In this document: positions 1 to 64,000 of the stretch, in pieces | Layout: every line of letters starts with the position of its first letter | Numbering within the stretch: position 1 is the stretch's first letter | Assembly: GCA_030427835.1 (NCBI GenBank) | Contig: JAUICN010000002.1 | Span: 124,001 to 188,000, forward strand | Direction: 5' to 3' | Length of the DNA stretch: 64,000 bases | Source of the DNA: Polyangia bacterium | GTDB taxonomy: Bacteria > Myxococcota_A > Polyangia > Polyangiales > JAUICN01 | Program-made: the position numbers and the translations under genes | The notes under the pieces: model-generated | What the model was told of the DNA's origin: nothing | Databases searched by the model: none | The model's input: the letters and a program-made list of their open reading frames with translations, nothing else

Positions 1-123
1 CAATAGTTTGAGGGCCACCGGGGAGCCCCGCTGGGTATCCAGAGCCTCGTACACGACACCCATGCCTCCGGCGCCTAGTCTGCGCTGGATTTGGTAGCGG
101 TCGGTGCCCTGGAATTCTTGCAT
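1..123 (-). CDS. Ser/Thr protein kinase, N-terminal fragment (leaves window)
   Basis: Only the first 41 codons are inside the window. The start of a Hanks-type kinase domain is clear: a [12 protein letters not shown] opening followed by the glycine-rich nucleotide loop [11 protein letters not shown] at about residues 18-28, then VALKLL, whose Lys is the expected subdomain II ATP-anchoring residue. The ATG at 121-123 is 12 bp downstream of the stop of the vWA-like lipoprotein gene, so the two are probably co-transcribed. No purine-rich ribosome site precedes this ATG. The GAGGMG loop is typical of PknB-like bacterial kinases; the rest of the protein cannot be judged. Confidence 0.88.
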
Positions 124-135
124 GGAGGAGTATTA

Positions 136-1095
136 CTACTCCACCCTCTCGGTACATCGGAAGGTGAATGTGTATCGACCTGCGGCGTGTTGTTGCACGT
201 GGTTGCAGGTATTGGGGCAGAGTTTGATTGTTGTGGGTGTGGTGGAACGGTCGTAGTACCACCCGTCACTGGTGGAGCAGCCTGAACTTTGGCTCACGTT
301 GGGAGCGGTAAGGGTTTGCCCGTTGCTTTGGGTGAAGGAGAAGGCGCCTGTGCTTTCCTCAAGGACCTTGCGAGCGGGAGCACTGGGTACGTCCACTGTG
401 CAGGGCAGGGGGTCGATTGGGGCCAGTGCACGCTGCACGGCTTGAACTGTGGGGCTCCAGTCGTTGAGACATACGGAGGTTGCGGACCCTCCCGTCTTGC
501 TTGCCAATGCGTAGTGCTCCTGACCGGGGCCGGTTGCGTTGGGGCAAGTAGGTTCCGGTGAGGCGATGGCGTTGTAGGTGAAGTCACCCAGGTTATCCCC
601 CATGTCGTCCATGAAGTTGTCTGCAGAGTATGTGTTTCCCCCGTTTGTGAAGGACAGCAGGTGGGAGGTCGCGTCCGGGTAGATGAAGTCCTTGTACCGG
701 TCCCAGGTGTGCCCGATGTAGAACAGTAGCCTGTGGGCGCCGATGGTCTGGTTGACCTGTAGGTACCGGCTGCCGTCGTTGCCCAGGGGGGCTGCGATAT
801 CGGGGGTGGGTGGTGCGTAGCCGATGACCACGAGTTTGCCATTGGCCCGGTCAATGAATGGCACGAGGTCGTCCACGGCAGATTGGATTTGGTCTTCGTA
901 GCGGCGGAGGAAGTTCCCATTGCTATCGATGGTGATGATGACGTTTACTGGAGTGAAGGTGGCTTCTTCGGTGATGGTGGCGCAAACGGGCCCAGGGGTG
1001 GTGACCGCCTGGCCGTTGTCCACGTCGGGGGGAGGGCCACCATCGGTGGTGCAGGCGGTTGCGGCGATGGCAATGAGGGAAAAAAGCGGCTTCAT
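136..1095 (-). CDS. vWA-like lipoprotein
   Basis: Predicted lipoprotein of 319 residues. The ATG at 1095 is preferred over an upstream TTG because it places a Lys and a hydrophobic stretch directly before a lipobox-like ATAC (Cys15). The segment VNVIITIDSNGNF has the place and shape of the first strand of a von Willebrand A domain, with a degenerate metal site (D-x-N-x-N instead of D-x-S-x-S), so metal binding is uncertain. The C-terminus contains KLCPNTC and ends in a FRC-type strand, a pattern I associate with secreted vWA proteins of myxobacteria. It is probably anchored to the cell envelope and involved in adhesion or protein interaction. It lies 12 bp before the kinase fragment. Confidence 0.7.
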   Translation of the reverse strand: MKPLFSLIAIAATACTTDGGPPPDVDNGQAVTTPGPVCATITEEATFTPVNVIITIDSNGNFLRRYEDQIQSAVDDLVPFIDRANGKLVVIGYAPPTPDIAAPLGNDGSRYLQVNQTIGAHRLLFYIGHTWDRYKDFIYPDATSHLLSFTNGGNTYSADNFMDDMGDNLGDFTYNAIASPEPTCPNATGPGQEHYALASKTGGSATSVCLNDWSPTVQAVQRALAPIDPLPCTVDVPSAPARKVLEESTGAFSFTQSNGQTLTAPNVSQSSGCSTSDGWYYDRSTTPTTIKLCPNTCNHVQQHAAGRYTFTFRCTERVE

Positions 1096-1127
1096 GGGAA
1101 AAAACGACAATTGCCGGGGTTGGGCCC

Positions 1128-1256
1128 GTAGCTACGACGTTGTAGTGGGGAAGCAAAGCCGGTGCCAGGCAGGAACCCCAGGAGATTTGGGGCATCGGGG
1201 TGGGAAGTGGGGTAGTCGGGCCCCAGAAGGGCTTCCGTGTTAGGGTCCGGCGCCCC
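1128..1256. promoter_or_regulatory. divergent intergenic region with a 14-bp palindrome-like site
   Basis: This gap separates the divergent vWA-lipoprotein and bipA genes and should hold both promoters. The only ordered feature I see is CTACGACGTTGTAG at 1132-1145, an inverted repeat of CTAC-N-AC with ACGT at its centre and one mismatched pair. It could be an operator. No clear -35/-10 pair was identified. Confidence 0.3.
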
Positions 1257-3068
1257 ATGAGTACCCCCCCTTCCGACATTCGAAATATCGCGATTATTGC
1301 CCACGTTGATCACGGCAAAACCACCCTTGTGGATGCCATGCTTCGCCAGACTGGGGTCTTTCGATCCAATGAGGCGGTGGTGGACCGTGTGATGGACTCC
1401 AATGACCTGGAACGGGAACGGGGGATCACCATTTTGGCGAAGCACGCGTCCATCGATTTTGAGGGCGTGCGCATCAATATCATCGATACGCCCGGTCACG
1501 CCGATTTTGGTGGTGAGGTGGAACGTACGCTGATGATGGCCGACGGCGCGCTGTTGTTGGTGGACGCGGCGGAAGGGCCCCTGCCCCAGACTCGATTTGT
1601 GGTGCAGAAAGCCCTTGAGCTGGGTTTGCGGGTTGTGGTGGTGATCAACAAGGTGGATCGCCAGGACGCACGTGCGGACGAAGTCTTGAACGAGGTGTTT
1701 GACCTTTTTTGCGATTTGGGTGCCACCGATGAACAGGCGAACTTTCCTACGCTCTACGCCATCGCCAAGGATGGAATTGCACGGCATGTATTGGATGGGC
1801 CTGACGAGGGATTGAAGCCCCTGTTGGATACGATCTTGAAAGAGGTGCCTGCGCCGACGAATGACTCGTCGGGGGCCTTTCGTATGCGTGTGCACAACGT
1901 GATCCACGATGAGTACGTGGGCCGCCTTGCGGTGGGCCGTGTGGAACGGGGTGTGGCGAAACCTGCGGTGCAGGTGGTGCGCCTGGGTGAAGACGACAAT
2001 GTGCCCGGTAAGACCGGTGGGGTGTTTGGGTACGTGGGAACCCAGCGGGTGAAGGTCGAGGAGGCGCGCGCGGGGGACATTGTGGCCGTGTCGGGTTTTG
2101 AGGACGTTCAGATCGGCGACACGATTGCGGATCCTGAAGCACCGGAGGCCTTGCCACGTATTTCCGTGGAAGAACCCACCATCAAAGTACGCTTCCTGGT
2201 GAACAGCTCCCCTTTTGCGGGAACAAGCGGCAAGTGGGTGACCTCACGGCACCTGCGCGATCGGTTGTTTAAGGAGGCCAAACGGAACCTTGCCCTGCGG
2301 GTGGAGGAGACGGATTCGGCGGATGCGTACATTGTGTTTGGCCGGGGAGAGCTGATGCTTTCGGTGTTGGCGGAAACCATGCGTCGTGAGGGCTACGAGC
2401 TTGCACTGGGCATGCCCGAGGTGGTGGTGCGTGAGGTGGATGGTGTGCAGTCTGAGCCTGTGGAACGGGTGGTGATTGACGTGTCGGATGATTTCGTGGG
2501 TGCGGTGACTACCAGCCTTGGGGAACGTAAGGGGCAAATGGTGAACATGAATCCCGTGGGTGTGGGGCGTACCCGTGTGGAGTTTCGCATTCCCTCCCGA
2601 GGGCTTATTGGATACCGGTCCCAGTTTTTGACGGAGACCCGTGGCACTGGACTGTTGAATACGTTGTTTGAGGGTTGGGAGCCCTGGTCTGGGCCCATGT
2701 TGCGACGTTCGAACGGTGCGCTTGTGTCCGACCGAAAGGGCAAGACGACGCCCTACGCCCTTTTCAACCTGCAGGCCCGCGGTAAGCTATTTGTCAACGC
2801 GGGTGTGGAGGTGTACGAGGGCATGATTATCGGGGAGCACAACCGTGCCAATGACCTGGACGTGAACGCGACCCGGGAAAAGAAGCTTACCAATATTCGC
2901 GCAGCGGGCCGTGATGAGAACGTTGCCCTGTCTCCCGTGAAGCCCTTGAACATCGAAGAGGCCATGGAGTGGGTGGACCAGGACGAGGTGCTGGAAATCA
3001 CCCCTGATGATCTTCGGATCCGTAAGAAGGTCTTGCAGTGTAACCGAAGGCCCAAAAGGGGAACCTGA
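1257..3068 (+). CDS. bipA: Ribosome-associated translational GTPase BipA/TypA
   Basis: Translation-factor GTPase of the BipA/TypA family, which acts on ribosomes in stress adaptation and 50S assembly. From the ATG at 1257 the protein is 603 residues, the usual BipA length. G1 is AHVDHGKTT (about residues 15-23), G3 is DTPGHADFGGEVER and G4 is NKVDRQDA. The EF-G-like domains III and V and the family-specific C-terminal domain follow (RGLIGYRSQFLTETRG, then VNATREKKLTNIRA). The frame stays open upstream to 1200, but those residues do not resemble the family, while MSTPPSDIRNIAIIAHVDHG does. The gene is monocistronic or leads into the PHA-granule-type gene 36 bp downstream. Confidence 0.97.
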   Translation: MSTPPSDIRNIAIIAHVDHGKTTLVDAMLRQTGVFRSNEAVVDRVMDSNDLERERGITILAKHASIDFEGVRINIIDTPGHADFGGEVERTLMMADGALLLVDAAEGPLPQTRFVVQKALELGLRVVVVINKVDRQDARADEVLNEVFDLFCDLGATDEQANFPTLYAIAKDGIARHVLDGPDEGLKPLLDTILKEVPAPTNDSSGAFRMRVHNVIHDEYVGRLAVGRVERGVAKPAVQVVRLGEDDNVPGKTGGVFGYVGTQRVKVEEARAGDIVAVSGFEDVQIGDTIADPEAPEALPRISVEEPTIKVRFLVNSSPFAGTSGKWVTSRHLRDRLFKEAKRNLALRVEETDSADAYIVFGRGELMLSVLAETMRREGYELALGMPEVVVREVDGVQSEPVERVVIDVSDDFVGAVTTSLGERKGQMVNMNPVGVGRTRVEFRIPSRGLIGYRSQFLTETRGTGLLNTLFEGWEPWSGPMLRRSNGALVSDRKGKTTPYALFNLQARGKLFVNAGVEVYEGMIIGEHNRANDLDVNATREKKLTNIRAAGRDENVALSPVKPLNIEEAMEWVDQDEVLEITPDDLRIRKKVLQCNRRPKRGT

Positions 3069-3104
3069 TGGCGTTTCCCCTGAGGTTGTTGTAGGAACCT
3101 GAGC

Positions 3105-3416
3105 ATGAAGCACAGCGTGCATCATGATCTCGAGCCTGAAATGGCAAAGACTGTGCTGGAACGGGCATGGGAGAGCTATCGGGTGGAGTTTTCGGACTAC
3201 AATCCCACGTTTCGCTGGCAGGGTGACTCCATGGCCGAGGTGGGGTTTTCGGTGAAGGGTGTGCGTCTGCAGGGTCAGCTGGAGCTGCGCCCCAAGGCTA
3301 TTGAACTCGATCTTAAAGTGCCCTTTTTGCTGAAGCCCTTTCGTGGTGCGGCTGTGAGGGTCATCGACCAGCACATTCAGAAGTGGATTACCAAGGCTAA
3401 ATTGGGGCAATTGTAG
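3105..3416 (+). CDS. Polyhydroxyalkanoic acid system (PHA_gran_rgn-like) family protein
   Basis: A 103-residue cytosolic protein. The N-terminal basic/His segment, the central FRWQGDSMAEVGFSVKGVRLQGQLEL and the later PFLLKPFRGAAV fit the small PHA-granule-region family, whose members have a YxWqGDxlxF-(x)-GxxGxl core and an LG(f)L(l)xPFxxxIe motif. Members are often encoded near PHA granule genes, but none is visible here, so the role is by similarity only. The start has AGGA nine bases upstream. The gene follows bipA by 36 bp on the same strand and may be co-transcribed. Confidence 0.6.
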   Translation: MKHSVHHDLEPEMAKTVLERAWESYRVEFSDYNPTFRWQGDSMAEVGFSVKGVRLQGQLELRPKAIELDLKVPFLLKPFRGAAVRVIDQHIQKWITKAKLGQL

Positions 3417-3492
3417 GGGAATTGTGAGCTGAGCGGTGTTGCATGGCCCTGGCACTGGGTCGTGGTATCCTTACCCCCAGGTTAGGCAAACG

Positions 3493-4506
3493 ATGATCTC
3501 TTCCAAAGTCTCCAACATTTTTTCTTTTGAACGCGTTTCCCCCACGGGCTCTTCTTTGTCTCGTTTGTGGGTGACTGCTGGATTGCTTTTCGCTGGGTTG
3601 CTTTTTGCGGGGCTGCTTGCGGGTGGTTGTGCGAGCAAGGATACGTTTCTTGCGGTGAGCGTTTCCACGGAGCTTGTGGCGGGTGTGGAGTTTGAAGAGG
3701 TGGAAGTGATTCTTTACGAAGGAGCATCGACTACGGATGGTCGCTTGCAGTACCGTCGTATTATTCATCAGGCCAACTTTCCCGAGGACTACTCCAAGTT
3801 GCAAACGGTGGCAGAGTTTGAGGCCGTGCCCCATGGGGATTACCTGATCTGCTCACGGCTTTTGAATCCGGACGAAACGGTGCTGGTGGAGAGCTGTACT
3901 GCGGTGAGCCTTAGCCAGAAGACCTACGTTACGGATGCTGCGCTTACACGGGGTTGCATCGTGAGCGATGTGAAGTGCCCCTTGACGGATGGGCAGGTGT
4001 CCCAGGGGCTTATCAAGTGTTTGGCCGGGCAGTGCGTGGATCCCAAGTGTGATCCCAGTAATCCTGCGACGCGCATTTATTGCCCCGAGCTTTTTGAGTT
4101 CTGCACCGATGAGGATGTGAGCAGCTGCCCGGATGTGGCCAGTTGTGCTGAGAAGGTCTGTGCCAGTGGTATTTGCACTGCTCGCCCGGTGGGTGGCGCT
4201 TGCAACGCCAATGAATACTGCGACACGGACCCAGACGATGGGGGTTGTAAGCCGCTTCCCAACTTGCAGGCGATTGGCGATGCGGGCGTGCCTGATGGCG
4301 GTGATGGGGGCACCTGTTTTGCGATTCTACGGCAGTCGCCCACCAAGGAGTGCGTTTCTGAGTGGCGCCAGTGTGTGAACGGACAGCTTTCTGCCACCTG
4401 GGAAGAGTTCACGAACTTTCCCTGCGGAAAGGGATGCACCACAGGCGGGGATATCTGTGACGGCGCAGGAGACTGCGTGGACAGCACGATGTTTACTTGC
4501 CCGTAG
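3493..4506 (+). CDS. Cysteine-rich lipoprotein
   Basis: I do not recognise this family. From the ATG at 3493 the protein has a 45-residue signal segment ending in the lipobox LAGGC (Cys46). The hydrophobic core is built from three near-identical pentapeptides (LLFAG, LLFAG, LLAGG) encoded by a 15-bp tandem repeat. The mature N-terminal half looks like a small beta domain (VEVILYEGASTTDGRL ...). The C-terminal half holds many Cys residues in short loops such as CLAGQCVDPKC and CPDVASCAEKVCASGIC, suggesting a disulfide-bonded extracytoplasmic domain. The stop codon lies inside the first unit of a 23-bp tandem repeat. Confidence 0.75.
   Translation: MISSKVSNIFSFERVSPTGSSLSRLWVTAGLLFAGLLFAGLLAGGCASKDTFLAVSVSTELVAGVEFEEVEVILYEGASTTDGRLQYRRIIHQANFPEDYSKLQTVAEFEAVPHGDYLICSRLLNPDETVLVESCTAVSLSQKTYVTDAALTRGCIVSDVKCPLTDGQVSQGLIKCLAGQCVDPKCDPSNPATRIYCPELFEFCTDEDVSSCPDVASCAEKVCASGICTARPVGGACNANEYCDTDPDDGGCKPLPNLQAIGDAGVPDGGDGGTCFAILRQSPTKECVSEWRQCVNGQLSATWEEFTNFPCGKGCTTGGDICDGAGDCVDSTMFTCP
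3580..3624 (+). repeat. 15-bp tandem repeat, 3 units, in signal peptide
   Basis: Three consecutive 15-bp units, the third diverged, encode LLFAG-LLFAG-LLAGG directly before the lipobox Cys of the Cys-rich lipoprotein. Confidence 0.75.
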
Positions 4507-4560
4507 GGTTGGGGTTTACTTGCCCATAGGGTTGGGGCTTACCTGCCCGTGGGGTTGGGT
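4492..4560. repeat. 23-bp tandem repeat, 3 units, over a stop codon
   Basis: Three units of 23 bp start at 4492, 4515 and 4538; each reads close to TTACTTGCCCGTAGGGTTGG. The first unit contains the last codons and the TAG of the Cys-rich lipoprotein gene. The others are untranslated and lie 30 bp before the stop of the convergent BASS transporter gene. Confidence 0.85.
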
Positions 4561-4590
4561 TTGGCTCGGGAGGTTCCTGAGAGTTCCCGT

Positions 4591-5511
4591 TTATTTGCGC
4601 GCTTTCTTTGAGCGTTGCCACAGGCCTGCAAGCAGGCTTCCCAGTAGGGCGTGGGTGAGGGCGGAGAGGGCGCTTGGAATGGGTGTGAGCGGGTTTGCGA
4701 AGTTCTCCCGGGCGAGCACAGCGCCGAGACCGGAGTTCTGCATTCCCACCTCGATGGAGATGGTTCGTGCGACCTTCTTGTTTTTTAGAAAGAGCATCGA
4801 CAGCAAGTATCCCAACACAAACCCGGCCACGTGCAGGGTGAGTACTGCCAGGGGCAGGGTGGGGCCCGCGGAGAGGATTTGATCCTTGCTGGCGCCCACG
4901 ATGCTGGCCACGATCATGACAATGGCGATGACCGCGACCGGTGGTGCGATGGGTAGAATACGTTTGGTGGCCTTGGGTAGGAACTGTTTGAGCAGTAGGC
5001 CTATGAGAATGGGTGCAAGCACGACCCTTACGGTGCTGAAGAGCAAACCCATGGCATCTACCTCCGTGCGGGCTCCTACCAGCGCTGAGGTTAGGGTGGG
5101 TGTGAGTAGGATGGCGAGGCTTGTTGAGACAGCCGTCATGGTGACTGAAAGCGCGACGTTGGCTCGGGCTAGAAATACGATGACATTGGACGCGGTGCCC
5201 CCGGGACAACAGGACACGAGGATCAACCCAACCGCGTAGGCTGTGGGCAGCTCGAATAGGCGCGCGATGGACCAGCCCAGTAGCGGCATCAGGGTGAACT
5301 GCAGCGCGATCCCTAGGGCAAACCACTTTGGAAATTTGAAGACCCGTCGAAAATCGTCAAAGGACAGGGTGAGGCCCATGCCCAACATGATCACGGCGAG
5401 CCCCCAGGTGATCCACGGACCCTGGAACCAGGTGAAGACGGGTGGCCACAGTATGGCGGTGGCGCAGGCCAAGGAGATCCAAAGGGGGAAACGTTGGGAG
5501 AACTTGTTCAC
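4591..5511 (-). CDS. Bile acid:sodium symporter (BASS/SBF) family transporter
   Basis: A 306-residue inner-membrane protein with nine to ten hydrophobic segments. The family signature around the first discontinuous helix is present (LILVSCCPGGTASNVI at about residues 96-111). A second conserved stretch, ISIEVGMQNSGLGAVLA near residue 250, carries the E-x-G-x-Q-N substrate/sodium-site motif of the fold. BASS proteins import organic acids such as pantoate, pyruvate or bile-acid-like compounds with sodium; the substrate here cannot be read. The start is GTG at 5511, overlapping the TGA of the YhaN-like gene (GTGA), so translation is probably coupled. The polar C-terminus is short and basic. Confidence 0.93.
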   Translation of the reverse strand: MNKFSQRFPLWISLACATAILWPPVFTWFQGPWITWGLAVIMLGMGLTLSFDDFRRVFKFPKWFALGIALQFTLMPLLGWSIARLFELPTAYAVGLILVSCCPGGTASNVIVFLARANVALSVTMTAVSTSLAILLTPTLTSALVGARTEVDAMGLLFSTVRVVLAPILIGLLLKQFLPKATKRILPIAPPVAVIAIVMIVASIVGASKDQILSAGPTLPLAVLTLHVAGFVLGYLLSMLFLKNKKVARTISIEVGMQNSGLGAVLARENFANPLTPIPSALSALTHALLGSLLAGLWQRSKKARK

Positions 5512-8408
5512 GGAGCCGGGTTGTTAGGCGATTCCCGGTGTGTTTGCAATGGAGTCCTGCTGTGTTTGATGGGTTGTTGTGTGGGATCGGCAGATGCCTG
5601 ATCCGCCTGGGAAAGAACGTTTGGTGATCTGAGTTCCACGATCTCCACGTCGCCTGTGGGTAAGCATGCTTGCGCCAGCTCTACGGTGCGCCTGTGGTGG
5701 GTGAAGAGCAGCACTTGGGTTTCGATGCCCAGTTGGGCTAGGGCTTGAAGTGCCTTGCTGGTCCGGGTTTCGTCCAAGTCTACCAGGGCGTCGTCGAGTA
5801 CCACCGGCAATGGCGAGTGGTTGGTGAGGTGGTGCCGAATGCTTGCGATTCTGAGGGCGAGAAAGAGGGCATCTCGTGTGCCCACACTGAGATCCTGTGT
5901 GTACAGGCGGGTTCCATCAAACCGTACGCATTCGAGAACAGGTTGGTCCTGGTCGTTCCAGCCCACGTTCAATGATGGGTAACGTTCGATGGTGAGGTCG
6001 CGAAAGATCTCCTGGGCAGCCTGCAGTACGGGCCCCTGGTTTTCTTTTCGGTACGCCTCCATGGTGGCGCGCAGGGCATGGGCCGCAGCGTTCAATACCA
6101 AGTACCTGCGCGTGCACTGTTCAATGGCGGCGTTTTGTTGTTGCAGTTTCTGTTGCACATCGGCTGCCGATTGGTGCTCCATCTGGGCCTGTTCCTGTCG
6201 GACGCGACCCAGCTCCTGGTTGGTTTGTTCTCTTTTCTCTTCGAGCTCTTGATGTTCCTTGGAGAGCTGTTGGATTTCCTGTTTGAGAACTTCGGTGGAA
6301 CTGGCACTGCATTGGGAAAGGATGCTGTTCAGGTCGTCACTACCCTCCCCGAGTAGGGCAAGCTCGGTGGCGGCCAGCTGTTCTTTAAGTGTTGCGTATT
6401 GGATGGCCTGTTCTTCCAGGTGCTCCAGTTCTTCGATGGTAGAGACACCTGCTTCTCCCAGCAGTTTTGAAAGCAATGCCTCGGTCTGTTGAATCCCGTT
6501 GTGGATTTCTTTTTGTTCGTTTTCAGCAAGCTCTAGTTGATCTTGCAGTTGTTTTTGTTGTTTGTGGGACTCGCGCCATCGCCGTTGTTCTGAAATCCAC
6601 TCACGAACCTCGATGATGCTCGCGTTTTCGTCTAGGCCCATGTGCTTGCGTAGATCGCGCCACTGCTGGTTCCATTTTTCATCCAGAACCCGAAGGCGTT
6701 CGCCCTGGGATTTCGCTAGGTTTGTTTTTTCGAGATGATCCTGTTCTTCGTTTTCCAGCTTGTGCAGTTGCTGAAGCCAACGCTGCATGGCTGGGGGGTC
6801 ATCTGCCTGCAGTCCTGCGGAAAACCAGAGGTGGTTCCACTCCTCTAGGATAGCCTTCTGTTGTGCTTTGTTGTGTTCGTATTGGGATTCGGCCTCGTTC
6901 AACTGACCCCGTGTTTCAGTCAGGGTTGAGCAGGCAGATTCTACCCTTGCCTGGAGATCTGCACTTGCACGCAATGTGTCTACGATGCGATCGGCCTGGT
7001 CGGTGGCGGATTGGTATTCATCCAATCGAGTCGACCCCACTGGCCCTTGAACGGCGGTGCTCCTCAGGATTTTCCACTGGCGGTTACGTTCGTTACGGGC
7101 CCGATTCAGATCATCTTCCACAAGCGAGGACGCGTGTTGGCGCAGTTTTCGAAGTGTGCCTTCTTGTGTGGATTGTGTGTCCTGGAGCGTTTGGATTCTC
7201 TCCCGCTGTTGTTGCAGCTTCCGCTGAAGTTCTTCTGCCTGGCGTGCGGCCTGTTCAACTTGCACGGCGGTGGGTATGCGGGCGCGCTGTATGGGTGTGT
7301 TGGGAAGGCTCTTGGATTCTAGCCAGCGTTGAACTTCCAGATGTTTTTGTTCGTATTGGCTGTTTAAGAGCGCCTCTTGTTGGGCTTGTTGGCTGTGTTC
7401 GAGATCCAGCTGACGCCGTTGCTCGATTTGCCGTTCCACCTCTTGTTCGATCTCCGGTGAGACGGCGCTTCGGCTTTTCAGGGGATTGGATTCCCCAGGT
7501 TGGCTTGCTTGCTGTGCTTTGATTTGTTGTTGATGTTGTAGGTTGAGGGTGCGGCGTAGGGAGAGCTCATCCAGCTTTTTTTGCAGGTTCTGGCGCCTCT
7601 GGGGGTGGGGGGCCTGCTCCAGTTTTGGATCGAGCTGTTTAAGCTGCCCAAGGATCTGAACGTGCCGTGCAGCCATGGGTTTGAGGCGCAGAAGAGTTGT
7701 GAGCCCGGCCTGGTGATGTTGGAGCGTCCCAATCTGTTGTTTGATGGTGTGGAGTTCTTTTTCGGCCTGCACGAGGGCCTGTTGCCGTGTGGACCAATCG
7801 GCGTGGGAGGTGAGGGTGTCACGCAACTCCTTTTTTATCTCGCTGTGTTGCTTGAGAAGGTTGTTGAGGGTTCGGGTTCGGGTGAGCGGTGTGAACAGGG
7901 TGTCCGCCTCCTGTTCGATTTCCTGGAGCGTGCTGCGGAGGGTTTGGGTTCCGTAGGCGGCCTCATAGAGACCCTCGCTTAGGGTGGTGTTGACGTCGAG
8001 CAGGGCTTGGGCCCCCGCCCGTAGTTGGGCGTGCCCCATGCCGAACTGGGTTTCGTAGGTTTGACGATCGAGGGCCCCTAGCATGGACAGTAACGTTGAT
8101 TCGGGGACGGGGTTGTCGTCCGTGTCGAGCAAGGTGTTTTTGTTTCCCTTCCTCCGTACAAGGGTGATTTGCTGTCCTTGATTGTCGAGAAGGGTCGCAC
8201 CGACGCGCAGTAGGCGTTTGTCGTGTGTGTGGTCGTCTCGGGTTCTGGGAGGAATGCCGAAAAGGAAGTCTGCCAGGGCGCGAAGGCTGGTGCTTTTACC
8301 GGCTTCGTTTTCTCCGAACACGATGTGCAGCTTTTTTTTGGGGTTTAGGGCAATGTGTTTGCCCGTGAATGCACCAAAGGCATGAAGGTGTAGCTCAAGA
8401 AACTTCAT
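5508..8408 (-). CDS. YhaN-like SMC/Rad50-type ATPase
   Basis: A 966-residue ABC-type ATPase with a split nucleotide-binding domain. The N-terminus has FGAFTG then Walker A GENEAGKST (residues 32-40). The C-terminus has an LSVGTRDALFLALRIA signature-like stretch and the Walker B VVLDDALVDLD. Between them lies a very long Glu/Gln-rich coiled coil (about residues 180-820) with a break near the middle, as in SbcC/Rad50/YhaN. By family it partners the exonuclease encoded immediately upstream (overlapping by ATGA) in processing DNA ends. The C-terminal 45 residues after the ATPase are a Thr/Pro/Gln-rich tail not seen in SbcC. Walker A GENEAGKS plus the gene order supports YhaN rather than canonical SbcC. 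Confidence 0.93.
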   Translation of the reverse strand: MKFLELHLHAFGAFTGKHIALNPKKKLHIVFGENEAGKSTSLRALADFLFGIPPRTRDDHTHDKRLLRVGATLLDNQGQQITLVRRKGNKNTLLDTDDNPVPESTLLSMLGALDRQTYETQFGMGHAQLRAGAQALLDVNTTLSEGLYEAAYGTQTLRSTLQEIEQEADTLFTPLTRTRTLNNLLKQHSEIKKELRDTLTSHADWSTRQQALVQAEKELHTIKQQIGTLQHHQAGLTTLLRLKPMAARHVQILGQLKQLDPKLEQAPHPQRRQNLQKKLDELSLRRTLNLQHQQQIKAQQASQPGESNPLKSRSAVSPEIEQEVERQIEQRRQLDLEHSQQAQQEALLNSQYEQKHLEVQRWLESKSLPNTPIQRARIPTAVQVEQAARQAEELQRKLQQQRERIQTLQDTQSTQEGTLRKLRQHASSLVEDDLNRARNERNRQWKILRSTAVQGPVGSTRLDEYQSATDQADRIVDTLRASADLQARVESACSTLTETRGQLNEAESQYEHNKAQQKAILEEWNHLWFSAGLQADDPPAMQRWLQQLHKLENEEQDHLEKTNLAKSQGERLRVLDEKWNQQWRDLRKHMGLDENASIIEVREWISEQRRWRESHKQQKQLQDQLELAENEQKEIHNGIQQTEALLSKLLGEAGVSTIEELEHLEEQAIQYATLKEQLAATELALLGEGSDDLNSILSQCSASSTEVLKQEIQQLSKEHQELEEKREQTNQELGRVRQEQAQMEHQSAADVQQKLQQQNAAIEQCTRRYLVLNAAAHALRATMEAYRKENQGPVLQAAQEIFRDLTIERYPSLNVGWNDQDQPVLECVRFDGTRLYTQDLSVGTRDALFLALRIASIRHHLTNHSPLPVVLDDALVDLDETRTSKALQALAQLGIETQVLLFTHHRRTVELAQACLPTGDVEIVELRSPNVLSQADQASADPTQQPIKHSRTPLQTHRESPNNPAP

Positions 8409-9808
8409 GGCTTGGTGCCCCTGGCCGACATTCTGCGTTGGAGTTCGAGCTCTGCCTCCACAAGAATGCTGTCTAGGGGTGAATCACCTGGGTGGATATC
8501 TGATGGGCTGATATCTGATGGGTCGATGTCCGATTTGCGAATGTTCGATTCCCTGGGCTGCCAGGGCATGTCCGCGGATTGCAGTACTTCCAGGGGTAGC
8601 TTTTTTTGCAAGGGCTGTAGGGATTGCAGCCATTGCGTGTGCACCTGGGGATCGTTCTGGATGGCCTGGAGATGGCCCTTCAGGGCATGGAGTGACGTGG
8701 CCTCCGGGTTGTCCAGAGGTGAGTCTTCTTTCTGGTTCAACTGGGTTTCAGCGGGGTGGCTCCAGACAATCTTTTCAAGCCAGGTGGGTTGGGGGAGGTC
8801 GTAGGTGAGGGCGCGTATTTCCTGTTCCAGAAGCCTGTGGTCGATTTGGGTTTCAGGTGCCGTGCGTTCAGGTGCCGTGCGTTCGAATGTCTGATTCGAA
8901 AGGTGCACGGTGAGTCGTACCGCGTGGAGTTCGGGAGCCTGGGGGGATGGATCTTGGGTGCAGTCACGTAGGATGTTTTGTATTTCGTCACGCAGGGTGC
9001 GTCCTGGGCGGATGTTTTGCGTGAGTAGGTGGGCGTGGTGCCAACGGACGACGTCGAAGGTGAGGTGCTCTGCTTGGGTGATCTGGTTGCCCTGGGCCTG
9101 CACGAGCATGGCGCCCTTGGGGCCGGTTTCCCTAGCGTGCCTGCCCTGTAGGTTGCCGGGGAAGACGATCCATGGGTCCCGGTTGGGGAATATTTCGGTG
9201 CGGTGTACGTGGCCCAGGGCCCAATACTGATAGTGCTTGCGTTGGAGATCCTGCTCTGTGCAGGGGGCGTAGGTGCCGTGGCCGGGGCGGCCTTCTAACG
9301 CGGTGTGGAGAACACCGATGTTCAGCATTCCGGGCACCGCTTCGGGATATTGCAGGGCCAGGTTTCGGGTTTCCTTGCGTTGGGGAAAGCTTTGGCCGTG
9401 GAGGGCAACGCCCAGGTCTTCCAGGAGGTGGGTTTCTGGCCGTGCGTGGGAGAAGGTGTGGCAGTTCTTGGGCAGTTGAAGATGGTGGGTGATCTGGCTT
9501 GCGGCATCGTGGTTGCCGTGCAGTAGGAAGGCGGGAATGTTTGCTGCAGCCAGGCGGGAGAGTTGGTTGCGAAAGAACAGGCCGGTGGAAAAATCGCGCC
9601 AGTCGCCGTCGAAGATGTCGCCCGCGATGATGAGGAAATCCACCTGGGTTTCCAGGCAATAGGTGACCAGCTTTTCAAGGGCCTGCCGCGTGGCATTGCG
9701 CAGTTCGTGAGCGGGCGCCCCTTCGTAGCGTTCCAGGCCCCGCATGGGGCTGTCCAGGTGCAGGTCGGCCGCGTGTACGAAGCGAAGGATGCGGTCGCTG
9801 GCGGCCAT
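8405..9808 (-). CDS. YhaO/SbcD-like metallophosphoesterase (DNA exonuclease)
   Basis: Calcineurin-fold nuclease of the Mre11/SbcD/YhaO group. Counting from the ATG at 9808, all metal-site motifs are present: DLHLDS (D15, H17), GDIFDGD (D64), GNHD (98-101), the His of GVLHTALEG (168) and GHVH (199-202). The frame stays open upstream to 9880, but MAASDRILRFVHAADLHLDSP is the normal start context. The protein is 467 residues; the C-terminal third carries two pentapeptide runs (APERT x2 and SDIxP x3) encoded by 15-bp tandem repeats, probably an unstructured tail. It is translationally coupled to the ATPase partner, and the BASS gene follows. Confidence 0.93.
   Translation of the reverse strand: MAASDRILRFVHAADLHLDSPMRGLERYEGAPAHELRNATRQALEKLVTYCLETQVDFLIIAGDIFDGDWRDFSTGLFFRNQLSRLAAANIPAFLLHGNHDAASQITHHLQLPKNCHTFSHARPETHLLEDLGVALHGQSFPQRKETRNLALQYPEAVPGMLNIGVLHTALEGRPGHGTYAPCTEQDLQRKHYQYWALGHVHRTEIFPNRDPWIVFPGNLQGRHARETGPKGAMLVQAQGNQITQAEHLTFDVVRWHHAHLLTQNIRPGRTLRDEIQNILRDCTQDPSPQAPELHAVRLTVHLSNQTFERTAPERTAPETQIDHRLLEQEIRALTYDLPQPTWLEKIVWSHPAETQLNQKEDSPLDNPEATSLHALKGHLQAIQNDPQVHTQWLQSLQPLQKKLPLEVLQSADMPWQPRESNIRKSDIDPSDISPSDIHPGDSPLDSILVEAELELQRRMSARGTKP
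8489..8533 (-). repeat. 15-bp tandem repeat, 3 units, in yhaO-like gene
   Basis: Three adjacent 15-bp units encode SDIDP-SDISP-SDIHP near the C-terminus of the nuclease. The third unit on the + strand is the most diverged. Confidence 0.8.
8852..8881 (-). repeat. 15-bp perfect tandem duplication in yhaO-like gene
   Basis: Two identical 15-bp units (TTCAGGTGCCGTGCG on the + strand) give the repeated pentapeptide APERT about 120 residues before the end of the nuclease. Confidence 0.9.
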
Positions 9809-9960
9809 GGGAAAGCATATGGGGCTGGGAGGCTGTTTCAAGCGGGATCGTTGGGCGGGCCATATCGTTGGACAGGTCATGTGGAATAATATTTTACCTG
9901 CGCGGCAGAATTTTATTTTTCACATCTCTTGTTGAAGGGCCGTGGTAGGTTCGGCGTTCC
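9809..9960. promoter_or_regulatory. divergent promoter region, AT-rich
   Basis: A 152-bp gap between the divergent yhaO-like and phoH genes. Positions about 9890-9932 are clearly AT-richer than the surroundings (AATAATATTTTA, AATTTTATTTTT), fitting two outward promoters. No confident -35/-10 assignment was made. Confidence 0.4.
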
Positions 9961-10998
9961 ATGGCGCAGGCAGAGATTGAAGTTCGTGAGCGGGATGTGT
10001 TGCAGGCAATTGTGGGCCCCGGTGACAGCCACCTGCGGTCTCTTGCCCAGGTGTTGGGGGTGACGCTTGGGGCCCGCGGGCACGTGTTGCGGGTGCAGGG
10101 CAACCCGGAGGGGGTGGACTACGGTCGGCGTGTCCTGCTTGAGTTCTGTGACGTGTTGGGGCGTGGTGCACAATTGACCGAGGCCGAGATGGTGCAGGCT
10201 GCCCAGATGTTGCGGCAGCACCCGGGGGCGACTCTTCGAGACATCTACGAGGATGTTGTGCTCATTACTTCTCCTCGAAAGCAGGTGGCCCCAAAGGGGG
10301 TTTCCCAGCAGTTGTACGTGCAGGCGATTCGTGATCGGGACGTGGTGTTTGGTGTGGGACCTGCGGGAACTGGAAAGACGTACCTGGCCATGGCCATGGC
10401 GGTGCAGGCGTTGCAGCAAAAACGGGTGCAGCGCATCCTGATCACGCGACCTGCGGTGGAGGCGGGGGAGAAGCTGGGCTTTTTGCCCGGTGGCCTGGAG
10501 CAAAAGGTGGATCCGTACCTGCGGCCGCTTTACGACGCCCTGCACGACATGATGGATGTGTCTCGCGTGCAGGCGTTGATGGAACACGGAACCATTGAGG
10601 TGGCTCCGCTTGCGTTCATGCGTGGGCGCACGTTGCACCAGAGCTTCGTGGTATTGGACGAGGCCCAGAACACCACGGTGCAGCAGATGAAGATGTTTCT
10701 GACCCGATTGGGGCCCGGATCCAAGGCCGTGGTGACCGGCGACGTGACCCAAACGGATTTGCCCCGGGGGCAGCGCAGTGGTTTGCAGGACGCGGTGCAA
10801 GTTCTCGGTGGTGTGGAGGGCATTCGGGTGTGCCGGTTTTCTGAAACAGATGTGGTTCGTCACCCCTTGGTGCAGCGCATCGTCATGGCCTACGAGGCTG
10901 TGGAGAATCCTCCTGTGGGTGAGTTTGCCCATGGCTCTGTGGGGGGCCGCGTGGATGTGGGCAGCGGCACGCCCATGGAGGACGGTGTGCCCACCTAA
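9961..10998 (+). CDS. phoH: PhoH-like P-loop ATPase
   Basis: PhoH/YbeZ family ATPase of 345 residues. The N-terminal ~100 residues form the small KH-like region usual in YbeZ-type PhoH proteins. The helicase-like core has Walker A GVGPAGTGKT (131-140), the TRPAVEAGEKLGFLPG motif and Walker B FVVLDEAQN (229-237), then VTGDVTQTDLP (sensor). YbeZ partners the endoribonuclease YbeY in ribosome and RNA maturation in other bacteria; no ybeY is next door here. The ATG at 9961 begins MAQAEIEV. The stop TAA shares its last A with the ATG of the next gene (TAATG), so it heads an operon with the translocase-like carrier and cysK. Confidence 0.96.
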   Translation: MAQAEIEVRERDVLQAIVGPGDSHLRSLAQVLGVTLGARGHVLRVQGNPEGVDYGRRVLLEFCDVLGRGAQLTEAEMVQAAQMLRQHPGATLRDIYEDVVLITSPRKQVAPKGVSQQLYVQAIRDRDVVFGVGPAGTGKTYLAMAMAVQALQQKRVQRILITRPAVEAGEKLGFLPGGLEQKVDPYLRPLYDALHDMMDVSRVQALMEHGTIEVAPLAFMRGRTLHQSFVVLDEAQNTTVQQMKMFLTRLGPGSKAVVTGDVTQTDLPRGQRSGLQDAVQVLGGVEGIRVCRFSETDVVRHPLVQRIVMAYEAVENPPVGEFAHGSVGGRVDVGSGTPMEDGVPT

Positions 10999-12299
10999 TG
11001 CCGCAGCAACCTCGTTGTACTTCCACGTCTGCCATTCCCTGGGGCCCTGTGTGGGGTGTGTGTGGGATTGCGGCCGCCATCCTGTTTTCCTATGCGACGT
11101 GTCGGCCGGCTACGGAATCCCTGTTTTTGGAGGACTACGGAAGTGAGTTCTTGCCCTGGGCCTGGTTCGGTGTGGCCATTGCGGTGACGGTTGTGGTGGG
11201 CATCTACAGTCGTGCTGCCAAGAGAATCGGCGGGGCGCCTGAGGGTGAGGTGGTGCCGCGGCTGTTCGTTCGTAGCGCGCTTTGGTCTGCGGGGATTGCG
11301 AGCGCACTGCTGTTGGCCTGTCAGGCGGAGGTTCGTGGAGCTTCGTTTGCGCTCTACATCTGGAAGGACGTGCACATTGTGGTGTTGGTGGAGATCGTCT
11401 GGACCTTTGCCAATGCTGTGTTTCGTATTTCCACGGCCCGGTGGGTGTACGGGTTGTTTTGCGCCTGTGGCTCGCTTGGGGGTGTGGTGGGCAACCTTGT
11501 GGGTGGGCAAGTGGCCCTGGCATTTGGCACCATGGCAACGCTTTGGTTGTGTGTGCCCACGCTCTTTTTGCTCAGTGTGCTGATTTGGAGGTTGCGTGGC
11601 CGCTTGGCCACGTTGTTGCTTTCTGGGGCTGCGGTGGCGGTTTCCAATGTTGGCGTTTCTGGAGCTGGTGTTTCTGGAGCTGAGGTTTCTGGAGCTGACG
11701 GCAAGGTTCCCATGGAACGTCAACGATCCTACGTGGTGTGGATGTTGGTCATGGTGGCCAGTGTGCAGGTGGCTGTGGCGTTGGTGGATTACCGGTACAA
11801 CGCGGCGTTGGAGCAATTGTTTGTGAACGTGGATGTGCGGACGGCCATGAACGGCAGGGTGTACGCCTGGATTGAGGGTCTTGCACTCACTCTCCAGTTG
11901 GGAACGGGCGTCTTGCTCCGTGGAATGGGCGTGTCTGGCACGTTGTTGCTGATGCCCACCATTCAACTGCTCCTTGTGGGTGCGGCCATGGTCGTGCCTG
12001 GTTTTGCGGCAGCGGCTGGATCCAAGGTGGGAATTAAGTCCCTGGACTACTCCGTGGCCCGGGCGGCTAAGGAAATCCTCTACATTCCGCTGGATGGGGC
12101 GCTTCGGGTGCGGGGCAAGGCCTGGGTGGATATGTGGGCCTACCGGGTTTCCAAGGGTGGGGCGTCACTGTTGCTTGGCGGGGTGGTGTTGGCGGGGGCC
12201 CCTTTTTTGGTAGGGCCGTTGACGCTTGGGTGCATTGGCCTGTGGGGGATCGCGGCCTGGGTGTTGGGACGGAGATTTCGGGCTAGGGTACTCCCATGA
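10998..12299 (+). CDS. ADP/ATP-translocase-like (Npt1/Npt2, TLC-type) membrane carrier
   Basis: A 433-residue polytopic membrane protein with about 11-12 hydrophobic segments. Three stretches match the nucleotide-translocase (TLC/Npt) family: RPATESLFLEDYGSEFLPWAW near residue 35, the segment around IWKDVHIVVLVEIVWTFAN near 125, and AAKEILYIPLDGALRVRGKAW near 355. That family exchanges ATP/ADP or takes up nucleotides in intracellular bacteria; free-living relatives are uncharacterised and can look like MFS carriers, so the substrate is open. A GVSGA/EVSGA pentapeptide run near residue 220 lies in the central loop. The gene overlaps phoH by 1 bp and cysK by 4 bp (ATGA). Confidence 0.75.
   Translation: MPQQPRCTSTSAIPWGPVWGVCGIAAAILFSYATCRPATESLFLEDYGSEFLPWAWFGVAIAVTVVVGIYSRAAKRIGGAPEGEVVPRLFVRSALWSAGIASALLLACQAEVRGASFALYIWKDVHIVVLVEIVWTFANAVFRISTARWVYGLFCACGSLGGVVGNLVGGQVALAFGTMATLWLCVPTLFLLSVLIWRLRGRLATLLLSGAAVAVSNVGVSGAGVSGAEVSGADGKVPMERQRSYVVWMLVMVASVQVAVALVDYRYNAALEQLFVNVDVRTAMNGRVYAWIEGLALTLQLGTGVLLRGMGVSGTLLLMPTIQLLLVGAAMVVPGFAAAAGSKVGIKSLDYSVARAAKEILYIPLDGALRVRGKAWVDMWAYRVSKGGASLLLGGVVLAGAPFLVGPLTLGCIGLWGIAAWVLGRRFRARVLP
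11652..11696 (+). repeat. 15-bp tandem repeat, 3 units, in carrier gene
   Basis: Three units close to GGTGTTTCTGGAGCT encode GVSGA-GVSGA-EVSGA in the central loop of the translocase-like carrier. Confidence 0.9.
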
Positions 12300-13216
12300 G
12301 CGGTGCTGCTACAGATGGGATTGCGGATGGTGTGTTGGATCTGGTGGGGTGTACCCCCCTGGTGCGGCTTGGCCGCCTGGGGCCGGCCGGCGGGGCTGAG
12401 GTGTGCGCAAAGCTAGAGGCACAAAACCCAGGTGGCAGCGTGAAGGATAGGCCCGCCCTTTCCATGGTGCTGGCGGCGGAAGAGGCCGGGGAGCTGGGCG
12501 CTGGCTCCACGATTGTGGAGGCGACCAGTGGCAACACCGGGATCAGCCTTGCCATGATTGCGGCCCGTAAGGGCTACCGGTGTGTGTTGGTGATGCCCGA
12601 GGACATGAGCCAGGCCCGGCGGCATGTGTTGAAGGCCCTGGGTGCTGAGTTGGTGTTGGTACCTGCGTTGCAGGGCATGGCGGGTGCAGTGGCGGAGGCA
12701 GAGCGCATTTACTCCACCACCGAGGGCGCCTGGATGTCGCGCCAGTTTGAAAACGACGCCAACCCCGCCATGCATGAGCGGACCACGGGCCCGGAGATTT
12801 GGCAGGCGACGAACGGCCAGGTGGATGTGTTTGTGGCGGGTGTGGGTACGGGCGGCACGTTGACCGGTGTGGGGCGGTACCTGAAATCCCAGAACCCGGA
12901 TGTGCAGGTGGTGGCCGTGGAGCCCAAGAACAGCGCCGTGCTTTCCGGTGGTGAACCGGGGCTTCACGGTATTCAGGGATTGGGTGCGGGGTTTGTACCC
13001 AGGGTATTGGATCGTGCGCTGGTGGACGAAGTGGTGACCGTGGGTGATCTGGAGGCCGACCGCATGCAGCGGCGTCTTTCGAGGGAAGAGGGCCTACTTG
13101 TGGGCCCATCCGCCGGTGCCAACGTGTTTGCCGCAGTGAAGCTTGCGGAACGGCTAAAACCCCAGGCGCGCGTGGTCACCATTCTATGCGACACCGGTGA
13201 ACGGTACTTTTGCTAG
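12296..13216 (+). CDS. cysK: Cysteine synthase (O-acetylserine sulfhydrylase)
   Basis: PLP-dependent fold-type II enzyme that makes L-cysteine from O-acetyl-L-serine and sulfide. The 306 residues are the normal CysK/CysM length. The PLP lysine is K50 in NPGGSVKDR, the substrate-binding loop is TSGNTG (77-82), the phosphate-cup glycines are GVGTGGTLTG near 181-190, and the PLP N1-contacting Ser lies in GPSAGAN near 275. The ERTTGPEIW and ILCDTGERY motifs are also present. CysK versus CysM or a cystathionine-synthase-like variant cannot be settled by eye. It is the last gene of the phoH operon, and its stop codon lies inside a perfect 12-bp hairpin. Confidence 0.95.
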   Translation: MSGAATDGIADGVLDLVGCTPLVRLGRLGPAGGAEVCAKLEAQNPGGSVKDRPALSMVLAAEEAGELGAGSTIVEATSGNTGISLAMIAARKGYRCVLVMPEDMSQARRHVLKALGAELVLVPALQGMAGAVAEAERIYSTTEGAWMSRQFENDANPAMHERTTGPEIWQATNGQVDVFVAGVGTGGTLTGVGRYLKSQNPDVQVVAVEPKNSAVLSGGEPGLHGIQGLGAGFVPRVLDRALVDEVVTVGDLEADRMQRRLSREEGLLVGPSAGANVFAAVKLAERLKPQARVVTILCDTGERYFC

Positions 13217-13240
13217 ACCGCCTCGAACCGGTCTAGCAAA
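13209..13240. terminator. perfect 12-bp hairpin at cysK / lipoprotein convergent junction
   Basis: Left arm 13209-13220 (TTTGCTAGACCG) and right arm 13229-13240 (CGGTCTAGCAAA) pair perfectly around an 8-base loop. The left arm contains the cysK TAG. Position suggests a bidirectional terminator or 3'-end stabiliser, although there is no strong U-tract. The CTAGACCG/CGGTCTAG stem is the same as the outer end of the 24492-24658 element. Confidence 0.6.
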
Positions 13241-13249
13241 TCGTTGTGC

Positions 13250-15004
13250 TTAGTTGCAGTTTAGGTTTACGGCCGTGGATGGTGCGCGATCGGATGTGTC
13301 GTAGGACGCGAGCGTTTGGACGAGGTGTTTCATGGCACACGTGATCCAGTTTCGTTCGGTACTTTCTTTGTTGTCTAGGGATACTTCGGCGTCATTGATT
13401 CGTAGGCCACGTACTTTGTTGTTTCCGTACTGGGCCACGAGTGCGCCCGGGAGTAGGTCGTGGTTGAGGTTGTCGATATCATGGATGCGGGCGTCAGCGG
13501 CTACGATGCCTTCTGCGTCGATGGCTGACCAATATTCCATGCCGTGGTGGGTGGTTCCACGTAGGGCGTAGGTGCGCCCATCGTCCTTTCCAGGTTTACG
13601 TGCTGCACTCCAAATGGAGGTGACCGGTGCTGAGTTGCTTGGCACTGTGATCATGAGCAACGTGAGGTCGTTGCTGTTCGCTGTGGCGTAGGCGGTGACT
13701 TTGCCCATGAACGGAAAGTTTCCGTTGGCGGTCCGTGAAGCGGAGGGGCCCACGAATGCCAATACGTCGCCCTCTTGGCCTACCCAGTGGCTTGGGTTTG
13801 TGGTCAGCGCAAAATGTATGGTGTTGTTGACGATGCCTCCCCTAGGGATGAGTACGGCGTTGGCCCTAGCCCGTGAGGCTGACCAGGCCTGCAAGACCGC
13901 CAGGTTGCGAGCGTCGTCGGTGGGGTTGCGCAGATGGGCTTGGTAGGTGGCGGTGGCCTCTGCGAAGAGCAGATCGATACCTTCACCGGCTTCCCCTGCT
14001 GTGGTGGAAATCAGCGTGCCCACGGGACTCACCGTGGGGGTAACCAGCCCCTGGGGAGTTGGAATGGATGGTGGCGTTGGAATCGGCCCAAGGACAGGGG
14101 AGGGCTCTTGCATCAGCTTGGTGATGGACGCTTGAAACGGCTTCAACAAAAGGGCACTCGCCATTGTGTTTGTGCCGGAGCCATGGGTCCCAATGTGGAA
14201 CCCAACAATCTCTAGGTTGTTGTTTACGTAGGGTGTTCCCACAAGGCTGGGGTAGATGGGAGGAACTGACGTGACTGTGAAGGTGCTTTCATCAGTGGTA
14301 TCGCCCGTTTGGTAGCCAAAGCTACGATTGCGGGTTTCGAAATCACCATCTTTTGTAGACCAAAGTGCAGCTGCGGTGTTGGTACCGGTGGCAATATCTC
14401 CGAATGAAACCCCTAGGGCGCGGGTTGTGATGTGACTGGGTGCTTTTACGTGGAGCCGAGCCAGCCAACGTCCCTTTTGATTGGGGTGCTCGATGAAGCT
14501 GGATTGGGTCACAGGAAGGATCACCAGGTTGCTGGGGGTTACTGGTCCCCTTTTTGGACGTAGGGCGATGGCGTAGCCCTGGCTCGTCCGGGGTTCCTGA
14601 TTGCGTTGAATGAGGCCAATTGCACGGGCAGGGTTTTCGCCTTTGTCACCAAGAACGGTGGCGGCACCCACCACATGGTTTGAAACCCAAGCGGTGCTCA
14701 TGCCGTAGCCCCGTAGTGTTTCGAGTCGCCTTGAGGCTGCTGAACCGGTTGCTTTGCCTTCGAACGTGCTGGCGTGGGTCGCGAGGTACTGGGCAATCTT
14801 GGTACGAACGTTCAGGTCGCGCGTCAGGGCTTCGGGTGACGTCGTTGGAAACTCCAACAGTAGTCCGGTGGGCAGCACCTCCAGGTCTTGCGTCAGGCTG
14901 GCCTTTTCGTTGGCTGCTGGGGTGAAGGTACAGGCGGCCAATGCAACCGTTGCGAGAAGGAGGGTGCCTAGTGTGGTGGTGGCGGTGTGGAGCGTTCTGA
15001 TCAT
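13250..15004 (-). CDS. Lipoprotein of unknown function, possible inactive trypsin-like fold
   Basis: I do not recognise this 584-residue protein. It has a clear lipobox (VALAAC, Cys25). Residues about 90-310 read like a chymotrypsin-type beta barrel: an AWVSNHVVGAATVLGD region, an alternating strand pattern and a terminal VGTPYVNNNLEIVGFHIG that resembles the GxSGGP...xxVGIHxGG end of trypsin-like proteases. The nucleophile Ser motif is missing, so if the fold is right the protein is probably catalytically dead. A Pro/Thr linker (GPIPTPPSIPTPQG) leads to a C-terminal domain rich in Asn/Thr. The start of the signal peptide contains LHTATTTL, also found in the 45030-45932 lipoprotein. Confidence 0.7.
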   Translation of the reverse strand: MIRTLHTATTTLGTLLLATVALAACTFTPAANEKASLTQDLEVLPTGLLLEFPTTSPEALTRDLNVRTKIAQYLATHASTFEGKATGSAASRRLETLRGYGMSTAWVSNHVVGAATVLGDKGENPARAIGLIQRNQEPRTSQGYAIALRPKRGPVTPSNLVILPVTQSSFIEHPNQKGRWLARLHVKAPSHITTRALGVSFGDIATGTNTAAALWSTKDGDFETRNRSFGYQTGDTTDESTFTVTSVPPIYPSLVGTPYVNNNLEIVGFHIGTHGSGTNTMASALLLKPFQASITKLMQEPSPVLGPIPTPPSIPTPQGLVTPTVSPVGTLISTTAGEAGEGIDLLFAEATATYQAHLRNPTDDARNLAVLQAWSASRARANAVLIPRGGIVNNTIHFALTTNPSHWVGQEGDVLAFVGPSASRTANGNFPFMGKVTAYATANSNDLTLLMITVPSNSAPVTSIWSAARKPGKDDGRTYALRGTTHHGMEYWSAIDAEGIVAADARIHDIDNLNHDLLPGALVAQYGNNKVRGLRINDAEVSLDNKESTERNWITCAMKHLVQTLASYDTSDRAPSTAVNLNCN

Positions 15005-15039
15005 CGGGCGGGTACTTTCTCGTCGGGGCTGCCTAGTCG

Positions 15040-16254
15040 TTATTGGTTTTCTTTAGATTGCTTTAGTACGCCGTTCAATGCTCTCCAGGTGGGGCCGGCG
15101 ATTCTTGGGGATCTTCCGGTTTGGTTGCGGATCGCCTGGGATACCAGGTTGTACATGCTGAGCTCTTTCCTGCCCGTTTGGCGATCGAAATCTGCTACGC
15201 GATATTCCGGGGTATCGCCTGTGGTTTGCACCCAGACCCCAAGCAATGTTCGATGGTTGAAGAGCCCACGGCGAAACGTTCCCGCTCCAGGGAGAAAGTG
15301 CCCTTCCCCGTATTCGTTGTGGGGGCCAAAAGCGTCTGGAAATGCCCACGTGCCGTCCCGTCCGAGTTCGGTATTGGCACGGAGAAACCGGGTGTCCTTC
15401 GCGTAGCCCGCGATGATGCGATCGGCGTCTCTTCGCTTGTTTTCGTTTTTGGAATCCTGTTCGTTGCGAATGTTGGCTTCGGTGCCGTTCAGGGGTGGGT
15501 CAAATACCCCGCCGAGGCTAGGCGATGCAAGTACCGCGATGGAGCTTTGAAGGTTGCTAGGGTTGACTACAAGGCCGCCTGGATCTGTGATTGTTTCACC
15601 GTGGCTGATATCGGGTGCAACGCTTGTGTGTATGTACACCTCAGAGATTTGACGGATCCCCGGCAGGCGGATGGTGCTGGGGAGCGGGCTACGCAGGGAG
15701 GGAAGCGTGGTCACGGTGCTCAGCACGCTGGGTGGCCGGTAGATGGCGAAGAACTTGTAGCCATCTTGATGGGCTTTGATGAGCGGAGCTGCCGCAGTTA
15801 CGGCGATGTTGGCTCGGTAACCAAGGAAGGATGTGTCCACAATCGTTGCCGTGGCGATGGGCCTTAGTTTGATCGTTGTTTTGGTGCCGATGGTACCGCT
15901 GCGATTGATGATCGCTTCCGTGATTTTCACTGCGTAGTCGTCAAGTTGCAGTGAGGTGTCCTCACTTCCTTGTTGTTCTAGGGCTTCGTCGCTGAGATTG
16001 TCTGGGTTGGCGATCCAGTCGGTTCCCACTTGGTCGATGATCTCTTTGGTCCACTTGATTTTGTGTTCACTTGCAATGACCCACCCCATGGATTTCTCAT
16101 AGGGCTGCATAAGGATGGACTTTTCCTCTGCCGTGGGCTCCATGTCTGCGCTGCAACCCAAAAGGCCCGTGGCGAGGCTTGTGGCGAGGGTCAGGGCGGT
16201 CACGCCGAGGCTGACGGGTCCATGGTGGGGTCGATTGTGGCTAGGGTGAGACAT
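15040..16254 (-). CDS. Lipoprotein of unknown function
   Basis: A 404-residue predicted lipoprotein; signal with His-rich n-region and lipobox GLLGC (Cys34). No domain is recognised. The mature part has a polar helical segment (residues about 40-110), then beta-rich sequence with several AVLASPSLGGV- and GETITDPGGL-like turns, and ends in a basic Arg/Asn-rich tail. It is 35 bp upstream of the 13250-15004 lipoprotein on the same strand, so the two are likely co-transcribed and may act together at the envelope. Confidence 0.7.
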   Translation of the reverse strand: MSHPSHNRPHHGPVSLGVTALTLATSLATGLLGCSADMEPTAEEKSILMQPYEKSMGWVIASEHKIKWTKEIIDQVGTDWIANPDNLSDEALEQQGSEDTSLQLDDYAVKITEAIINRSGTIGTKTTIKLRPIATATIVDTSFLGYRANIAVTAAAPLIKAHQDGYKFFAIYRPPSVLSTVTTLPSLRSPLPSTIRLPGIRQISEVYIHTSVAPDISHGETITDPGGLVVNPSNLQSSIAVLASPSLGGVFDPPLNGTEANIRNEQDSKNENKRRDADRIIAGYAKDTRFLRANTELGRDGTWAFPDAFGPHNEYGEGHFLPGAGTFRRGLFNHRTLLGVWVQTTGDTPEYRVADFDRQTGRKELSMYNLVSQAIRNQTGRSPRIAGPTWRALNGVLKQSKENQ

Positions 16255-16546
16255 CAGTACATGGTTCAGCAGGATCCGTGCCGGGCCCTCTCAGGCCCAT
16301 TTTTCGCCCAGAATTGTGACAATGGGGCTTGTTGTCACCAGTACCGTTCCGGGAGTTCGAGTGTCATACGCGGTCAGCGAGGTCTGTTTTCGTAGGGATC
16401 CGGTTTGTACTGAAGGAACCCCTGGAAGGAAGGGGTGCACCCTCCGTCAGCGGTTTAGTTGGCGCTTCCTCCGGGCACACCCCTTCCTTCCAGGGGTTCC
16501 TTCTTGGGGTTTCTTGCGGGGTCGGCCTGTCGGCGTGGGTCTCGGG
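16255..16546. other. intergenic region holding a large inverted repeat
   Basis: A 292-bp gap between two leftward genes. It holds the 16412-16503 inverted repeat, described separately. The stretch 16255-16411 should contain the promoter of the downstream lipoprotein pair, but I see no clear promoter or coding sequence in it. Confidence 0.5.
16412..16503. repeat. 26-bp perfect inverted repeat with 40-nt loop
   Basis: Arms 16412-16437 and 16478-16503 are perfect reverse complements (left arm begins GAAGGAACCCCTGG). The loop of 40 nt has a short extra GGG/CCC pairing near the arms. It lies 44 bp beyond the stop of the membrane kinase gene. There is no poly-U on either side, so it is not a standard intrinsic terminator; it may be a palindromic repeat element or a processed 3' structure. 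Confidence 0.9.
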
Positions 16547-18004
16547 TCAAAGGTGGGGTTGGATTTGTTGGAGTAGGTTGGGGATGTCGGGGTTGCCCGG
16601 GTCAAGCTGTTGGGCACGGCGTAGGGATTCCAGGGCATCGGGCCAGTCTTCTGTGCTTATCCAGGCGCGGGTTTCTTCCAGTGCGTCCTTCGCAGCCTCT
16701 TCCTTTTCGTGGGGGCTTAGGGGTGTTGCGTCCTCCACAGGGGTGGCGTCTACGGCGATGGACGCGTCCTGGGGGGCACCCGCGTCGCTTGCAACAACGC
16801 TGGCGTCTGAACTGTTTTCTAGTGGTGGTGGGCTGACTTCGCTGGACTGGGTTGGATGGGCGTTTGCAGCCGTGTCCGCTCCCGCATCCTGTGGGTTGGG
16901 GTTTTCGGGAAAGGCGGGTTGATCTCCCAGGGGTTCAATGGGCCCCCCGGTTTGTAGTTGCCAAACAAGCCAAGCTCCTGCTGTGCCGAAGAGAGCGACG
17001 AGTGCCACGGTGCTCCACAGAGTATTCCACCGTGTATTCCACAGTGTGGTGCGTGTTTTGTGCTTACGAGCGCCGCTCGAGGCGAGCTGGGATTCTGTGG
17101 GTGCTGTGCTGTCCAGACGTGTGCCCTTCAGGAGGCCGGCTTGCCGGTAGGCATGATGTAGTGAGTCGGCGAGGTGGTGGGCGCTTTGGTAGCGGTAGGC
17201 CGGTCGTTTTTCCAGGCCTTTCATCACCACGTGATCCACTTGATGGGGCACGGCCCTCGCGGAACCTGTGCCGTGGCGCCCTGCCACTTTGCTTGGCAAC
17301 GATGGGCTGTCGTGAATGACGTTTTGGGCCACTTGAATGGCGTCTGTGCCGGGGAATGCGCGCTGCCCGCACACCGCTTCATAGAGCACAGCCGCCATGG
17401 AAAACAAATCGCTTGCGGCACTGTACAGTCCCTCGGTGAGGGTTTCGGGTGCGGCGTAGCAGGGGGTACCCAGGAACTGGCCTTCCTGGGTAAGGCTTGC
17501 GTTGGGAACGCGGGCTACTCCGAAATCGCCAAGCTTGATGTCGCCGGTTTCGAGCATGAGCAGGTTGTCGGGTTTGATGTCCCGGTGAACGATGCCTGCC
17601 CCGTGGGCGGTGTCGATGGCCTGGGCGGTTTGCCGTGCCAGTTGAACCACGTGTTCTGGGCTGAGGGCGCCCCTTTCGCGGATCCAATGTTTGAGGGTTG
17701 TCCCGGGCACGTACTCCATGACCAGAAACGGGCCCAGCGTCTCGTCTTCTCCCACATCGAATACCTGGACGATGTGGGGATGTTGCAAACGTGCAGCGGC
17801 CCTGGCTTCGTTTTTGAAGCGTTCCAGGAACTTCGTTCGCGCTTGGTCGTCCGGGTGTGCTTCTGTGATCAGATGGCTGCGCAACACCTTGATGGCCACC
17901 GCCCGATCCAGTTCTGGGTCGCGCCCCAGGTACACGTGGCCCATGGCGCCGCTGCCGAGCGGGCCGTCGACGGTGTAGCGGCCAATTTGGTGGGGGGTTT
18001 CCAC
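16547..18004 (-). CDS. Transmembrane Ser/Thr protein kinase
   Basis: Hanks-type kinase followed by one membrane helix and an outside tail. The domain starts IGRYTVDGPLGSGAMGHVYLG (nucleotide loop). VAIKVL holds the ATP-anchoring Lys, HRDIKPDN the catalytic loop, LGDFGVAR the metal-binding DFG, and GTPCYAAPE the activation-segment end. A helix (WSTVALVALFGTAGAWLVW) precedes an Asp/Ala/Pro-rich extracytoplasmic linker and a terminal helical hairpin that looks like a single TPR. The frame is open upstream to 18193, overlapping pyruvate kinase; I prefer the GTG at 18004 directly before the domain, but no ribosome site supports it, so the start is uncertain. It follows pyk by about 100 bp. Confidence 0.9.
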   Translation of the reverse strand: METPHQIGRYTVDGPLGSGAMGHVYLGRDPELDRAVAIKVLRSHLITEAHPDDQARTKFLERFKNEARAAARLQHPHIVQVFDVGEDETLGPFLVMEYVPGTTLKHWIRERGALSPEHVVQLARQTAQAIDTAHGAGIVHRDIKPDNLLMLETGDIKLGDFGVARVPNASLTQEGQFLGTPCYAAPETLTEGLYSAASDLFSMAAVLYEAVCGQRAFPGTDAIQVAQNVIHDSPSLPSKVAGRHGTGSARAVPHQVDHVVMKGLEKRPAYRYQSAHHLADSLHHAYRQAGLLKGTRLDSTAPTESQLASSGARKHKTRTTLWNTRWNTLWSTVALVALFGTAGAWLVWQLQTGGPIEPLGDQPAFPENPNPQDAGADTAANAHPTQSSEVSPPPLENSSDASVVASDAGAPQDASIAVDATPVEDATPLSPHEKEEAAKDALEETRAWISTEDWPDALESLRRAQQLDPGNPDIPNLLQQIQPHL

Positions 18005-18108
18005 GGGTCGGGGTGGGTTAACACGGCCACGCCCTGCCGACGAATTGTGGAACCCTATTGTCTGGAGATTTTCAGACGTGATCCAGCCTTTCTCGGAGGG
18101 TTGCTCGT

Positions 18109-19524
18109 CTAGATTTGGTGGAGTTTGACCGCGTTGGGCCGCCCGGAGGGGGGCCAGCCGGTGACCATGGCAAAGGTGTCTCCCCGTTTGCAAAGGCCCT
18201 CACGAACCAAAAGCGAGACGGCAATACGTAGGGTTTCTTCCATATCTTCTGGGGGTACTTCCACAAAGGGGCGCACTCCCCAGCTCAGGGCAAGCTGTTG
18301 GGCCACCTGGGCGTTTGGGGTGATCGCGATGATGGGCGCGTGGGGCCGGTATTCCGAGAGCAGGCGTGCGGAATGCCCTCCCTTGGTGAACACGACGACG
18401 GCTTTCAGGGGCATGACTGTCGCCATCAGGGCAGCTGCCCGGGCGGCCGCGTTGGACAGCTCCCATTCACCGCTATTGTCCAGGTGCTGCATGTGAAGGC
18501 TCGAAGGTGAAAGGGTGCCTGAGAATATCTGCCCCTCCACCTCCTGAATGATGGCTGCCATCATTCGAACGGCCTCAATGGGGTATTGGCCGGATGCGGT
18601 CTCTCCGCTGAGCATGACCGCGTCGGTTTCGTCGAGAACTGCGTTGGCCACGTCGGCTGCTTCTGCCCGGGTGGGCCGGGGGTTGCGGATCATGGAATCC
18701 AACATTTGGGTGGCCGTGATGACAATCTTTCCGCGCTTGTTGGCCTCCTGGATCAATCGCTTTTGAACCAGGGGCACTTTTTCGGGGCCCACTTCCACGC
18801 CAAGATCCCCGCGGGCTACCATGAGCCCGTCTGCCTGATCGGCGATGGCTTCCATGTTTTCAATGGCTTCGGGCTTTTCCATTTTGGCGATGACGGGCGT
18901 GCCGTTGGCCAGTTCCTGGGCCTCGGCTACGTCCGCGGCGGTACGCACAAAGGAGAGTGCGAGGTAGTCCACCTTGAGCTCCTGCACTGCGAAGGCCAGG
19001 TCCCGCTTGTCCTTTTCGGTCAACGATGGGGTGGAGATCTTTACACCCGGTAGGTTGACCCCCTTGTTGTTGGAAAGCTCGCCTCCCGCTTCGACCCTAC
19101 ATTCTACGTCGTTGCCCCGTACGGCCGTAACCTCCAGGTGCAGCAGGCCATCGTCCAGGGCGATGGTATCGCCCACTTTTACATCGTTAGGGAGCTCCTT
19201 GTAGCTCACAGACACTCGCTCCGCCGTTCCTGGAACGTCTTCCGTGGTGAGGGTAAAGGTTTGTCCTTCCACCAGGGTGACAGGCCCCTGCGCGAATTTT
19301 CCGGTTCGCATTTTGGGTCCGCATAGGTCAGCCAGGATGGCCACCGGGTTGCGAAGCTCGTTTGCGACGGATCGTACGGTGTTGGCAAGGGCACGGTGGC
19401 TGTCGTGGTCCCCGTGGGAAAAGTTGAGACGGGCGCAATTCATGCCCGCGCGGATCAGGGCCTCGATACGCTCGCGGGATTGGGTGGCTGGGCCGAGTGT
19501 GCAAACAATCTTAGCGCGCTTCAC
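18109..19524 (-). CDS. pyk: Pyruvate kinase
   Basis: Final glycolytic enzyme, transferring phosphate from phosphoenolpyruvate to ADP. From GTG at 19524 the protein is 471 residues, the usual length; AAGGAAG upstream is a good ribosome site and the start KRAKIVCTLGPATQ is canonical. Active-site stretches are present: RLNFSHG (residues 32-38), LADLCGPKMRTG, the MVARGDLGVEVG metal/phosphate loop, ITATQMLDSM and DAVMLSGETA. The C-terminal regulatory domain ends with GDTFAMVTGWPPSGRPNAV. A frame continues upstream to 19992, but it runs through the divergent zinc-ribbon gene and is not coding. Confidence 0.97.
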   Translation of the reverse strand: MKRAKIVCTLGPATQSRERIEALIRAGMNCARLNFSHGDHDSHRALANTVRSVANELRNPVAILADLCGPKMRTGKFAQGPVTLVEGQTFTLTTEDVPGTAERVSVSYKELPNDVKVGDTIALDDGLLHLEVTAVRGNDVECRVEAGGELSNNKGVNLPGVKISTPSLTEKDKRDLAFAVQELKVDYLALSFVRTAADVAEAQELANGTPVIAKMEKPEAIENMEAIADQADGLMVARGDLGVEVGPEKVPLVQKRLIQEANKRGKIVITATQMLDSMIRNPRPTRAEAADVANAVLDETDAVMLSGETASGQYPIEAVRMMAAIIQEVEGQIFSGTLSPSSLHMQHLDNSGEWELSNAAARAAALMATVMPLKAVVVFTKGGHSARLLSEYRPHAPIIAITPNAQVAQQLALSWGVRPFVEVPPEDMEETLRIAVSLLVREGLCKRGDTFAMVTGWPPSGRPNAVKLHQI

Positions 19525-19569
19525 GGATGCTTCCTTTGGACCAAAGGCGGTCTGGGGTACGATGGTGCC
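19525..19569. promoter_or_regulatory. 45-bp divergent spacer between pyk and the zinc-ribbon gene
   Basis: Two divergent genes start 45 bp apart, so their promoters must overlap or lie inside one of the genes. The spacer carries the pyk ribosome site (AAGGAAG on the - strand). No recognisable -35/-10 pair. Confidence 0.3.
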
Positions 19570-20865
19570 ATGTTTTGCACAGCCTGTGGTGGGGACTTGA
19601 TGGATACGGCAAAGTTTTGCCAGCACTGCGGGGTTCCGGTGTCCAAGGACGCGGGCGAATCCCCCTCGGCGGCTCAGCCAGGGACGGATACGGCCGTGGC
19701 CAGTGAATTGGTGTCGGGTCCGTCTTCTGGGATTGCACCGACGCCAGGTCAATCTGCGCAGGTGGCAAAACGCACGATGATGATGGGCGCCGTGTCGGCC
19801 GATCAGGTGCTCGCCGCAGCAAAGGAAGCCCAGGCGAAAAACGAAGTCACAACCGGCCCGGGTGGCACCGCCAGGCAAGCCGCCGCCCCTAGGGAGGTAC
19901 CGCCGGGGGACGACGGTGATCGATCCAAGGAAGAGAGCCAGAAACAGCGTGCTACGGCTCCGACGGTACGGGCATCCCTCGAAGACGTGCACGCAGCCCG
20001 TGCATCGCGGGAGGAAAGCGCCGATCGTGCGTCATCGTTTTTGCCCTCAAATCCTGGTGTCTGGGAGGGGCATTCCGAGCGGCCTCCATCTGGACAGGGG
20101 GGCGGAGATTCCTGGGGGGATGAGGATGGTTTTTCTTCACGGGTGTCGCTTTCCGTGGCTGGAGTCCCGTCCAAGCGTTCTGGGTGGGTGATTTTGTTGG
20201 GGGTGGCCCTGGGTTGTTTCGGAACGGGTGCGTTGGCCATGCGGTTTTTGTTTCCTGTGGAGTCGGGTGGCGGTGAAGTTCCAGGCGCCGTGGATGAATC
20301 CAGTGGCTTGGAGGTGGCGGTGGGCGTTCCCACGGAACCTGGCAAGGAGATCATCGGGGGTGATGGGCCGGGCGAGATCCTTTCCGGTGGTGCGACGGTG
20401 AAAGGCCGCGTGGCTGCCGGTTCGGCCGCGGGATCCGATGTTGTAGGGTCCGACGTTGTGGGGGATTCCAGGTCGGACCGGAACGGGGCCACCGCCCCAG
20501 GGCAGCAACGCCGTGGCACAGCAACCGGATCGGGTGATCCCTTGCCCAGCATGGAAGTGCCCGATGATCGGGACATTGCCATGGAAATGTACGGGGCCCA
20601 GGTACGTTCGGTGATTCGCAGGTACTACGCGCCCCGGGCTCGCAGTTGTTTTGAAAGGGTGTTGCGCAATGCGCCCTCGGTGCATGGCACCGTGGTGGTC
20701 GGTTTTGTCATTGGCAATGATGGTCAGGTCAGTTCCAGCACGGTGGCGCGAAACACCACGGGCCACGAATTGTTGGGGCGTTGTTTGGCCGGGCAGGTGA
20801 ACACCTGGCGACTTCCGGCCCCACCGGATGGGCCGCTTGAGCTGGAGATGCCCTTCTCCAACTGA
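19570..20865 (+). CDS. Zinc-ribbon membrane protein with AgmX/PglI-type C-terminal domain
   Basis: A 431-residue protein with three parts. Residues 1-22 form a zinc ribbon (CTAC ... CQHC). A long Ala/Gly/Ser linker follows, and a single membrane helix (VILLGVALGCFGTGALAMRFLF, near residue 205) is flanked by low-complexity sequence. The last ~95 residues (DRDIAMEMYGAQVRSVIRRYYAPRARSCFE ... TWRLPAPPDG) match the AgmX/PglI C-terminal domain, a TonB-C-like module of myxobacterial gliding and envelope proteins. The cytosolic ribbon plus periplasmic TonB-like end suggests linking an inner-membrane motor or sensor to outer-membrane partners. It is followed at 44 bp by the double-receiver gene. Confidence 0.85.
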   Translation: MFCTACGGDLMDTAKFCQHCGVPVSKDAGESPSAAQPGTDTAVASELVSGPSSGIAPTPGQSAQVAKRTMMMGAVSADQVLAAAKEAQAKNEVTTGPGGTARQAAAPREVPPGDDGDRSKEESQKQRATAPTVRASLEDVHAARASREESADRASSFLPSNPGVWEGHSERPPSGQGGGDSWGDEDGFSSRVSLSVAGVPSKRSGWVILLGVALGCFGTGALAMRFLFPVESGGGEVPGAVDESSGLEVAVGVPTEPGKEIIGGDGPGEILSGGATVKGRVAAGSAAGSDVVGSDVVGDSRSDRNGATAPGQQRRGTATGSGDPLPSMEVPDDRDIAMEMYGAQVRSVIRRYYAPRARSCFERVLRNAPSVHGTVVVGFVIGNDGQVSSSTVARNTTGHELLGRCLAGQVNTWRLPAPPDGPLELEMPFSN

Positions 20866-20909
20866 TGATAATTGGCGGCTTTTTGATGAGGTGGGCATGA
20901 TGCGACAGG

Positions 20910-21893
20910 ATGGCCACCGGTGGCGAGATTTTGATTGTGAGTGCGAGCGAATCCGATCGGGAGGGTTTGCGCGGGTACTTTGAACAGTTGGGGTATTCCT
21001 GCACCTGCCTTGGGGGGCTGCGGGAGTTTCGCGGCCTGGTGGAGAAGAAGTTTTTCCCTGTCGCAATTTTGGACGGGGATCTGGACGTGGAGGGCGCAGG
21101 CCTGGACCTGCTGCGGTGGATGCGTGACTGTTCTGAGGCCACTGCATGTGTCGTATTGTCGGATCGTCGTGCGTTTGGGTTCGCGGTGGAAGCGTTTCGT
21201 TTGGGTGCGGACGACGTTGTACTGAAGACGCCAGATTCCCTGCCGCACCTTCGGAAAGTGGTGGAAGTGGCCATGGAGCGGGGGGGCGCCCAGCAACGGG
21301 GAAGTGCGCTTCTGCGTGATGTTCACCGCACGTTGGCGGAGGCCACACGAATCATGCTGCGGTTGGCCCGGCGCCACTACGCAGATGTTTCTCCAGGGTC
21401 AGGAAGTGGGTTTCGCCCGTCGATTCTATTGGTGGACCACGAACCCTCGGTGGTTCAACGCCTCATGGCTGTGGCCCAGGAAAAGGATTGGGCCTGTGAA
21501 ACTGTACCCAACGGGGGAACGGCGTTGGATCGTACCAGTCACCAAAAGGTGGATGTGGTGGTGTGCAGCTCTTCGCTGATGGATTTGAGTGGCGACGTGG
21601 TGATCAAGAGCGTGCAGGCGCGCCAGGCGTCCACCCTTGGGCTGGTCTACGCAGTTCCAGGTGGAGAACATACCCAGGGTGGGCACATTGACCGCTACCG
21701 GGAAGGGCGGTTGGATGAGACCGTGAGGCCGTTTCACAATGTTCAGCAGCTTGTGGATGAGATGACCCGTGCGGTGGCCCAGGTGGTTTCTTCGCATCGG
21801 GATCGACGCGTGCTTCAGGCGTTCCGATCGGAGCATGAAACGTTTTTCCGTGGAATGGCAGACCTGACCCGACGATTGGAACGGTTGTTGTAG
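20910..21893 (+). CDS. Double receiver-domain protein, second receiver degenerate
   Basis: A 327-residue cytosolic protein with two CheY-like halves. The first (residues about 5-125) has ILIVSASESD, a phosphoacceptor candidate D55 in VAILDGDLD and a closing VVLKTPDSLPHL, whose Lys is the expected conserved lysine. The second (about 171-300) opens ILLVDHEPSVVQRL, but the strand that should carry the phospho-Asp reads VVVCSSSLMDLSG, so it probably cannot be phosphorylated in the usual way. There is no output domain, only a short helical tail. It sits between the AgmX-type gene and the OmpA-family gene, 5 bp before the latter, suggesting a common operon that controls envelope behaviour. Confidence 0.8.
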   Translation: MATGGEILIVSASESDREGLRGYFEQLGYSCTCLGGLREFRGLVEKKFFPVAILDGDLDVEGAGLDLLRWMRDCSEATACVVLSDRRAFGFAVEAFRLGADDVVLKTPDSLPHLRKVVEVAMERGGAQQRGSALLRDVHRTLAEATRIMLRLARRHYADVSPGSGSGFRPSILLVDHEPSVVQRLMAVAQEKDWACETVPNGGTALDRTSHQKVDVVVCSSSLMDLSGDVVIKSVQARQASTLGLVYAVPGGEHTQGGHIDRYREGRLDETVRPFHNVQQLVDEMTRAVAQVVSSHRDRRVLQAFRSEHETFFRGMADLTRRLERLL

Positions 21894-21898
21894 AGTTC

Positions 21899-24487
21899 GT
21901 GGTAGTGTTTCGGTTCATGACTTGCTTTGTGGGGAGGATTTTTTCAGGAAGTACCCTTTGGGCCCTATTCCTGGTGGCAACTGTGGTGGCATCTGGGTTT
22001 GCCGGTACGCAGGATGCCAGTGCCCAGAGTGTCGGCGCCCAAGATGTGGGCACCGAGGATTTCGATGATTTTGATGCTGAGTTTGACGAGCCGGCGGCAG
22101 TTTCTCCAGAACCCGAACCGCCAGCGCCGGAACTTCCAGTGGCTGAACCGCCAATGCCTGAACCGCCAGCGGCCGAGCTGCCCCCCCCAGGGCCGGTGGT
22201 GGATGATGTTCCAGCAGATTCTTCGGATTTTGATGTGGAGGACTCCGATGCAGATTTTGCGGGAGATGGTGAGGCCTTGGAGTATGGCGAGCCCGCGGGG
22301 TATACCGAGCCGCCCTCCCCGGAACCCACAGAGTTGACGGGATCTGGAGAAGAACCCCATGCCCCCGTGGCGGAAGCCCCGGCTGAAAAGCCCACGTCGA
22401 ACGCTGAGCCCTCCGTCGGTAAAACAGCAGGCACCGTGACTCTCCCGGTGCCTGGATCAGTTGAACCTGCCAACGCGGTTCACAATACGATGCTTGGGTC
22501 CACGGGTGGTGTGCGGGTAGTGGATGCGCGGCCGGCAGAGTTGGGCACGTTTCGATTGCAGTTGGCGACTGAGTTCTTTGGGAAGAATGGTTTTATTAAC
22601 GACAACGATGGCCATAGTCACATCGGTGCGTTTTTGTCTGCGAGTGCCGCGATCCATGAACGGGTGGAAATCTTTGGATCCCTATCAAGTATTGCCAATG
22701 CCAATCGCTCGGAAGAGCCAGAACTGTTTCAGGTGTTGGGTGATCTGACACTGGGTGCCAAGTCTGCTTATGAGGTTTTGCCCTGGTTGCATGTGGGTGG
22801 TTTTGCGGAACTTGGCCTGTTGAACACGGTTGGAGATATCGGAGTGGTGTTTTCCAGCACGAGCCTGAAGCTGGGGGGCACCGCCACGGCAGACTTTAGG
22901 AAGTTTGATCCGCAGCTGCCTCTCATTGGGCGGTTCAACTTGGGGTACTTCTTTGACAACTCGTCCAAGCTTATCTCGGGCACTGAAAAGGCGCGATACA
23001 ACGCCCTGGATCCGGACGACCGGGAGTCGTTTGCCCTGGAGGAGCGCCACCTGGTGACTGCGGTGGAACGGTATGCGTTGAATATTAACCGTTCGGACAT
23101 GTTGTCTATCGGCCTGGGCGCGGAGGGGGTTCTGGAGCCTGTGCCGGGTACGTTTGTGCACCCCTTGTTTGAGTGGAACTGGGGAATTCCCGTGAATCGA
23201 CAGGGGTATGACTGCCTGTTTATTCCCTCCTCTGAGGGGAGCTCTACCCCTGCGGGGGTGGACGGGTGCTTGGGCGTGCAGGGTTCCCGTGCCTATCCGA
23301 TGTGGATGACGGTGGGTGCACGGGTGCGGCCGCCGGTGGAGGGGCTCAGTGCCTTCTTTGCGGTGGATATTGGCCTTACAGGTACCAAGACGTTTGTGCG
23401 GGAACTGGCTCCCAACGCCCCCTACATGGTCATGTTGGGTGTCTCCTATGCCTACGACACCCGGCCCCGGGTGGAAATTCGCGAGGTTGCCTTGGAGTCC
23501 GTGGTTGAGGATTCGGTGGACGAAGCCGCGACCGAAGGGGACTCGGTGGAGGAAACTGCGGCGCTTGCTGTGTTGGAGGCTCGGATTCGTGGGCGGGTGG
23601 TTTCCACAGAGGACGAGCGGCCCATCGAGGGGGCGGTAGTGCAGTTTGTGGGGCGTGATTTGAGCGCGCTCTACACCGACGGGGATGGTGGTTTCACAAG
23701 TTATCGGTTTGAGCCCGGCCAGGTATCCATGGCGATTACCCACGTGGGCTATTTGGATGGTTCCTGCGATGTGGTGCTTGGAACCCCTGCGGAAGGCGCG
23801 GAGTTTGAAGACCTTGAGGTGATCTGCCCACTGGAGCCCGTGGCCAAGTCAGGAATGGTGCAAGGGATGGCCCGTGATGACCGGAATCGGCCTGTGGCGG
23901 TGTCCATGGTATTGGAGGGGGCATCGGATTTTTCACAGACGGTTCGTTCGGATGACACCGGTGCGATTCAGATTGAGGGGTTGGATGCGGGTGACTACCG
24001 ATTGCGGGTGACGGACGAAGCCTTTTTTGCCCAGGTGCATCTGTTTACGTTGGAACCCCGAGGCAGCCATCGCCTGGAGCTTGTGCTGCATCGGCGCCCC
24101 CGTCAGCGGCTGGTGTCTCTACGGGAGAACTCCCTGCGGTTGCGCAAGCGGATTCGCTTTGCTCCCGGGACTGCAGATATTTCCGAGAGGAGCTTGCCTT
24201 TGGTGGAAGAGATCGCCGATGTGTTGCTGCGGGAATCCCGCATCAAGTTGATCGAAATCCGCGGACACACGGACAATCGCGGACCCCAGGACGTGAATCA
24301 AAAGCTCTCGGAGGAACGGGCGGATGCCGTGCGTCAACAGCTGATGCGTTTGGGTGTGCCTTCCCAACGGCTGCAAGTGCGCGGATTCGGTGCCTCTCGG
24401 CCCATCGTTCCAAACATCACAAGTGCCAACCGCGCCCGCAATCGGCGTGTGGACGTGGCCATCCTGGAAAGCGAACCTGAGGAATAG
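21899..24487 (+). CDS. Large OmpA-family outer-membrane protein with regulatory-like beta domains
   Basis: An 862-residue exported protein. The signal peptide ends near ASAQ (residue 43). An acidic, Pro-rich linker (about 50-170) includes five tandem pentapeptides (EPPAP, ELPVA, EPPMP, EPPAA, ELPPP). Residues about 190-530 alternate in a way expected of an outer-membrane beta barrel. Two carboxypeptidase-regulatory-like domains follow (about 560-620, RIRGRVVSTEDERPIEGA; and 660-720, GMVQGMARDDRNRPVAV). The C-terminal 112 residues (from 751) form an OmpA-like peptidoglycan-binding domain with IEIRGHTDNRG and NRARNRRVDV. ATG at 21917 is an alternative start. It ends 4 bp before the 24492-24658 structured element. 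Confidence 0.88.
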   Translation: MVVFRFMTCFVGRIFSGSTLWALFLVATVVASGFAGTQDASAQSVGAQDVGTEDFDDFDAEFDEPAAVSPEPEPPAPELPVAEPPMPEPPAAELPPPGPVVDDVPADSSDFDVEDSDADFAGDGEALEYGEPAGYTEPPSPEPTELTGSGEEPHAPVAEAPAEKPTSNAEPSVGKTAGTVTLPVPGSVEPANAVHNTMLGSTGGVRVVDARPAELGTFRLQLATEFFGKNGFINDNDGHSHIGAFLSASAAIHERVEIFGSLSSIANANRSEEPELFQVLGDLTLGAKSAYEVLPWLHVGGFAELGLLNTVGDIGVVFSSTSLKLGGTATADFRKFDPQLPLIGRFNLGYFFDNSSKLISGTEKARYNALDPDDRESFALEERHLVTAVERYALNINRSDMLSIGLGAEGVLEPVPGTFVHPLFEWNWGIPVNRQGYDCLFIPSSEGSSTPAGVDGCLGVQGSRAYPMWMTVGARVRPPVEGLSAFFAVDIGLTGTKTFVRELAPNAPYMVMLGVSYAYDTRPRVEIREVALESVVEDSVDEAATEGDSVEETAALAVLEARIRGRVVSTEDERPIEGAVVQFVGRDLSALYTDGDGGFTSYRFEPGQVSMAITHVGYLDGSCDVVLGTPAEGAEFEDLEVICPLEPVAKSGMVQGMARDDRNRPVAVSMVLEGASDFSQTVRSDDTGAIQIEGLDAGDYRLRVTDEAFFAQVHLFTLEPRGSHRLELVLHRRPRQRLVSLRENSLRLRKRIRFAPGTADISERSLPLVEEIADVLLRESRIKLIEIRGHTDNRGPQDVNQKLSEERADAVRQQLMRLGVPSQRLQVRGFGASRPIVPNITSANRARNRRVDVAILESEPEE
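22115..22189 (+). repeat. 15-bp tandem repeat, 5 units, in OmpA-family gene
   Basis: Five codon-phased 15-bp units encode E-P/L-P-x-x pentapeptides in the Pro-rich linker. Units vary by several bases, so they are older or more selected than the perfect repeats elsewhere in the window. Confidence 0.75.
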
Positions 24488-24491
24488 CGAG

Positions 24492-24658
24492 TCTAGACCG
24501 CTTCGCGTTTTACCTGATCGGCCCTCGGAGCCCAGCAAAGCGACCATGACCCTCCAACCTCCTCAACAATGTTCCTACATTGCCTCGTCGGTTGTCACGC
24601 CATGGTGGCTCCGCTGAACACCGATCATTCGTTCATCTAAAACGCGAAGCGGTCTAGA
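24492..24658. repeat. structured 167-bp element, copy 1
   Basis: The ends are perfect 21-bp inverted repeats (24492-24512 and 24638-24658; left arm TCTAGACCGCTTCGCGTTTT). Inside, TGATCGG/CCGATCA, GGAGCC/GGCTCC and ACCATG/CATGGT pair in nested order, and an apical CAATGT-TCCT-ACATTG hairpin closes it. The whole element can fold into one long interrupted stem. By hand about 107 of 125 internal positions match the copy at 54295-54452. It lies between the convergent OmpA-family and metalloprotease genes. The short open frame inside it is not conserved in the other copy, so it is not coding. Confidence 0.9.
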
Positions 24659-24692
24659 AAATGCCTGCGTACGGAGGGTTGCGTACGGAGGG

Positions 24693-26153
24693 CTACTTTC
24701 GGAACCTTCTATGCAGGCCTAGATAGAGTGCGGTGAGTAGGGCGTAGGCGGCAGGGGGGAGGTCGTTTGAGTTTTGCTCGGGGGAGCCATGGGGTGATAG
24801 GGAGCAACTGCATCCTCCACCTCCGCCGCACTCCGGGGAGAAACCACCTGCTGGGTCGTAGTCGCAGTTTCCACCTGCGCTTGTGGGAGGGTAGATGGCG
24901 CACATGCCTTCGATGTCGTCTGTGCTTAGGGTGCGCTTGTCGATTTCTCCGGGCGGTGCCACGGCGAACATGGTGGCGGTGGTGTCGTTTTGGGTGTGGC
25001 CGAGGCCAAAGAAATGCCCTGCCTCGTGGGTGATCACGTTGCGAAGGTCGATGTTTTCCTCCAACTCGCACCCGTCTGGAATGCCGTTGCTGTTGCTGTC
25101 GGCGTCGTCGTTGTAGCCGCTACACAGATCACAATCGTTGGGTACGCCATCGAGATCAGAGTCGAGCAGGTCGTTGCCTCCATTGCAGATATCACAACCG
25201 TCGGGCACGCCGTCTCCGTCATCGTCCTTTGTGTCGTCAAATCCCGGGCACAGGTCGCAGTTGTTGTTTCTTCCGTCCCCGTCAGTATCGCCCCCGTTGC
25301 AGGTGTCACAGGCATTCGGTACGTTGTCGGAATCGGAGTCGATGGCGTCGTTGAATCCTTGGCACAGGTCGCATCCATCGGGAACACCGTCGGCGTCGCT
25401 GTCGATGAGGTCATTTCCGCCTCCACACAGGTCGCAGAGGTTGGGCATGCCGTCGTTGTCGGAGTCAGGCCCGTAGTCATCGGCGCCTGGGCATAGGTCG
25501 CAGGCATCGGCCACGTCGTCCCCGTCCAAGTCGCCAAGGGAGGTGTCGTCACAGGAGCTGCAACCGGTGCCATTTGGGCACTCCGTGTAGGAACCCCGTT
25601 CTTCGTTGATTTCCATGTCCACGTCGCGGATTTCACCGGTGGTGACATTGTGCCAGACCGTGGTCAGTGCGTAGGCTTTGGGGTCGTATCCCCGGGCAGA
25701 CCAATCCTGCACGAAGATGATTGCGTTGGTATTTCCGGAATCCGGATTGAACTCTGGCGTGTCGCATTTGGTGGTCTGCTTTCGAAGTACGGCATCCAGG
25801 TTTAGGGTTTCGCCGCTGCATTCCACGTCGAGCCATTGGTTGAAAGAGGTTTCGATGTGGGTACGGAGGGTGTCGTTGTCGAAGTCGCTCGAGCCGCCCC
25901 GGTGAAGTGCGTAGGTAATGCACGAACGTTCCCACCGAAGGGGAGTGCCGGTGGTGGGGCAGTTGCCTGGGCTGACGGAAGCCAGATCGGTGGTCATCTG
26001 GCACCACGCGGATGCACGTGTTGGTTGCCATGCCACCGAGCCCACTACGACCGTTGCCAGTGCGACCTTTGTTAGCGCGACCGTTGTCAGCGCGACCGTT
26101 GCCAGCGCGGTCTTAGCCTTGCGAGCAGCGTCGTTCATGGGGGGGCGAATCAC
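24693..26153 (-). CDS. Metzincin-type metalloprotease with inserted thrombospondin type 3 repeats and MYXO-CTERM-like tail
   Basis: A 486-residue exported protein. A long signal region contains the pentapeptide run VALTT-VALTK-VALAT. A matrixin-like catalytic half begins near residue 70 (WERSCITYAL) and reaches VDMEINEE (178-185). About seven Cys/Asp-rich thrombospondin type 3 repeats then follow (about 200-362, e.g. DSDADGVPDGCDLC). The zinc site HEAGHFFGLGH (376-386) and a candidate Met-turn (M395, TATMF) come only after them. The tail has CSC (448-450), a hydrophobic helix and HRRFRK, resembling MYXO-CTERM surface sorting. GTG at 26153 overlaps the upstream stop (GTGA); ATG at 26138 is an alternative start. 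Confidence 0.9.
   Translation of the reverse strand: MIRPPMNDAARKAKTALATVALTTVALTKVALATVVVGSVAWQPTRASAWCQMTTDLASVSPGNCPTTGTPLRWERSCITYALHRGGSSDFDNDTLRTHIETSFNQWLDVECSGETLNLDAVLRKQTTKCDTPEFNPDSGNTNAIIFVQDWSARGYDPKAYALTTVWHNVTTGEIRDVDMEINEERGSYTECPNGTGCSSCDDTSLGDLDGDDVADACDLCPGADDYGPDSDNDGMPNLCDLCGGGNDLIDSDADGVPDGCDLCQGFNDAIDSDSDNVPNACDTCNGGDTDGDGRNNNCDLCPGFDDTKDDDGDGVPDGCDICNGGNDLLDSDLDGVPNDCDLCSGYNDDADSNSNGIPDGCELEENIDLRNVITHEAGHFFGLGHTQNDTTATMFAVAPPGEIDKRTLSTDDIEGMCAIYPPTSAGGNCDYDPAGGFSPECGGGGGCSCSLSPHGSPEQNSNDLPPAAYALLTALYLGLHRRFRK
26047..26106 (-). repeat. 15-bp tandem repeat, 4 units, in metalloprotease signal peptide
   Basis: Four units close to GCGACCGTTGCCAGC (+ strand) encode successive Val-Ala-Leu-x-x pentapeptides in the hydrophobic core of the export signal. 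Confidence 0.88.
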
Positions 26154-26740
26154 GTGTCCGCTTTCAGGATCCGGGAGATTTCACGGAGTACGTCGTTGAG
26201 AGGTCGCGCGTACATGAGTGCAGCTGGTGCAGGCGTTAAGCTTCGCCCGTGGGGTGTTTGCACGGTTTGCATGAGACCAAGCCCTTGCCCACCGGGGTGC
26301 ACCATGGTTTGCCCTGAGGCGTCGGCATGAATGGGCATGACCCCTTGGCTCATGCCCAGGGGCCGGTAGTTTCCATCGGGGGTTTGCTTCAGAAACACAA
26401 GAAAGCGTTTTCCCGTTGGAAGCGCGGGTTCCCCAGGAACGCGCATGGCAAGGGTGTCCACTTGCCCCCCCATGCACCGAACCACGACTGTGGCCTGTTC
26501 TGGGCCCTTGATCCTGTGGGTCACCCGCAGGGTAACGTCGGTGACGATTCTAGAAGGGCCGTCGTAGTGGCTGTTTCCTGCTTCAGATTGCACCACGGCA
26601 ACGAGATCCGCCTCCCGAACCAGTTCCCCCAGGTCCATGGCGTCGATGAGCGTGGCCCTGGCCGTTGGTATGTGGCTCACCCAGAGGATTGCCAGAAGTG
26701 GGAGCACGTACGTGTACCAACGGGAAGTAAGCCAAATCAC
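26150..26740 (-). CDS. Secreted protein encoded next to the metalloprotease
   Basis: A 196-residue protein with a cleavable signal peptide (about 30 residues, ending ARA). The core (ELVREADLVAVVQSE, then RIVTDVTLRVTHRIKG, TVVVRCMGGQVDTLAMRVPGEP and RFLVFLKQTPDGNYRPLG) is beta-rich. I recall this as a conserved hypothetical family commonly encoded beside matrixin-like proteases in Myxococcota. A role as inhibitor, chaperone or propeptide-like partner would fit, but is inference. Its TGA overlaps the GTG of the protease gene, so the two are probably made together. Confidence 0.75.
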   Translation of the reverse strand: MIWLTSRWYTYVLPLLAILWVSHIPTARATLIDAMDLGELVREADLVAVVQSEAGNSHYDGPSRIVTDVTLRVTHRIKGPEQATVVVRCMGGQVDTLAMRVPGEPALPTGKRFLVFLKQTPDGNYRPLGMSQGVMPIHADASGQTMVHPGGQGLGLMQTVQTPHGRSLTPAPAALMYARPLNDVLREISRILKADT

Positions 26741-26772
26741 CCCTCAATGATGGGGAATGGGGGGTGCATCGG

Positions 26773-27216
26773 TCAAGCAGTGCGGGTTTTTGGGCAGACA
26801 AGGAGGAGGGTGGCGAGGAGGAGGCCTGTGTTTCGTAGGAGGGATTTCCAGGAGGCGGGGGCGACGGTTTCGCTGCCGAAGCAGCCGCAGTTGAGGTCGA
26901 TGCCGCGGTAGAGGGCCTGGCCGATGGCGATGGAGAATAGGACCAGCATGGCGCCGACGATGAGGGCGGCTGGGCGGCGGTAGCGAGGTACGAATAGTGC
27001 CACCACAAGTACGGCCTCAAGCACGGGAACTACCGAGGCCATGTACACAATGCTCCATTCTGGAAATAGCTGATAGTTGCGAAGGTCTTCGGCGAACCCT
27101 GCGGGGTTCAGGAGCTTGGGCCATGCGGCCGATGCGAAGACACCTGCCAGGGTGAGGACGGCTGCCCACTGCAACCAGGGAAGGAAGTGTTGTGCCCGTG
27201 TGGATGAGGCGTTCAT
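26773..27216 (-). CDS. MauE/DoxX-like membrane protein
   Basis: A 147-residue inner-membrane protein with four hydrophobic helices. FASAAWPKLLNPAGFAEDLRNYQLFP in the first loop and the Cys pair in NCGCFGS after the third helix are the hallmarks of the MauE/DoxX-type redox family. MauE members help form or transfer disulfides or reduce periplasmic partners. The ATG at 27216 is favoured over an upstream in-frame start because it overlaps the stop of the rhodanese gene in an ATGA. The NCGC pair and the rhodanese next door suggest a sulfur or thiol-redox function. Confidence 0.85.
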   Translation of the reverse strand: MNASSTRAQHFLPWLQWAAVLTLAGVFASAAWPKLLNPAGFAEDLRNYQLFPEWSIVYMASVVPVLEAVLVVALFVPRYRRPAALIVGAMLVLFSIAIGQALYRGIDLNCGCFGSETVAPASWKSLLRNTGLLLATLLLVCPKTRTA

Positions 27217-27743
27217 TGGCCGGCCTCCGCGGGGAGACTTTTGGCCAACCATTTGGGGTAACCACCTTCCAGGACCCGTACGTCAGGATGACCTGCCTCC
27301 GCCATGAGCTCGGCAAGTTGGGTGGAATGGGCGCATTCCCCCTGGGTGTCGCAATAGGCCACGATGGTGGGAGCTTGCAGCCATTGGGCCAGTTGGCCTG
27401 GGGATGGGGTTTGGGTGGCGACGGGTGCGTTTAGGGCACCCGTGATGTGGCCCCGCTGAAAGATAGTCGCGTCCCGTGCATCTAGAAACAGGGCGCTGGA
27501 TTCCCTGTGGAGCCGCTCCGCTTGGGCGATTGGGATCCAGGTGACGGTGGGTTGGGCCGAGGTGGGTCCTTCGCACACCACGCCCTCTTCGGTGGGGCCA
27601 CCTGGGAATCCCCTTGCTGCACCAAGTACCAGGCCCAGTGCGCAGCCCACAAGTGTGAGGATTGCTGCGTCTACCCCCAAGGACTGCCTTTTTGTGGTCG
27701 ATGGGCTTTTTACGGATTCCTGTCGCTCGGCGGCTGGTCTCAT
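27213..27743 (-). CDS. Membrane-anchored rhodanese-like protein
   Basis: A 176-residue protein. A single hydrophobic anchor (AAILTLVGCALGLVLGAA, about 25-42) is followed by a rhodanese domain: LFLDARDATIFQRGHITGALNAPV, then the active-site loop YCDTQGECAHS with the catalytic Cys, and a closing VRVLEGGYPKWL. Rhodaneses carry persulfide sulfur on that Cys. The domain probably faces the periplasm. The ATGA overlap with the MauE-like gene implies a two-gene thiol/sulfur unit. A start slightly downstream cannot be excluded. Confidence 0.9.
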   Translation of the reverse strand: MRPAAERQESVKSPSTTKRQSLGVDAAILTLVGCALGLVLGAARGFPGGPTEEGVVCEGPTSAQPTVTWIPIAQAERLHRESSALFLDARDATIFQRGHITGALNAPVATQTPSPGQLAQWLQAPTIVAYCDTQGECAHSTQLAELMAEAGHPDVRVLEGGYPKWLAKSLPAEAGQ

Positions 27744-27814
27744 GGGTGAACTCGGATGATGATGACGTGGCGCGCCGTTGACAAGGCAAAGGTCACCTGG
27801 GAGATCCGCCTGCA
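27744..27814. promoter_or_regulatory. divergent spacer between rhodanese and TRAP genes
   Basis: A 71-bp gap between divergently oriented operons, which must include or abut both promoters. GGGAG about ten bases before the tatT GTG is its likely ribosome site. No promoter boxes identified. Confidence 0.3.
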
Positions 27815-28750
27815 GTGTCTAACGTAGCGATTCTTAGGGTTCGAGGGTGGTGGTTTCTAGCGGTGTGTGGGCTTCTGTGGTCTGCAGGAGGTTGTGCTCG
27901 CCTGATGGCCAATCAGACGGCGAGTTTCTTGGTCAAGGCCAGCCCGTCCGCCTACGAGATGTGGGACTACGATTTTGCGCAACAGGCGGTTCCTGCCGGA
28001 TTGGTTCAGCTCGAGGCGATATTGAGCCTCACCCCCAACAACCAAAAGCTTCTGAAGGAGCTTGCCATTGGGTACACGGGCTATGCCTACAGCTGGCTTG
28101 AGGACGATGTGGAGACGGCCGATCCGTTTGATTTTGAAGAAATCAGCCGTTTGCAGCGTCGAGCGAAGTGGATGTACCTACGAGGGCGACAGATGGCGTT
28201 TCGATTGATTCGATTGCGCACCAAGGGGTTTGATGGGGCCCGGGCGGGTGGTCTGGAGGCATTTGAAGCTTGGCTGGACAAGCGATGTCGAAAGCCGGGT
28301 GATGCACCCATGTTGCTGTGGGCTGGAAATGCGTGGGGTTCTGCCATTGCCATGTCACTCGACGATCCAGAAATGCTTGCGGACTTGGGATATGTGGTGG
28401 CCATGGTGGAACGCTCCATGGAGTTGGACCGGGACTATTTTCAAGCCGGCGCCATGACGTTCCTTGCGGCTGTGAAGGCTTCCTATCCGCCCTCTATTGG
28501 TGGTGATCCTGAGGGTGCTAAAGTACTTTTTGAGGAAGCGATGGAGCGTACCGGCCGTGCCTATTTTCCGATCCAGTTGAACTATGCTCGTACCTATGCC
28601 CTGGTGAACGGGAAGCGTGAGCTGTACGAATCTTTGTTGAGAGAGATTCTTGACGCGGGTGACGTGAACCCAGCCATGCGATTGCCCAACAAGGTGGCGA
28701 AGCACCGGGCACGTCGGTACTTGGCGGAATCTGATGATTTGTTTTTGTAG
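27815..28750 (+). CDS. tatT: TRAP transporter TatT-type lipoprotein
   Basis: A 311-residue lipoprotein (lipobox SAGGC, Cys27) made of helical TPR-like hairpins. Features of the TRAP-associated TatT family are seen: MANQTASFLVKASPSAYEMWDYDFAQQAVPAGLVQLEAIL at the mature N-terminus, LLKELAIGYTGYAYSWLED, and a later PEMLADLGYVVAMVERSMELD. TatT trimers bind the TRAP solute receptor in Treponema and are thought to present ligand. It heads tatT-dctP-dctQ-dctM, exactly this system's order. Start is GTG. Confidence 0.92.
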   Translation: MSNVAILRVRGWWFLAVCGLLWSAGGCARLMANQTASFLVKASPSAYEMWDYDFAQQAVPAGLVQLEAILSLTPNNQKLLKELAIGYTGYAYSWLEDDVETADPFDFEEISRLQRRAKWMYLRGRQMAFRLIRLRTKGFDGARAGGLEAFEAWLDKRCRKPGDAPMLLWAGNAWGSAIAMSLDDPEMLADLGYVVAMVERSMELDRDYFQAGAMTFLAAVKASYPPSIGGDPEGAKVLFEEAMERTGRAYFPIQLNYARTYALVNGKRELYESLLREILDAGDVNPAMRLPNKVAKHRARRYLAESDDLFL

Positions 28751-28780
28751 GTTCCTATGGGGATCAGATTAGAGGTTGTG

Positions 28781-29809
28781 ATGGGTATTCGATTGTTGTC
28801 ATACAAACTACGGGTTGGGCTGCTGTCTTTGGCTGTGGTGTTGGCGGGCGTGCTTGTGCCCACGTCGCCCACCCATCACGTGCGGGCTGCCCAATCGGTA
28901 CGCTTTCGGGTGGCAAGCTTGGCTCCTCGGGGTTCGATTTGGGATCGGGCGTACCAAGCCTGGGCCAACAGCGTGCAGCAACAGACCGAGGGTAGGGCGC
29001 ATATGCAGTTTTACTTAGGGGGATCCCAGGGTGACGAGCGTGACTACATTCGCAAGATGCAGTCAGGGCAGTTGGATGGGGCAGGAATCAGCACGACTGG
29101 GCTAAGTCAGTTGGTGCGCCCCGTGTTGGTGCTTTCGCTTCCGGGATTGTTTCGCGACTATGGGGATTTGGCGCGAGTGCGTGCGGAACTTCATGCAGAA
29201 TTTGAAGAGGAGTTTGCGAAGGCGGGGTTTACGTTTCTTGCCTGGGCCGATGTGGGCCGCGCGCGGATGTTTTCCAGGCAGCCTATTGTTCGCCCGGCGG
29301 ACTTGAAGGAGGTTCGCCCCTGGGCCTGGCGGGATGACATTATTTTCAACGAGTTCTTGCGTGTGGTGGGTGCCAACGGGCAACGTACGGGGGTCAACGA
29401 GCTACTCCCGGCGCTGCAAACCCGTCGTGTGGATGCGTTTCCGGCATCTGCCCTGGCTGCGGTTTCGTTGCAGTGGCACAACCACATTACCCACGTGAGC
29501 AAGCAATCGGATGCGGTGCTCATTGGAGCCACGGTGTTGCGTAAGGACAAGTTCGATACGTTGTCTGCCGCCGATAAGCGGGTGGTAAAGGATACGGCCC
29601 GTCGAGCCCACCAAATGCTAACCCGTACTGTGCAACAGGCGGACGATCGGGCCTACCGTGCCATCCTGAAACGTGGGGTGATCGAAGTGGATACTTCTGC
29701 CCACGAGGCGGAGTGGCGTGAGGCATCACGGCAGGTGCGGGAGAGACTGGCCGGGCGTTTGTACCCAGAGGCCCTGCTGCGCCGCGTGGAATCCCTGGCG
29801 ATTCGTTAG
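28781..29809 (+). CDS. dctP: TRAP transporter solute-binding protein DctP/TatP
   Basis: Periplasmic receptor of the TRAP system, about 342 residues. The signal peptide (LLSLAVVLAGVLVP) precedes RFRVASLAPRGSIWDRAYQAWANSVQQQTEGR, the usual first strand-helix of DctP. GGSQGDERDYIRKMQSGQLDGAGIS and the PALQTRRVDAFPASALAAVSLQW ligand-helix region follow. The Arg that salt-bridges acidic ligands may be in VGRARMFSRQPI. I choose the ATG at 28781, which has AGAGG five bases upstream. An ATG at 28757 would add eight residues (MGIRLEVV) that look like a small in-frame duplication of MGIRL. It is downstream of tatT by 30 bp. Confidence 0.93.
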   Translation: MGIRLLSYKLRVGLLSLAVVLAGVLVPTSPTHHVRAAQSVRFRVASLAPRGSIWDRAYQAWANSVQQQTEGRAHMQFYLGGSQGDERDYIRKMQSGQLDGAGISTTGLSQLVRPVLVLSLPGLFRDYGDLARVRAELHAEFEEEFAKAGFTFLAWADVGRARMFSRQPIVRPADLKEVRPWAWRDDIIFNEFLRVVGANGQRTGVNELLPALQTRRVDAFPASALAAVSLQWHNHITHVSKQSDAVLIGATVLRKDKFDTLSAADKRVVKDTARRAHQMLTRTVQQADDRAYRAILKRGVIEVDTSAHEAEWREASRQVRERLAGRLYPEALLRRVESLAIR

Positions 29810-29815
29810 GCGTGG

Positions 29816-29862
29816 CGTGAATCAGAGCCCCGTGAATCAGGAGCTCTGTGAATTGGGAGCTC
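29816..29862. repeat. 15-16-bp tandem repeat between dctP and dctQ
   Basis: Three units (near CGTGAATCAGGAGCTC) run consecutively in the untranslated gap after dctP. Spacing is 15 then 16 bp. The period resembles the in-frame 15-bp repeats elsewhere. Confidence 0.8.
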
Positions 29863-29908
29863 TGTGAAGCCAAACAGTAGTGTGCGTGAGTTCTGAGTCA
29901 TTTGGGCT

Positions 29909-30595
29909 ATGAAGGCTGCCCTGATGGGTTGGATCGCTCGATGGGACCGGGGCCAGGCTCGGGCAGAGGCCGCTGTCGCAACGGTTGTGCTGGTTGCCAT
30001 GGTATTTTTTGCGGCACTTCAGGTGGTGCTCTTTAATCTTTCGACACGTGGGTCGGTGGTTTGGGCGACTGAAGCGCTGCAGAACTTGGATTGGATCGAT
30101 ACTTTCCTGCAGCGGGGCACGTTGTGTCTGGCGTTCCTTGGGGCCTCCATGGCGACGAGCGCGGATCGGCATATTGCCATCGATGCGCTCCCCCGTTTGT
30201 TTTCGAAGCGGGTCGCCAAGTGGGTTCGTGCGTTTGTGGCCCTCATCGCTGCGGTGGTATGCGTGTTTCTTGCACGCGTATTTTTTAGCGCTTCCACCAT
30301 TGCGGCTGCCCAGCGGCCCTTTGACTATGAGATATTGTTGAGCTCTGGGGCGATTCACGTGTGTGATGCGACTGTGGTGCAACTCCAGGAGGCTCTCGCT
30401 TCTGCACCGGCTATTTTTTGTGGTGCGCGTTCGGTGTTGGCGGCCATTGGAATGCCGGCAGAGACCTGGGCGGGTGCGGCATTGTACCTGGTCCCCGCCA
30501 TGCTGGTGGTGATGGCAGCCCGCTTTTTGTTGCGTTGTGTGGCCACCCTCACTGTTGGTCGGCAGGCCGCTGATGGACAGGATACGGGCCCATGA
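29909..30595 (+). CDS. dctQ: TRAP transporter small permease DctQ
   Basis: A 228-residue inner-membrane protein with four main helices, as in the DctQ family. ALQNLDWIDTFLQRGTLCLAFLGASMATSADRHIAIDALPRLF is the characteristic loop (xxRHIxID motif). It supplies the small membrane subunit that pairs with DctM. The C-terminal polar tail overlaps dctM by 4 bp (ATGA), so subunits are translationally coupled. The start at 29909 follows a 99-bp gap from dctP containing a tandem repeat; a weak ribosome site makes this start slightly uncertain. Confidence 0.9.
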   Translation: MKAALMGWIARWDRGQARAEAAVATVVLVAMVFFAALQVVLFNLSTRGSVVWATEALQNLDWIDTFLQRGTLCLAFLGASMATSADRHIAIDALPRLFSKRVAKWVRAFVALIAAVVCVFLARVFFSASTIAAAQRPFDYEILLSSGAIHVCDATVVQLQEALASAPAIFCGARSVLAAIGMPAETWAGAALYLVPAMLVVMAARFLLRCVATLTVGRQAADGQDTGP

Positions 30596-32112
30596 TTCTT
30601 TGGCTTACCCTCGCCCTGTTGGCCTGTGCGCTTCTTGGGGTGCCTCTGTTTGTCATTTTTGGTGCGGCAGCCATGGCGCTGTTTGGCTCCCTGGAGGAAA
30701 AGGGAAGCATTGTCTGGGCCGCAAGTGACGTGTTTACGGAGAAGTTTGCCGATTCGCCCATGATGGTCACGATTCCGCTCTTTATTTTCGCGGGGTATGT
30801 GTTGGCGGAGAGCAAGGCCCCACAACGGCTGGTGGAACTGTCCCGTGCGTGGATTGGTTGGATGCCCGGTGGGCTTGCGATTGTGTGTGTGTTGGCCTCG
30901 GCCTTTTTCACCACGTTTACTGGTGGGAGTGGCATCACAATTGTGGCGATCGGTGGCCTGTTGTTACCCGCGCTGCTCGCGGACAACTACCCTGAGAAGT
31001 TTTCCTTGGGTCTGGTGACTACCGGGGGATCTCTCGGTTTGCTGTTTCCACCCAGCCTTCCCCTGATTTTGTACGGGATTGTGGGCGGGCTGCTGATCGA
31101 GAAGCTGTTTCTTGCGGGAGTGCTTCCCGGGTTGTTGACCTTGCTTGCACTTGGGTTGCTTGCGGTGGTGAAGGGGGTGCGCCTTTCCATGCCGCGCACG
31201 CCGTTTCGGTTGTCACACGCCATTGCCGTGACCTGGAAAGCCAAATGGGAGGTGTTGCTTCCAGTGGTGCTGATCGGTGGCCTGTTTTCTGGCTGGTTGC
31301 GTATTCATGAGGCTGCGGCCTTTGCGGCCATGTATTCGCTGGTTGTGGAGGTGTGGGTCTACCGGGATCTTTCCCTTCGGGGGGATTTGCCCCGGATCGT
31401 TCGGGAATCCACCACCATGTTTGGCGCGATTTTGGTCATTTTGGCCACGGCCATTGGGTTTACGGGGTACCTAATCCAAGCCCAGGTTCCCATGCGGATT
31501 CTGGAATCCATGTCGGGCGTCTTTGCCAACAAATGGGTGTTTTTGTTGTTGATGAACGGATTCCTGTTGGTGGTGGGAATGCTTATGGACATTTTCTCCG
31601 CCATCGTGGTGGTCGCGCCGCTGTTGGTACCGATTGCCACCCATCCTGATATCGGTGTTGACCCCTACCACCTGGGGATCGTGTTTCTGTTGAACCTGGA
31701 GATTGGGTACCTGACACCGCCGGTGGGTCTGAACCTGTTTATTTCCAGTTTTCGTTTTGAGAAACCAATCACCCTTTTGTATCGAGCGGTATTGCCGTTT
31801 ATTGGGGTGCTGTTGGTCGCCCTGTTGTTGACCACCTACATTCCGTGGCTCTCCACTGGGCTTGCGGGGTTGGTGACGACAGAGGAGTTGCCGGACTTGC
31901 GACGAGCCCCCGTACCTTCCGAGCCGTCAGACACGCACGAGGAGGTTTCCAACGGAGCGCCTGACGAAATGGAGGGTGATGCGTTTAACCTAGACGATTT
32001 GGAGCGGGAGCTACTTGGTGCCTTTGATGATTTGGATCAGGGCCCGTCGGACGCGGGTGTGGGCGGTGCCGCTTCGGATGCTGCTGGTTGGGATGTTGGG
32101 GCTGTTCGCTAA
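30592..32112 (+). CDS. dctM: TRAP transporter large permease DctM with acidic tail
   Basis: Main transport subunit, about 12 membrane segments. TRAP-M motifs are clear: SPMMVTIPLFIFAGYVLAESK near residue 55, TFTGGSGITIVAIGGLLLPAL near 108, and GIVFLLNLEIGYLTPPVGLNLFISS near 363. The normal core ends around residue 430. A further ~75 residues are mostly acidic (EMEGDAFNLDDLERELLGAFDDLD) and have no equivalent in typical DctM; they may be a cytosolic interaction tail. The TAA overlaps the stop of the convergent 32109-33050 gene by 4 bp. Confidence 0.95.
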   Translation: MILWLTLALLACALLGVPLFVIFGAAAMALFGSLEEKGSIVWAASDVFTEKFADSPMMVTIPLFIFAGYVLAESKAPQRLVELSRAWIGWMPGGLAIVCVLASAFFTTFTGGSGITIVAIGGLLLPALLADNYPEKFSLGLVTTGGSLGLLFPPSLPLILYGIVGGLLIEKLFLAGVLPGLLTLLALGLLAVVKGVRLSMPRTPFRLSHAIAVTWKAKWEVLLPVVLIGGLFSGWLRIHEAAAFAAMYSLVVEVWVYRDLSLRGDLPRIVRESTTMFGAILVILATAIGFTGYLIQAQVPMRILESMSGVFANKWVFLLLMNGFLLVVGMLMDIFSAIVVVAPLLVPIATHPDIGVDPYHLGIVFLLNLEIGYLTPPVGLNLFISSFRFEKPITLLYRAVLPFIGVLLVALLLTTYIPWLSTGLAGLVTTEELPDLRRAPVPSEPSDTHEEVSNGAPDEMEGDAFNLDDLERELLGAFDDLDQGPSDAGVGGAASDAAGWDVGAVR

Positions 32113-33050
32113 GGAATCTCTCGTTCGTTAGCCTGCGTGGGTGGTGATTCTACCGTTGATTGGGCGAAGTCTGTGATTTGGCGTGCGATGCTGCAGTCGT
32201 AGGCGGTTGCATCCCAGCTTTGCTTTCCCAGGCGCCGAAACCTCTTTTCGACGTCGACGGGCACGGTGACGGTTTTCCCAGCAGGTTTTGTGCGTAGGGA
32301 AAGCAGTGTTTGGCTCCTGGAAATATCCCAGATTTCCACGTCTGCAGTGGTGGGCCTTCCTGATTCGTTACGTTTATCCCAATGATCCAGGATGACCACC
32401 AGGTATTGCGCAGAGATCTGCTCCCGTAGCTCGGGAATGTCCCGTTTGATTCTGGAATCCTGTTCCTGCAGCAGTACCCTGAGTGTGGGTAGGGCCTGTT
32501 TGTCGGCTGCTGCTCGCGCATCCCATTCTGGGGTGAAGATTTTCCCTGATTCTAGGATCACCGGTAGGGGCACGGGGTGGATTCCAAGGCAGGGTGCAAG
32601 TGCATCGATGGCCATTTCTTGGATGAGCGGGGTGAGGTCTTCGATGGGTGGGATCTTGGTACGATTGGCTCGGAAATAGATGCCCCGTTTTTCCCGTAGG
32701 GTTTCTAGATCGAATGTGGGGTGCACAAAGTTGTGGAAGGATTCGCGTTTGGCCGAGTGGGTTGCGACGGTGTGAACGGTGGAAAGGATGTGCTGAAACC
32801 GTTGTTGTTCCTTGAACAGCGCGTCGCGGGTCGCGGAGAATTGTGCTTGGGCCACGGACATATCGCGGTGTGTTCGGTATTGCTGATGCAGGGCGAAACT
32901 ACCTAGCACCGCCGCAATGAGGGCAAGCCAACCCCAGGGAATGCGTGGCCCGTAGCTCCTGGTCTTTTCTTGAAGATCGGGAGGGTCAGCCTGGGTAGGT
33001 TCCAGCTGGGTAGGTTTCAGCGGAGTTTCGGGGTCGGTGCGGTCTGTCAC
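32109..33050 (-). CDS. Bitopic membrane protein of unknown function
   Basis: I do not recognise this 313-residue protein. A Pro/Thr/Asp cytosolic N-terminus includes the pentapeptide repeat KPTQL-EPTQA. One membrane helix follows (PWGWLALIAAVLGSFALHQQ, about 38-57), then a helical segment (SVAQAQFSATRDALFKEQQRFQHIL) and a mixed domain with ELREQISAQYLVVILDHWDK and TADVEIWDIS strands. The domain after the helix is likely periplasmic. It is the last gene of the leftward ExbB/ExbD/ExbD set, 9 bp after an ExbD gene, so it may be a partner of that motor complex. Its stop overlaps dctM. Confidence 0.75.
   Translation of the reverse strand: MTDRTDPETPLKPTQLEPTQADPPDLQEKTRSYGPRIPWGWLALIAAVLGSFALHQQYRTHRDMSVAQAQFSATRDALFKEQQRFQHILSTVHTVATHSAKRESFHNFVHPTFDLETLREKRGIYFRANRTKIPPIEDLTPLIQEMAIDALAPCLGIHPVPLPVILESGKIFTPEWDARAAADKQALPTLRVLLQEQDSRIKRDIPELREQISAQYLVVILDHWDKRNESGRPTTADVEIWDISRSQTLLSLRTKPAGKTVTVPVDVEKRFRRLGKQSWDATAYDCSIARQITDFAQSTVESPPTQANEREIP
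32990..33019 (-). repeat. 15-bp tandem duplication in membrane protein gene
   Basis: Two 15-bp units (GCTGGGTAGGTTTCA-type on the + strand) encode the KPTQL-EPTQA pentapeptide repeat at the N-terminus of the 32109-33050 protein. Confidence 0.85.
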
Positions 33051-33059
33051 ACCTGTGGG

Positions 33060-33596
33060 CTACTGGCTTTTGTCGTTTACGGCAAAGGCTACGTTGGCGT
33101 ACATGGCTGCTGCCGTGGAGGCCATGACCTTTCGAATGACGCGGTAGTCCACGTTTTGATCGGCCTGGACCACCACCGTGGAGTGATAGGCCTCTCCGGG
33201 ATGAATCTGCTCCCAGTTGCGTTGGTAGACCTCCAAATCCCGGATTAATTGCTCGATGGGTTGGGTCTCTTCTGTGGAGTTGAGCTCTGCGTTGTCGGCC
33301 ACTTTTCGGCCCTCAAACATGACGATGAGCTGGTTGATAGCGACCACGGGTGCTTCTTCCAGGGCCGTGGTGTGGACACCGTCCGGGAGGCGTAGTTTGT
33401 CATCCTGGGACTGGGCGATGACCTGGTTTCCGAAACTGGTGAGTAGGAAAACGACCAATACGATCAGGAAATCGATAAAGGGCACAAGGATAATCCCGGA
33501 ATCTACGGATTTACGCCCGCCGCCCACTACGCGGTTGCGAACGAATTGTAGGGGAACGTGGTGGAGTAGAACTCGGCCGGGTTTCTTGATGGGCAT
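33060..33596 (-). CDS. exbD: ExbD/TolR-family protein (leftward set, second ExbD)
   Basis: A 178-residue single-pass protein. The short basic N-terminus leads to RKSVDSGIILVPFIDFLIVLVVFLL, where the Asp of VPFID is the membrane proton-pathway residue of ExbD/TolR. A periplasmic alpha/beta domain follows, with VVVQADQNVDYRVIRKVMASTAAAMYANVAFAV matching the end of ExbD domains. It acts with an ExbB/TolQ channel to turn proton flow into force on envelope partners. It lies 12 bp after another exbD, a common doubled arrangement in Myxococcota. Confidence 0.92.
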   Translation of the reverse strand: MPIKKPGRVLLHHVPLQFVRNRVVGGGRKSVDSGIILVPFIDFLIVLVVFLLTSFGNQVIAQSQDDKLRLPDGVHTTALEEAPVVAINQLIVMFEGRKVADNAELNSTEETQPIEQLIRDLEVYQRNWEQIHPGEAYHSTVVVQADQNVDYRVIRKVMASTAAAMYANVAFAVNDKSQ

Positions 33597-33608
33597 GGTG
33601 GTGTCTCG

Positions 33609-34121
33609 TTATCCCTGGGGGGCTTGTTCTTCAACAGCTGCGAGAATGGAGCTGTCCGATAGGGCAAGGTCCGTAAAACCTTCACCCACGGCGGTGTCCA
33701 TGGCTTCAATGATGTGGGTGTAGGGGACGTCGTCGTCAGGCGCGACCACGAGATCGTGTCGATCGGGCGCTTGGGTTGCGCGGTCTTTTAGGGTGCGAAT
33801 CAGAGCATCCATGTCGTAGTCATCCGCTTTTTTGGGAACTTCAAACCGTTGTTCTCCATCTGTCGTGGCCAGGGCGTAGCCTGCCGCGGTGACACGGAGC
33901 ACCCAACGTTCTTCCTCTTCCTCGGGAGGCTCCTGCTCTGAGTCAGGTTGGCCGGGCTGCTTTTGGCTAGCGTCGATTCTGGCCAACTGATTCCAAACTG
34001 CGGTGACCAGCAGGAACATGATGCAACAGAGCAGCAAGTCGATAAATGGAACCAGCGGGATCTCCGCGTCCACTGACTTGCGGCCACCGCCGCCTCCTCC
34101 GTCTACGTTAACTCCGCCCAT
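33609..34121 (-). CDS. exbD: ExbD/TolR-family protein (leftward set, first ExbD)
   Basis: A 170-residue protein with a Gly-rich start (GGGGGGRKSVDAEIP) followed by the membrane helix VPFIDLLLCCIMFLLVT, with the conserved Asp. The periplasmic domain is preceded by a very acidic linker (EQEPPEEEEERW). It ends with DDDVPYTHIIEAMDTAVGEGFTDLALSD, the usual ExbD closing strand-helix-strand. The linker is longer and more negative than in TolR. It is 6 bp after the exbB of this set and 12 bp before the next exbD. Confidence 0.93.
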   Translation of the reverse strand: MGGVNVDGGGGGGRKSVDAEIPLVPFIDLLLCCIMFLLVTAVWNQLARIDASQKQPGQPDSEQEPPEEEEERWVLRVTAAGYALATTDGEQRFEVPKKADDYDMDALIRTLKDRATQAPDRHDLVVAPDDDVPYTHIIEAMDTAVGEGFTDLALSDSSILAAVEEQAPQG

Positions 34122-34127
34122 GGATGA

Positions 34128-34811
34128 CTACGCTGGAGCCCCGGGAACGGGTGGTGCGGCCTGGCCCGCCACAGCTTGCACGTTGACCTTGTCTCGATTA
34201 GCGACCACCAGATTCAGCACCTGAACAGAGGCGCTGTTAATGTCATCAATTACCTTTTGAGTTTTTCCGTTCAATGCAGCGAAGCCCATGAGGGCAATCA
34301 GCGCCGACATTAGGCCAAATGCGGTGCAGTTCATGGCTTCGGAAATACCCGCGGCAAGTGCGGCGGCCCGGGTTGCGGCATCGGCATTGGCGACCGCGCC
34401 GAAGGCCACGATGAGGCCGACCACCGTGCCCAGGAGGCCTGAAAGCATGGAAAGGTTGGCGAGCAGGGAAAGGTAGGGGGTGCGGGCCTCCACTTTGGGA
34501 AGTTCCTGGAGTGCGACTTCGTCCATGGAAGCTTGGACCTCTGCGTCGGGGCGATGCACCTTCACAAGGCCGCCTTTGACGATTCTGGCGAGGGGGGCGT
34601 TTGCTGCGGAACACAGTTTGATGGCCCTGGATACGTCGCCCGCGAGGATGCACTTCTGCATGGTTGCGAGGAAGACGTCCTTATTGATGGAGCTCCGGTA
34701 GAGGTAGACGGCCCTCTCTGCCACAAGCCCGATCGCGATGATGAGCCAGAACAGGATGCCGTACATCATCCAGCCACCTTCTTCAAAATGCTCAGCTAGA
34801 GTCGAAAACAT
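34128..34811 (-). CDS. exbB: ExbB/TolQ-family proton channel (leftward set)
   Basis: A 227-residue three-helix protein. Helix 1 is GILFWLIIAIGLVAERAVYLYRS. The cytosolic part contains AGDVSRAIKLCSAANAPLARIVKGGL, and the second and third helices lie in VEARTPYLSLLANLSMLSGLLGTVVGLIVAFGAV and ISEAMNCTAFGLMSALIALMGFAAL, with the conserved Thr/Ser channel residues. AAGGAG nine bases upstream of ATG 34811 is a strong ribosome site. It shares long near-identical blocks with the divergent exbB at 35215, so the two sets look like an old duplication. Pro/Ala tail at the C-terminus. Confidence 0.95.
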   Translation of the reverse strand: MFSTLAEHFEEGGWMMYGILFWLIIAIGLVAERAVYLYRSSINKDVFLATMQKCILAGDVSRAIKLCSAANAPLARIVKGGLVKVHRPDAEVQASMDEVALQELPKVEARTPYLSLLANLSMLSGLLGTVVGLIVAFGAVANADAATRAAALAAGISEAMNCTAFGLMSALIALMGFAALNGKTQKVIDDINSASVQVLNLVVANRDKVNVQAVAGQAAPPVPGAPA

Positions 34812-35214
34812 TCTACTTTTTCTCCTTGGGGGGGACCCCTATTTTGCCCTGGTTGCACCAGGAAACAGCCTGTTGAGTGGGGTAATCTCCCCGTATTTAG
34901 GTAGGGGGAGCTTCCGCGGACTCCGCGAATAGCGACTAGTGTGCCAGAAATCTGCCCAGGAATGCACGATTGTTGCAAAGGATTTGCTGGGCTGAAGTTT
35001 CGTTCACTGTGGCTCGCTTGGGACTAGAAGCCCCTGAAATTTCGCCCACACTGCATTTCCAGGGCCCCATTGTCCCCGGGTTCTTCCGGCATAGATTTAT
35101 GTGTTTTATTTCCAGTGCGGACATTCGTTGACAACGCTTTTGGCGTTGGGTTAGCTTCCTTGTCACGCAGAGGACACGGGAATTTTTTGGTCGTCGTCCG
35201 AGGAGCATCGATTC
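34812..35214. promoter_or_regulatory. 403-bp divergent region between two ExbB/ExbD sets
   Basis: No gene seen. It holds a short dyad, CTCCCC (34887-34892) with GGGGAG (34905-34910), an 8-bp palindrome TCCGCGGA (34913-34920) followed at once by a partial repeat TCCGCGA, and the promoter-like site at 35128-35156 for the rightward set. The promoter of the leftward set is probably near 34840-34900 but was not resolved. Confidence 0.45.
35128..35156 (+). promoter_or_regulatory. candidate sigma70-type promoter with internal dyad
   Basis: TTGACA (35128-35133), a 17-bp spacer and TTAGCT (35151-35156) lie 58 bp before the rightward exbB ATG. The spacer carries an inverted repeat CAACGC (35132-35137) / GCGTTG (35143-35148) that could bind a repressor. 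Confidence 0.4.
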
Positions 35215-35844
35215 ATGGAAAAAATTTGGGTTGCATTGGAAGAGGGAGCGCCTTTCAGCTTCATCAACATCGGGATTCTGGCTTTCGTGGTGGCAATCAT
35301 CATCGAACGCTTTGTATTCATTTTGACGAAGTATCGGGTGAATGCGCACGAGTTCATCGGTCAGTTGCGTAAGCTGATTCAGGCCGGGAACATTGACCGC
35401 GCCATCAAGCTTTGTGAGGCGGCAGCATTGCCGCTTCTACAGGTATGCCGAGCAGGCCTTACCCAGGTAAACCGGGGCGAGGACGCGGTTATTGCGGGGA
35501 TGGAAGAAAAAATGGGCGAAATCGTGCCGAAACTGGAGACTCGTACACCGTGGCTGTGGTCTCTTGCCAACATCGCGACCCTGATCGGCCTTTTGGGAAC
35601 GATTTCGGGTCTGATTAAGGCTTTCGGAGCTGTGGCCTTCGCGGCCCCGGCGGAACGCTCTACTTTGCTTTCAAAGGGTATTTCGGAAGCTATGTGGAAC
35701 ACCGCTCTCGGTTTGGGTATCGCGGTGACTTGCATGATTTTCCACTTGATCCTTCACACCATGTCCAAGGGCGTGAAGCACGATCTTGAGCATGCGACGA
35801 TGAAGTTGGAAAACCTCATTACACTGCGCCAAAAGGGCAACTAG
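35215..35844 (+). CDS. exbB: ExbB/TolQ-family proton channel (rightward set)
   Basis: A 209-residue three-helix protein. INIGILAFVVAIIIERFVFILT is helix 1; AGNIDRAIKLCEAAALPLLQVCRAGL is the cytosolic loop; LETRTPWLWSLANIATLIGLLGTISGLIKAFGAVAF and ISEAMWNTALGLGIAVTCMIFHLIL are helices 2 and 3. GAGGAG ten bases before the ATG supports this start. It closely resembles the leftward exbB and is followed by two exbD genes. Which outer partner it drives (TonB, Tol or an AgmX-type gliding protein) cannot be read from the sequence. Confidence 0.95.
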   Translation: MEKIWVALEEGAPFSFINIGILAFVVAIIIERFVFILTKYRVNAHEFIGQLRKLIQAGNIDRAIKLCEAAALPLLQVCRAGLTQVNRGEDAVIAGMEEKMGEIVPKLETRTPWLWSLANIATLIGLLGTISGLIKAFGAVAFAAPAERSTLLSKGISEAMWNTALGLGIAVTCMIFHLILHTMSKGVKHDLEHATMKLENLITLRQKGN

Positions 35845-35881
35845 GCCTTCCTAGGTTTATCTACCTTTACAGTACAAACCC

Positions 35882-36436
35882 ATGCCTGAGTTCACCCCAA
35901 GACAGCGTGCGTATATTAAGAAGCGCTCCGCGGTTCCCCATGTGGACCCCTCGGAGGAGGCGGGTGAGCTGAACATTATCCCTTTCCTGGATATTGTTGT
36001 GAACCTCATCATGTTTCTTTTGATGACGACCGCTTCGGTGTTGGCTGTGGTGCAAATCGAGACCGAATTGCCTTCCTACGGGGGCGGCGGAGGTGTCGGT
36101 GGCGGTGAGCCTGAAGAAAAGCTCAATCTGAATATTACGATTGTGAGCGAGGGCGTAATTGTCACGGGTTCTGGTGCCAAGCTTGCTCCAGGCTGTGAGA
36201 ACACCGCGGGTGGCCGTGTGATTACGGTGGCCCGTAAGGGGGACAGTTACGACTGGAACAGCCTTACGGAGTGTGTGGCGCGGGTGAAAAAGGAATATCC
36301 CAACGAAACCCAGGTGATTGTGAGCGCCGATCCTCTTATTGAGTACATCCATCTGGTGAATGCCATGGATGCGGTTCGGAAAAAGGATGACCAGGAGCTT
36401 TTCTCTGAAGTGCTTATTTCAGGCGGGGTACGCTGA
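35882..36436 (+). CDS. exbD: ExbD/TolR-family protein (rightward set, first ExbD)
   Basis: A 184-residue protein with a ~35-residue cytosolic start, membrane helix LNIIPFLDIVVNLIMFLLMT containing the conserved Asp, and a periplasmic domain with a Gly-rich entry (SYGGGGGVGGGEPEE). It ends YPNETQVIVSADPLIEYIHLVNAMDAV, the ExbD closing region. Two Cys in the periplasmic part (APGCENT ... LTECVARV) could form a disulfide. It follows exbB by 37 bp; its TGA overlaps the next ATG by one base (TGATG). Confidence 0.93.
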   Translation: MPEFTPRQRAYIKKRSAVPHVDPSEEAGELNIIPFLDIVVNLIMFLLMTTASVLAVVQIETELPSYGGGGGVGGGEPEEKLNLNITIVSEGVIVTGSGAKLAPGCENTAGGRVITVARKGDSYDWNSLTECVARVKKEYPNETQVIVSADPLIEYIHLVNAMDAVRKKDDQELFSEVLISGGVR

Positions 36437-37137
36437 TGGCCAAGGGTAAAAAGGGTAAGGGAAAATCGGGCAACGGAGAGAACTCCGATGTCGAAACCTC
36501 TGGCGGCGGTGAATCCGGCGCCAGCAGCGCTAGCATAGGAAGTGCAAGCTCTGGCAGTGGCTCTGGAGGAGGATCTTCGAGCCGTGCCCCTGGTGAAATC
36601 GCCACCATGGCCCAGTGCAAGGCCGTCATTCGACGTAAGCTTGGTAAGCACGAAGAGGAGATGGAGCTGGGTCTAAACATCTATCCGATGATGGATATGA
36701 TGACGATCCTTTTGGTGTTCCTCATCATGCAGTTCGCGAATGCCTCGGCGGATATTACGCAGAGCGAAGAGCTTCAGATCCCCTATTCGACGGCCCAGGA
36801 AGAACTACAGCAGGCCGTGCCGATTCAGGTGTCGCGTAATCAGATCGTGGTGGACGGCAAGGACGTGTTGAACCTTCGCGCGGGCCAAGTGGATGCGAGC
36901 CAGAAGCAGGGCGGGAGCACAGGATTTTTGGTTACGCCGCTGTTGAGGGTGATGGAGAAGCACCGAGATCGTTTGAAGAAGATTGCGGAGCGTGTGCCGA
37001 CCAAGCCCTTTACTGGTGAAGTTCAGGTGGTCGCGGACGCCCGTACTCCGTTTCGAACTTTGACAGAGCTTATCTACACGGTGGGCCAGGCGGAGTTCAA
37101 AACCATTCGCTTTATTGTGTTGAAGAAGGGTTCTTAG
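36436..37137 (+). CDS. exbD: ExbD/TolR-family protein (rightward set, second ExbD) with Ser/Gly-rich N-terminus
   Basis: A 233-residue ExbD-type protein with an unusually long cytosolic start: a Lys/Gly block (KGKKGKGKSGNG), then a Ser/Gly run (about 20-50), then KAVIRRKLGKHEEEMELG before the helix IYPMMDMMTILLVFLIMQFAN with the conserved Asp. The periplasmic part ends ADARTPFRTLTELIYTVGQAEFKTIRFIVL, the usual fold end. The Ser/Gly linker resembles tethers in gliding-motor ExbD relatives. Operon end; a weak 6-bp hairpin follows at 37165-37184. Confidence 0.92.
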   Translation: MAKGKKGKGKSGNGENSDVETSGGGESGASSASIGSASSGSGSGGGSSSRAPGEIATMAQCKAVIRRKLGKHEEEMELGLNIYPMMDMMTILLVFLIMQFANASADITQSEELQIPYSTAQEELQQAVPIQVSRNQIVVDGKDVLNLRAGQVDASQKQGGSTGFLVTPLLRVMEKHRDRLKKIAERVPTKPFTGEVQVVADARTPFRTLTELIYTVGQAEFKTIRFIVLKKGS

Positions 37138-37164
37138 TCTCTCCTTGGGCATGCCTCTGGGGAC

Positions 37165-37184
37165 AGGATCTCTCAGCGGATCCT
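37165..37184. terminator. weak hairpin between convergent genes
   Basis: AGGATC (37165-37170) pairs with GATCCT (37179-37184) around an 8-base loop, followed by TTTCT. The stem is only 6 bp, so it is a possible but weak terminator of the rightward ExbD operon. Confidence 0.3.
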
Positions 37185-37186
37185 TT

Positions 37187-39598
37187 CTATGGGGCTTTCT
37201 TTTTCGCTAGCCAAAATTGGCATCGTTCGATCCAGTCGGTGGTGATGGCGGTCCATGCGGGGTCGCCCCTGTGCTGATTCTTGATTGTGCGCCACGCTTC
37301 TAAGGACTCCCGCCATTGACCAGATTGGGCAAGTAGGTAGGCTTTCATCCTTTGTGCTTCCAACGTGAGTTCTGGTGCCATGAGGCCCAGACTTAGGCTT
37401 GCTTTCACGTTCCCTAGCGCGGACTGCAAGTCGTTCTCAACCATTTGGATGCGGGCAAGCATGTAGGAACCCAGGCCCAGTTCAGGAAAGTTGTGGGTGA
37501 GCCATTGGGCATGGACTGACCGAGTTGCCGCGGATTCAGTGGCATCTAGCAGAACCTTCGTGTGCTGAAGAAGGTTTGGATCGACAGCGCCGGTATCGTT
37601 TGCCGTAGTCCACGCCCATTGTCGAATGGCTTGGGCGCGCTGTTGATGGTTGGATATGTAGTTGTTTTGTTCGGTCCGTAGATGCGTAGTTTCCAGCGGT
37701 GCTACGCTTGTTTCGGTGACTGTTCCTTGGTCCATGTGGGCAACTGTTTGAATGCGACCCATCCGGTCAATTTGTTGTAACTCGTTAAGAAACATCCAGT
37801 CTGCGTTTTCTATCGCTGCGTTCCAGAGCGGTTGAATCAGTTGTCTGATCTGGGGCCATGGCAGGCTTTGCTTCTCAACATCCCAGTGGTTCTTTGTGAA
37901 CTCCCAGGGGCCAATCCTTGCTTGCAATCTCAGGTGTTCGGCGCGCCATCTTGGGTTGTGGCGATGCAGGTCGAGCAGCGCTCCGCAATACTCAAGCGCT
38001 TTGGTCATGTTTTGATCGACCGTGCTTGCCCTGTGCATTTTTGCCTCGATGACTGCGGTATGGTGAGGGCATTTTGCCTGTAGGATACCCGGTTGGTTGA
38101 ACCGATCCTGAGCCCAAGCGCTGGCCTGTTTGGGAAATGGCACGGTGCGGAGGTGGGCATGCCAGGCCTGCTCGAGATCGGGCAATGGCTTGCCTGTGGC
38201 CTGACTCAGGTTGTTGGTCTCGTATGTGGTGCGAAGCGCATTTGGGCCGTAGGTGTCGTGTACAAATCGTAGGAACGACCCGGTCGCCATGTAGGCGGTG
38301 TGATGTTGGGCCTTCCAGAACTCCAGGCCGGAAAGTTGTTGCAGGGGAGGGAGCCGTTTCAGGTCGAGGAGTGCCCGTGCCCATTGGTGGGGAGTCCATC
38401 CGTCGTCGGTCTGCCAGGTAAGGGCCACCGCTAGGCCTTCGATGAGGCTTGGGTTTGGGATCCATCCGCTTGCGGGGCCGGGCACGCGCCACGGCCCGGT
38501 TGCGGTGGCTGCAGCGACCACGTGTGCGATTTCGTGTTGTAGGACTGGATGGGGCCAATGGGTGCCGTGGATGTAGATTTCATTGCGCCAGGGTTTGGCC
38601 ACGTAGGTGCGGCCCGCGCCCATCCACTTGCCCTTTTGGCGGGCAGAATCGAATAGGTACACCCGGATGTTGCCAGGGCTCTGCACTCCCAAGCGCTGCT
38701 CCGCCTGATGGACGCGAAAGTCGCAATCGCTTGCGATGCGTTTGAGGTCATCTGCATCGGTGGTTGGATTGGCTACAATGGTGCAGCGTTCAGACTGTAC
38801 CGATTGCTTGAGCACCCGTGCAAGTTGGCCTGAGGTACTGCGGTGGTTGAGTCGATCCGCGAAAACAGTGGCTATTAGAAATAGGCTTGTACACAACGCG
38901 GCGCAGATCACAAATCCGATATGAACCGCAGTGGTTGATACTTTGGAGGGTTGTTGTGTAGCGTTGTTCGGGAGCTTGCTGTTCTTTCGTATCAACCAGG
39001 CTAGTGCTGGAATAGCGCACAGGGAAACAAGCCTGAACGTAAGGTACTGGGGTTCGATTTGTATGCCGCGGTCGTAGATGGGGCCTGGGAAGATGCCCAG
39101 AAGATGTCGCATGAAGAACACGCCAGGTGTGCCCCAGAACTCGATTCCCGCGGTGGCCAGGGAGATCACCGGTACCAGTGGTGCCAGCCATGGGCCCCAC
39201 CGAGGGAGATGAAGACCCAGTGCGGCCCCGAGGGTGACATTTAGTAGCGTAGAAATGCCTGGACCAAGCACCATCCAGAAAAAGCCTTGGAGAGGGTCGC
39301 ATAGGGGCACGCGCACCGCGTTGAGCCCAAGGATGAGGGTGGGTGTGCCCCACCAGAGTAGGGTACGAATGCCGATGCCGCGTAGGATGGACCGCAACGG
39401 CATACCAGAGCTGCTGGAGCCCTTGTTTTTGGTGGAAGTGGGTGCATGGGTGCGGGCCCAGCGGGCAGCCGCCCAGGCGGAGACCGGTGCGAGCAGGATA
39501 CCAAGTAACAGGGCCGCTTCTGGCCCGTAGGTTCCCACAAGAGGAGTAGCTGCCATTGCGCACCCGATGAGGGCCACCGCTAGCGTGATTGCAAACAC
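37187..39598 (-). CDS. Membrane metallopeptidase (peptidase MA-like) with TPR-like tail
   Basis: An 803-residue protein. Residues 1-245 hold about six to seven membrane helices. From 250 an outside domain follows with the gluzincin zinc site HEIAH (355-359) and a downstream Glu in SLIEGLAVAL (E387), the peptidase MA arrangement. From about 500 the sequence is helical and TPR-like (e.g. YMLARIQMVENDLQSALGNVKASLSLGLMAPE). The peptidase MA plus TPR pairing is usual for the family; the added polytopic front end is less so. Start is GTG at 39598 and it lies 56 bp after lon. The substrate is unknown; quality control of envelope proteins would fit the neighbour. Confidence 0.82.
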   Translation of the reverse strand: MFAITLAVALIGCAMAATPLVGTYGPEAALLLGILLAPVSAWAAARWARTHAPTSTKNKGSSSSGMPLRSILRGIGIRTLLWWGTPTLILGLNAVRVPLCDPLQGFFWMVLGPGISTLLNVTLGAALGLHLPRWGPWLAPLVPVISLATAGIEFWGTPGVFFMRHLLGIFPGPIYDRGIQIEPQYLTFRLVSLCAIPALAWLIRKNSKLPNNATQQPSKVSTTAVHIGFVICAALCTSLFLIATVFADRLNHRSTSGQLARVLKQSVQSERCTIVANPTTDADDLKRIASDCDFRVHQAEQRLGVQSPGNIRVYLFDSARQKGKWMGAGRTYVAKPWRNEIYIHGTHWPHPVLQHEIAHVVAAATATGPWRVPGPASGWIPNPSLIEGLAVALTWQTDDGWTPHQWARALLDLKRLPPLQQLSGLEFWKAQHHTAYMATGSFLRFVHDTYGPNALRTTYETNNLSQATGKPLPDLEQAWHAHLRTVPFPKQASAWAQDRFNQPGILQAKCPHHTAVIEAKMHRASTVDQNMTKALEYCGALLDLHRHNPRWRAEHLRLQARIGPWEFTKNHWDVEKQSLPWPQIRQLIQPLWNAAIENADWMFLNELQQIDRMGRIQTVAHMDQGTVTETSVAPLETTHLRTEQNNYISNHQQRAQAIRQWAWTTANDTGAVDPNLLQHTKVLLDATESAATRSVHAQWLTHNFPELGLGSYMLARIQMVENDLQSALGNVKASLSLGLMAPELTLEAQRMKAYLLAQSGQWRESLEAWRTIKNQHRGDPAWTAITTDWIERCQFWLAKKKAP

Positions 39599-39654
39599 AC
39601 CGATGGTGTAGCTCTAAGAACAGGCTGCGTCAGATGCAAGGCCTGGCCTATGCG

Positions 39655-42054
39655 TTAGGCGACGGCGCTGTGTTCCGGGTTTTGTTGGATGGGCAAACGT
39701 GGGTCTTCCGTAAGTACGACGGCAATGGCTTCTTCTACACGGTGGGTGAGAACGAACTTCATATCGTCGCGAATGTTTTTCGGGATTTCCTCGAGGTCTG
39801 GTTCGTTGCGGGCGGGGAGCACAATGGTTTTGATCCCAGCTCGGTGGGACGCCAGGCAACGCTGTTTGATACCGTTGACCGGTAGGAGATTTCCGCGGAG
39901 CGTAATCTCACCGATCATGGCCACGTCGGGGCGCACGGTGACGCCCGTGAGCATGGAGATCATGGACATGACAATGGCAACTCCTGTGGAAGGGCCGTCC
40001 TTGGGGAGGGCGCCCTGTGGAAAGTGCACATGTACGTCGATTTTTTCCAGGAAGTCCTCAGGTAAGCCCAGCTCGGTGGCACGAGTGCGCACGTAACTGA
40101 AGGATGTGGCCGCCGCCTCCTTGAGGATATTCCCCATGCTCCCAGTGAGGTGAATGCGCCCCTTACCAGGCATGCGAGAGGTTTCGACGAGCACAAGTTC
40201 TCCACCACGTTTGAGCCACACGAGGCTTGCGGCTACGCCTGGAGCGGGTCGACGTTCGGCTCGTTGCCCCGAGTGCCGTGGTGGCCCGAGAATTTCCTGG
40301 GCCTGTTCGGGCCCCACGAGAACTTCTTGGGTGTTGCCTTGCGCAAGTTCCACTGCGACATGACGGCATATGGAAGCAATCTTCTTTTCGAGGTTACGCA
40401 CCCCAGCTTCACGGGTGTAGTCTTCGATGATCGTGCGTACGCCTTCGTCCAGGAAATCTAGTGTTTCTGGGGTGAGGCCGTGTTCCGCGAGCTGTTTTGG
40501 AATGAGGAAATTGACCGCGATTTCAAACTTTTCATCCAGCGTATATCCGGCGATTTCAATCATCTCCATGCGGTCCCTGAGCGGTGCCGGAATCGTGTCC
40601 TGTCGGTTGGCTGTGCAAACAAACAACACCTGGCTAAGGTTCACGGAGACCTCAATGTAGTGATCCACAAAATCTTTGTTCTGCTGTGGATCCAAAACCT
40701 CTAGTAGGGCTGCTGCTGGGTCGCCGCGCTGGTTGCTGCCCAGTTTGTCCACTTCGTCGAGCAACATGACAGGGTTTTTCGACTGGGCCTTTTTGAGGCC
40801 GCCCACGATTCGACCGGGAAACGAGCCCACGTAGGTGCGTCGATGGCCACGGATTTCCCCTTCGTCATGAACCCCGCCTAGGGATACGCGAACAAAGCTG
40901 CGACCGGTGGCACGGGCGATGGATTTTGCGAGGGATGTCTTTCCAACCCCTGGGGGGCCCACGAGGCAAAGAATGGGCCCGCTCTTGTCGCTTCGGAGTT
41001 TTCGAACAGCCATGTATTCCACAATGCGACGTTTGATCTTTTCGAGCCCATGGTGGTCTTCGTCCAGTACTCGGCGTGCTTCCTTTACATCCAGCCTATC
41101 GGGTGTGGAGCGGTTCCAGGGGAGTTCCGTAAGCCATTCCACATATTGACGTGTGAGATGGTATTCGGATCCGGACGTTGCCATCGTGCGAAGTCGGGAG
41201 AGTTGACGCCTCGCTGCACGGTCTGCCTCCTTGGGGAGTTCTGCTTTGATGACCTGGTCCCGGAGTTGCTCCAGCTCGTCGTCCTCGTCGGTGGCTTCGC
41301 CAAGTTCCCTCCGAATACTTCGTAACTGTTGGCGCAATAAATATTCCCGTTGGGACCGGGACATTTCCTCCTGAACCATGGTGGAGATTTCACCCTTGAC
41401 CCGTAGGACCTCTCTTTGGCGGTTCACCAACTCAATGACTTTTCTAATGCGTGGTCGGATCTCGAGGAGTTCCATGACCTGCTGCTTTTGGTGTAGATCG
41501 ATGTTTAGGTTGGAGGCGATTAGATCGGATAGGGCAGCGGGGTGCTTGACGTTGTTGAGGGCCTTAAGGATTTCGTCGGCACGCCCTGGTATGGTTTCAA
41601 ACAGTTCCCGTGCGGACTGATGGAGGTGAGCGGCGAGCGCTTGCAGTTCTTCTTGGCTGTCTCCCCCAAGGTCCTCTAGGGAAAGGGGGGCAATACGTTC
41701 GACGGTGGCGCGAAGGCAGGGGTGGTGATCGATGCCCGCGGTGATGCGCATGCGGGCTGCGCCCTGAAGTACCACCGAGTAGGTACCGGAGCTGAGGCGT
41801 ATCACTTTAAGTACACGGGTTATGGTGCCGATGGAGTGTAGGTCCTCAAACTCGGGCTCCTCTACCTCGGGATCTCTTTGGGCAACCACACCGATGGTCG
41901 GGCGATTGTTTTCAAAAGCTTCCTCGATGAGTCGAACGGACCGAGGACGGCCCACGTTTACGGGCACCACGGAGGACGGAAACAGCACCGAGTTGCGCAG
42001 TGGAAGGATAGGGAGGGTGGCGAGTGTGCCCAGGGGTGGGATGGATTCAGACAT
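39655..42054 (-). CDS. lon: ATP-dependent protease Lon
   Basis: An AAA+ serine protease that degrades misfolded and regulatory proteins in the cytosol; 799 residues, normal for LonA. The N-terminal substrate domain begins LPILPLRNSVLFPSSVVPV. Walker A is GPPGVGKT (366-373), Walker B lies in PVMLLDEVDKL, and the sensor is LFVCTANRQDTIPAPLRDRME. The protease domain has catalytic Ser in PKDGPSTGVA (about 689) and catalytic Lys in PVNGIKQR (about 730). The usual GGLKEK is altered to NGIKQR, but Lys is kept. Myxobacteria often have two Lon copies; which this is cannot be told. Confidence 0.97.
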   Translation of the reverse strand: MSESIPPLGTLATLPILPLRNSVLFPSSVVPVNVGRPRSVRLIEEAFENNRPTIGVVAQRDPEVEEPEFEDLHSIGTITRVLKVIRLSSGTYSVVLQGAARMRITAGIDHHPCLRATVERIAPLSLEDLGGDSQEELQALAAHLHQSARELFETIPGRADEILKALNNVKHPAALSDLIASNLNIDLHQKQQVMELLEIRPRIRKVIELVNRQREVLRVKGEISTMVQEEMSRSQREYLLRQQLRSIRRELGEATDEDDELEQLRDQVIKAELPKEADRAARRQLSRLRTMATSGSEYHLTRQYVEWLTELPWNRSTPDRLDVKEARRVLDEDHHGLEKIKRRIVEYMAVRKLRSDKSGPILCLVGPPGVGKTSLAKSIARATGRSFVRVSLGGVHDEGEIRGHRRTYVGSFPGRIVGGLKKAQSKNPVMLLDEVDKLGSNQRGDPAAALLEVLDPQQNKDFVDHYIEVSVNLSQVLFVCTANRQDTIPAPLRDRMEMIEIAGYTLDEKFEIAVNFLIPKQLAEHGLTPETLDFLDEGVRTIIEDYTREAGVRNLEKKIASICRHVAVELAQGNTQEVLVGPEQAQEILGPPRHSGQRAERRPAPGVAASLVWLKRGGELVLVETSRMPGKGRIHLTGSMGNILKEAAATSFSYVRTRATELGLPEDFLEKIDVHVHFPQGALPKDGPSTGVAIVMSMISMLTGVTVRPDVAMIGEITLRGNLLPVNGIKQRCLASHRAGIKTIVLPARNEPDLEEIPKNIRDDMKFVLTHRVEEAIAVVLTEDPRLPIQQNPEHSAVA

Positions 42055-42449
42055 GGGCTTGCAGCAAATACGCTAACATAGGTGCCCTTGGGGCTGAACA
42101 GAAAGTGTACTGAACAGATGTAGTGAAAGGGTGGCTTTCCGGCGTTTCTTTTTCGTTCGATCCTTGGTGCGTCACCTGCTAGATAAGCGCCGGTCCTGCA
42201 GTTGGGGGCTGTGTTGTTTTGGGTATTGGGACTGGGTGGGTTTTGGTCGAAATCTTGTTCCGCCCTCTGGGCTTGCTTAGGATGTCTAAGTCCAATCACG
42301 GTTGAAAGGCTTGATGTGTCGTTTTTAGGCAATTTGGTTGTACTCGCTCTTACTCTCGGAATTTTTGTGGGGACCCTGTCCTTGGGCCGCAGATCTGCGG
42401 GTACCCAGTCAGCCACGACCCGGCAATAGGCCCCTAACAAGCGCAGGAC
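42055..42449. promoter_or_regulatory. 395-bp divergent region between lon and the RelA/SpoT-like gene
   Basis: Probably the promoters of both genes. Direct repeats CTGAACAG occur at 42094-42101 and 42110-42117, 16 bp apart, on the lon side, and might be an operator. An open frame of 75 codons (42202-42429, +) with one hydrophobic stretch has no ribosome site and no family resemblance; I do not call it. No terminator or RNA gene seen. Confidence 0.4.
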
Positions 42450-43505
42450 GTGGCGGACTACAAGCATCTCGATGCGCTCTCCCTTGCTGACCTGGAGGGG
42501 ATCCGTTTGCTGCTGCGCGGTGGTTCGGTGGTGGATTGGCACCGGCTGAACTTCTCGGGGCAGGAAGAGGTCATGGCGTTTCTTCGTTCCCTTGAGTTTG
42601 ATTGGGGGCACGAGGCGGATCGGGTTCGTGCCGAGCACCTGAAGGTGCTGGCGATGGAGTATCTGAAGAGGAATTTTGATTTTCCGATTCCTCGACCGGT
42701 GCAGGAGTTGCCGGTTCCCGAACTACTGATGTTGGCGTCTGGTAAGGGGCACCGGCAGATATGTGCCTGCACGATTCTGAAGGTGATGCATATCATCTTG
42801 CATCTTGAGGCACGGGAGCTTTTGTTTCTGCTTCCGGTTTCTGATCAGGAGGTGTTTCACCTTGTTGAACAGAAGGTGTATCGGGTGATTGGGCAGATGC
42901 TTTCCCAGGGGCTGCCTATTCAGGAGTTCATTGGAGGAAGAAAGAATCGCGATTCGGTGTACACCAAGCTGCTGTCTAAACAGGACACTGTGGCGGCCCG
43001 AATCTACGACAAGTTGCGATTTCGGATTGTCACTCGGTCCTACGACGAGGTGTTTCCGGTACTTAGCTATTTGGTTCGTACAGTATTTCCGTTCAACTAT
43101 GTGATCCCTGGGGAGTCCACGAATACACTCCTAAACTTTCGAGAGTATTGTGAACAGTGGCCCAAGCTGAATGCACTTGTTCCTCAGCTTCAGTTGCCTC
43201 CAGGGCTTGAGGAATCCACCGTTCATTTGGACAATCGGTTTTCTGCCCCGAACTACCGCATTGTTCATTTTGTGGTGGATATTCCAGTGCGTTTGCCAGA
43301 TGTGCTTTTAGACAACGCGCCTCCTGCTGCGGCTTCTTTGGGGCGCGTGGTGTTTGCGCAGGCAGAATTTCAGGTCATCGACCGTACGACGGAACAGAAC
43401 AACGAGATGGGTGATGCAAGTCACGCTAGCTACAAAGATAGGCAGCGGCGTGCGGTGATGCGACGCCTCAAGGTGGGTCTTGAGTTGCCTGACCCAAAGG
43501 AATGA
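42450..43505 (+). CDS. Divergent RelA/SpoT-like synthetase-domain protein (possibly the TIGR04552 family)
   Basis: A 351-residue cytosolic protein. It looks like the uncharacterised myxobacterial family I recall as TIGR04552. Four stretches line up in order with the (p)ppGpp synthetase domain: RKNRDSVYTKLLSKQ (164-178; cf. the R-x-K-x-x-x-S-I-x-x-K substrate loop), IYDKLRFRIV (185-194; cf. I-x-D-l-x-g-x-R-v), NYRIVHFVVDI (268-278; cf. gY-x-s-x-H) and AEFQVID...GDASHASYK (305-329; cf. E-v-Q-i-R-T ... G-x-A-a-H-w-x-Y-K). Catalytic Glu and the late His-x-x-Tyr-Lys are kept, the R-T is I-D. An N-terminal helical part replaces the hydrolase. Start GTG; the 3' end overlaps the convergent kinase by 38 bp. 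Confidence 0.72.
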   Translation: MADYKHLDALSLADLEGIRLLLRGGSVVDWHRLNFSGQEEVMAFLRSLEFDWGHEADRVRAEHLKVLAMEYLKRNFDFPIPRPVQELPVPELLMLASGKGHRQICACTILKVMHIILHLEARELLFLLPVSDQEVFHLVEQKVYRVIGQMLSQGLPIQEFIGGRKNRDSVYTKLLSKQDTVAARIYDKLRFRIVTRSYDEVFPVLSYLVRTVFPFNYVIPGESTNTLLNFREYCEQWPKLNALVPQLQLPPGLEESTVHLDNRFSAPNYRIVHFVVDIPVRLPDVLLDNAPPAAASLGRVVFAQAEFQVIDRTTEQNNEMGDASHASYKDRQRRAVMRRLKVGLELPDPKE

Positions 43506-44997
43506 GATCGAAGATCAGTTCCTGGGGTTTCTTGGGGGAGATGCTGACTTGCTTGGCGCCCTGTGTGTAGCCGGTGAGATGTACCGTTACGCGGCGTTCC
43601 CCGGAGGAAATGCCTTGGAGCTTGAGGGGAGTCTTGCCCCGTTGTACGCCGTCGACGTGGACAATGGCACCGGTGACCGGGAAAGACTTGATGATCAGAT
43701 CCCCTGAGGTGGGTGCGAGACTCGTTCCAAGTACCGCGCCCACCAACAGCCCTGAGGCGACTACGATTGCCCACATGTGCTTTCGAAGGCCTACGCTTTT
43801 TGTAAGCCGGTAGAGCACTCGAGGGTCGGGCATGGATGGAGATCGTTTGGATGACCTGCCTTTGCGCGGTGTTGCGGTGTTGCTGTGCGGTGGGGGATCT
43901 TCTGATGTGTGAAAGAAGATTTGTGTGGATTCGTCCGCAACTGGATGTGTTCCCATTTCGGGAGTTCGTGCGGAATGGGTTACCGTGGACGGGTCGAGGG
44001 CCAGGTAGTGTTCCAGCTTTTGTTGCTCCTGGTGATACTCTTTTTGGAAAGCAGTTTGCATCCAATGTGCAAGGGTACGACCACCGACGGCGTTTTGCCC
44101 TGTTGTGTTGAGAAACTGATTGAGGTCGGCTGCCATTTCTGCCGCCTCCTGGTAGCGATTGTCTCGCTCACGAACCAATGCTTTCAGCACGATGTTGTCC
44201 AGTTCTTCGGGGACTCTTGGATCCAGCAGGGTGGGGCTTGGAATACGCCCGGAGCGAACTTCCTCCATGGTCGCCAGTTCCCCTTCTCCTCGAAACAGGC
44301 GTTCGCTACAGAGCATTTCCCACAGGCACGTACCTACGGGAAATAGATCGGATCGTTGATCCAGGGGGCCGTCTTCCAGTTGTTCGGGGCTCATGTAGCT
44401 GACCTTGCCCTTGAGAACACCGGCTCGGGTGCGCGTGCTTCTTGATGCGGCGCGGGCAATGCCAAAATCGATGAGATGAACTTGCCCGTCATAGTCCACC
44501 AGAATGTTTTGGGGAGAGATGTCTCGGTGGATGATGTTGAGCGGATTGCCTTTGGCGTCCTTGCGCTTGTGAGCGTAGTTCAGAGCCTGGCAAATGCCTG
44601 AAGCGATCCATGCGGCCATGGAGGGATCCATGGTTGTGCCAAGAGCGCGGTGTCGGTTGATGATTTGCAGTAGGTCCTTACCCCAGACGTATTCCATGGC
44701 CATGTAGTGGGAGGACCCGACTCGGCCAAGTTCGTGAATGGGGCAAATGTTGGGGTGTGTGAGTTGGCCTGCGATTTTTGCTTCATCGATGAACATAGCG
44801 ATGAAGCCTTCTTCGGATTCTAGGCCAGGAAGAATGCGCTTTACTGCTAGGAACCGTTCAAAGCCGTGTTCTCCAAACTTTCGCGATAGGTATACCTCGG
44901 CCATGCCGCCTGTGGCGACCCGCTCGCAAAGCAGGTAACGGCCAAACCATGCAGGCAGTTGCGTGCGTGGATTCCTGCGAGGTGGTTCCGACTGCAT
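43468..44997 (-). CDS. Ser/Thr protein kinase with PEGA domain
   Basis: A 509-residue membrane kinase. FGRYLLCERVATGGMAEVYLS is the nucleotide loop (degenerate at the first Gly). The ATP-anchoring Lys is in FLAVKRIL, the catalytic loop is HRDISPQNIL, the metal loop is LIDFGIARA and the activation end is KGKVSYMSPEQ. HRDISPQN rather than HRDIKPEN is frequent in myxobacterial kinases. One helix (MWAIVVASGLLVGAVLGTSL) leads to an extracytoplasmic PEGA domain (GDLIIKSFPVTGAIVHVDGVQRGKTP ... HLTGY), probably a surface-sensing module. It overlaps tail to tail with the RelA/SpoT-like gene; the lipoprotein genes lie upstream. Confidence 0.95.
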   Translation of the reverse strand: MQSEPPRRNPRTQLPAWFGRYLLCERVATGGMAEVYLSRKFGEHGFERFLAVKRILPGLESEEGFIAMFIDEAKIAGQLTHPNICPIHELGRVGSSHYMAMEYVWGKDLLQIINRHRALGTTMDPSMAAWIASGICQALNYAHKRKDAKGNPLNIIHRDISPQNILVDYDGQVHLIDFGIARAASRSTRTRAGVLKGKVSYMSPEQLEDGPLDQRSDLFPVGTCLWEMLCSERLFRGEGELATMEEVRSGRIPSPTLLDPRVPEELDNIVLKALVRERDNRYQEAAEMAADLNQFLNTTGQNAVGGRTLAHWMQTAFQKEYHQEQQKLEHYLALDPSTVTHSARTPEMGTHPVADESTQIFFHTSEDPPPHSNTATPRKGRSSKRSPSMPDPRVLYRLTKSVGLRKHMWAIVVASGLLVGAVLGTSLAPTSGDLIIKSFPVTGAIVHVDGVQRGKTPLKLQGISSGERRVTVHLTGYTQGAKQVSISPKKPQELIFDLIPLGQATQDPP

Positions 44998-45029
44998 GGT
45001 GATTGGTTTTGACGTTTAGGTTCGGAACT

Positions 45030-45932
45030 CTAATTGAGGGTGGCTTCGACGGCTTCAAACCCCAGGCCGAGGGAGATTGTTTTACAGGTGTCGGAGGTTG
45101 CGTCGTAGTCTAGATCTGCCTGCGTTGGAATGGTCTCTTCTGCGGATGGCTTTAGGGCCGGGCCGATGACGTCTACACTTTCGATCACTTCGTTGACGTC
45201 TACTCCGCCGCCGATGATTCCGTTGGTGAGGGAGGTTTCAGCGAGGTCCATTCGAATTTGGGTGTTTCGCATGGTGAGTGTGATTGTGCCGTTGTCGAAG
45301 GGAATGGAGAGCGGCAAGGTTGTGGATTCCGTTCGAAGTCTGCCCTTGCGAATGCTTCCGCTGACGACGTCAATCGCGCTGTCAAAATCAAAGGTTTGTC
45401 CGGCGATCGGGCGATTTTGAGAATCAAGTTGGGGCGCTGTGGTTCCCATGGGGAGGGTGCCCAACATGGTTTCAATGCTTATGCAGCTGTCGTTGTTGAG
45501 GCTGTCGACGTGGTCTACCCGCATGAACATCAGTAGATTTCCAGAGGCGATGTTTTGGGCAATTTTTTCCGGAACGTCGACGGTGATGGGAAGCATGTTG
45601 GCTGGGTCGCTAAAGAGTTGAAGCAGTGGGCCCAACTGATTGTCTACATGTTCTTCGTTGTCCGGTGCCGGGCCGATGTAGTCGATGTGACTGCAGCTTT
45701 CTTCCGTGGGACCGACTCCGTCTACGTTTACACCGGCTATGACGCCTGGGTTGTCGTCGGATTCCTGACCGATGTCGATGAAGTTGAGTAGGTAGGTGTA
45801 GCTTTCGCCAGTTTCGCAGTTGTCGGTGGCTTCGTCGCCGCAACTGCCAAGGAAGGCTGTGCTGAGTGCCATGCCCACCGTTGTGAGCGTGGTGGTTGCG
45901 GTGTGTAGGTAGTTTAAGTTTGTAAGTCTCAT
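45030..45932 (-). CDS. Lipoprotein of unknown function
   Basis: A 300-residue lipoprotein, lipobox FLGSC (Cys31). The mature part is beta-rich with repeated acidic turns (e.g. NFIDIGQESDDNPGVIAGVNVDGVG) and two near-symmetric parts (PLLQLFSDPANMLPITVDVPE; LPLSIPFDNGTITLTMRN). Four Cys remain after the lipid Cys. No domain recognised. The signal contains LHTATTTL, also in the 13250-15004 lipoprotein. It is 32 bp upstream of the PEGA kinase gene, so it could be its extracytoplasmic partner. Confidence 0.72.
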   Translation of the reverse strand: MRLTNLNYLHTATTTLTTVGMALSTAFLGSCGDEATDNCETGESYTYLLNFIDIGQESDDNPGVIAGVNVDGVGPTEESCSHIDYIGPAPDNEEHVDNQLGPLLQLFSDPANMLPITVDVPEKIAQNIASGNLLMFMRVDHVDSLNNDSCISIETMLGTLPMGTTAPQLDSQNRPIAGQTFDFDSAIDVVSGSIRKGRLRTESTTLPLSIPFDNGTITLTMRNTQIRMDLAETSLTNGIIGGGVDVNEVIESVDVIGPALKPSAEETIPTQADLDYDATSDTCKTISLGLGFEAVEATLN

Positions 45933-46169
45933 GTCTGTTCCCCTTGGGGGCTTACGCCCACAGTGTTATTGGGGTTTTGGCCATGGTGACCGACGCCCGC
46001 TAAGGCTGCGCGATCTACCACGGGGGCCCCAGGTGGGCCAAGCCGGGGCTCGTTTGGGGGCCGATTGCCTTCCTATTGGCTGCTAAAACGACCCAGGTTC
46101 GAAAATTGTTCAATGATTCCAAGGTTTATTGAACAGTCCGGGTTCCAATGGTTGTTGCCGGGCTTGGGG
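45933..46169. other. 237-bp intergenic region
   Basis: Between two leftward lipoprotein genes. It probably contains the promoter for the 45030-45932 gene and PEGA kinase. I see no clear boxes, hairpin or reading frame in it. Confidence 0.3.
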
Positions 46170-47822
46170 CTAGTAGCCCTCCACAGGGGTGTATTTCTCG
46201 TGGAGGTTCGTTTCGATGAGCAGTCGGAGTACGTACATTTGGGAGCGATCCGGGTCTGATTTGGGGTCGATCGTGTGTTCCTGGTAGGCCGCAAGGAGGG
46301 CGATCAGGTCGTCGATCGCGTCGCCTAGGTTGTTGCGGCTGGCCGTGCACTGGGTTGGATCATGGCCAGGGGGCGCCAGGCTACGGTTGTTAGGGCGATC
46401 GCTTTTTTCGTGTGCAAGGCTACTTGCAAAGAGCCAGCTCCGGTTTTCTCCGGGTACCATCAGTGGGTGTTCTGATTGGTCGTCGGCCTTTGAACTGTCT
46501 TTGAGTTGCGCGTCCAAGTGGAGGGTTAGGTTTGTGGGTTGATTGACGTATCCCGACGTTTTTGAAACTTCGTAGTGAACTTCCGTTCGTTGGCAGAGGG
46601 AGTTTTGAGAAGATCCGGATGTGCACGTGATCTGTTCAGGTGGTTTGATGATGACAGTGCCACCGAACAATGTGGTACCAAGGCTGCCTCTTGCCCAACG
46701 GCCTTTGTCAAACCAGTGTCGTGTGAGGGAGCCGCTGGGCGAAATTTGATCCTCAAGGTGGTTTCTGCAGCTCGCTGCGGACAAGGTGTAGATTTCATTG
46801 GTTCCGAGATGTCCTCCTCTTCCGAACGGGCCTAGGCTCTGGTGGTTGGAAACCGATGAACAGTACGCATTGACTTCCAGCTGAAGGATTCCTCCACGTT
46901 GAAGGTTTTCTTCTGGTACGGAGTTGTGGCATTTGCTCTTGAAGGTCGCTCCAACGGTGGTGGAGCAATTGACCTTGTGCCCGATTTTTTCTTCGAACCA
47001 CCTCTTGTACAGTTCGGTAGTGTAGTTGGCTTTGGAGGTGGCATGAAGCCACATGGCCGCATACGCGCCCTTGCTTGGCTCTGTGGGTACCGGCCATTGG
47101 TTTCGATTGTTGACGTAGGCACGGGTGAGGTTGTAGATGCCAAGTTGATGCCTCATTTTGTGAATCACGGGCTTCAGTTGCTGTTCTAGATCAACTCCGC
47201 TCTTTAGGATGGGCTCTTCAAGTTTGAACTGGTATTGTTCTGTCCACTGATTTTGGGTGTCCTCCCAATCGGAGGAAAGAAACCTGCGCACCGCCGCTGG
47301 GTAATTCAAAGGTGCTTCCCAAATGGTTTCTAGTTTCGGGTACCGTTTGAACCAGGTGGTTTGATTGGGCAGAAGATCTTCTGTGCCGAGTAGTTTGGAT
47401 AGGGTTCGATATAGATCGCCGGATATGGGTGCGGTGGACCCACCCGTGCTGCATTTTCTTGGGTTGCTGTCGTCGTGTGGTTTCAACCGTATGGTTTTGG
47501 TGACTTTGTGGCCGGTTTCGTAGGGCGGATCCGACACCATAAAGAACCTTGCGGTTTTTTGAGTAGGTAGATGAGTTAGCTCCAGGGGAATCCACAGGGA
47601 AGTACGCGCCCTGGGTGATCGATTGGACTCAGAAGGCAGATTTGCATGGACGCACGGGTGAAACTCTGGGAACAGGACTTCGACGGAGATGTCGTCCCTG
47701 TAGTCTGGGTTGGTTAGGAACCGCCTGGTTTTGATATCGGGAGTGCCGCTAGGTAGTGATACGCACGCCTGGGCTATGGTTAGGCACAATAGCAACGCGC
47801 TGAACGGGTGGTGGTCTTCCAT
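46170..47822 (-). CDS. Lipoprotein of unknown function
   Basis: A 550-residue predicted lipoprotein (signal with lipobox AQAC, Cys20). No domain recognised. It has mixed alpha/beta content, ten or so Cys spread across the C-terminal 250 residues (e.g. KVNCSTTVG, SKCHNSV, NAYCSSVS, QITCTSGS), suggesting disulfides, and a helical end (DAIDDLIALLAAYQEH, then SQMYVLRLLIETNLHEKY). The ATG at 47822 follows the propeller gene by 113 bp on the same strand, so it may belong to the S55-peptidase operon or start a new unit. Confidence 0.68.
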   Translation of the reverse strand: MEDHHPFSALLLCLTIAQACVSLPSGTPDIKTRRFLTNPDYRDDISVEVLFPEFHPCVHANLPSESNRSPRARTSLWIPLELTHLPTQKTARFFMVSDPPYETGHKVTKTIRLKPHDDSNPRKCSTGGSTAPISGDLYRTLSKLLGTEDLLPNQTTWFKRYPKLETIWEAPLNYPAAVRRFLSSDWEDTQNQWTEQYQFKLEEPILKSGVDLEQQLKPVIHKMRHQLGIYNLTRAYVNNRNQWPVPTEPSKGAYAAMWLHATSKANYTTELYKRWFEEKIGHKVNCSTTVGATFKSKCHNSVPEENLQRGGILQLEVNAYCSSVSNHQSLGPFGRGGHLGTNEIYTLSAASCRNHLEDQISPSGSLTRHWFDKGRWARGSLGTTLFGGTVIIKPPEQITCTSGSSQNSLCQRTEVHYEVSKTSGYVNQPTNLTLHLDAQLKDSSKADDQSEHPLMVPGENRSWLFASSLAHEKSDRPNNRSLAPPGHDPTQCTASRNNLGDAIDDLIALLAAYQEHTIDPKSDPDRSQMYVLRLLIETNLHEKYTPVEGY

Positions 47823-47935
47823 GGGGGCATTGCGGACTGCGGGGTCCAGGGATCATTGCCCATCAAGATGCATGCCATCGCGTTTGATAACGATCTTCCC
47901 GTAGACGTGACCTGTAGGCTAGCCTTCTGGCCGGC

Positions 47936-50245
47936 CTACCGGATTGCTTTGGCCACCTGGTTTCCTGAGGCGTCCGTGGCGCGAACGGTGGCGGTGTGAG
48001 TGCCGGGGGGGAGTATGAAAGAGAAGGATTCTTGTTGGGAATCGAGGATCCCGTCGGTGGGAGCCAGGGGGCGCCAGGCTCCGCCGTTGATGGCGTATTG
48101 TAGGCGGTGGATGGGGCTTGTGGAATCCTGTGCCGTACCCGTGATCTGATCTCGTCTTTTTCGAAGTGCGATCTGGGGTGCGTGATTGTCGATACGTATG
48201 GGGGAAGAAAGGGTGTGCGAGCGCAGGGTACGGGATTCGGGTTGGGTGAGTTCGTCGCTGGCCTCGATGGCGATGAGGTATTCACCATCGGGGATGCTTT
48301 CGGTATTCCAATCGAAGTGATGTTCTGTGACCGGTTGCTGTTCCTGATCTATTCGTAGCCAGGGGGATGTGGTTGCAACGTTTGGGTTGAGGGCAGATCG
48401 GTAGCGAATGCGGTAACGGAGCGGGTCTTCATCGGGGTTTTCCACTTCCCACTTGAGTTTGTAGATGGTGCTGTTGGGAGCGGATGCCGCGGGTTTGCTG
48501 TCCTCTTCTGGTTCGGGGGCTTCGATTTCGATGCGGTGTATTCGTGCCCGTTGGTTTTGGGGGCGGTAGAATGCGTGAAGATCGTGTACGGCGCTGTGTT
48601 CGGTTTGTAGTTCCACACGCAATTGAAGGTAGCGACCCAGGGGCACTGCGGGGGTATGGGGTTCGTTTTTCCACTCTGACCATTCCGACCAGCGATCATC
48701 TGGGCTTTCTGTATTGCCAGAACGGGCGCTTAGCCGAATAGGCCCGTCGGCATGCCAGGTAACGCGACCAAACGCGGCGGACTGTTCGGCGTCGAGCGTT
48801 TGGCTGGTCCATGTGTGTGTGGATCGATTTTGGCGGCGGTTGCGGCGTCTCGCCTTTCTAGACCCTCTGGGCCTGTGGGGTGATTTGTTTTCGTACAGCA
48901 GGGTGGCGCTGTCGTTGGTGAGAGCGGCCAGTGTGTTGGCGGTGCTTGCAATGGCCTTGACCTGGCGGGCCTCTGCGTCGAACAGCATGGATGTGTTGGG
49001 TTGATTTGGTGTGCTTACAGGGCGCTGTGTTTCAAACCCCTGTGTTTCAAACCCCTGTGTTTCAAACCCCTGTGTTTCAAACCCCTGTGCTCGGTAAACG
49101 TGGCCCAGGTGGCCCCCGCCCACGAGTGCCTGTAGCGATTCGTTGTGGATGCGTGTGGTAAGCGCCGTGAAGTGTTCTTCGTCGTTTTCCAGGAGGCGTT
49201 CCAAGCGGCCGTTTGTATCCCACCACCAGAGGGTACCCCGACCCGGTTCCAGGTTTTTTGTGTTGGTCTTGGTTTGCTTGTCGCTTTTGTTTTCTTCCGC
49301 ACGCGGGGGATCGGGCATGTTGTTGACCACTGCAAATAGGTGGCCGGAGGCGCAGGCAAGTCGGGTAACTTCCCAGTGGTGGTCCTCCTCGTCGTCGCCA
49401 AAGTCGTGCACGACCAATGGTTGCGATCCGCGCTTCCTTGGGCCTGTGCGCGGTGACCCGTTCACTTTCATGACTACGGCGCTGTTGCTGGTTCCCAGGT
49501 AGGTTGTTCCGTCGCATTGGACGACAGAGAGAATATGGTCATCCTCAGTATCGATGGCGGTATGGATACGCCCGTTCGTTCCTAGGGTGAGCAGTTTTCC
49601 GGTGGGCCCGGTGGCGATCCAAAGGGTTTGCTTTGCGTCGTCCCAGGCTAGATCCCAGATGTGCTCCACGTCGCTTGGGAGTTGCACTTCTTCTGCCTGC
49701 GGAGCCCTGTTGCCCCTGGATTGGCCGGCGGTGCGCCAGAGGTTTCTGGGGGCTTTAAAGAGTTTGCCTTCCGGGAGTGCTCCGGCGAAGAGGGTGCCGT
49801 CGGGGGTAACGAGCAGGGCCGTCACGGCAAGTGCGTGGGTTTCAAGGACGGTGCGCCAGGTTTTGGGGTCAGGGCTGCCGTTCTTCATATCCACGGCTTT
49901 GACCTGACCATCGTTTCCGGTGCCCACCAATAGCGTGGTCTTTTGGGTGGACGGGTCTTCGTAGATGGCCAGTGCCCAGGTGGACGCTGCGTCTACCGGG
50001 GTGGATTCCAGGCGTGGGGCCCAGGTGAGGGTGGCCTGATCGGTGATGGCAGCGCCCTGCCAGGTGCCGTCTAGAAAATCTGATTCGCTTTGGACGACAT
50101 GGCTGTGGGTTGGGCTGGCGTGGGCCGTTTCGGGGAGGATGATGCCAGGAAGGATGACGCCAGGAAGGATGACGCTAGGAAAGACCACGCCGGCGAACAT
50201 GGTCGCGGAAACAAACAGTGGGATGGGGCGAATCGTGCGAGTCAT
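47936..50245 (-). CDS. Exported beta-propeller-like protein with C-terminal Ig-like domains
   Basis: A 769-residue exported protein. The signal contains a VILPG-VILPG-IILPE run from 15-bp repeats. Residues about 60-420 repeat a strand pattern such as TTLLVGTGNDGQVKAVD, DGTLFAGALPEGKLFK and QTLWIATGPTGKLLTLG, resembling blades of a beta propeller. The low-complexity part includes GFETQ repeated four times and a basic region (ENKSPHRPRGSRKARRRNRRQNRS). The C-terminal 270 residues look like Ig/fibronectin folds (YKLKWEVENPDEDPLRYRIRYRS; a last bacterial Ig-like unit ending TATVRATDASGNQVAKA). It overlaps the S55-peptidase gene by 4 bp, so it is likely a substrate or partner. Confidence 0.8.
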   Translation of the reverse strand: MTRTIRPIPLFVSATMFAGVVFPSVILPGVILPGIILPETAHASPTHSHVVQSESDFLDGTWQGAAITDQATLTWAPRLESTPVDAASTWALAIYEDPSTQKTTLLVGTGNDGQVKAVDMKNGSPDPKTWRTVLETHALAVTALLVTPDGTLFAGALPEGKLFKAPRNLWRTAGQSRGNRAPQAEEVQLPSDVEHIWDLAWDDAKQTLWIATGPTGKLLTLGTNGRIHTAIDTEDDHILSVVQCDGTTYLGTSNSAVVMKVNGSPRTGPRKRGSQPLVVHDFGDDEEDHHWEVTRLACASGHLFAVVNNMPDPPRAEENKSDKQTKTNTKNLEPGRGTLWWWDTNGRLERLLENDEEHFTALTTRIHNESLQALVGGGHLGHVYRAQGFETQGFETQGFETQGFETQRPVSTPNQPNTSMLFDAEARQVKAIASTANTLAALTNDSATLLYENKSPHRPRGSRKARRRNRRQNRSTHTWTSQTLDAEQSAAFGRVTWHADGPIRLSARSGNTESPDDRWSEWSEWKNEPHTPAVPLGRYLQLRVELQTEHSAVHDLHAFYRPQNQRARIHRIEIEAPEPEEDSKPAASAPNSTIYKLKWEVENPDEDPLRYRIRYRSALNPNVATTSPWLRIDQEQQPVTEHHFDWNTESIPDGEYLIAIEASDELTQPESRTLRSHTLSSPIRIDNHAPQIALRKRRDQITGTAQDSTSPIHRLQYAINGGAWRPLAPTDGILDSQQESFSFILPPGTHTATVRATDASGNQVAKAIR
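49025..49084 (-). repeat. 15-bp perfect tandem repeat, 4 units, in propeller gene
   Basis: Four identical units of CTGTGTTTCAAACCC (+ strand) encode GFETQ four times. Because all units are identical, the array looks recent and possibly unstable in length. Confidence 0.95.
50133..50192 (-). repeat. 15-bp tandem repeat, 4 units, in propeller-protein signal
   Basis: Four units near GGAAGGATGACGCCA (+ strand) encode the hydrophobic pentapeptides of the signal (VILPG type). The two central units differ at one base only. Confidence 0.85.
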
Positions 50246-52014
50246 GGTGTGTGCCGTGTGTGAGGTGGTTGGAGAGGGATTCTAAGAACGACATTACCGG
50301 TGACGGTGCCGCTGAGTGTTCGGGTTTGTTCGATGGTGCTCCAGGAGGGGATGCCGCGCTCGGAGGAACTGCGGAGGGCCAGTGTGTTGAGCGCGGAGGC
50401 GGGAAGTTGGGGGACCACATGGTCGTGCAGTCGCATGCCACGGCTGGGGATGCGTGCGCTGACCACCAGATCGTGGGCTGGCGGTTGTTCTAGGATGTTT
50501 TCGATGGCGGTGCGCAGGTTGGTGGGTGCGGGGAGGTTCTGTTTGGCATGGGTGCCGGAGGTGACGTGGAGTTCAATGTGATCTCCTTGGCTTGAACGTG
50601 GAACGGCAAGGTGGAGCGTTTCTGTGTGGCGAATGCCGTCAAAGCTACGTAGCTGGACTGTGATTTGAAGTGGAACTCCTGGTGTTGCCTGTTCCTGGCT
50701 GAGACGCACGTGTTCGATGGCCCAGTGATTGCGGGCCTCGGTGATGTACACGTCGACCGCGATGCGTTGTAGGGAAGCAGGCTCGAATGGGTTGTCCATG
50801 AGGGTGTGCAACAGGGTGCGAAGACGTAGTTTTGTGAACGCTAGGGTGGTGGCCGCCCCGTCGCTGGAGAATCCAGAATCGGTGAATCGAAGGGTGCCGA
50901 GGGGCTGGGTGTGTAGTTCCGTGGTGACGCGTACGCCGGTGGGGCCCACGTGATGGAGGCTGGATTGTACGGCGTTGATGACCGCAGATTGCACGAGCAT
51001 GGGCGTGAGTGAGGGATGGATTGCGGCTTCGATGTCCCAGGTTTGGGTTTGGCGTACCGAAGGCCTGTGCACCCGTATTTGCAGGGGTAGGGTGGGCGCG
51101 GTCTGTGTGGGGTCCACGATGATGGTGGTGGGGTTGTCGTGAACGAGGGTGCCCAGTGGCGTGGTGGTTTCGCCAATCTTAAAGGATTGGGTGGCGCTTG
51201 CGAGTACATGCACGATGCGAGCACGGGCCGTGGGGAGTGCGATGTTGCCAAGTTCCAACATGGGATGCCCAAAGGCGTAGACCTTCGTACCGTTTGCATT
51301 TGTGGTGTCTACGTGGGTGACGGTGCCGATGGCGGTGGCATTGAGATCGCCACGGAGCAGTTGTACGCCAATGGCGCCCCCTGGAACGAATGGCTTTGGC
51401 GGTTGTGGACCCTGACTTTTGGGTACGTTTGTGGGTGAATTTGCGCCCGCCGGGACGGCCACGAACCCGTGGGGGGCGAGTTCGTGGTTTAGCCAGTTGG
51501 TTGCTGTTTCAGACCACCCGGCAACCATGAGTGGGGTTTGGGTTCGTGTGGGCCCATGGGAGGATTGTGGTGCGTTGGTGGAGAGGTCGATGGGTCGGGC
51601 TGTGGGATTTCGCGTTGGACCTCCGGCGCTGAGCATGGCGTGAATGGGTGTAATGCCGATGACGGGCTCTGTACCAAAGGTCCACCCGTAGGCGTAGGCG
51701 CCGATGAGCCTGTCGTTGATGTAGATGGGGCTGCCGCTCATGCCCGCAACGGTGTTGGCCTTTTCCAAAACGGGGTGTTCTGTACGCGCCAGGATCAAAT
51801 CCTGGGTGGGCCGAAAGTTGTGGAGCACGCCGATGATCTCCACTCCAAAGCGTTCCGGTTCTGTTCCCTGAAAGACCGACAGCCCGTAGCCGCGCATGCC
51901 TGCGTTGATCTCCTGGACGGGCATGGGTTCCTGGGCTGCCGTGGTGGTGGTTAGGCACAATGCAAGAGCGAAGCCAAACGCCAGTAGACTGGTCGGCACG
52001 GTGGGTCGGAACAC
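50242..52014 (-). CDS. SpoIVB-like (S55) serine peptidase domain protein
   Basis: A 590-residue exported protein (signal to about residue 27). The core EINAGMRGYGLSVFQGTEPERFGVEIIGVL (about 35-64) and then KANTVAGMSGSPIYINDRLIGAYAYGW match the SpoIVB/S55 family, where the Ser of GMSGSP (91-96) is the nucleophile. VYAFGHPMLELGN and ARIVHVLAS further on are also typical. SpoIVB cleaves regulators outside the forespore membrane; in non-sporulating Myxococcota the targets are unknown. The C-terminal 250 residues form beta domains. The stop overlaps the start of the propeller-protein gene, so they are made together. Confidence 0.9.
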   Translation of the reverse strand: MFRPTVPTSLLAFGFALALCLTTTTAAQEPMPVQEINAGMRGYGLSVFQGTEPERFGVEIIGVLHNFRPTQDLILARTEHPVLEKANTVAGMSGSPIYINDRLIGAYAYGWTFGTEPVIGITPIHAMLSAGGPTRNPTARPIDLSTNAPQSSHGPTRTQTPLMVAGWSETATNWLNHELAPHGFVAVPAGANSPTNVPKSQGPQPPKPFVPGGAIGVQLLRGDLNATAIGTVTHVDTTNANGTKVYAFGHPMLELGNIALPTARARIVHVLASATQSFKIGETTTPLGTLVHDNPTTIIVDPTQTAPTLPLQIRVHRPSVRQTQTWDIEAAIHPSLTPMLVQSAVINAVQSSLHHVGPTGVRVTTELHTQPLGTLRFTDSGFSSDGAATTLAFTKLRLRTLLHTLMDNPFEPASLQRIAVDVYITEARNHWAIEHVRLSQEQATPGVPLQITVQLRSFDGIRHTETLHLAVPRSSQGDHIELHVTSGTHAKQNLPAPTNLRTAIENILEQPPAHDLVVSARIPSRGMRLHDHVVPQLPASALNTLALRSSSERGIPSWSTIEQTRTLSGTVTGNVVLRIPLQPPHTRHTP

Positions 52015-52201
52015 GTGCCAACCATTTCACACCGCTAGGGGAGAGCAACCCCGGGCGTATTCACACGGTTTGGGGTGTCATGGACCCGAATCCATCTATG
52101 GGGTTTCTTCCCCGATTGATTGCTCAGGATTGTTCGAACGTATGGGCAGGTGTGTTGTTGTAATATACCGTTGTCGCGAAAACTTGGGTATTCTTGTTTG
52201 A

Positions 52202-54172
52202 GTGTCACGATTTACGACTGTTTTGGCCGTTCCTTCGTCTGTGCTCTACACGCTTTTCTGTGTGGTTGCCTTTGGAATTGTGTGCTCCGGCTGCGGGAGA
52301 TACGGGTTCTCTTTTGGAGCGGACAAGCCTGCAACCACGTTGGACGGTGGGTCAAATGGGGAAGGTGGGATCGGGGCTGGGAGTTCTGATGGAGCCGTCT
52401 CAGATGGATCCACGGATGGCTCCGCGCTGGATGCTCAAGTTGATGGTGCAACCGACGCCGGAACGGATGGAGCAACCGACGGGGGACTGGACGCGGCCAC
52501 CGACGGTGCCACCGATGCCGCAGTGGATGGGGGCACCATGGCGGATGGCGGCGTGGACGGCGGCAGCGTGGATGGCGGCAGCATGGATGGCGGGGCCGAT
52601 GGGGGCAGTGATTCGGGTTCCATGTCCGACGGAGGAACGGATGGTGGCAGTGATGCCGGTGATGGCGGTATGGGTGATGCCGGCGCGGATGCCGGCGCGG
52701 ATGGCGGATCCATGCCGATGGCCTGCGAAGATCTGAACTGTGACGGATTGCCTGACTTGTTGGTGGTTCAAGAAATCGAAGGCGCGAACGTGACTTCCGA
52801 TGATCGTGAGGTCGATTCGTATGTTTACTACAATCAGGCCGGTTCCTTTGACGACGTGAACCGGGAAGGAATCGCTGGCAGGGGACCCATTACTGCGGCA
52901 ACTGGTGATATCAATGAGGATGGGTTTCAGGACGTTGTCCTCGCGAGCTTTTCTAAACACTATTTTTCGAACGCGGTGAACTACGTGTCGCAGACCCGGG
53001 TGTATTGGGGAAGTGCGGTGGGGTTCACTGGGCCCACGACTCTTTCCACACGGGGTGTACGAAACGTGGTGGTGGATGACATTGATGGGGATGGCCACCT
53101 GGATATTGTTTTTGCGGAATGGCGGGATGACGTCAGCCTCAACTGCGATTGGGCGATCGAGGTCATGCTGGTTTGGGGAGATGGTACCAATGCCCTTTCC
53201 TGTGACCGCTCGGCGCCTGACCCAAGCGAGTGTCACCTGTTTCCGAATCAACAGGGCACGTGGGATGTGAAGGTTCGGGATTTTGATAAGGATGGGAACA
53301 AGGACGTTCTGTTCTCCGAGAACCGAAGTTGTGCCTCGAACTCCCAAACCAACCGAAATGCCTTTGTGTACTGGGGTAAGGCAGGTAAGGCGTTTGAGTC
53401 ATCACGCAGCATGGTAACGATCCATGGCGGGCGTGAAATCCATGTTTTTGATGCAAACGGCGATGGCTTTGATGACTTTCTTTTGCCGAGTTACCAAACC
53501 GATGAAAGCAATTTTGCGTCCACGTCCTACGTGTACTTGCAGGATCCCATGGCCGGTTTCCAATCGGGCCGGTTCTCGAACTCATCGCGCGTGGGTATCA
53601 GTAGTGTGGGTGCTGTGCAGGCGGCGGTGGGCCTGGTGGACAATGACGCCAATCCGGATGTTGTTCTGTTTGGGTACAATCAGGGTGGTGGCAGCTGGGG
53701 CAGTACACCCTCCTATGTTTACGATGGGGCTGCATTCAGTTCATCGACCCAGATTACCGGTATGGGTATCGCGGATGCGGGCATTCGCTACGGTGAACTT
53801 CACGATCTAGATAGCGATGGAAACCTTGATCTCGTTACAGCGCGTTCCACTGTGGATGGATCAGATTACGAGATTGATTCGCTTATCTACTGGGGCAGCA
53901 CCACTGGGTTCAGCCCGACGAGCACGACGGGCCTGCCCACGCTGGGTGCAAACCACGTGGCCGTGGGAGACTTGAACCAGGATGGTTGCCCAGAGATCGT
54001 GTACGGCAACATTCGGGACAACAACAACGCCTCCTCCTGGGACGGCTCCGACACCTACATCTACTACGGTGACCCCATGGATTGCCGCAACGGCTACTCC
54101 ATTTCTAACCGAACGGTTCTGGACACCAGCAAAAGCCCCAAGGTCCTCATCGTAGGCGACGCCACCTGGTAG
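52202..54172 (+). CDS. FG-GAP/VCBS-repeat lipoprotein with Asp/Gly-rich tether
   Basis: A 656-residue lipoprotein (VCSGC, Cys31). Residues about 45-175 are a tether of Asp, Gly, Ala and Ser in short irregular repeats (DGATDGG, DGGSVDGGSMDGG). The rest is a propeller of eight calcium-loop repeats of the D-x-[DN]-x-D-G-x-x-D type: DLNCDGLPD, DINEDGFQD, DIDGDGHLD, DFDKDGNKD, DANGDGFDD, DNDANPD, DLDSDGNLD and DLNQDGCPE. Such propellers bind surfaces or ligands at the outer membrane. Start GTG at 52202. The 187-bp region upstream, shared with the S55 gene, includes an AT-rich stretch near 52160. Confidence 0.9.
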   Translation: MSRFTTVLAVPSSVLYTLFCVVAFGIVCSGCGRYGFSFGADKPATTLDGGSNGEGGIGAGSSDGAVSDGSTDGSALDAQVDGATDAGTDGATDGGLDAATDGATDAAVDGGTMADGGVDGGSVDGGSMDGGADGGSDSGSMSDGGTDGGSDAGDGGMGDAGADAGADGGSMPMACEDLNCDGLPDLLVVQEIEGANVTSDDREVDSYVYYNQAGSFDDVNREGIAGRGPITAATGDINEDGFQDVVLASFSKHYFSNAVNYVSQTRVYWGSAVGFTGPTTLSTRGVRNVVVDDIDGDGHLDIVFAEWRDDVSLNCDWAIEVMLVWGDGTNALSCDRSAPDPSECHLFPNQQGTWDVKVRDFDKDGNKDVLFSENRSCASNSQTNRNAFVYWGKAGKAFESSRSMVTIHGGREIHVFDANGDGFDDFLLPSYQTDESNFASTSYVYLQDPMAGFQSGRFSNSSRVGISSVGAVQAAVGLVDNDANPDVVLFGYNQGGGSWGSTPSYVYDGAAFSSSTQITGMGIADAGIRYGELHDLDSDGNLDLVTARSTVDGSDYEIDSLIYWGSTTGFSPTSTTGLPTLGANHVAVGDLNQDGCPEIVYGNIRDNNNASSWDGSDTYIYYGDPMDCRNGYSISNRTVLDTSKSPKVLIVGDATW

Positions 54173-54294
54173 CTGGGCAAGTGAATGCCTGTGCGCCAAT
54201 AGAAAGACTGACGACGTTGTTGGAGTTTGTGTAGTCGGTCGGGTTCCCTGTGGATTCTAGATGCCTTCCCAGTCTGTGCGGGTTACTCCGGCTT
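54173..54294. other. intergenic, nothing recognised
   Basis: This 122-bp stretch between the FG-GAP gene stop and the second structured element holds no gene, hairpin or promoter that I can support. Confidence 0.3.
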
Positions 54295-54452
54295 GACCGC
54301 TTCGGGATTTATCTGATCGACCCTCGGCACCCAGCAAAACCACCATGACACTCCAACCTCCTCAACAATGTTCTACATTGCTTCGTCGCTTGTCGTGCCC
54401 TGGAGGCTCCGCTGGGCACCGATCATTCAATCATCTAAATCCCGAAGCGGTC
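54295..54452. repeat. structured 158-bp element, copy 2
   Basis: The ends are perfect 17-bp inverted repeats (54295-54311, GACCGCTTCGGGATTTA; 54436-54452). Compared with copy 1, two positions of the left arm differ (C to G and T to A), and the right arm has the matching changes, so pairing is kept. Inside, the CAATGT-TCT-ACATTG apical hairpin is kept and CCCAGC/GCTGGG pairs, while some copy-1 pairs are lost. About 18 differences in ~125 internal positions by hand. The right end supplies the last codons and stop of the hicA remnant. Confidence 0.9.
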
Positions 54453-54530
54453 TTGTTTGAGGATTCTTGCCAGGAGCCCGATGCCGATGACGCTTTGGTG
54501 CGGGTTTGGGATGGTTAACGTGATCTGATC
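54435..54530 (-). pseudogene. Truncated hicA toxin remnant
   Basis: Reading leftwards in a frame different from hicB, the segment translates DQITLTIPNPHQSVIGIGLLARILKQ and then stops inside the repeat element. This matches the C-terminal half of HicA mRNA-interferase toxins (xTIPxHxxkxIxxGxLxxILKQAGI). The N-terminal part with the catalytic GSH is absent; upstream in this frame there is only hicB antiphase sequence. The normal AGI-type end is replaced by DRFGI from the element end. Toxin activity is therefore unlikely. It is inferred from one short block, so the call is moderate. Confidence 0.5.
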
Positions 54531-54730
54531 TCGGGAACAGGGAGCCCCTGGGAGATGCGCACCAGGACCCACTCTTCAATGACTTCCACTAGCTCATCGC
54601 GGCAGGATTCAATGCTGTCGCCGGTGCCGATTACCCCCTGAAGACCAACGATCTCGGCCACATAGGTGTTGTTGTCCAGTTTGTCGTAGCGGGCGCGCCG
54701 AAGTGCTTGGTCTACATATTGCTGAATCAT
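54515..54730 (-). CDS. hicB: HicB-family antitoxin-like protein
   Basis: A 71-residue protein. YVDQALRRARYDKLDNNTYVAEIVGLQGVIGTGDSIESCRDELVEVIEEWVLVRISQGLPVPEI is the partial RNase-H-like HicB fold: the DGxyvAeIpglxGvxaxGdtxeexxxeLxxxxxxwl pattern. HicB binds HicA and blocks it. The C-terminal DNA-binding helix of longer HicB forms is missing, as in the short subgroup. Its hicA partner is only a fragment downstream, so this is an orphan antitoxin. ATG at 54730 lies 57 bp after the lipoprotein gene upstream. Confidence 0.85.
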   Translation of the reverse strand: MIQQYVDQALRRARYDKLDNNTYVAEIVGLQGVIGTGDSIESCRDELVEVIEEWVLVRISQGLPVPEIRSR

Positions 54731-54787
54731 GGATCTATTGTAGCCAGATTTGGTGTGGTTGACGAGAAGAGGACTTCTGCTGCAGCA

Positions 54788-56626
54788 CTACTGAAGCACC
54801 AGTTCTTTGAGGGTGTTGTTTTGTAGGTAGGTGATGTGGGTGGCGTGGGGGTGGATGGCGAGTTGGGTGACTGGGTGGGTGAGGTTTTTGGTCCAGTCGC
54901 GGGGTTGGATGATGCGCATGTGGGTTTCGTGAAAGCGATAGACCACGAGAATGCCCCAGGGTGTGGTTTGGGTGTGGACGTGGCCGTTTGGGGTGCTGGC
55001 GGGGTGGCTCAGGCCTGCGGGTAAGGGTTCGGTGGGTTGGAGTTGTTTCGCTGGGCCGTCGGCGTGGCCCTGGGCTGTGGTGGGGAGAATGCGAGCCTGG
55101 CTCATGCGGGTGGCCACAATCCCTTCCGGGAGCCAACCAAGAATGGACCAGCCGTGTGCCACTGGTACGATGTTGCGGCCGGTGCGCGGGCACTGGGTGA
55201 CGCCTGCGCGAAAGACCTCAAGCATGAGTTCACGGCCACGGTTGGGGACGTGGGTCCGTAGGATACGCACAGGTGTCGTGGTCAGTGCTGTGTTGTCGCA
55301 TTTGCGACGTAGGCCGATGAGCGCTTTGGTTTGATCGGGGGAGGTGAACCACAGGGACTCTGGGGATTCGGCGGTGACTTGGAGTTTTCCTGATGGGTTG
55401 TAGTGGAAGGTGGGCCGGTGGATGGGGAGCGAAGGAACTGCCTTGAAGGGGCTTTGATGGGTGGAGTCGTTGGGGTGGATGGTCTCTACCCGCAGGGGGC
55501 GTTCGGTGAGGCGTTTGAGTTCGTATTCCATGAAGCCCTTGAGGACGTCGAGTTGGGCATCGGCCTCGCCGGCTACGGATTTTTCGTGGTAGCGGAGCAA
55601 CCAGTCGAGCACGAGTTCCGGATCCCTTGGGGCCTTGGTGCGGCCAAATTGCCAGGCGATTTTGGATTCCATGGCGTGGGTCCATTGGATGGTGCTTGTG
55701 GCATCGCATCCCAGGCCAGCTGCTGGGGAGGTTGCGACGGTGAGCTGTTCTGTGCTTTCACCACAGAGGAACTGGGTGACTTCCCGAAAGGTTTCGAAGC
55801 GAGACTGTAGGGGTTCTAGTTTTTCGTCTTCGCCGATGGTGGTTGCTTTCCAGTCGGCGTAGACGGAGGCGCCATGGGCCTTAAGGGCGTCGCCCACGTT
55901 GTGTGTGTTGCCATTCCAGACCCAACGAACGGGGTAGGGGGTGTCTTTGGTGGAGGTGGCCACAAGTTCGAGTTGTTCGGTGTGGTGTTTGCCCGTGTTG
56001 TCTGTGTTGAGCGGGCGCACCGTGACCGCAAGGCGGCGTGCACCGGCCCAGTGTTGCTTCCAGTGGAGGGTTCCAATGACCTGGGGAGGCACGGCCTGCG
56101 CAAGGGCGATGAGGTGGCGGTGGATGCCCTGCTCGGTATCGTTTTTGCTGTCGATGGAGAACACGATGTGTTGTTGAGAGCTGCTGCGCAGTCTTACTTT
56201 CAGCGTTTCGATATGGTCGCCGTTTTCCAGGGGCAGCTGTAGGAGTGGGATAGGGGCATCGAAGCCGGTTTGAGCTTGCCCAACGAAGGTCAGGTACGTG
56301 GGGCCTTCTGGGTCACGGGTGAGCAGCAGGAGATCGGGTTTTTGATCGCCGTTGCCGTCCCAGCTAAGTGCGGCGTGGGCCGGGTGGGCGGGGGTGATTG
56401 TGTGGCCCTTGAGCTTTAGTGTGGATTTTGGGGGGTTGATTGCTTTGAAGCCATGGGTGGTTTTCCCCGGGCTATCGGCACCCGCGGGCGTTTGGGTGGA
56501 GGGTGGCTGTGCCGGTGTTGGTTTGGGTGCGTTGTCTTTGCCGCAGTTGACGGTAGTGCAGGCAAGGCACGCCACGAGTGTTCCGAGGCACCGACGGGTG
56601 ACGGTTGTCCATGGGCCGCGATTCAT
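54788..56626 (-). CDS. Lipoprotein of unknown function
   Basis: A 612-residue predicted lipoprotein. The lipid Cys is either Cys20 (LVAC) or Cys28 (TVNC). A Pro/Thr tether (PAQPPSTQTPAG) precedes a beta-rich domain whose start (ALSWDGNGDQKPDLLLLTRDPEGPTYLTFVG) has one FG-GAP-like D-x-N-x-D loop. The central part holds an acidic helical stretch (about 280-400). The C-terminal 150 residues read like a small beta propeller (e.g. GWSILGWLPEGIVATRM, WGILVVYRFHETHMRII). No family recognised. It is transcribed leftwards towards hicB and divergently from the DUF4202-type gene. Confidence 0.7.
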   Translation of the reverse strand: MNRGPWTTVTRRCLGTLVACLACTTVNCGKDNAPKPTPAQPPSTQTPAGADSPGKTTHGFKAINPPKSTLKLKGHTITPAHPAHAALSWDGNGDQKPDLLLLTRDPEGPTYLTFVGQAQTGFDAPIPLLQLPLENGDHIETLKVRLRSSSQQHIVFSIDSKNDTEQGIHRHLIALAQAVPPQVIGTLHWKQHWAGARRLAVTVRPLNTDNTGKHHTEQLELVATSTKDTPYPVRWVWNGNTHNVGDALKAHGASVYADWKATTIGEDEKLEPLQSRFETFREVTQFLCGESTEQLTVATSPAAGLGCDATSTIQWTHAMESKIAWQFGRTKAPRDPELVLDWLLRYHEKSVAGEADAQLDVLKGFMEYELKRLTERPLRVETIHPNDSTHQSPFKAVPSLPIHRPTFHYNPSGKLQVTAESPESLWFTSPDQTKALIGLRRKCDNTALTTTPVRILRTHVPNRGRELMLEVFRAGVTQCPRTGRNIVPVAHGWSILGWLPEGIVATRMSQARILPTTAQGHADGPAKQLQPTEPLPAGLSHPASTPNGHVHTQTTPWGILVVYRFHETHMRIIQPRDWTKNLTHPVTQLAIHPHATHITYLQNNTLKELVLQ

Positions 56627-56676
56627 TTTCGCGTGATTACCATGCGCGGAAGTCCAGGTGTGGGTAGATTTAGTGG
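56627..56676. promoter_or_regulatory. 50-bp divergent spacer
   Basis: Two genes start 50 bp apart on opposite strands; both promoters must overlap here or inside the coding regions. No boxes resolved. Confidence 0.25.
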
Positions 56677-57270
56677 GTGGAGCACAAAGATTGGTTTTTA
56701 CGGGCCATGGAGGCGCTGTTTGCGCTGCATGATGGGGATCCGAAGCAGGAGTTGGTGGACGGCCAGCCGGTGGCAGCGGAACGGTTGTACGCGGGGAGGT
56801 TGCTGGATGAACTGGGGCAGTTCGCGCCAGGTGCTTCTGAGCTATTGCGTTTGGCGGCGAATGCCCAGCATTTGCAACGGTGGGCCCTGCCCCGATCGGA
56901 GTACCCCATGGGCCTTGCGGGTTACAATGCCTGGCGACGGGAGCAAAAGAAGCGCCATGGTGTACTGGTGGCCCGGGTGATGGGGGAGTCTGGGTACGGA
57001 GAGCAGGACTGTGACCGCGTAGAGGCTTTGGTTAACAAACGTGCCCTGAAGCAGGATGCGGAGTGCCAGGTTCTGGAAGATGTGGTGTGCCTCGTGTTCC
57101 TGCAGTTCGAGCTCGAGGCCTTCGCCGTCAAGCACGGCGATGACAAGGTGGTGAACATTCTGCAGAAGACCTGGGGCAAGATGTCGGCGAGAGCGCACGC
57201 ACGGGCGCTCCAGTTGGTGACTGGGCTCCCCGAGGGGTTGCGTGCGTTGGTACAGCAGGCGGTGGGTTAG
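56677..57270 (+). CDS. DUF4202-type protein
   Basis: A 197-residue soluble protein. The start FLRAMEALFALHDGDPKQ, the middle AANAQHLQRWALPRSEYPMGLAGYNAWRREQKKRHG, and DAECQVLEDVVCLVFLQFELEAF match the DUF4202 family as I remember it: an all-helical protein with conserved His, Trp and Asp, whose layout recalls HD-domain folds. Function is unknown; family members are often found near sulfur-assimilation genes, but none is adjacent here. Start is GTG at 56677; another GTG lies at 56673 in a different frame. A strong terminator follows 3 bp after the stop. Confidence 0.82.
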   Translation: MEHKDWFLRAMEALFALHDGDPKQELVDGQPVAAERLYAGRLLDELGQFAPGASELLRLAANAQHLQRWALPRSEYPMGLAGYNAWRREQKKRHGVLVARVMGESGYGEQDCDRVEALVNKRALKQDAECQVLEDVVCLVFLQFELEAFAVKHGDDKVVNILQKTWGKMSARAHARALQLVTGLPEGLRALVQQAVG

Positions 57271-57272
57271 CG

Positions 57273-57312
57273 CACAAAAAAGGCTGCCCTGATGTGAGCA
57301 GCCTTTTTTGTG
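57273..57312. terminator. bidirectional intrinsic terminator
   Basis: A 15-bp perfect stem: CACAAAAAAGGCTGC (57273-57287) with GCAGCCTTTTTTGTG (57298-57312), loop of 10. A GC-rich core with A-run before and T-run after gives Rho-independent termination in both directions. It separates the convergent DUF4202-type and lipoprotein genes. Confidence 0.93.
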
Positions 57313-57328
57313 GCGTGTGGTTGTATCC

Positions 57329-58714
57329 CTACTCTTTTTCTGCCGCACAGGTTTCAGCGTTGATTTCTAGGGATACCTGCCCCTTCCCTTCGTCGCTGGA
57401 TTCATCGGCCATTGGGTCCCCGGCCTGCTTTACAGTTACGCGCACGGATTCGTACTCTCCGTAGGGCTGTTGACTGCGCCGGTGGTAGTTGCATCGGGCA
57501 TTCTTGACGATCGTGAGCGCTTCTGTTCGAAACTCTAGAGCTTCGTTTCGTGACAACCCTTGGACGTCAAAGGTGGCACTCTCCATCCCCATTTCACACG
57601 CGGTGCCCTCGAAGATTGCTAGCTCCCCGCGTCCGTAGAAATCCAGGGTAGTCGCGTTTAGCACGCTCTTTGCTATTTGTATGTTGGGTGCGGTGGCGTG
57701 AAGGTGTTTGGAGCCGAGTTCCCAAAATGGCACGAAGTTGCCAGTGACGACCAAGGAGTCCACGCAGAGTGTTGACTGTTTGAACAGGGGGGCGGGCCTT
57801 ATGATGTTGTCTAGATAGTCTTTGTTGTCGATCTCTAGATGGTTCAGTTCTTTCGCTTGTTCTAGCCCATGAACTGTGACCGAAGACTCTCTTATCGCGA
57901 TCATTCTGAAGTCGGTGCCTGGATGGATCCCAAACAGGTTTACGTCCCCGGAGCTATCGAATATCCACAATCCGATCTTTTTAAGATTGGGTAGGAATGC
58001 AAGATGGGGGTAAGAAGCGGGGCCATAGGTATCTTCACTCATTGACAACGAGGCCTCTTCAAAACTTGCGAGAATGCCATTTGCGGAGTTTGCTTCCCAG
58101 GACCAGGTGCGTTGGCCTGTGGTTTTTTCGATGTGGTCCATGAACTCTTCGAACACTCGCCCAGCGGATTGGGAGCTGTCGTCATCGGGGTGCACTTGCT
58201 TTGATAGGAAGAATGGTGCGGGGTTTCCCAGGTGGGTGAAGTCACCGTTGGGGCGAGTTTCAACGAAGATGGTTTTTTCAATGCCTGAGGCGGACTTGAG
58301 AACAAACCGTGTTCGGTATTCGCCTTCTTCGGTGTCTTCTTTGACATTGAGCCCCGCTACGAAGAGATCGCCAAAATTGCTGTTGGCACCGATGACGTAG
58401 GACACCTTGTTGCCTTCGGGTGCGGCAGAGACAATTTCGAAAGCTTCGCCTGTTGTATCGGTTGGAGACGCTTTGAATGGGACGATGCGTAGAACCTGCC
58501 TGGAGAGCACGAGGTAGGTGGGAAAGTCGTCTCCGAAGAACGCGTCTTCCGTTGTGTCGCCGATGTAGGGTGCCTCAACGTAGGGATGGGCAACAGCGTT
58601 GGTGGCTTTGAGCTCACTTACCTCGGCCATGCAGCCAGTAAGTGGGCTGCTTGAAAGAAGGATGAGTAGCGATCCGATGAGTTGCGTGATTTTCGTTGTG
58701 GATCTTTTATTCAT
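57329..58714 (-). CDS. Lipoprotein of unknown function
   Basis: A 461-residue lipoprotein (LTGC, Cys28). No family recognised. The mature start contains VEAPYIGDTTEDAFFGDDFPTYLVLSRQVLRIVP, and the middle has alternating strands with leucine-rich spacing (SYPHLAFLPNLKKIGLWIFDSSGDVNLFGIHPGTDFRMIAIRESSVTVHGLEQAKELNHLEIDN) that suggests a right-handed beta or leucine-rich-like solenoid. The C-terminal third holds five Cys. It is alone between a terminator and a divergent region, so likely monocistronic. Confidence 0.72.
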   Translation of the reverse strand: MNKRSTTKITQLIGSLLILLSSSPLTGCMAEVSELKATNAVAHPYVEAPYIGDTTEDAFFGDDFPTYLVLSRQVLRIVPFKASPTDTTGEAFEIVSAAPEGNKVSYVIGANSNFGDLFVAGLNVKEDTEEGEYRTRFVLKSASGIEKTIFVETRPNGDFTHLGNPAPFFLSKQVHPDDDSSQSAGRVFEEFMDHIEKTTGQRTWSWEANSANGILASFEEASLSMSEDTYGPASYPHLAFLPNLKKIGLWIFDSSGDVNLFGIHPGTDFRMIAIRESSVTVHGLEQAKELNHLEIDNKDYLDNIIRPAPLFKQSTLCVDSLVVTGNFVPFWELGSKHLHATAPNIQIAKSVLNATTLDFYGRGELAIFEGTACEMGMESATFDVQGLSRNEALEFRTEALTIVKNARCNYHRRSQQPYGEYESVRVTVKQAGDPMADESSDEGKGQVSLEINAETCAAEKE

Positions 58715-58943
58715 GTTGTGCGATCTCGGCCTGGGTTGATGAACAACATGGCAAGCACGGATTGTGCCACTTCATTTTCCTACTGAAACGCCCATGTTGT
58801 TCTCTCAATGGAACCTCCAGTGGCCGGCTAGTGCGACATTTCTTGGCGCTTAGTTGTGTTTTGTTCATGTTTTGGAATTGCGCTTTTCAGGGGCAGTGGT
58901 GAGGGGTGGTTGGAGGTGGGGGGGAGCCTGCTAAGCCAGGGGG
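58715..58943. promoter_or_regulatory. divergent intergenic region
   Basis: A 229-bp gap between divergent lipoprotein genes. The right part (58900-58935) is a run of G with few T (GGTGGTTGGAGGTGGGGGGG), which may be G-quadruplex-prone on the + strand. No promoter motif resolved. Confidence 0.3.
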
Positions 58944-59606
58944 ATGGGTGTTTTTTGGAAGGTTTTGGGTGTTGGGTTCGTGTTTGCTTGTGGTGTTCCC
59001 GTGGCCCTGGGGTGTGGGGGGGCTCGGGGGAAGGGGGTGGAGGAGGTGGAGCCCTTGGGGGTTCGGTTTCGGATGGTGCCGGCACCGCAGATGGCGGATG
59101 GGGTGCACTGGGTGGGGGATGTGTGCGGGGGTGAATCCACGGGTGCCGACCACGGTGTGGAGGAGCGTTGTGATGGCGCGGACAATGATTGCGACGGCGT
59201 GATCGACGAGGGGTGCGGGTTCGAGGTGGGGGCAATGCAGGTGGCGCTTTCCTGGAACGGCGTGACCGATCTTGATCTGCAGGTGGTGGCACCTGGGGGG
59301 ATTGTGCGCCGTGTGGATGGTACGTCGAACATGGGTGCCGTGGTGAAGGCGGGTGACGGTGGATGCGTGGAATCTGTGGGGGAGTCTGCGCCCATTGTTG
59401 CCAGTGCGATGGTGGAACACGCGGTTTTTGAAACGGCGGCCTCTGGGGTTTACCGTGTGCTTGTGGCCCGCGGGGCGTGCGGCATGGGTGTGCCGGTGAC
59501 CACGAGTGTACAGATCTCGTTGGACGGGCAAACCTTGGGGACGTTTAACCGGCCGCTGCTGAGTGACGAAGAGCGTGTGGAGATCGTTTCCTTTGAGGTG
59601 CAGTAG
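58944..59606 (+). CDS. Lipoprotein with MopE-like Cys/Asp motif
   Basis: A 220-residue lipoprotein (ALGC, Cys24). The segment EERCDGADNDCDGVIDEGC (about 73-91) is the MopE-type motif (CDGxDNDCDGxVDE) common in myxobacterial surface proteins and likely calcium-binding. The last 120 residues form a beta domain (VALSWNGVTDLDLQVVAPGG, then GVYRVLVARGACGM), resembling domains that carry DLDLxVxxPxG (DUF2135-like). It heads a same-strand run with the GNAT gene (3 bp gap) and glpD. Confidence 0.8.
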   Translation: MGVFWKVLGVGFVFACGVPVALGCGGARGKGVEEVEPLGVRFRMVPAPQMADGVHWVGDVCGGESTGADHGVEERCDGADNDCDGVIDEGCGFEVGAMQVALSWNGVTDLDLQVVAPGGIVRRVDGTSNMGAVVKAGDGGCVESVGESAPIVASAMVEHAVFETAASGVYRVLVARGACGMGVPVTTSVQISLDGQTLGTFNRPLLSDEERVEIVSFEVQ

Positions 59607-59609
59607 GGC

Positions 59610-60107
59610 ATGGGTGTTTTGATTTGCGAAGGCGCACCTGGAAACGCTGCCTATTTTGTTGGCCGCACCTATCAGCAGGAGCGGCAACTGCGCAACGAGG
59701 TGTTGCTTCGCCCGGCTGGCATTCCGGATTTTGGCTGGGAGATGTTTGACCGTGAGGCCCATCACTTTGTGGCGGTGGATGGGGCTGCGGATGGAGCTGT
59801 GGGCCAGGTGGTGGGGTGTGTTTTGTTGGTGCCGAAGGAGGACGGTGGAAAGTTGATTCAAATGGCAGTGGACCCACGACAACAGGGGGGCGGTGTAGGC
59901 CGGTTGTTGGTGGACGCCCTGGTGGCGCGTGCCCAGGTATTGGGCCTGGGTCGGGTGTATTGCGACGCTCGGGAAAAGGCGGAAGGGTTTTACGACAGGT
60001 TGGGTTTTCACCGTGAAGGGGACTGGTTTTTGGAGGCTGGAATCCCCCATTTGAAAATGTGGGTGGAATCTGCGCAATACGTGCCCATGGGTGGCTGCTC
60101 GCTGTAG
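59610..60107 (+). CDS. GNAT-family N-acetyltransferase
   Basis: A 165-residue acetyltransferase. Motif A is IQMAVDPRQQGGGVGRLLVDALVA, which includes the Q/R-x-x-G-x-G acetyl-CoA pyrophosphate loop (QGGGVG). Motif B follows with VYCDAREKAEGFYDRLGFHREGDWFL, ending PHLKMWV. The front half (RTYQQERQLRNEVLLRPAGIPDFGWEMFDREAHHFVAVD) resembles the ElaA/YjcF-like group that acts on small molecules or proteins. Three bases separate it from the MopE-like gene and nine from glpD. Confidence 0.93.
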   Translation: MGVLICEGAPGNAAYFVGRTYQQERQLRNEVLLRPAGIPDFGWEMFDREAHHFVAVDGAADGAVGQVVGCVLLVPKEDGGKLIQMAVDPRQQGGGVGRLLVDALVARAQVLGLGRVYCDAREKAEGFYDRLGFHREGDWFLEAGIPHLKMWVESAQYVPMGGCSL

Positions 60108-60116
60108 AGTCCTGGC

Positions 60117-61835
60117 GTGGATTCTGGTTCGGAGCACGTATTTGACGTTGCTGTGATCGGGCTTGGCTCGGTTGGGGCGGGTGTGGTGCGTGAGGCTGCG
60201 CTCCGTGGGCTAACGGTTGTGGCGTTGGATAGGGGCGATGTGGCCGGGGGGACCAGTTCGAACTCGAGCAAGCTGATCCACGGGGGGGTGCGTTACCTGG
60301 AGCAGGGGGAGATTGGGCTTGTGTTTGAGTCGGTGAGCGAGCGCCGTGCGCTTCGACACATGGCGCCCCATTTGGTGAAACCGTTGCCGTTTCTGTTTCC
60401 GATTTACCCTGAGTCTCCCCATCGCTTGGGTAAGATTCGTTTGGGGTTGTGGGTGTACGATGCGCTGGCGCTGTTTCGTTCACCGGGGTTGCATCGTGGC
60501 TTTTCCCGAAAAAGTTTGGCTGAAATCGAACCCACGTTGCGTTCGGAGGGGCTGCGAGGCGCGGCCATGTACTACGACTGTGCGACCGATGATGCACGTT
60601 TGACTCTTGAGAGCGCATTGGTGGGGGTGGATCTGGGTGCGGAAGTTCGCACGTACCATTCTGTGGAGCAGGTGCGCGAGGCTGGGGGCATTTTTGAGGT
60701 GGAGACGCGGTGTGTTCATTCGGGGGTAACGACCACCGTGTGTGCGCGGACGGTGGTCCACGCGACGGGACCGTGGACGGACCGGAGTTTGGGTGTGTTC
60801 ATGGAGGGGCAGGCTTCTGGTGACGTTGCGACCATGCGAAAGCGGCTGCGTACGACACGTGGATCCCACGTGGTGGTTTCGCGGGAAAAGCTGCCCTTGA
60901 ATCATGCGGTGTTGTGTTTTCACCCGCGGGACAAGCGTGTGATGTTTGCGTTGCCCTGGGGGGAGCACAGCTATTTGGGGACTACGGACACGGACGATGG
61001 AGCCGACCCCACCGAGGTGCGGGCCAGCGGTGAGGATGTGGCCTATTTGTTGGAGGCTGCAAACGACTACTTTCCAGGGGCTCACCTGAGTTCCGGGGAT
61101 GTGATCTCTACGTGGTCTGGGTTGCGCCCGTTGGCTGCACCTGCGGAGATTGTGGGTGGTGCTGAACCGGTGGAGGGGCAAGAATCTGCAGTGAGCCGGG
61201 AGCACACCGTCGAGATCGATCCGAGTGGTGTGGTGACCGTGTACGGCGGCAAGCTTACGACGTTTCGTTTGATGGCGAAGCAGGTGGTGGATGAGGTATT
61301 GCGGGTGGGTGCCCCCCGAGGTGTGGGACTCCGAGGTGTGGGATCCAGGGTACGGACTTCGAAACGGTCCCGTCGAATGGCCCGCGATGGCTTGAAGCTC
61401 CCGGGTGGTGCCGGTTGGGAGGACATGGGCGGGCGTGGCGGAGTTTGCGATCGGGTGTTGGCGTTGGGTGAAGGTACGCTGGATGAACGTACGGCGTTTC
61501 ATTTGGTGGATACCTACGGTGTGAGCAGCCAAGAGTTGGCAAAACGTTGTGCAGCGGACCCTGAGTTGGCAGCACCGCTTGTGGAGGGGCGCCCGGAGGT
61601 GTGGGCCCAGGTGGATTGGGCTGTGGAACGGGAGCTGGCTCAGTCAGTGAGTGATGTGATGGTACGGCGTACGCAGCTATTTTATCGAGCAGAAGATCAG
61701 GGGTTGGGTGTGGTTCAGGCTGTGGCTGAGCGCATGGCTACGGTGCTCGATTGGGATAGGGATCGGGTAGCTCGTGAGGTACGGGGCTATGGAAGCGTGG
61801 TGGCGCGATCCCGGGCGTGGAAGCAAGATTGCTAG
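60117..61835 (+). CDS. glpD: FAD-dependent glycerol-3-phosphate dehydrogenase
   Basis: Membrane-associated flavoenzyme oxidising sn-glycerol-3-phosphate to dihydroxyacetone phosphate; 572 residues. The FAD dinucleotide fold is FDVAVIGLGSVGAGVVREAALRGLTVVALDRGDVAGGTSSNSSKLIHGGVRYLEQ (GlpD/GlpA signature). The substrate/FAD region continues with GLRPLAA and VYGGKLTTFRLMA. The C-terminal helical domain is complete. A 15-bp duplication near residue 402 gives PRGVGLRGVG in a loop before it. Start GTG at 60117. The gene stops 9 bp before the convergent lipoprotein gene. Confidence 0.96.
   Translation: MDSGSEHVFDVAVIGLGSVGAGVVREAALRGLTVVALDRGDVAGGTSSNSSKLIHGGVRYLEQGEIGLVFESVSERRALRHMAPHLVKPLPFLFPIYPESPHRLGKIRLGLWVYDALALFRSPGLHRGFSRKSLAEIEPTLRSEGLRGAAMYYDCATDDARLTLESALVGVDLGAEVRTYHSVEQVREAGGIFEVETRCVHSGVTTTVCARTVVHATGPWTDRSLGVFMEGQASGDVATMRKRLRTTRGSHVVVSREKLPLNHAVLCFHPRDKRVMFALPWGEHSYLGTTDTDDGADPTEVRASGEDVAYLLEAANDYFPGAHLSSGDVISTWSGLRPLAAPAEIVGGAEPVEGQESAVSREHTVEIDPSGVVTVYGGKLTTFRLMAKQVVDEVLRVGAPRGVGLRGVGSRVRTSKRSRRMARDGLKLPGGAGWEDMGGRGGVCDRVLALGEGTLDERTAFHLVDTYGVSSQELAKRCAADPELAAPLVEGRPEVWAQVDWAVERELAQSVSDVMVRRTQLFYRAEDQGLGVVQAVAERMATVLDWDRDRVAREVRGYGSVVARSRAWKQDC
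61316..61345 (+). repeat. 15-bp tandem duplication in glpD
   Basis: Two units (CCGAGGTGTGGGACT and CCGAGGTGTGGGATC) duplicate R-G-V-G-(L/S) in the loop between the two GlpD domains. Thus a metabolic enzyme carries the same 15-bp pattern as the secreted proteins. Confidence 0.88.
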
Positions 61836-61844
61836 GGAATGGAT

Positions 61845-62792
61845 CTACATTGGGTAGGCGCAAATCGCCTTTGATGGTTTCGCGAGCACCCAGGTGTAGT
61901 GCTCATGGGGAAGAGCTTGGACAATGGCGAAGTGCGCGTAGGCTACGTTGGCGCGGATCGTGGGCCGAGAACCGAATTTGTGGGTGGTTTTTCGGCGCTC
62001 AATATTGATTACGGTGGTGTTTTGTTCTGGTCGCAGCCTTGTGACCTGGGCATGAAATGTGTGCAGCGGCGTATTGTCTGTACCGAGAATGAATAGAGCT
62101 ACCGAGTCGAGTTCTGGGAAGTTCTGGAGTTTTCTATCCAGGGCTTCCATTTTTTCGTTGGCGTAGTCTGTGGCGGTCAACTCAATGCGGGAGATTTCGT
62201 GAAAGAGAAAAGATTCTTTTGCAAATGAGCGGGTCATCCAAGAAGGAGTGCCGAGCAGAAGGCCCACCAACTCTGTTGGAACAACCTCCCAATGTTCTAG
62301 TTGGTCCTGCGGGGAGTCTGTGGGGCTGTTGAAGTCTTTTCGTTGGAGTGGGAGGTGATGGAACTGGTTTAGGGTGGCGGTAAAGGCGTTGGCCCCGGGC
62401 GTGGGCTCTGGAGTCACGGCCTTGGAGTTCCAATCGGCAAGGGTGAGCGCCGCAAATGGATCCTGTGAGGGATCTTGCTTTCGCAGGTACAAGGTATTGG
62501 GGGTACTGAGACAGGTGAGCTGCACGGTTGCTTGAGTTGAAGAAACCCTGGTGATGCGCGTTGCGCAGGGCTGCTCGTTGATGGTTGTGCAGTCTGCCGC
62601 GGTGCGTTGTTGGAACGCTGGTAAGTGGGTGTTGTGGTTTTCTTGGGCGGTTGTGGCCTCGGTGGCGGTGGGTTGGGTGATTTTCTGGATCCCAGTGTCG
62701 GTGGCTGCGGAACATCCCGTGATTGCTGTTCCACCGCACAGGGTGGTGAGCATAAATGCGTAGATGGGTAAGGTGGCTCGACCGCTTGCCAT
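61845..62792 (-). CDS. Lipoprotein of unknown function
   Basis: A 315-residue predicted lipoprotein (ITGC, Cys27). Not recognised. A Thr/Glu-rich start (TQPTATEATTAQE) is followed by TAADCTTINEQPCATRITRVSSTQATVQLTCLS, which looks like a small disulfide-stabilised domain, then a mixed domain with a helix (TATDYANEKMEALDRKLQNFPELDSVALFILG) and closing strands. It runs towards glpD and divergently from the acyl-CoA ligase. Confidence 0.68.
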   Translation of the reverse strand: MASGRATLPIYAFMLTTLCGGTAITGCSAATDTGIQKITQPTATEATTAQENHNTHLPAFQQRTAADCTTINEQPCATRITRVSSTQATVQLTCLSTPNTLYLRKQDPSQDPFAALTLADWNSKAVTPEPTPGANAFTATLNQFHHLPLQRKDFNSPTDSPQDQLEHWEVVPTELVGLLLGTPSWMTRSFAKESFLFHEISRIELTATDYANEKMEALDRKLQNFPELDSVALFILGTDNTPLHTFHAQVTRLRPEQNTTVINIERRKTTHKFGSRPTIRANVAYAHFAIVQALPHEHYTWVLAKPSKAICAYPM

Positions 62793-63075
62793 GGCGGGAG
62801 TTTACCGGCTGGAGTGCGTTGTTACCTGTCGCGTTTTGTGAGTAGACCTCAAAACCTTCACGTGCGAAAATTAAAATTCTGCCGCGCATTTTTCGTGTGT
62901 AAATTTCTAAATGTATGTGATTTATCATATTTTTTGGATTCTAATAGAATCTCCGAGGACCTTCTGTTGGGATAAATCACCGGCGTGGTTGTTTGGAATT
63001 GGGGTTTGGTCTAAACGGTAGCGGTTCGGTGTGGGTTCGTGTCTGCGCTGGCTGAGTCAATGAAAGGAACACTGC
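62793..63075. promoter_or_regulatory. AT-rich divergent promoter region
   Basis: A 283-bp gap. Positions about 62860-62960 are the most AT-rich stretch of the window (AAAATTAAAATT, TAAATTTCTAAATG, ATCATATTTTTT), as expected for strong promoters or an H-NS-like-protein target. AAAGGAAC before 63076 is the ligase ribosome site. No RNA gene or small frame could be supported. Confidence 0.45.
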
Positions 63076-64000
63076 ATGTCGTATGAGCCCAAGTTTCGAA
63101 CCATGGTGGATATTTATCGCTACGCGACGCGGACGTTTGCAAAGCGGCCACTGTTTGGAACGAAACGGGGGGGCGAGTGGCAATGGTCGACCTACGCTGA
63201 GTTTGGGAAGACGGTGGATGCCCTGCGAGGTGCCTTTGACCACCTGGGCTTGAATCCCGGTGAGGGCGTCGCGGTTATTGCGAACAACCGACCTGAGTGG
63301 GCGGCTGCGGCCTACGCAACCTACGGCCTTGGGGGTTCCTACATTCCCATGTATGAAGCGCAGCTGGACAAGGACTGGGAATACATTCTTGAGGACTGCG
63401 GTGCGAAGATTTTGCTGGTAGCAAACGAGTCCATCTATCGGCGCATTACCTCGTTTCGTCACAGGATCCCGCGGCTTGAGCACATTGTGTTGCTGGACGG
63501 CAAGGGTGATGAAGGTTGTGTGACGTTTGCGGCGGCTCTTGAGCTGGGCAAGGAGCACCCGGCTGAGTTGCGGGACCCGGAACCTGATGAGGTGGCGGGC
63601 TTTATTTACACTTCTGGCACCACCGGAAATCCTAAGGGGGTGTTGTTGAGCCAGAGCAACCTTGCTTCCAATGTGAGTGCTGCCCAGGAAGTGTTTCCCA
63701 TGCAGCCTGACGATCGATCCCTATCATTTTTGCCCTGGGCCCATTCGTTTGGGCAAACCGCGGAGTTGCATTCCCTGTTCTCGTTGGGCGCTTCTATGGG
63801 CATTGCGGAATCGGTGACTGCGATAGTGGACAACCTGATGGAGATTCGTCCCACGTTGCTTTTTAGTGTGCCTCGGATTTTTAATAAGATTTACGACGGT
63901 ATTCATCGTCGCATGCGGGAAACCAGTGGGGTGAAAAAAGCCCTGTTCGATTCAGCCATGGCCAATGCGCAGATTCGCCGTGAGCTTTTGCTGCGCGGCA
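63076..64000 (+). CDS. Long-chain acyl-CoA ligase, N-terminal part (leaves window)
   Basis: The first 308 codons of an ANL-superfamily enzyme that activates fatty acids as acyl-AMP, then as CoA thioesters. Core motifs: YAEFGKTVDALRGAF, EGVAVIANNRPEWAAAAYATYGLGGSYIPMYEAQ, the phosphate loop YTSGTTGNPKGV (about residues 178-189), and SFLPWAHSFGQTAELHSLFSLGAS. FSVPRIFNKIYDGIHRRM is typical of the FadD15/FACS group for long chains. The ATG at 63076 has AAAGGAAC upstream. The rest, with the C-terminal flexible domain, lies outside the window. Confidence 0.95.
   Translation, partial: MSYEPKFRTMVDIYRYATRTFAKRPLFGTKRGGEWQWSTYAEFGKTVDALRGAFDHLGLNPGEGVAVIANNRPEWAAAAYATYGLGGSYIPMYEAQLDKDWEYILEDCGAKILLVANESIYRRITSFRHRIPRLEHIVLLDGKGDEGCVTFAAALELGKEHPAELRDPEPDEVAGFIYTSGTTGNPKGVLLSQSNLASNVSAAQEVFPMQPDDRSLSFLPWAHSFGQTAELHSLFSLGASMGIAESVTAIVDNLMEIRPTLLFSVPRIFNKIYDGIHRRMRETSGVKKALFDSAMANAQIRRELLLRG

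What the first reader, a model, noticed from the sequence alone, without database searches (positions are those of the whole stretch)
42450..43505. An uncharacterised myxobacterial family may be a divergent RelA/SpoT synthetase
Four motif blocks fall in the correct order and spacing for a (p)ppGpp synthetase domain, including a kept Glu in EFQVID and a kept GDASHASYK end like G-x-A-A-H-W-x-Y-K. The R-T after E-x-Q is I-D, and the hydrolase half is replaced by a different helical N-terminus. It could make a modified alarmone, act as a toxin-like synthetase, or be an inactive sensor.
Basis: partly seen in the sequence, partly recalled or inferred. Interest (0 to 1): 0.75.

Follow-up and report, generated by a model that had tools for sequence, protein, structure and literature searches.

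The report
Divergent RelA-like enzyme with membrane partner
A gene that almost every relative of this bacterium carries once encodes a remote cousin of the enzymes that make the starvation signal ppGpp, with the ATP-using half of the active site fully preserved, the other half changed, and a previously unnoticed tiny membrane protein encoded right beside it.

Summary
ORF 42450-43505 (351 aa) belongs to the unnamed NCBIfam family TIGR04552. Residues 130-335 have the (p)ppGpp-synthetase (SYNTH) fold; all leading sequence and structure matches are RelA/SpoT-type enzymes. In 104 non-redundant relatives the ATP-binding and metal residues (RelSeq K243, S247, K251, D264, R269, E323, Q325) are essentially invariant, and the G-loop aromatic is almost always kept. 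Residues that hold the acceptor's phosphates (K304, and by one alignment R295/K297) are gone in the window's clade, and the RT after ExQ is xD in all. The N-terminal ~130 residues are a different helical domain with no PDB match. The gene is chromosomal, single-copy in 37 of 38 same-order genomes, beside one canonical Rel, with no plasmid or viral-contig hit: not toxin-like. I also found a conserved, apparently uncharacterised ~60-aa membrane or lipoprotein-like ORF just upstream (window ~42211-42429), present in 69 of 72 same-order genomes and adjacent in 55 of 61 where both positions are known. Best reading: an active housekeeping pyrophosphotransferase with an altered acceptor site, linked to the membrane. 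Activity and acceptor are untested.

The parts
42450..43505 (+). TIGR04552-family gene, 351 aa, GTG start
42450..42836 (+). N-terminal helical domain (residues 1-129), family-specific, conserved G24, S26, D29, C107, H114, H118
42837..43454 (+). SYNTH (pyrophosphokinase) domain, residues 130-335
42927..42980 (+). ATP-donor loop, residues 160-177: K165, S169, K173, K177 (RelSeq K243, S247, K251, K255)
43008..43025 (+). metal site D187 (RelSeq D264) and R192 (R269)
43107..43127 (+). acceptor-loop segment P220-T226 (PGESTNT), basic residues lost relative to PGRIKDY and to clade II PSRSRNT
   Evidence: alignment of this loop is uncertain
43233..43268 (+). G-loop: N262 to H273, with Y269 and H273 equivalent to RelSeq Y308 and H312
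43365..43382 (+). EFQVID: E306 and Q308 (RelSeq E323, Q325); D311 replaces T328
43410..43445 (+). GDASHASYKDRQ end motif (H325, Y328, K329, R331, Q332)
42211..42429 (+). Conserved small membrane or lipoprotein-like ORF, up to 72 aa (start uncertain: GTG 42211 or TTG 42202); core 42322-42399
   Evidence: codon-position test 28/13/59%
39655..42054 (-). lon protease gene, divergent neighbour (context, in 37 of 80 named loci)

Best explanation
The gene encodes a catalytically competent member of the RelA/SpoT-homologue (SYNTH) superfamily that moves pyrophosphate from ATP to an acceptor. The donor half (ATP triphosphate Lys and Ser, metal Asp and Glu) is intact and invariant. The acceptor half is remodelled: the G-loop aromatic stays, but residues that hold the 5' phosphates of GDP/GTP in ppGpp synthetases are not retained in this clade, so the acceptor is probably not handled as in RelA or RelQ. 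It serves as a chromosomal housekeeping enzyme beside one canonical bifunctional Rel. The new N-terminal helical domain, and a ~60-residue membrane protein encoded just upstream, probably tether or regulate it. Shown here: homology, predicted fold, residue conservation, distribution, gene adjacency. Inferred: that it is active, that the acceptor differs, and that the membrane protein is its partner.
For: Fold: AlphaFold2 pLDDT 89.3 and pTM 0.87; the 35 PDB matches at E <= 1e-3 are RSH enzymes; RelQ Z 11.6 over 145 residues versus about 6 for DNA polymerases. Sequence. Donor and metal residues kept in at least 103 of 104 non-redundant members; 12 of 14 family-invariant aligned sites are Rel-invariant. 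Acceptor changes. Core single-copy distribution. Canonical Rel in the same genome. Small neighbour. Precedent for acceptor change with a reduced basic patch: FaRel2, PMC11782079.
Against: No activity data. RelSeq R241 is not retained at its aligned site (G in most, with R164 next to it). The G-loop Tyr is Phe in about a fifth of members, and Tyr-to-Phe impairs FaRel2. H312 is N or Q in some lineages. The acceptor loop is hard to align: hhalign would pair R231 with K297. The small gene is unlinked in 6 of 61 genomes and was not detected beside clade II.
Confidence: 0.55

Rival explanations
1. It is an ordinary alarmone synthetase: it makes (p)ppGpp or pGpp with a divergent loop, and the N-terminal domain and small membrane protein give the stringent response a second input.
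For: Donor and metal site intact and G-loop Tyr and His present in most members. Best structural matches are the alarmone synthetases RelQ and RelP. The canonical Rel in the genome has an HD hydrolase that could remove the product. R231, or R270, could replace the lost lysines.
Against: K304 is S or T in all members; R295/K297 equivalents are Q/E and T/I in the window's clade although RR in clade II; the RT of ExQxRT is lost in every member.
Confidence: 0.27
2. It is a pseudo-enzyme: a SYNTH fold that only binds a nucleotide and reports it to a partner, perhaps the small membrane protein.
For: ExQxRT is broken in every member and acceptor residues are lost. It coexists with an intact Rel.
Against: Both metal ligands and the full triphosphate-binding set are invariant down to about 26% identity and across two old clades; a pure sensor would not need them.
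Confidence: 0.1
3. It is a toxSAS-type toxin or defence effector that pyrophosphorylates tRNA or makes (p)ppApp, held in check by a neighbour.
For: Reduced acceptor-phosphate site resembles FaRel2; a small conserved protein is encoded next to it.
Against: Single-copy and near-universal in the order; no plasmid or viral-contig copies; no PADLOC match; the neighbour is a membrane-type peptide, not a known antitoxin fold family by Pfam or NCBIfam, and in 6 genomes it is unlinked.
Confidence: 0.08

Closest known systems
NCBIfam TIGR04552 / TIGR04562 ('TIGR04552 family protein')
   Same: Full-length member (E 8e-103 and 1e-98).
   Different: The NCBIfam models carry no function in their name; the RSH link, the clade split and the small neighbour are added here.
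Small alarmone synthetases RelQ / RelP (YjbM, YwaC)
   Same: SYNTH fold, Z 11.6 (5ded) and about 10 (6fgk, 6ewz); donor Lys/Ser, metal Asp and Glu, G-loop Tyr.
   Different: Extra ~130-residue N-terminal domain, longer acceptor loop, lost K304 equivalent, ExQxRT changed to ExQxxD.
Long RSH Rel / RelA / SpoT (RelSeq 1vj7)
   Same: Top sequence-profile match, same order of motifs.
   Different: No HD hydrolase, TGS or ACT domain matched; the genome has a separate canonical Rel.
toxSAS (FaRel2, CapRel, Tas1)
   Same: Same fold; FaRel2 donor residues K66, S70, K74, D90 have equivalents; weakened acceptor-phosphate site.
   Different: Core, single-copy, non-mobile gene without a known antitoxin; lower structural similarity (CapRel Z 6.6, Tas1 Z 6.0).

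Membership tests
TIGR04552 (NCBIfam) | Score above the curated cut-off over the full model | tested here: met
   344.4 bits against 125, model 2-350 of 352
RSH / SYNTH superfamily | SYNTH nucleotidyltransferase fold | tested here: met
RSH / SYNTH superfamily | Pfam PF04607 match above the gathering score | tested here: inconclusive
   Window 21.8 bits against 27; 37 of 38 members match weakly; some relatives pass 27
RSH / SYNTH superfamily | ATP-donor Lys/Ser and metal Asp/Glu | tested here: met
   K165, S169, K173, D187, E306 kept in at least 103 of 104
RSH / SYNTH superfamily | G-loop aromatic residue | tested here: met
   Y 83, F 20, other 1
(p)ppGpp synthetase | Acceptor-phosphate basic residues (RelSeq K304, and R295/K297) | tested here: not met
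   K304 is S/T in all; R295/K297 sites are Q/E and T/I in the window's clade; loop alignment uncertain for K297
(p)ppGpp synthetase | ExQxRT motif | tested here: not met
   ExQ kept, RT replaced by hydrophobic-D in all members read
(p)ppGpp synthetase | Makes (p)ppGpp | not testable with these tools
   needs a biochemical assay
Long RSH (Rel/RelA/SpoT) | HD, TGS and ACT domains | tested here: not met
   351 aa; only RelA_SpoT matched in Pfam up to E 10
toxSAS toxin-antitoxin | Linked neutralising antitoxin | tested here: inconclusive
   A small conserved ORF is adjacent but matches no known family
toxSAS toxin-antitoxin | Patchy, mobile distribution | tested here: not met
   37 of 38 order genomes, single copy; no plasmid or viral-contig hit
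toxSAS toxin-antitoxin | Toxic when expressed alone | not testable with these tools
   needs expression in a laboratory strain

The most novel reading that the evidence does not exclude
A non-toxin, housekeeping pyrophosphotransferase branch of the RSH superfamily that acts on an acceptor other than GDP/GTP (an RNA 3' end or another nucleotide) and is controlled at the membrane by a new ~60-residue partner protein.
Probability: 0.33. Interest if true: 0.82.

Novelty: new variant of a known kind. Interest (0 to 1): 0.62.

Why it matters
The 2011 RSH survey was seeded from Pfam PF04607 (PMC3153485), which this family mostly falls below, so a near-universal second SYNTH protein of a whole bacterial order may have gone uncounted. 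If it is active, these bacteria have a second nucleotide-signalling or RNA-modifying enzyme beside Rel, in a phylum known for starvation-driven development and predation. The conserved small membrane protein next to it gives a directly testable partner and a possible membrane input.

Tried and rejected
Remnant HD hydrolase in the N-terminal half: no Pfam HD match and no PDB fold match; I treat it as a different domain, although a missing match is not proof. Defence or toxin-antitoxin system: no PADLOC match, no mobile context. Phage origin: the only phage hit (MW495066) carries fabI, engB, glyS, secDF, acpS and scpA/B, so it is a bacterial contig. Functional link to lon: lon is close in 37 of 80 named loci only, and another group of about 23 loci has a DUF507 gene downstream instead, so I keep both as context. 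RNA family, tRNA or sigma-70 promoter in the intergenic space: none found. Literature: one paper mentions TIGR04552 and none TIGR04562. Whether Myxococcus xanthus carries the gene could not be checked because the genomes searched are unnamed. BFVD viral structures: no match at E <= 1e-3. Distribution outside Myxococcota could not be surveyed.

Full report
Observation. The ORF at 42450-43505 (+), 351 aa, is real and belongs to the unnamed NCBIfam families TIGR04552 (E 8e-103) and TIGR04562 (E 1e-98). Against Pfam it has one match, RelA_SpoT, E 2.4e-4, 21.8 bits against a gathering score of 27. 37 of 38 relatives give the same Pfam family, and some pass the cut-off.

Homology and fold. A profile of the family searched against the PDB ranks RelSeq (E 3e-4), B. 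subtilis Rel, S. aureus Rel and YwaC on top, with K243, S247, K251, D264, R269, E323, Q325 and the AHxxYK end in register. A family profile against canonical Rel synthetase domains aligns 163 columns, probability 95, score 46.7; 100 column-shuffled controls reach at most 11.2. AlphaFold2 with 36 relatives gives pLDDT 89.3 and pTM 0.87. The 35 PDB matches at E <= 1e-3 are RelP, RelQ, Rel, RelA or close relatives. VIA-align gives Z 11.6, 3.3 A over 145 residues to RelQ, model residues 130-330, against about 6 for DNA polymerases; CapRel and Tas1 score 6.6 and 6.0.

Active site. Over 104 non-redundant members (153 full-length), K165, K173 and R192 are invariant; S169 and D187 are each kept in 103; E306, Q308 and D311 in all 103 members that reach there. 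These are RelSeq K243, K251, R269, S247, D264, E323, Q325 and T328, so the donor and metal sites are preserved. FaRel2 uses K66, S70, K74 and D90 for ATP and Mg with matching spacing (PMC11782079). Of 14 family-invariant aligned sites, 12 are Rel-invariant and 11 carry the same residue (hypergeometric P 0.0014). The G-loop aromatic is Y or F in 103 of 104. R241 is not retained at its aligned site; an Arg sits one residue later (R164) in most of clade I.

Acceptor side. K304 is S or T in all members. A midpoint-rooted tree splits the family into two clades: clade II (10 sequences) has R and R at the sites aligned with R295/K297, while clade I, the window's (94), has Q/E and mostly T/I/V. This loop is hard to align: hhalign would instead pair R231 with K297 and N262 with N306. 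Four genomes carry one member of each clade.

N-terminal domain. Residues 1-129 are helical, with G24, S26, D29, C107, H114 and H118 nearly invariant, clade II included. Predicted alone (residues 1-153, pLDDT 81, pTM 0.69) it has no PDB match better than E 2.4 and a best Z of 4.7.

Distribution. Single copy in 37 of 38 genomes of the order, and in 32 of 32 of good quality; 229 of 379 genomes across the phylum. All 77 order genomes searched match PF04607, 76 above the cut-off; the window's genome has one canonical Rel with HD and EVQIRT motifs. Genome sizes and named loci suggest that the order is Polyangiales (inference). No plasmid and no viral-contig relative was found. A Bdellovibrio member is annotated in PMC9888234, and a member lies on a bacterial contig filed as a Microcystis phage.

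A new small neighbour. While checking for an antitoxin I found that the short ORF just upstream (window about 42211-42429, core 42322-42399) is conserved at protein level: MKLTPWYLAALAPIAVAGC-SGAL-GHVAVLAVTIGIFVGTLSLGR and variants, about 60 aa. Differences between related copies fall 28/13/59% on codon positions 1/2/3, as in coding DNA. It lies upstream on the same strand within 12-569 bp in 106 of 161 loci (some loci are duplicates of one another) and is found in 69 of 72 order genomes (the window copy is part of that model). Comparing coordinates by hand across, it is adjacent to the TIGR04552 gene in 55 of the 61 genomes where both places are known, and unlinked in 6. It has no significant Pfam or NCBIfam match. 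53 of 63 scorable copies have a lipobox-like Cys; positive charges sit at the N-terminus and in the tail, and almost none between the hydrophobic segments. This fits a lipoprotein or a two-helix membrane hairpin. In the window the second hydrophobic segment and GTLSLGR are clear, while the N-terminal part is diverged and the start codon is uncertain. It was not found beside clade II or the more distant clade I members.

Other context. lon is a close, usually divergent neighbour in 37 of 80 named loci; in another group of about 23 loci a DUF507 gene follows. A Ser/Thr kinase gene converges on the 3' end and overlaps it by 38 bp.

Interpretation. Shown: superfamily membership by fold and sequence, preserved donor and metal site, altered acceptor loop, core distribution, adjacency to a new small protein. 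Inferred: activity, a changed acceptor, membrane-linked regulation. toxSAS work gives a precedent: a smaller positive patch on the acceptor side goes with the absence of alarmone synthesis and the use of tRNA in FaRel2 (PMC11782079). Unlike toxSAS, this gene behaves as a core gene. I therefore file it as a divergent member of the SYNTH superfamily and not as a (p)ppGpp synthetase, since two features of that group were tested and not met.

Limits. No activity data; no model coordinates for residue superposition; anonymous genomes that prevented checking Myxococcus xanthus by name; distribution outside the phylum not surveyed.

Noticed in passing
window 42211-42429 (+); L054:7306-7494, L103:3727-3912 and about 100 other loci: Conserved ~60-aa membrane or lipoprotein-like ORF (core GIFVGTLSLGR) next to the TIGR04552 gene, with no Pfam or NCBIfam family.
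   Followed up: partly
L173 (GenBank MW495066.1, 'Microcystis phage MaAM05'): The record is filed as a phage but this stretch carries fabI, engB, glyS, secDF, acpS and scpA/B, so it looks like a bacterial contig; it holds a TIGR04562 member.
   Followed up: partly
PMC9888234, Bdellovibrio sp. NC01 DOE51_RS08710: A one-base deletion in a TIGR04552 family gene is listed among the mutations of one of six populations evolved with prey; the gene may be dispensable or under selection there.
   Followed up: no
genomes G171, G189, G234, G374 (L174-L175, L178-L179, L196-L199): Each carries two paralogues, one of each clade of the family.
   Followed up: partly
window 37187-39598 (-): 803-aa protein with no Pfam match whose relatives lie beside lon in about 28 named loci.
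   Followed up: no
window 34128-37137: Two MotA/TolQ/ExbB-type genes in divergent orientation (34128-34811 - and 35215-35844 +), the second followed by an ExbD/TolR gene.
   Followed up: no
L095:9304-9861 and about 22 other loci: A DUF507 gene follows the TIGR04552 gene on the same strand in a subgroup of loci.
   Followed up: partly
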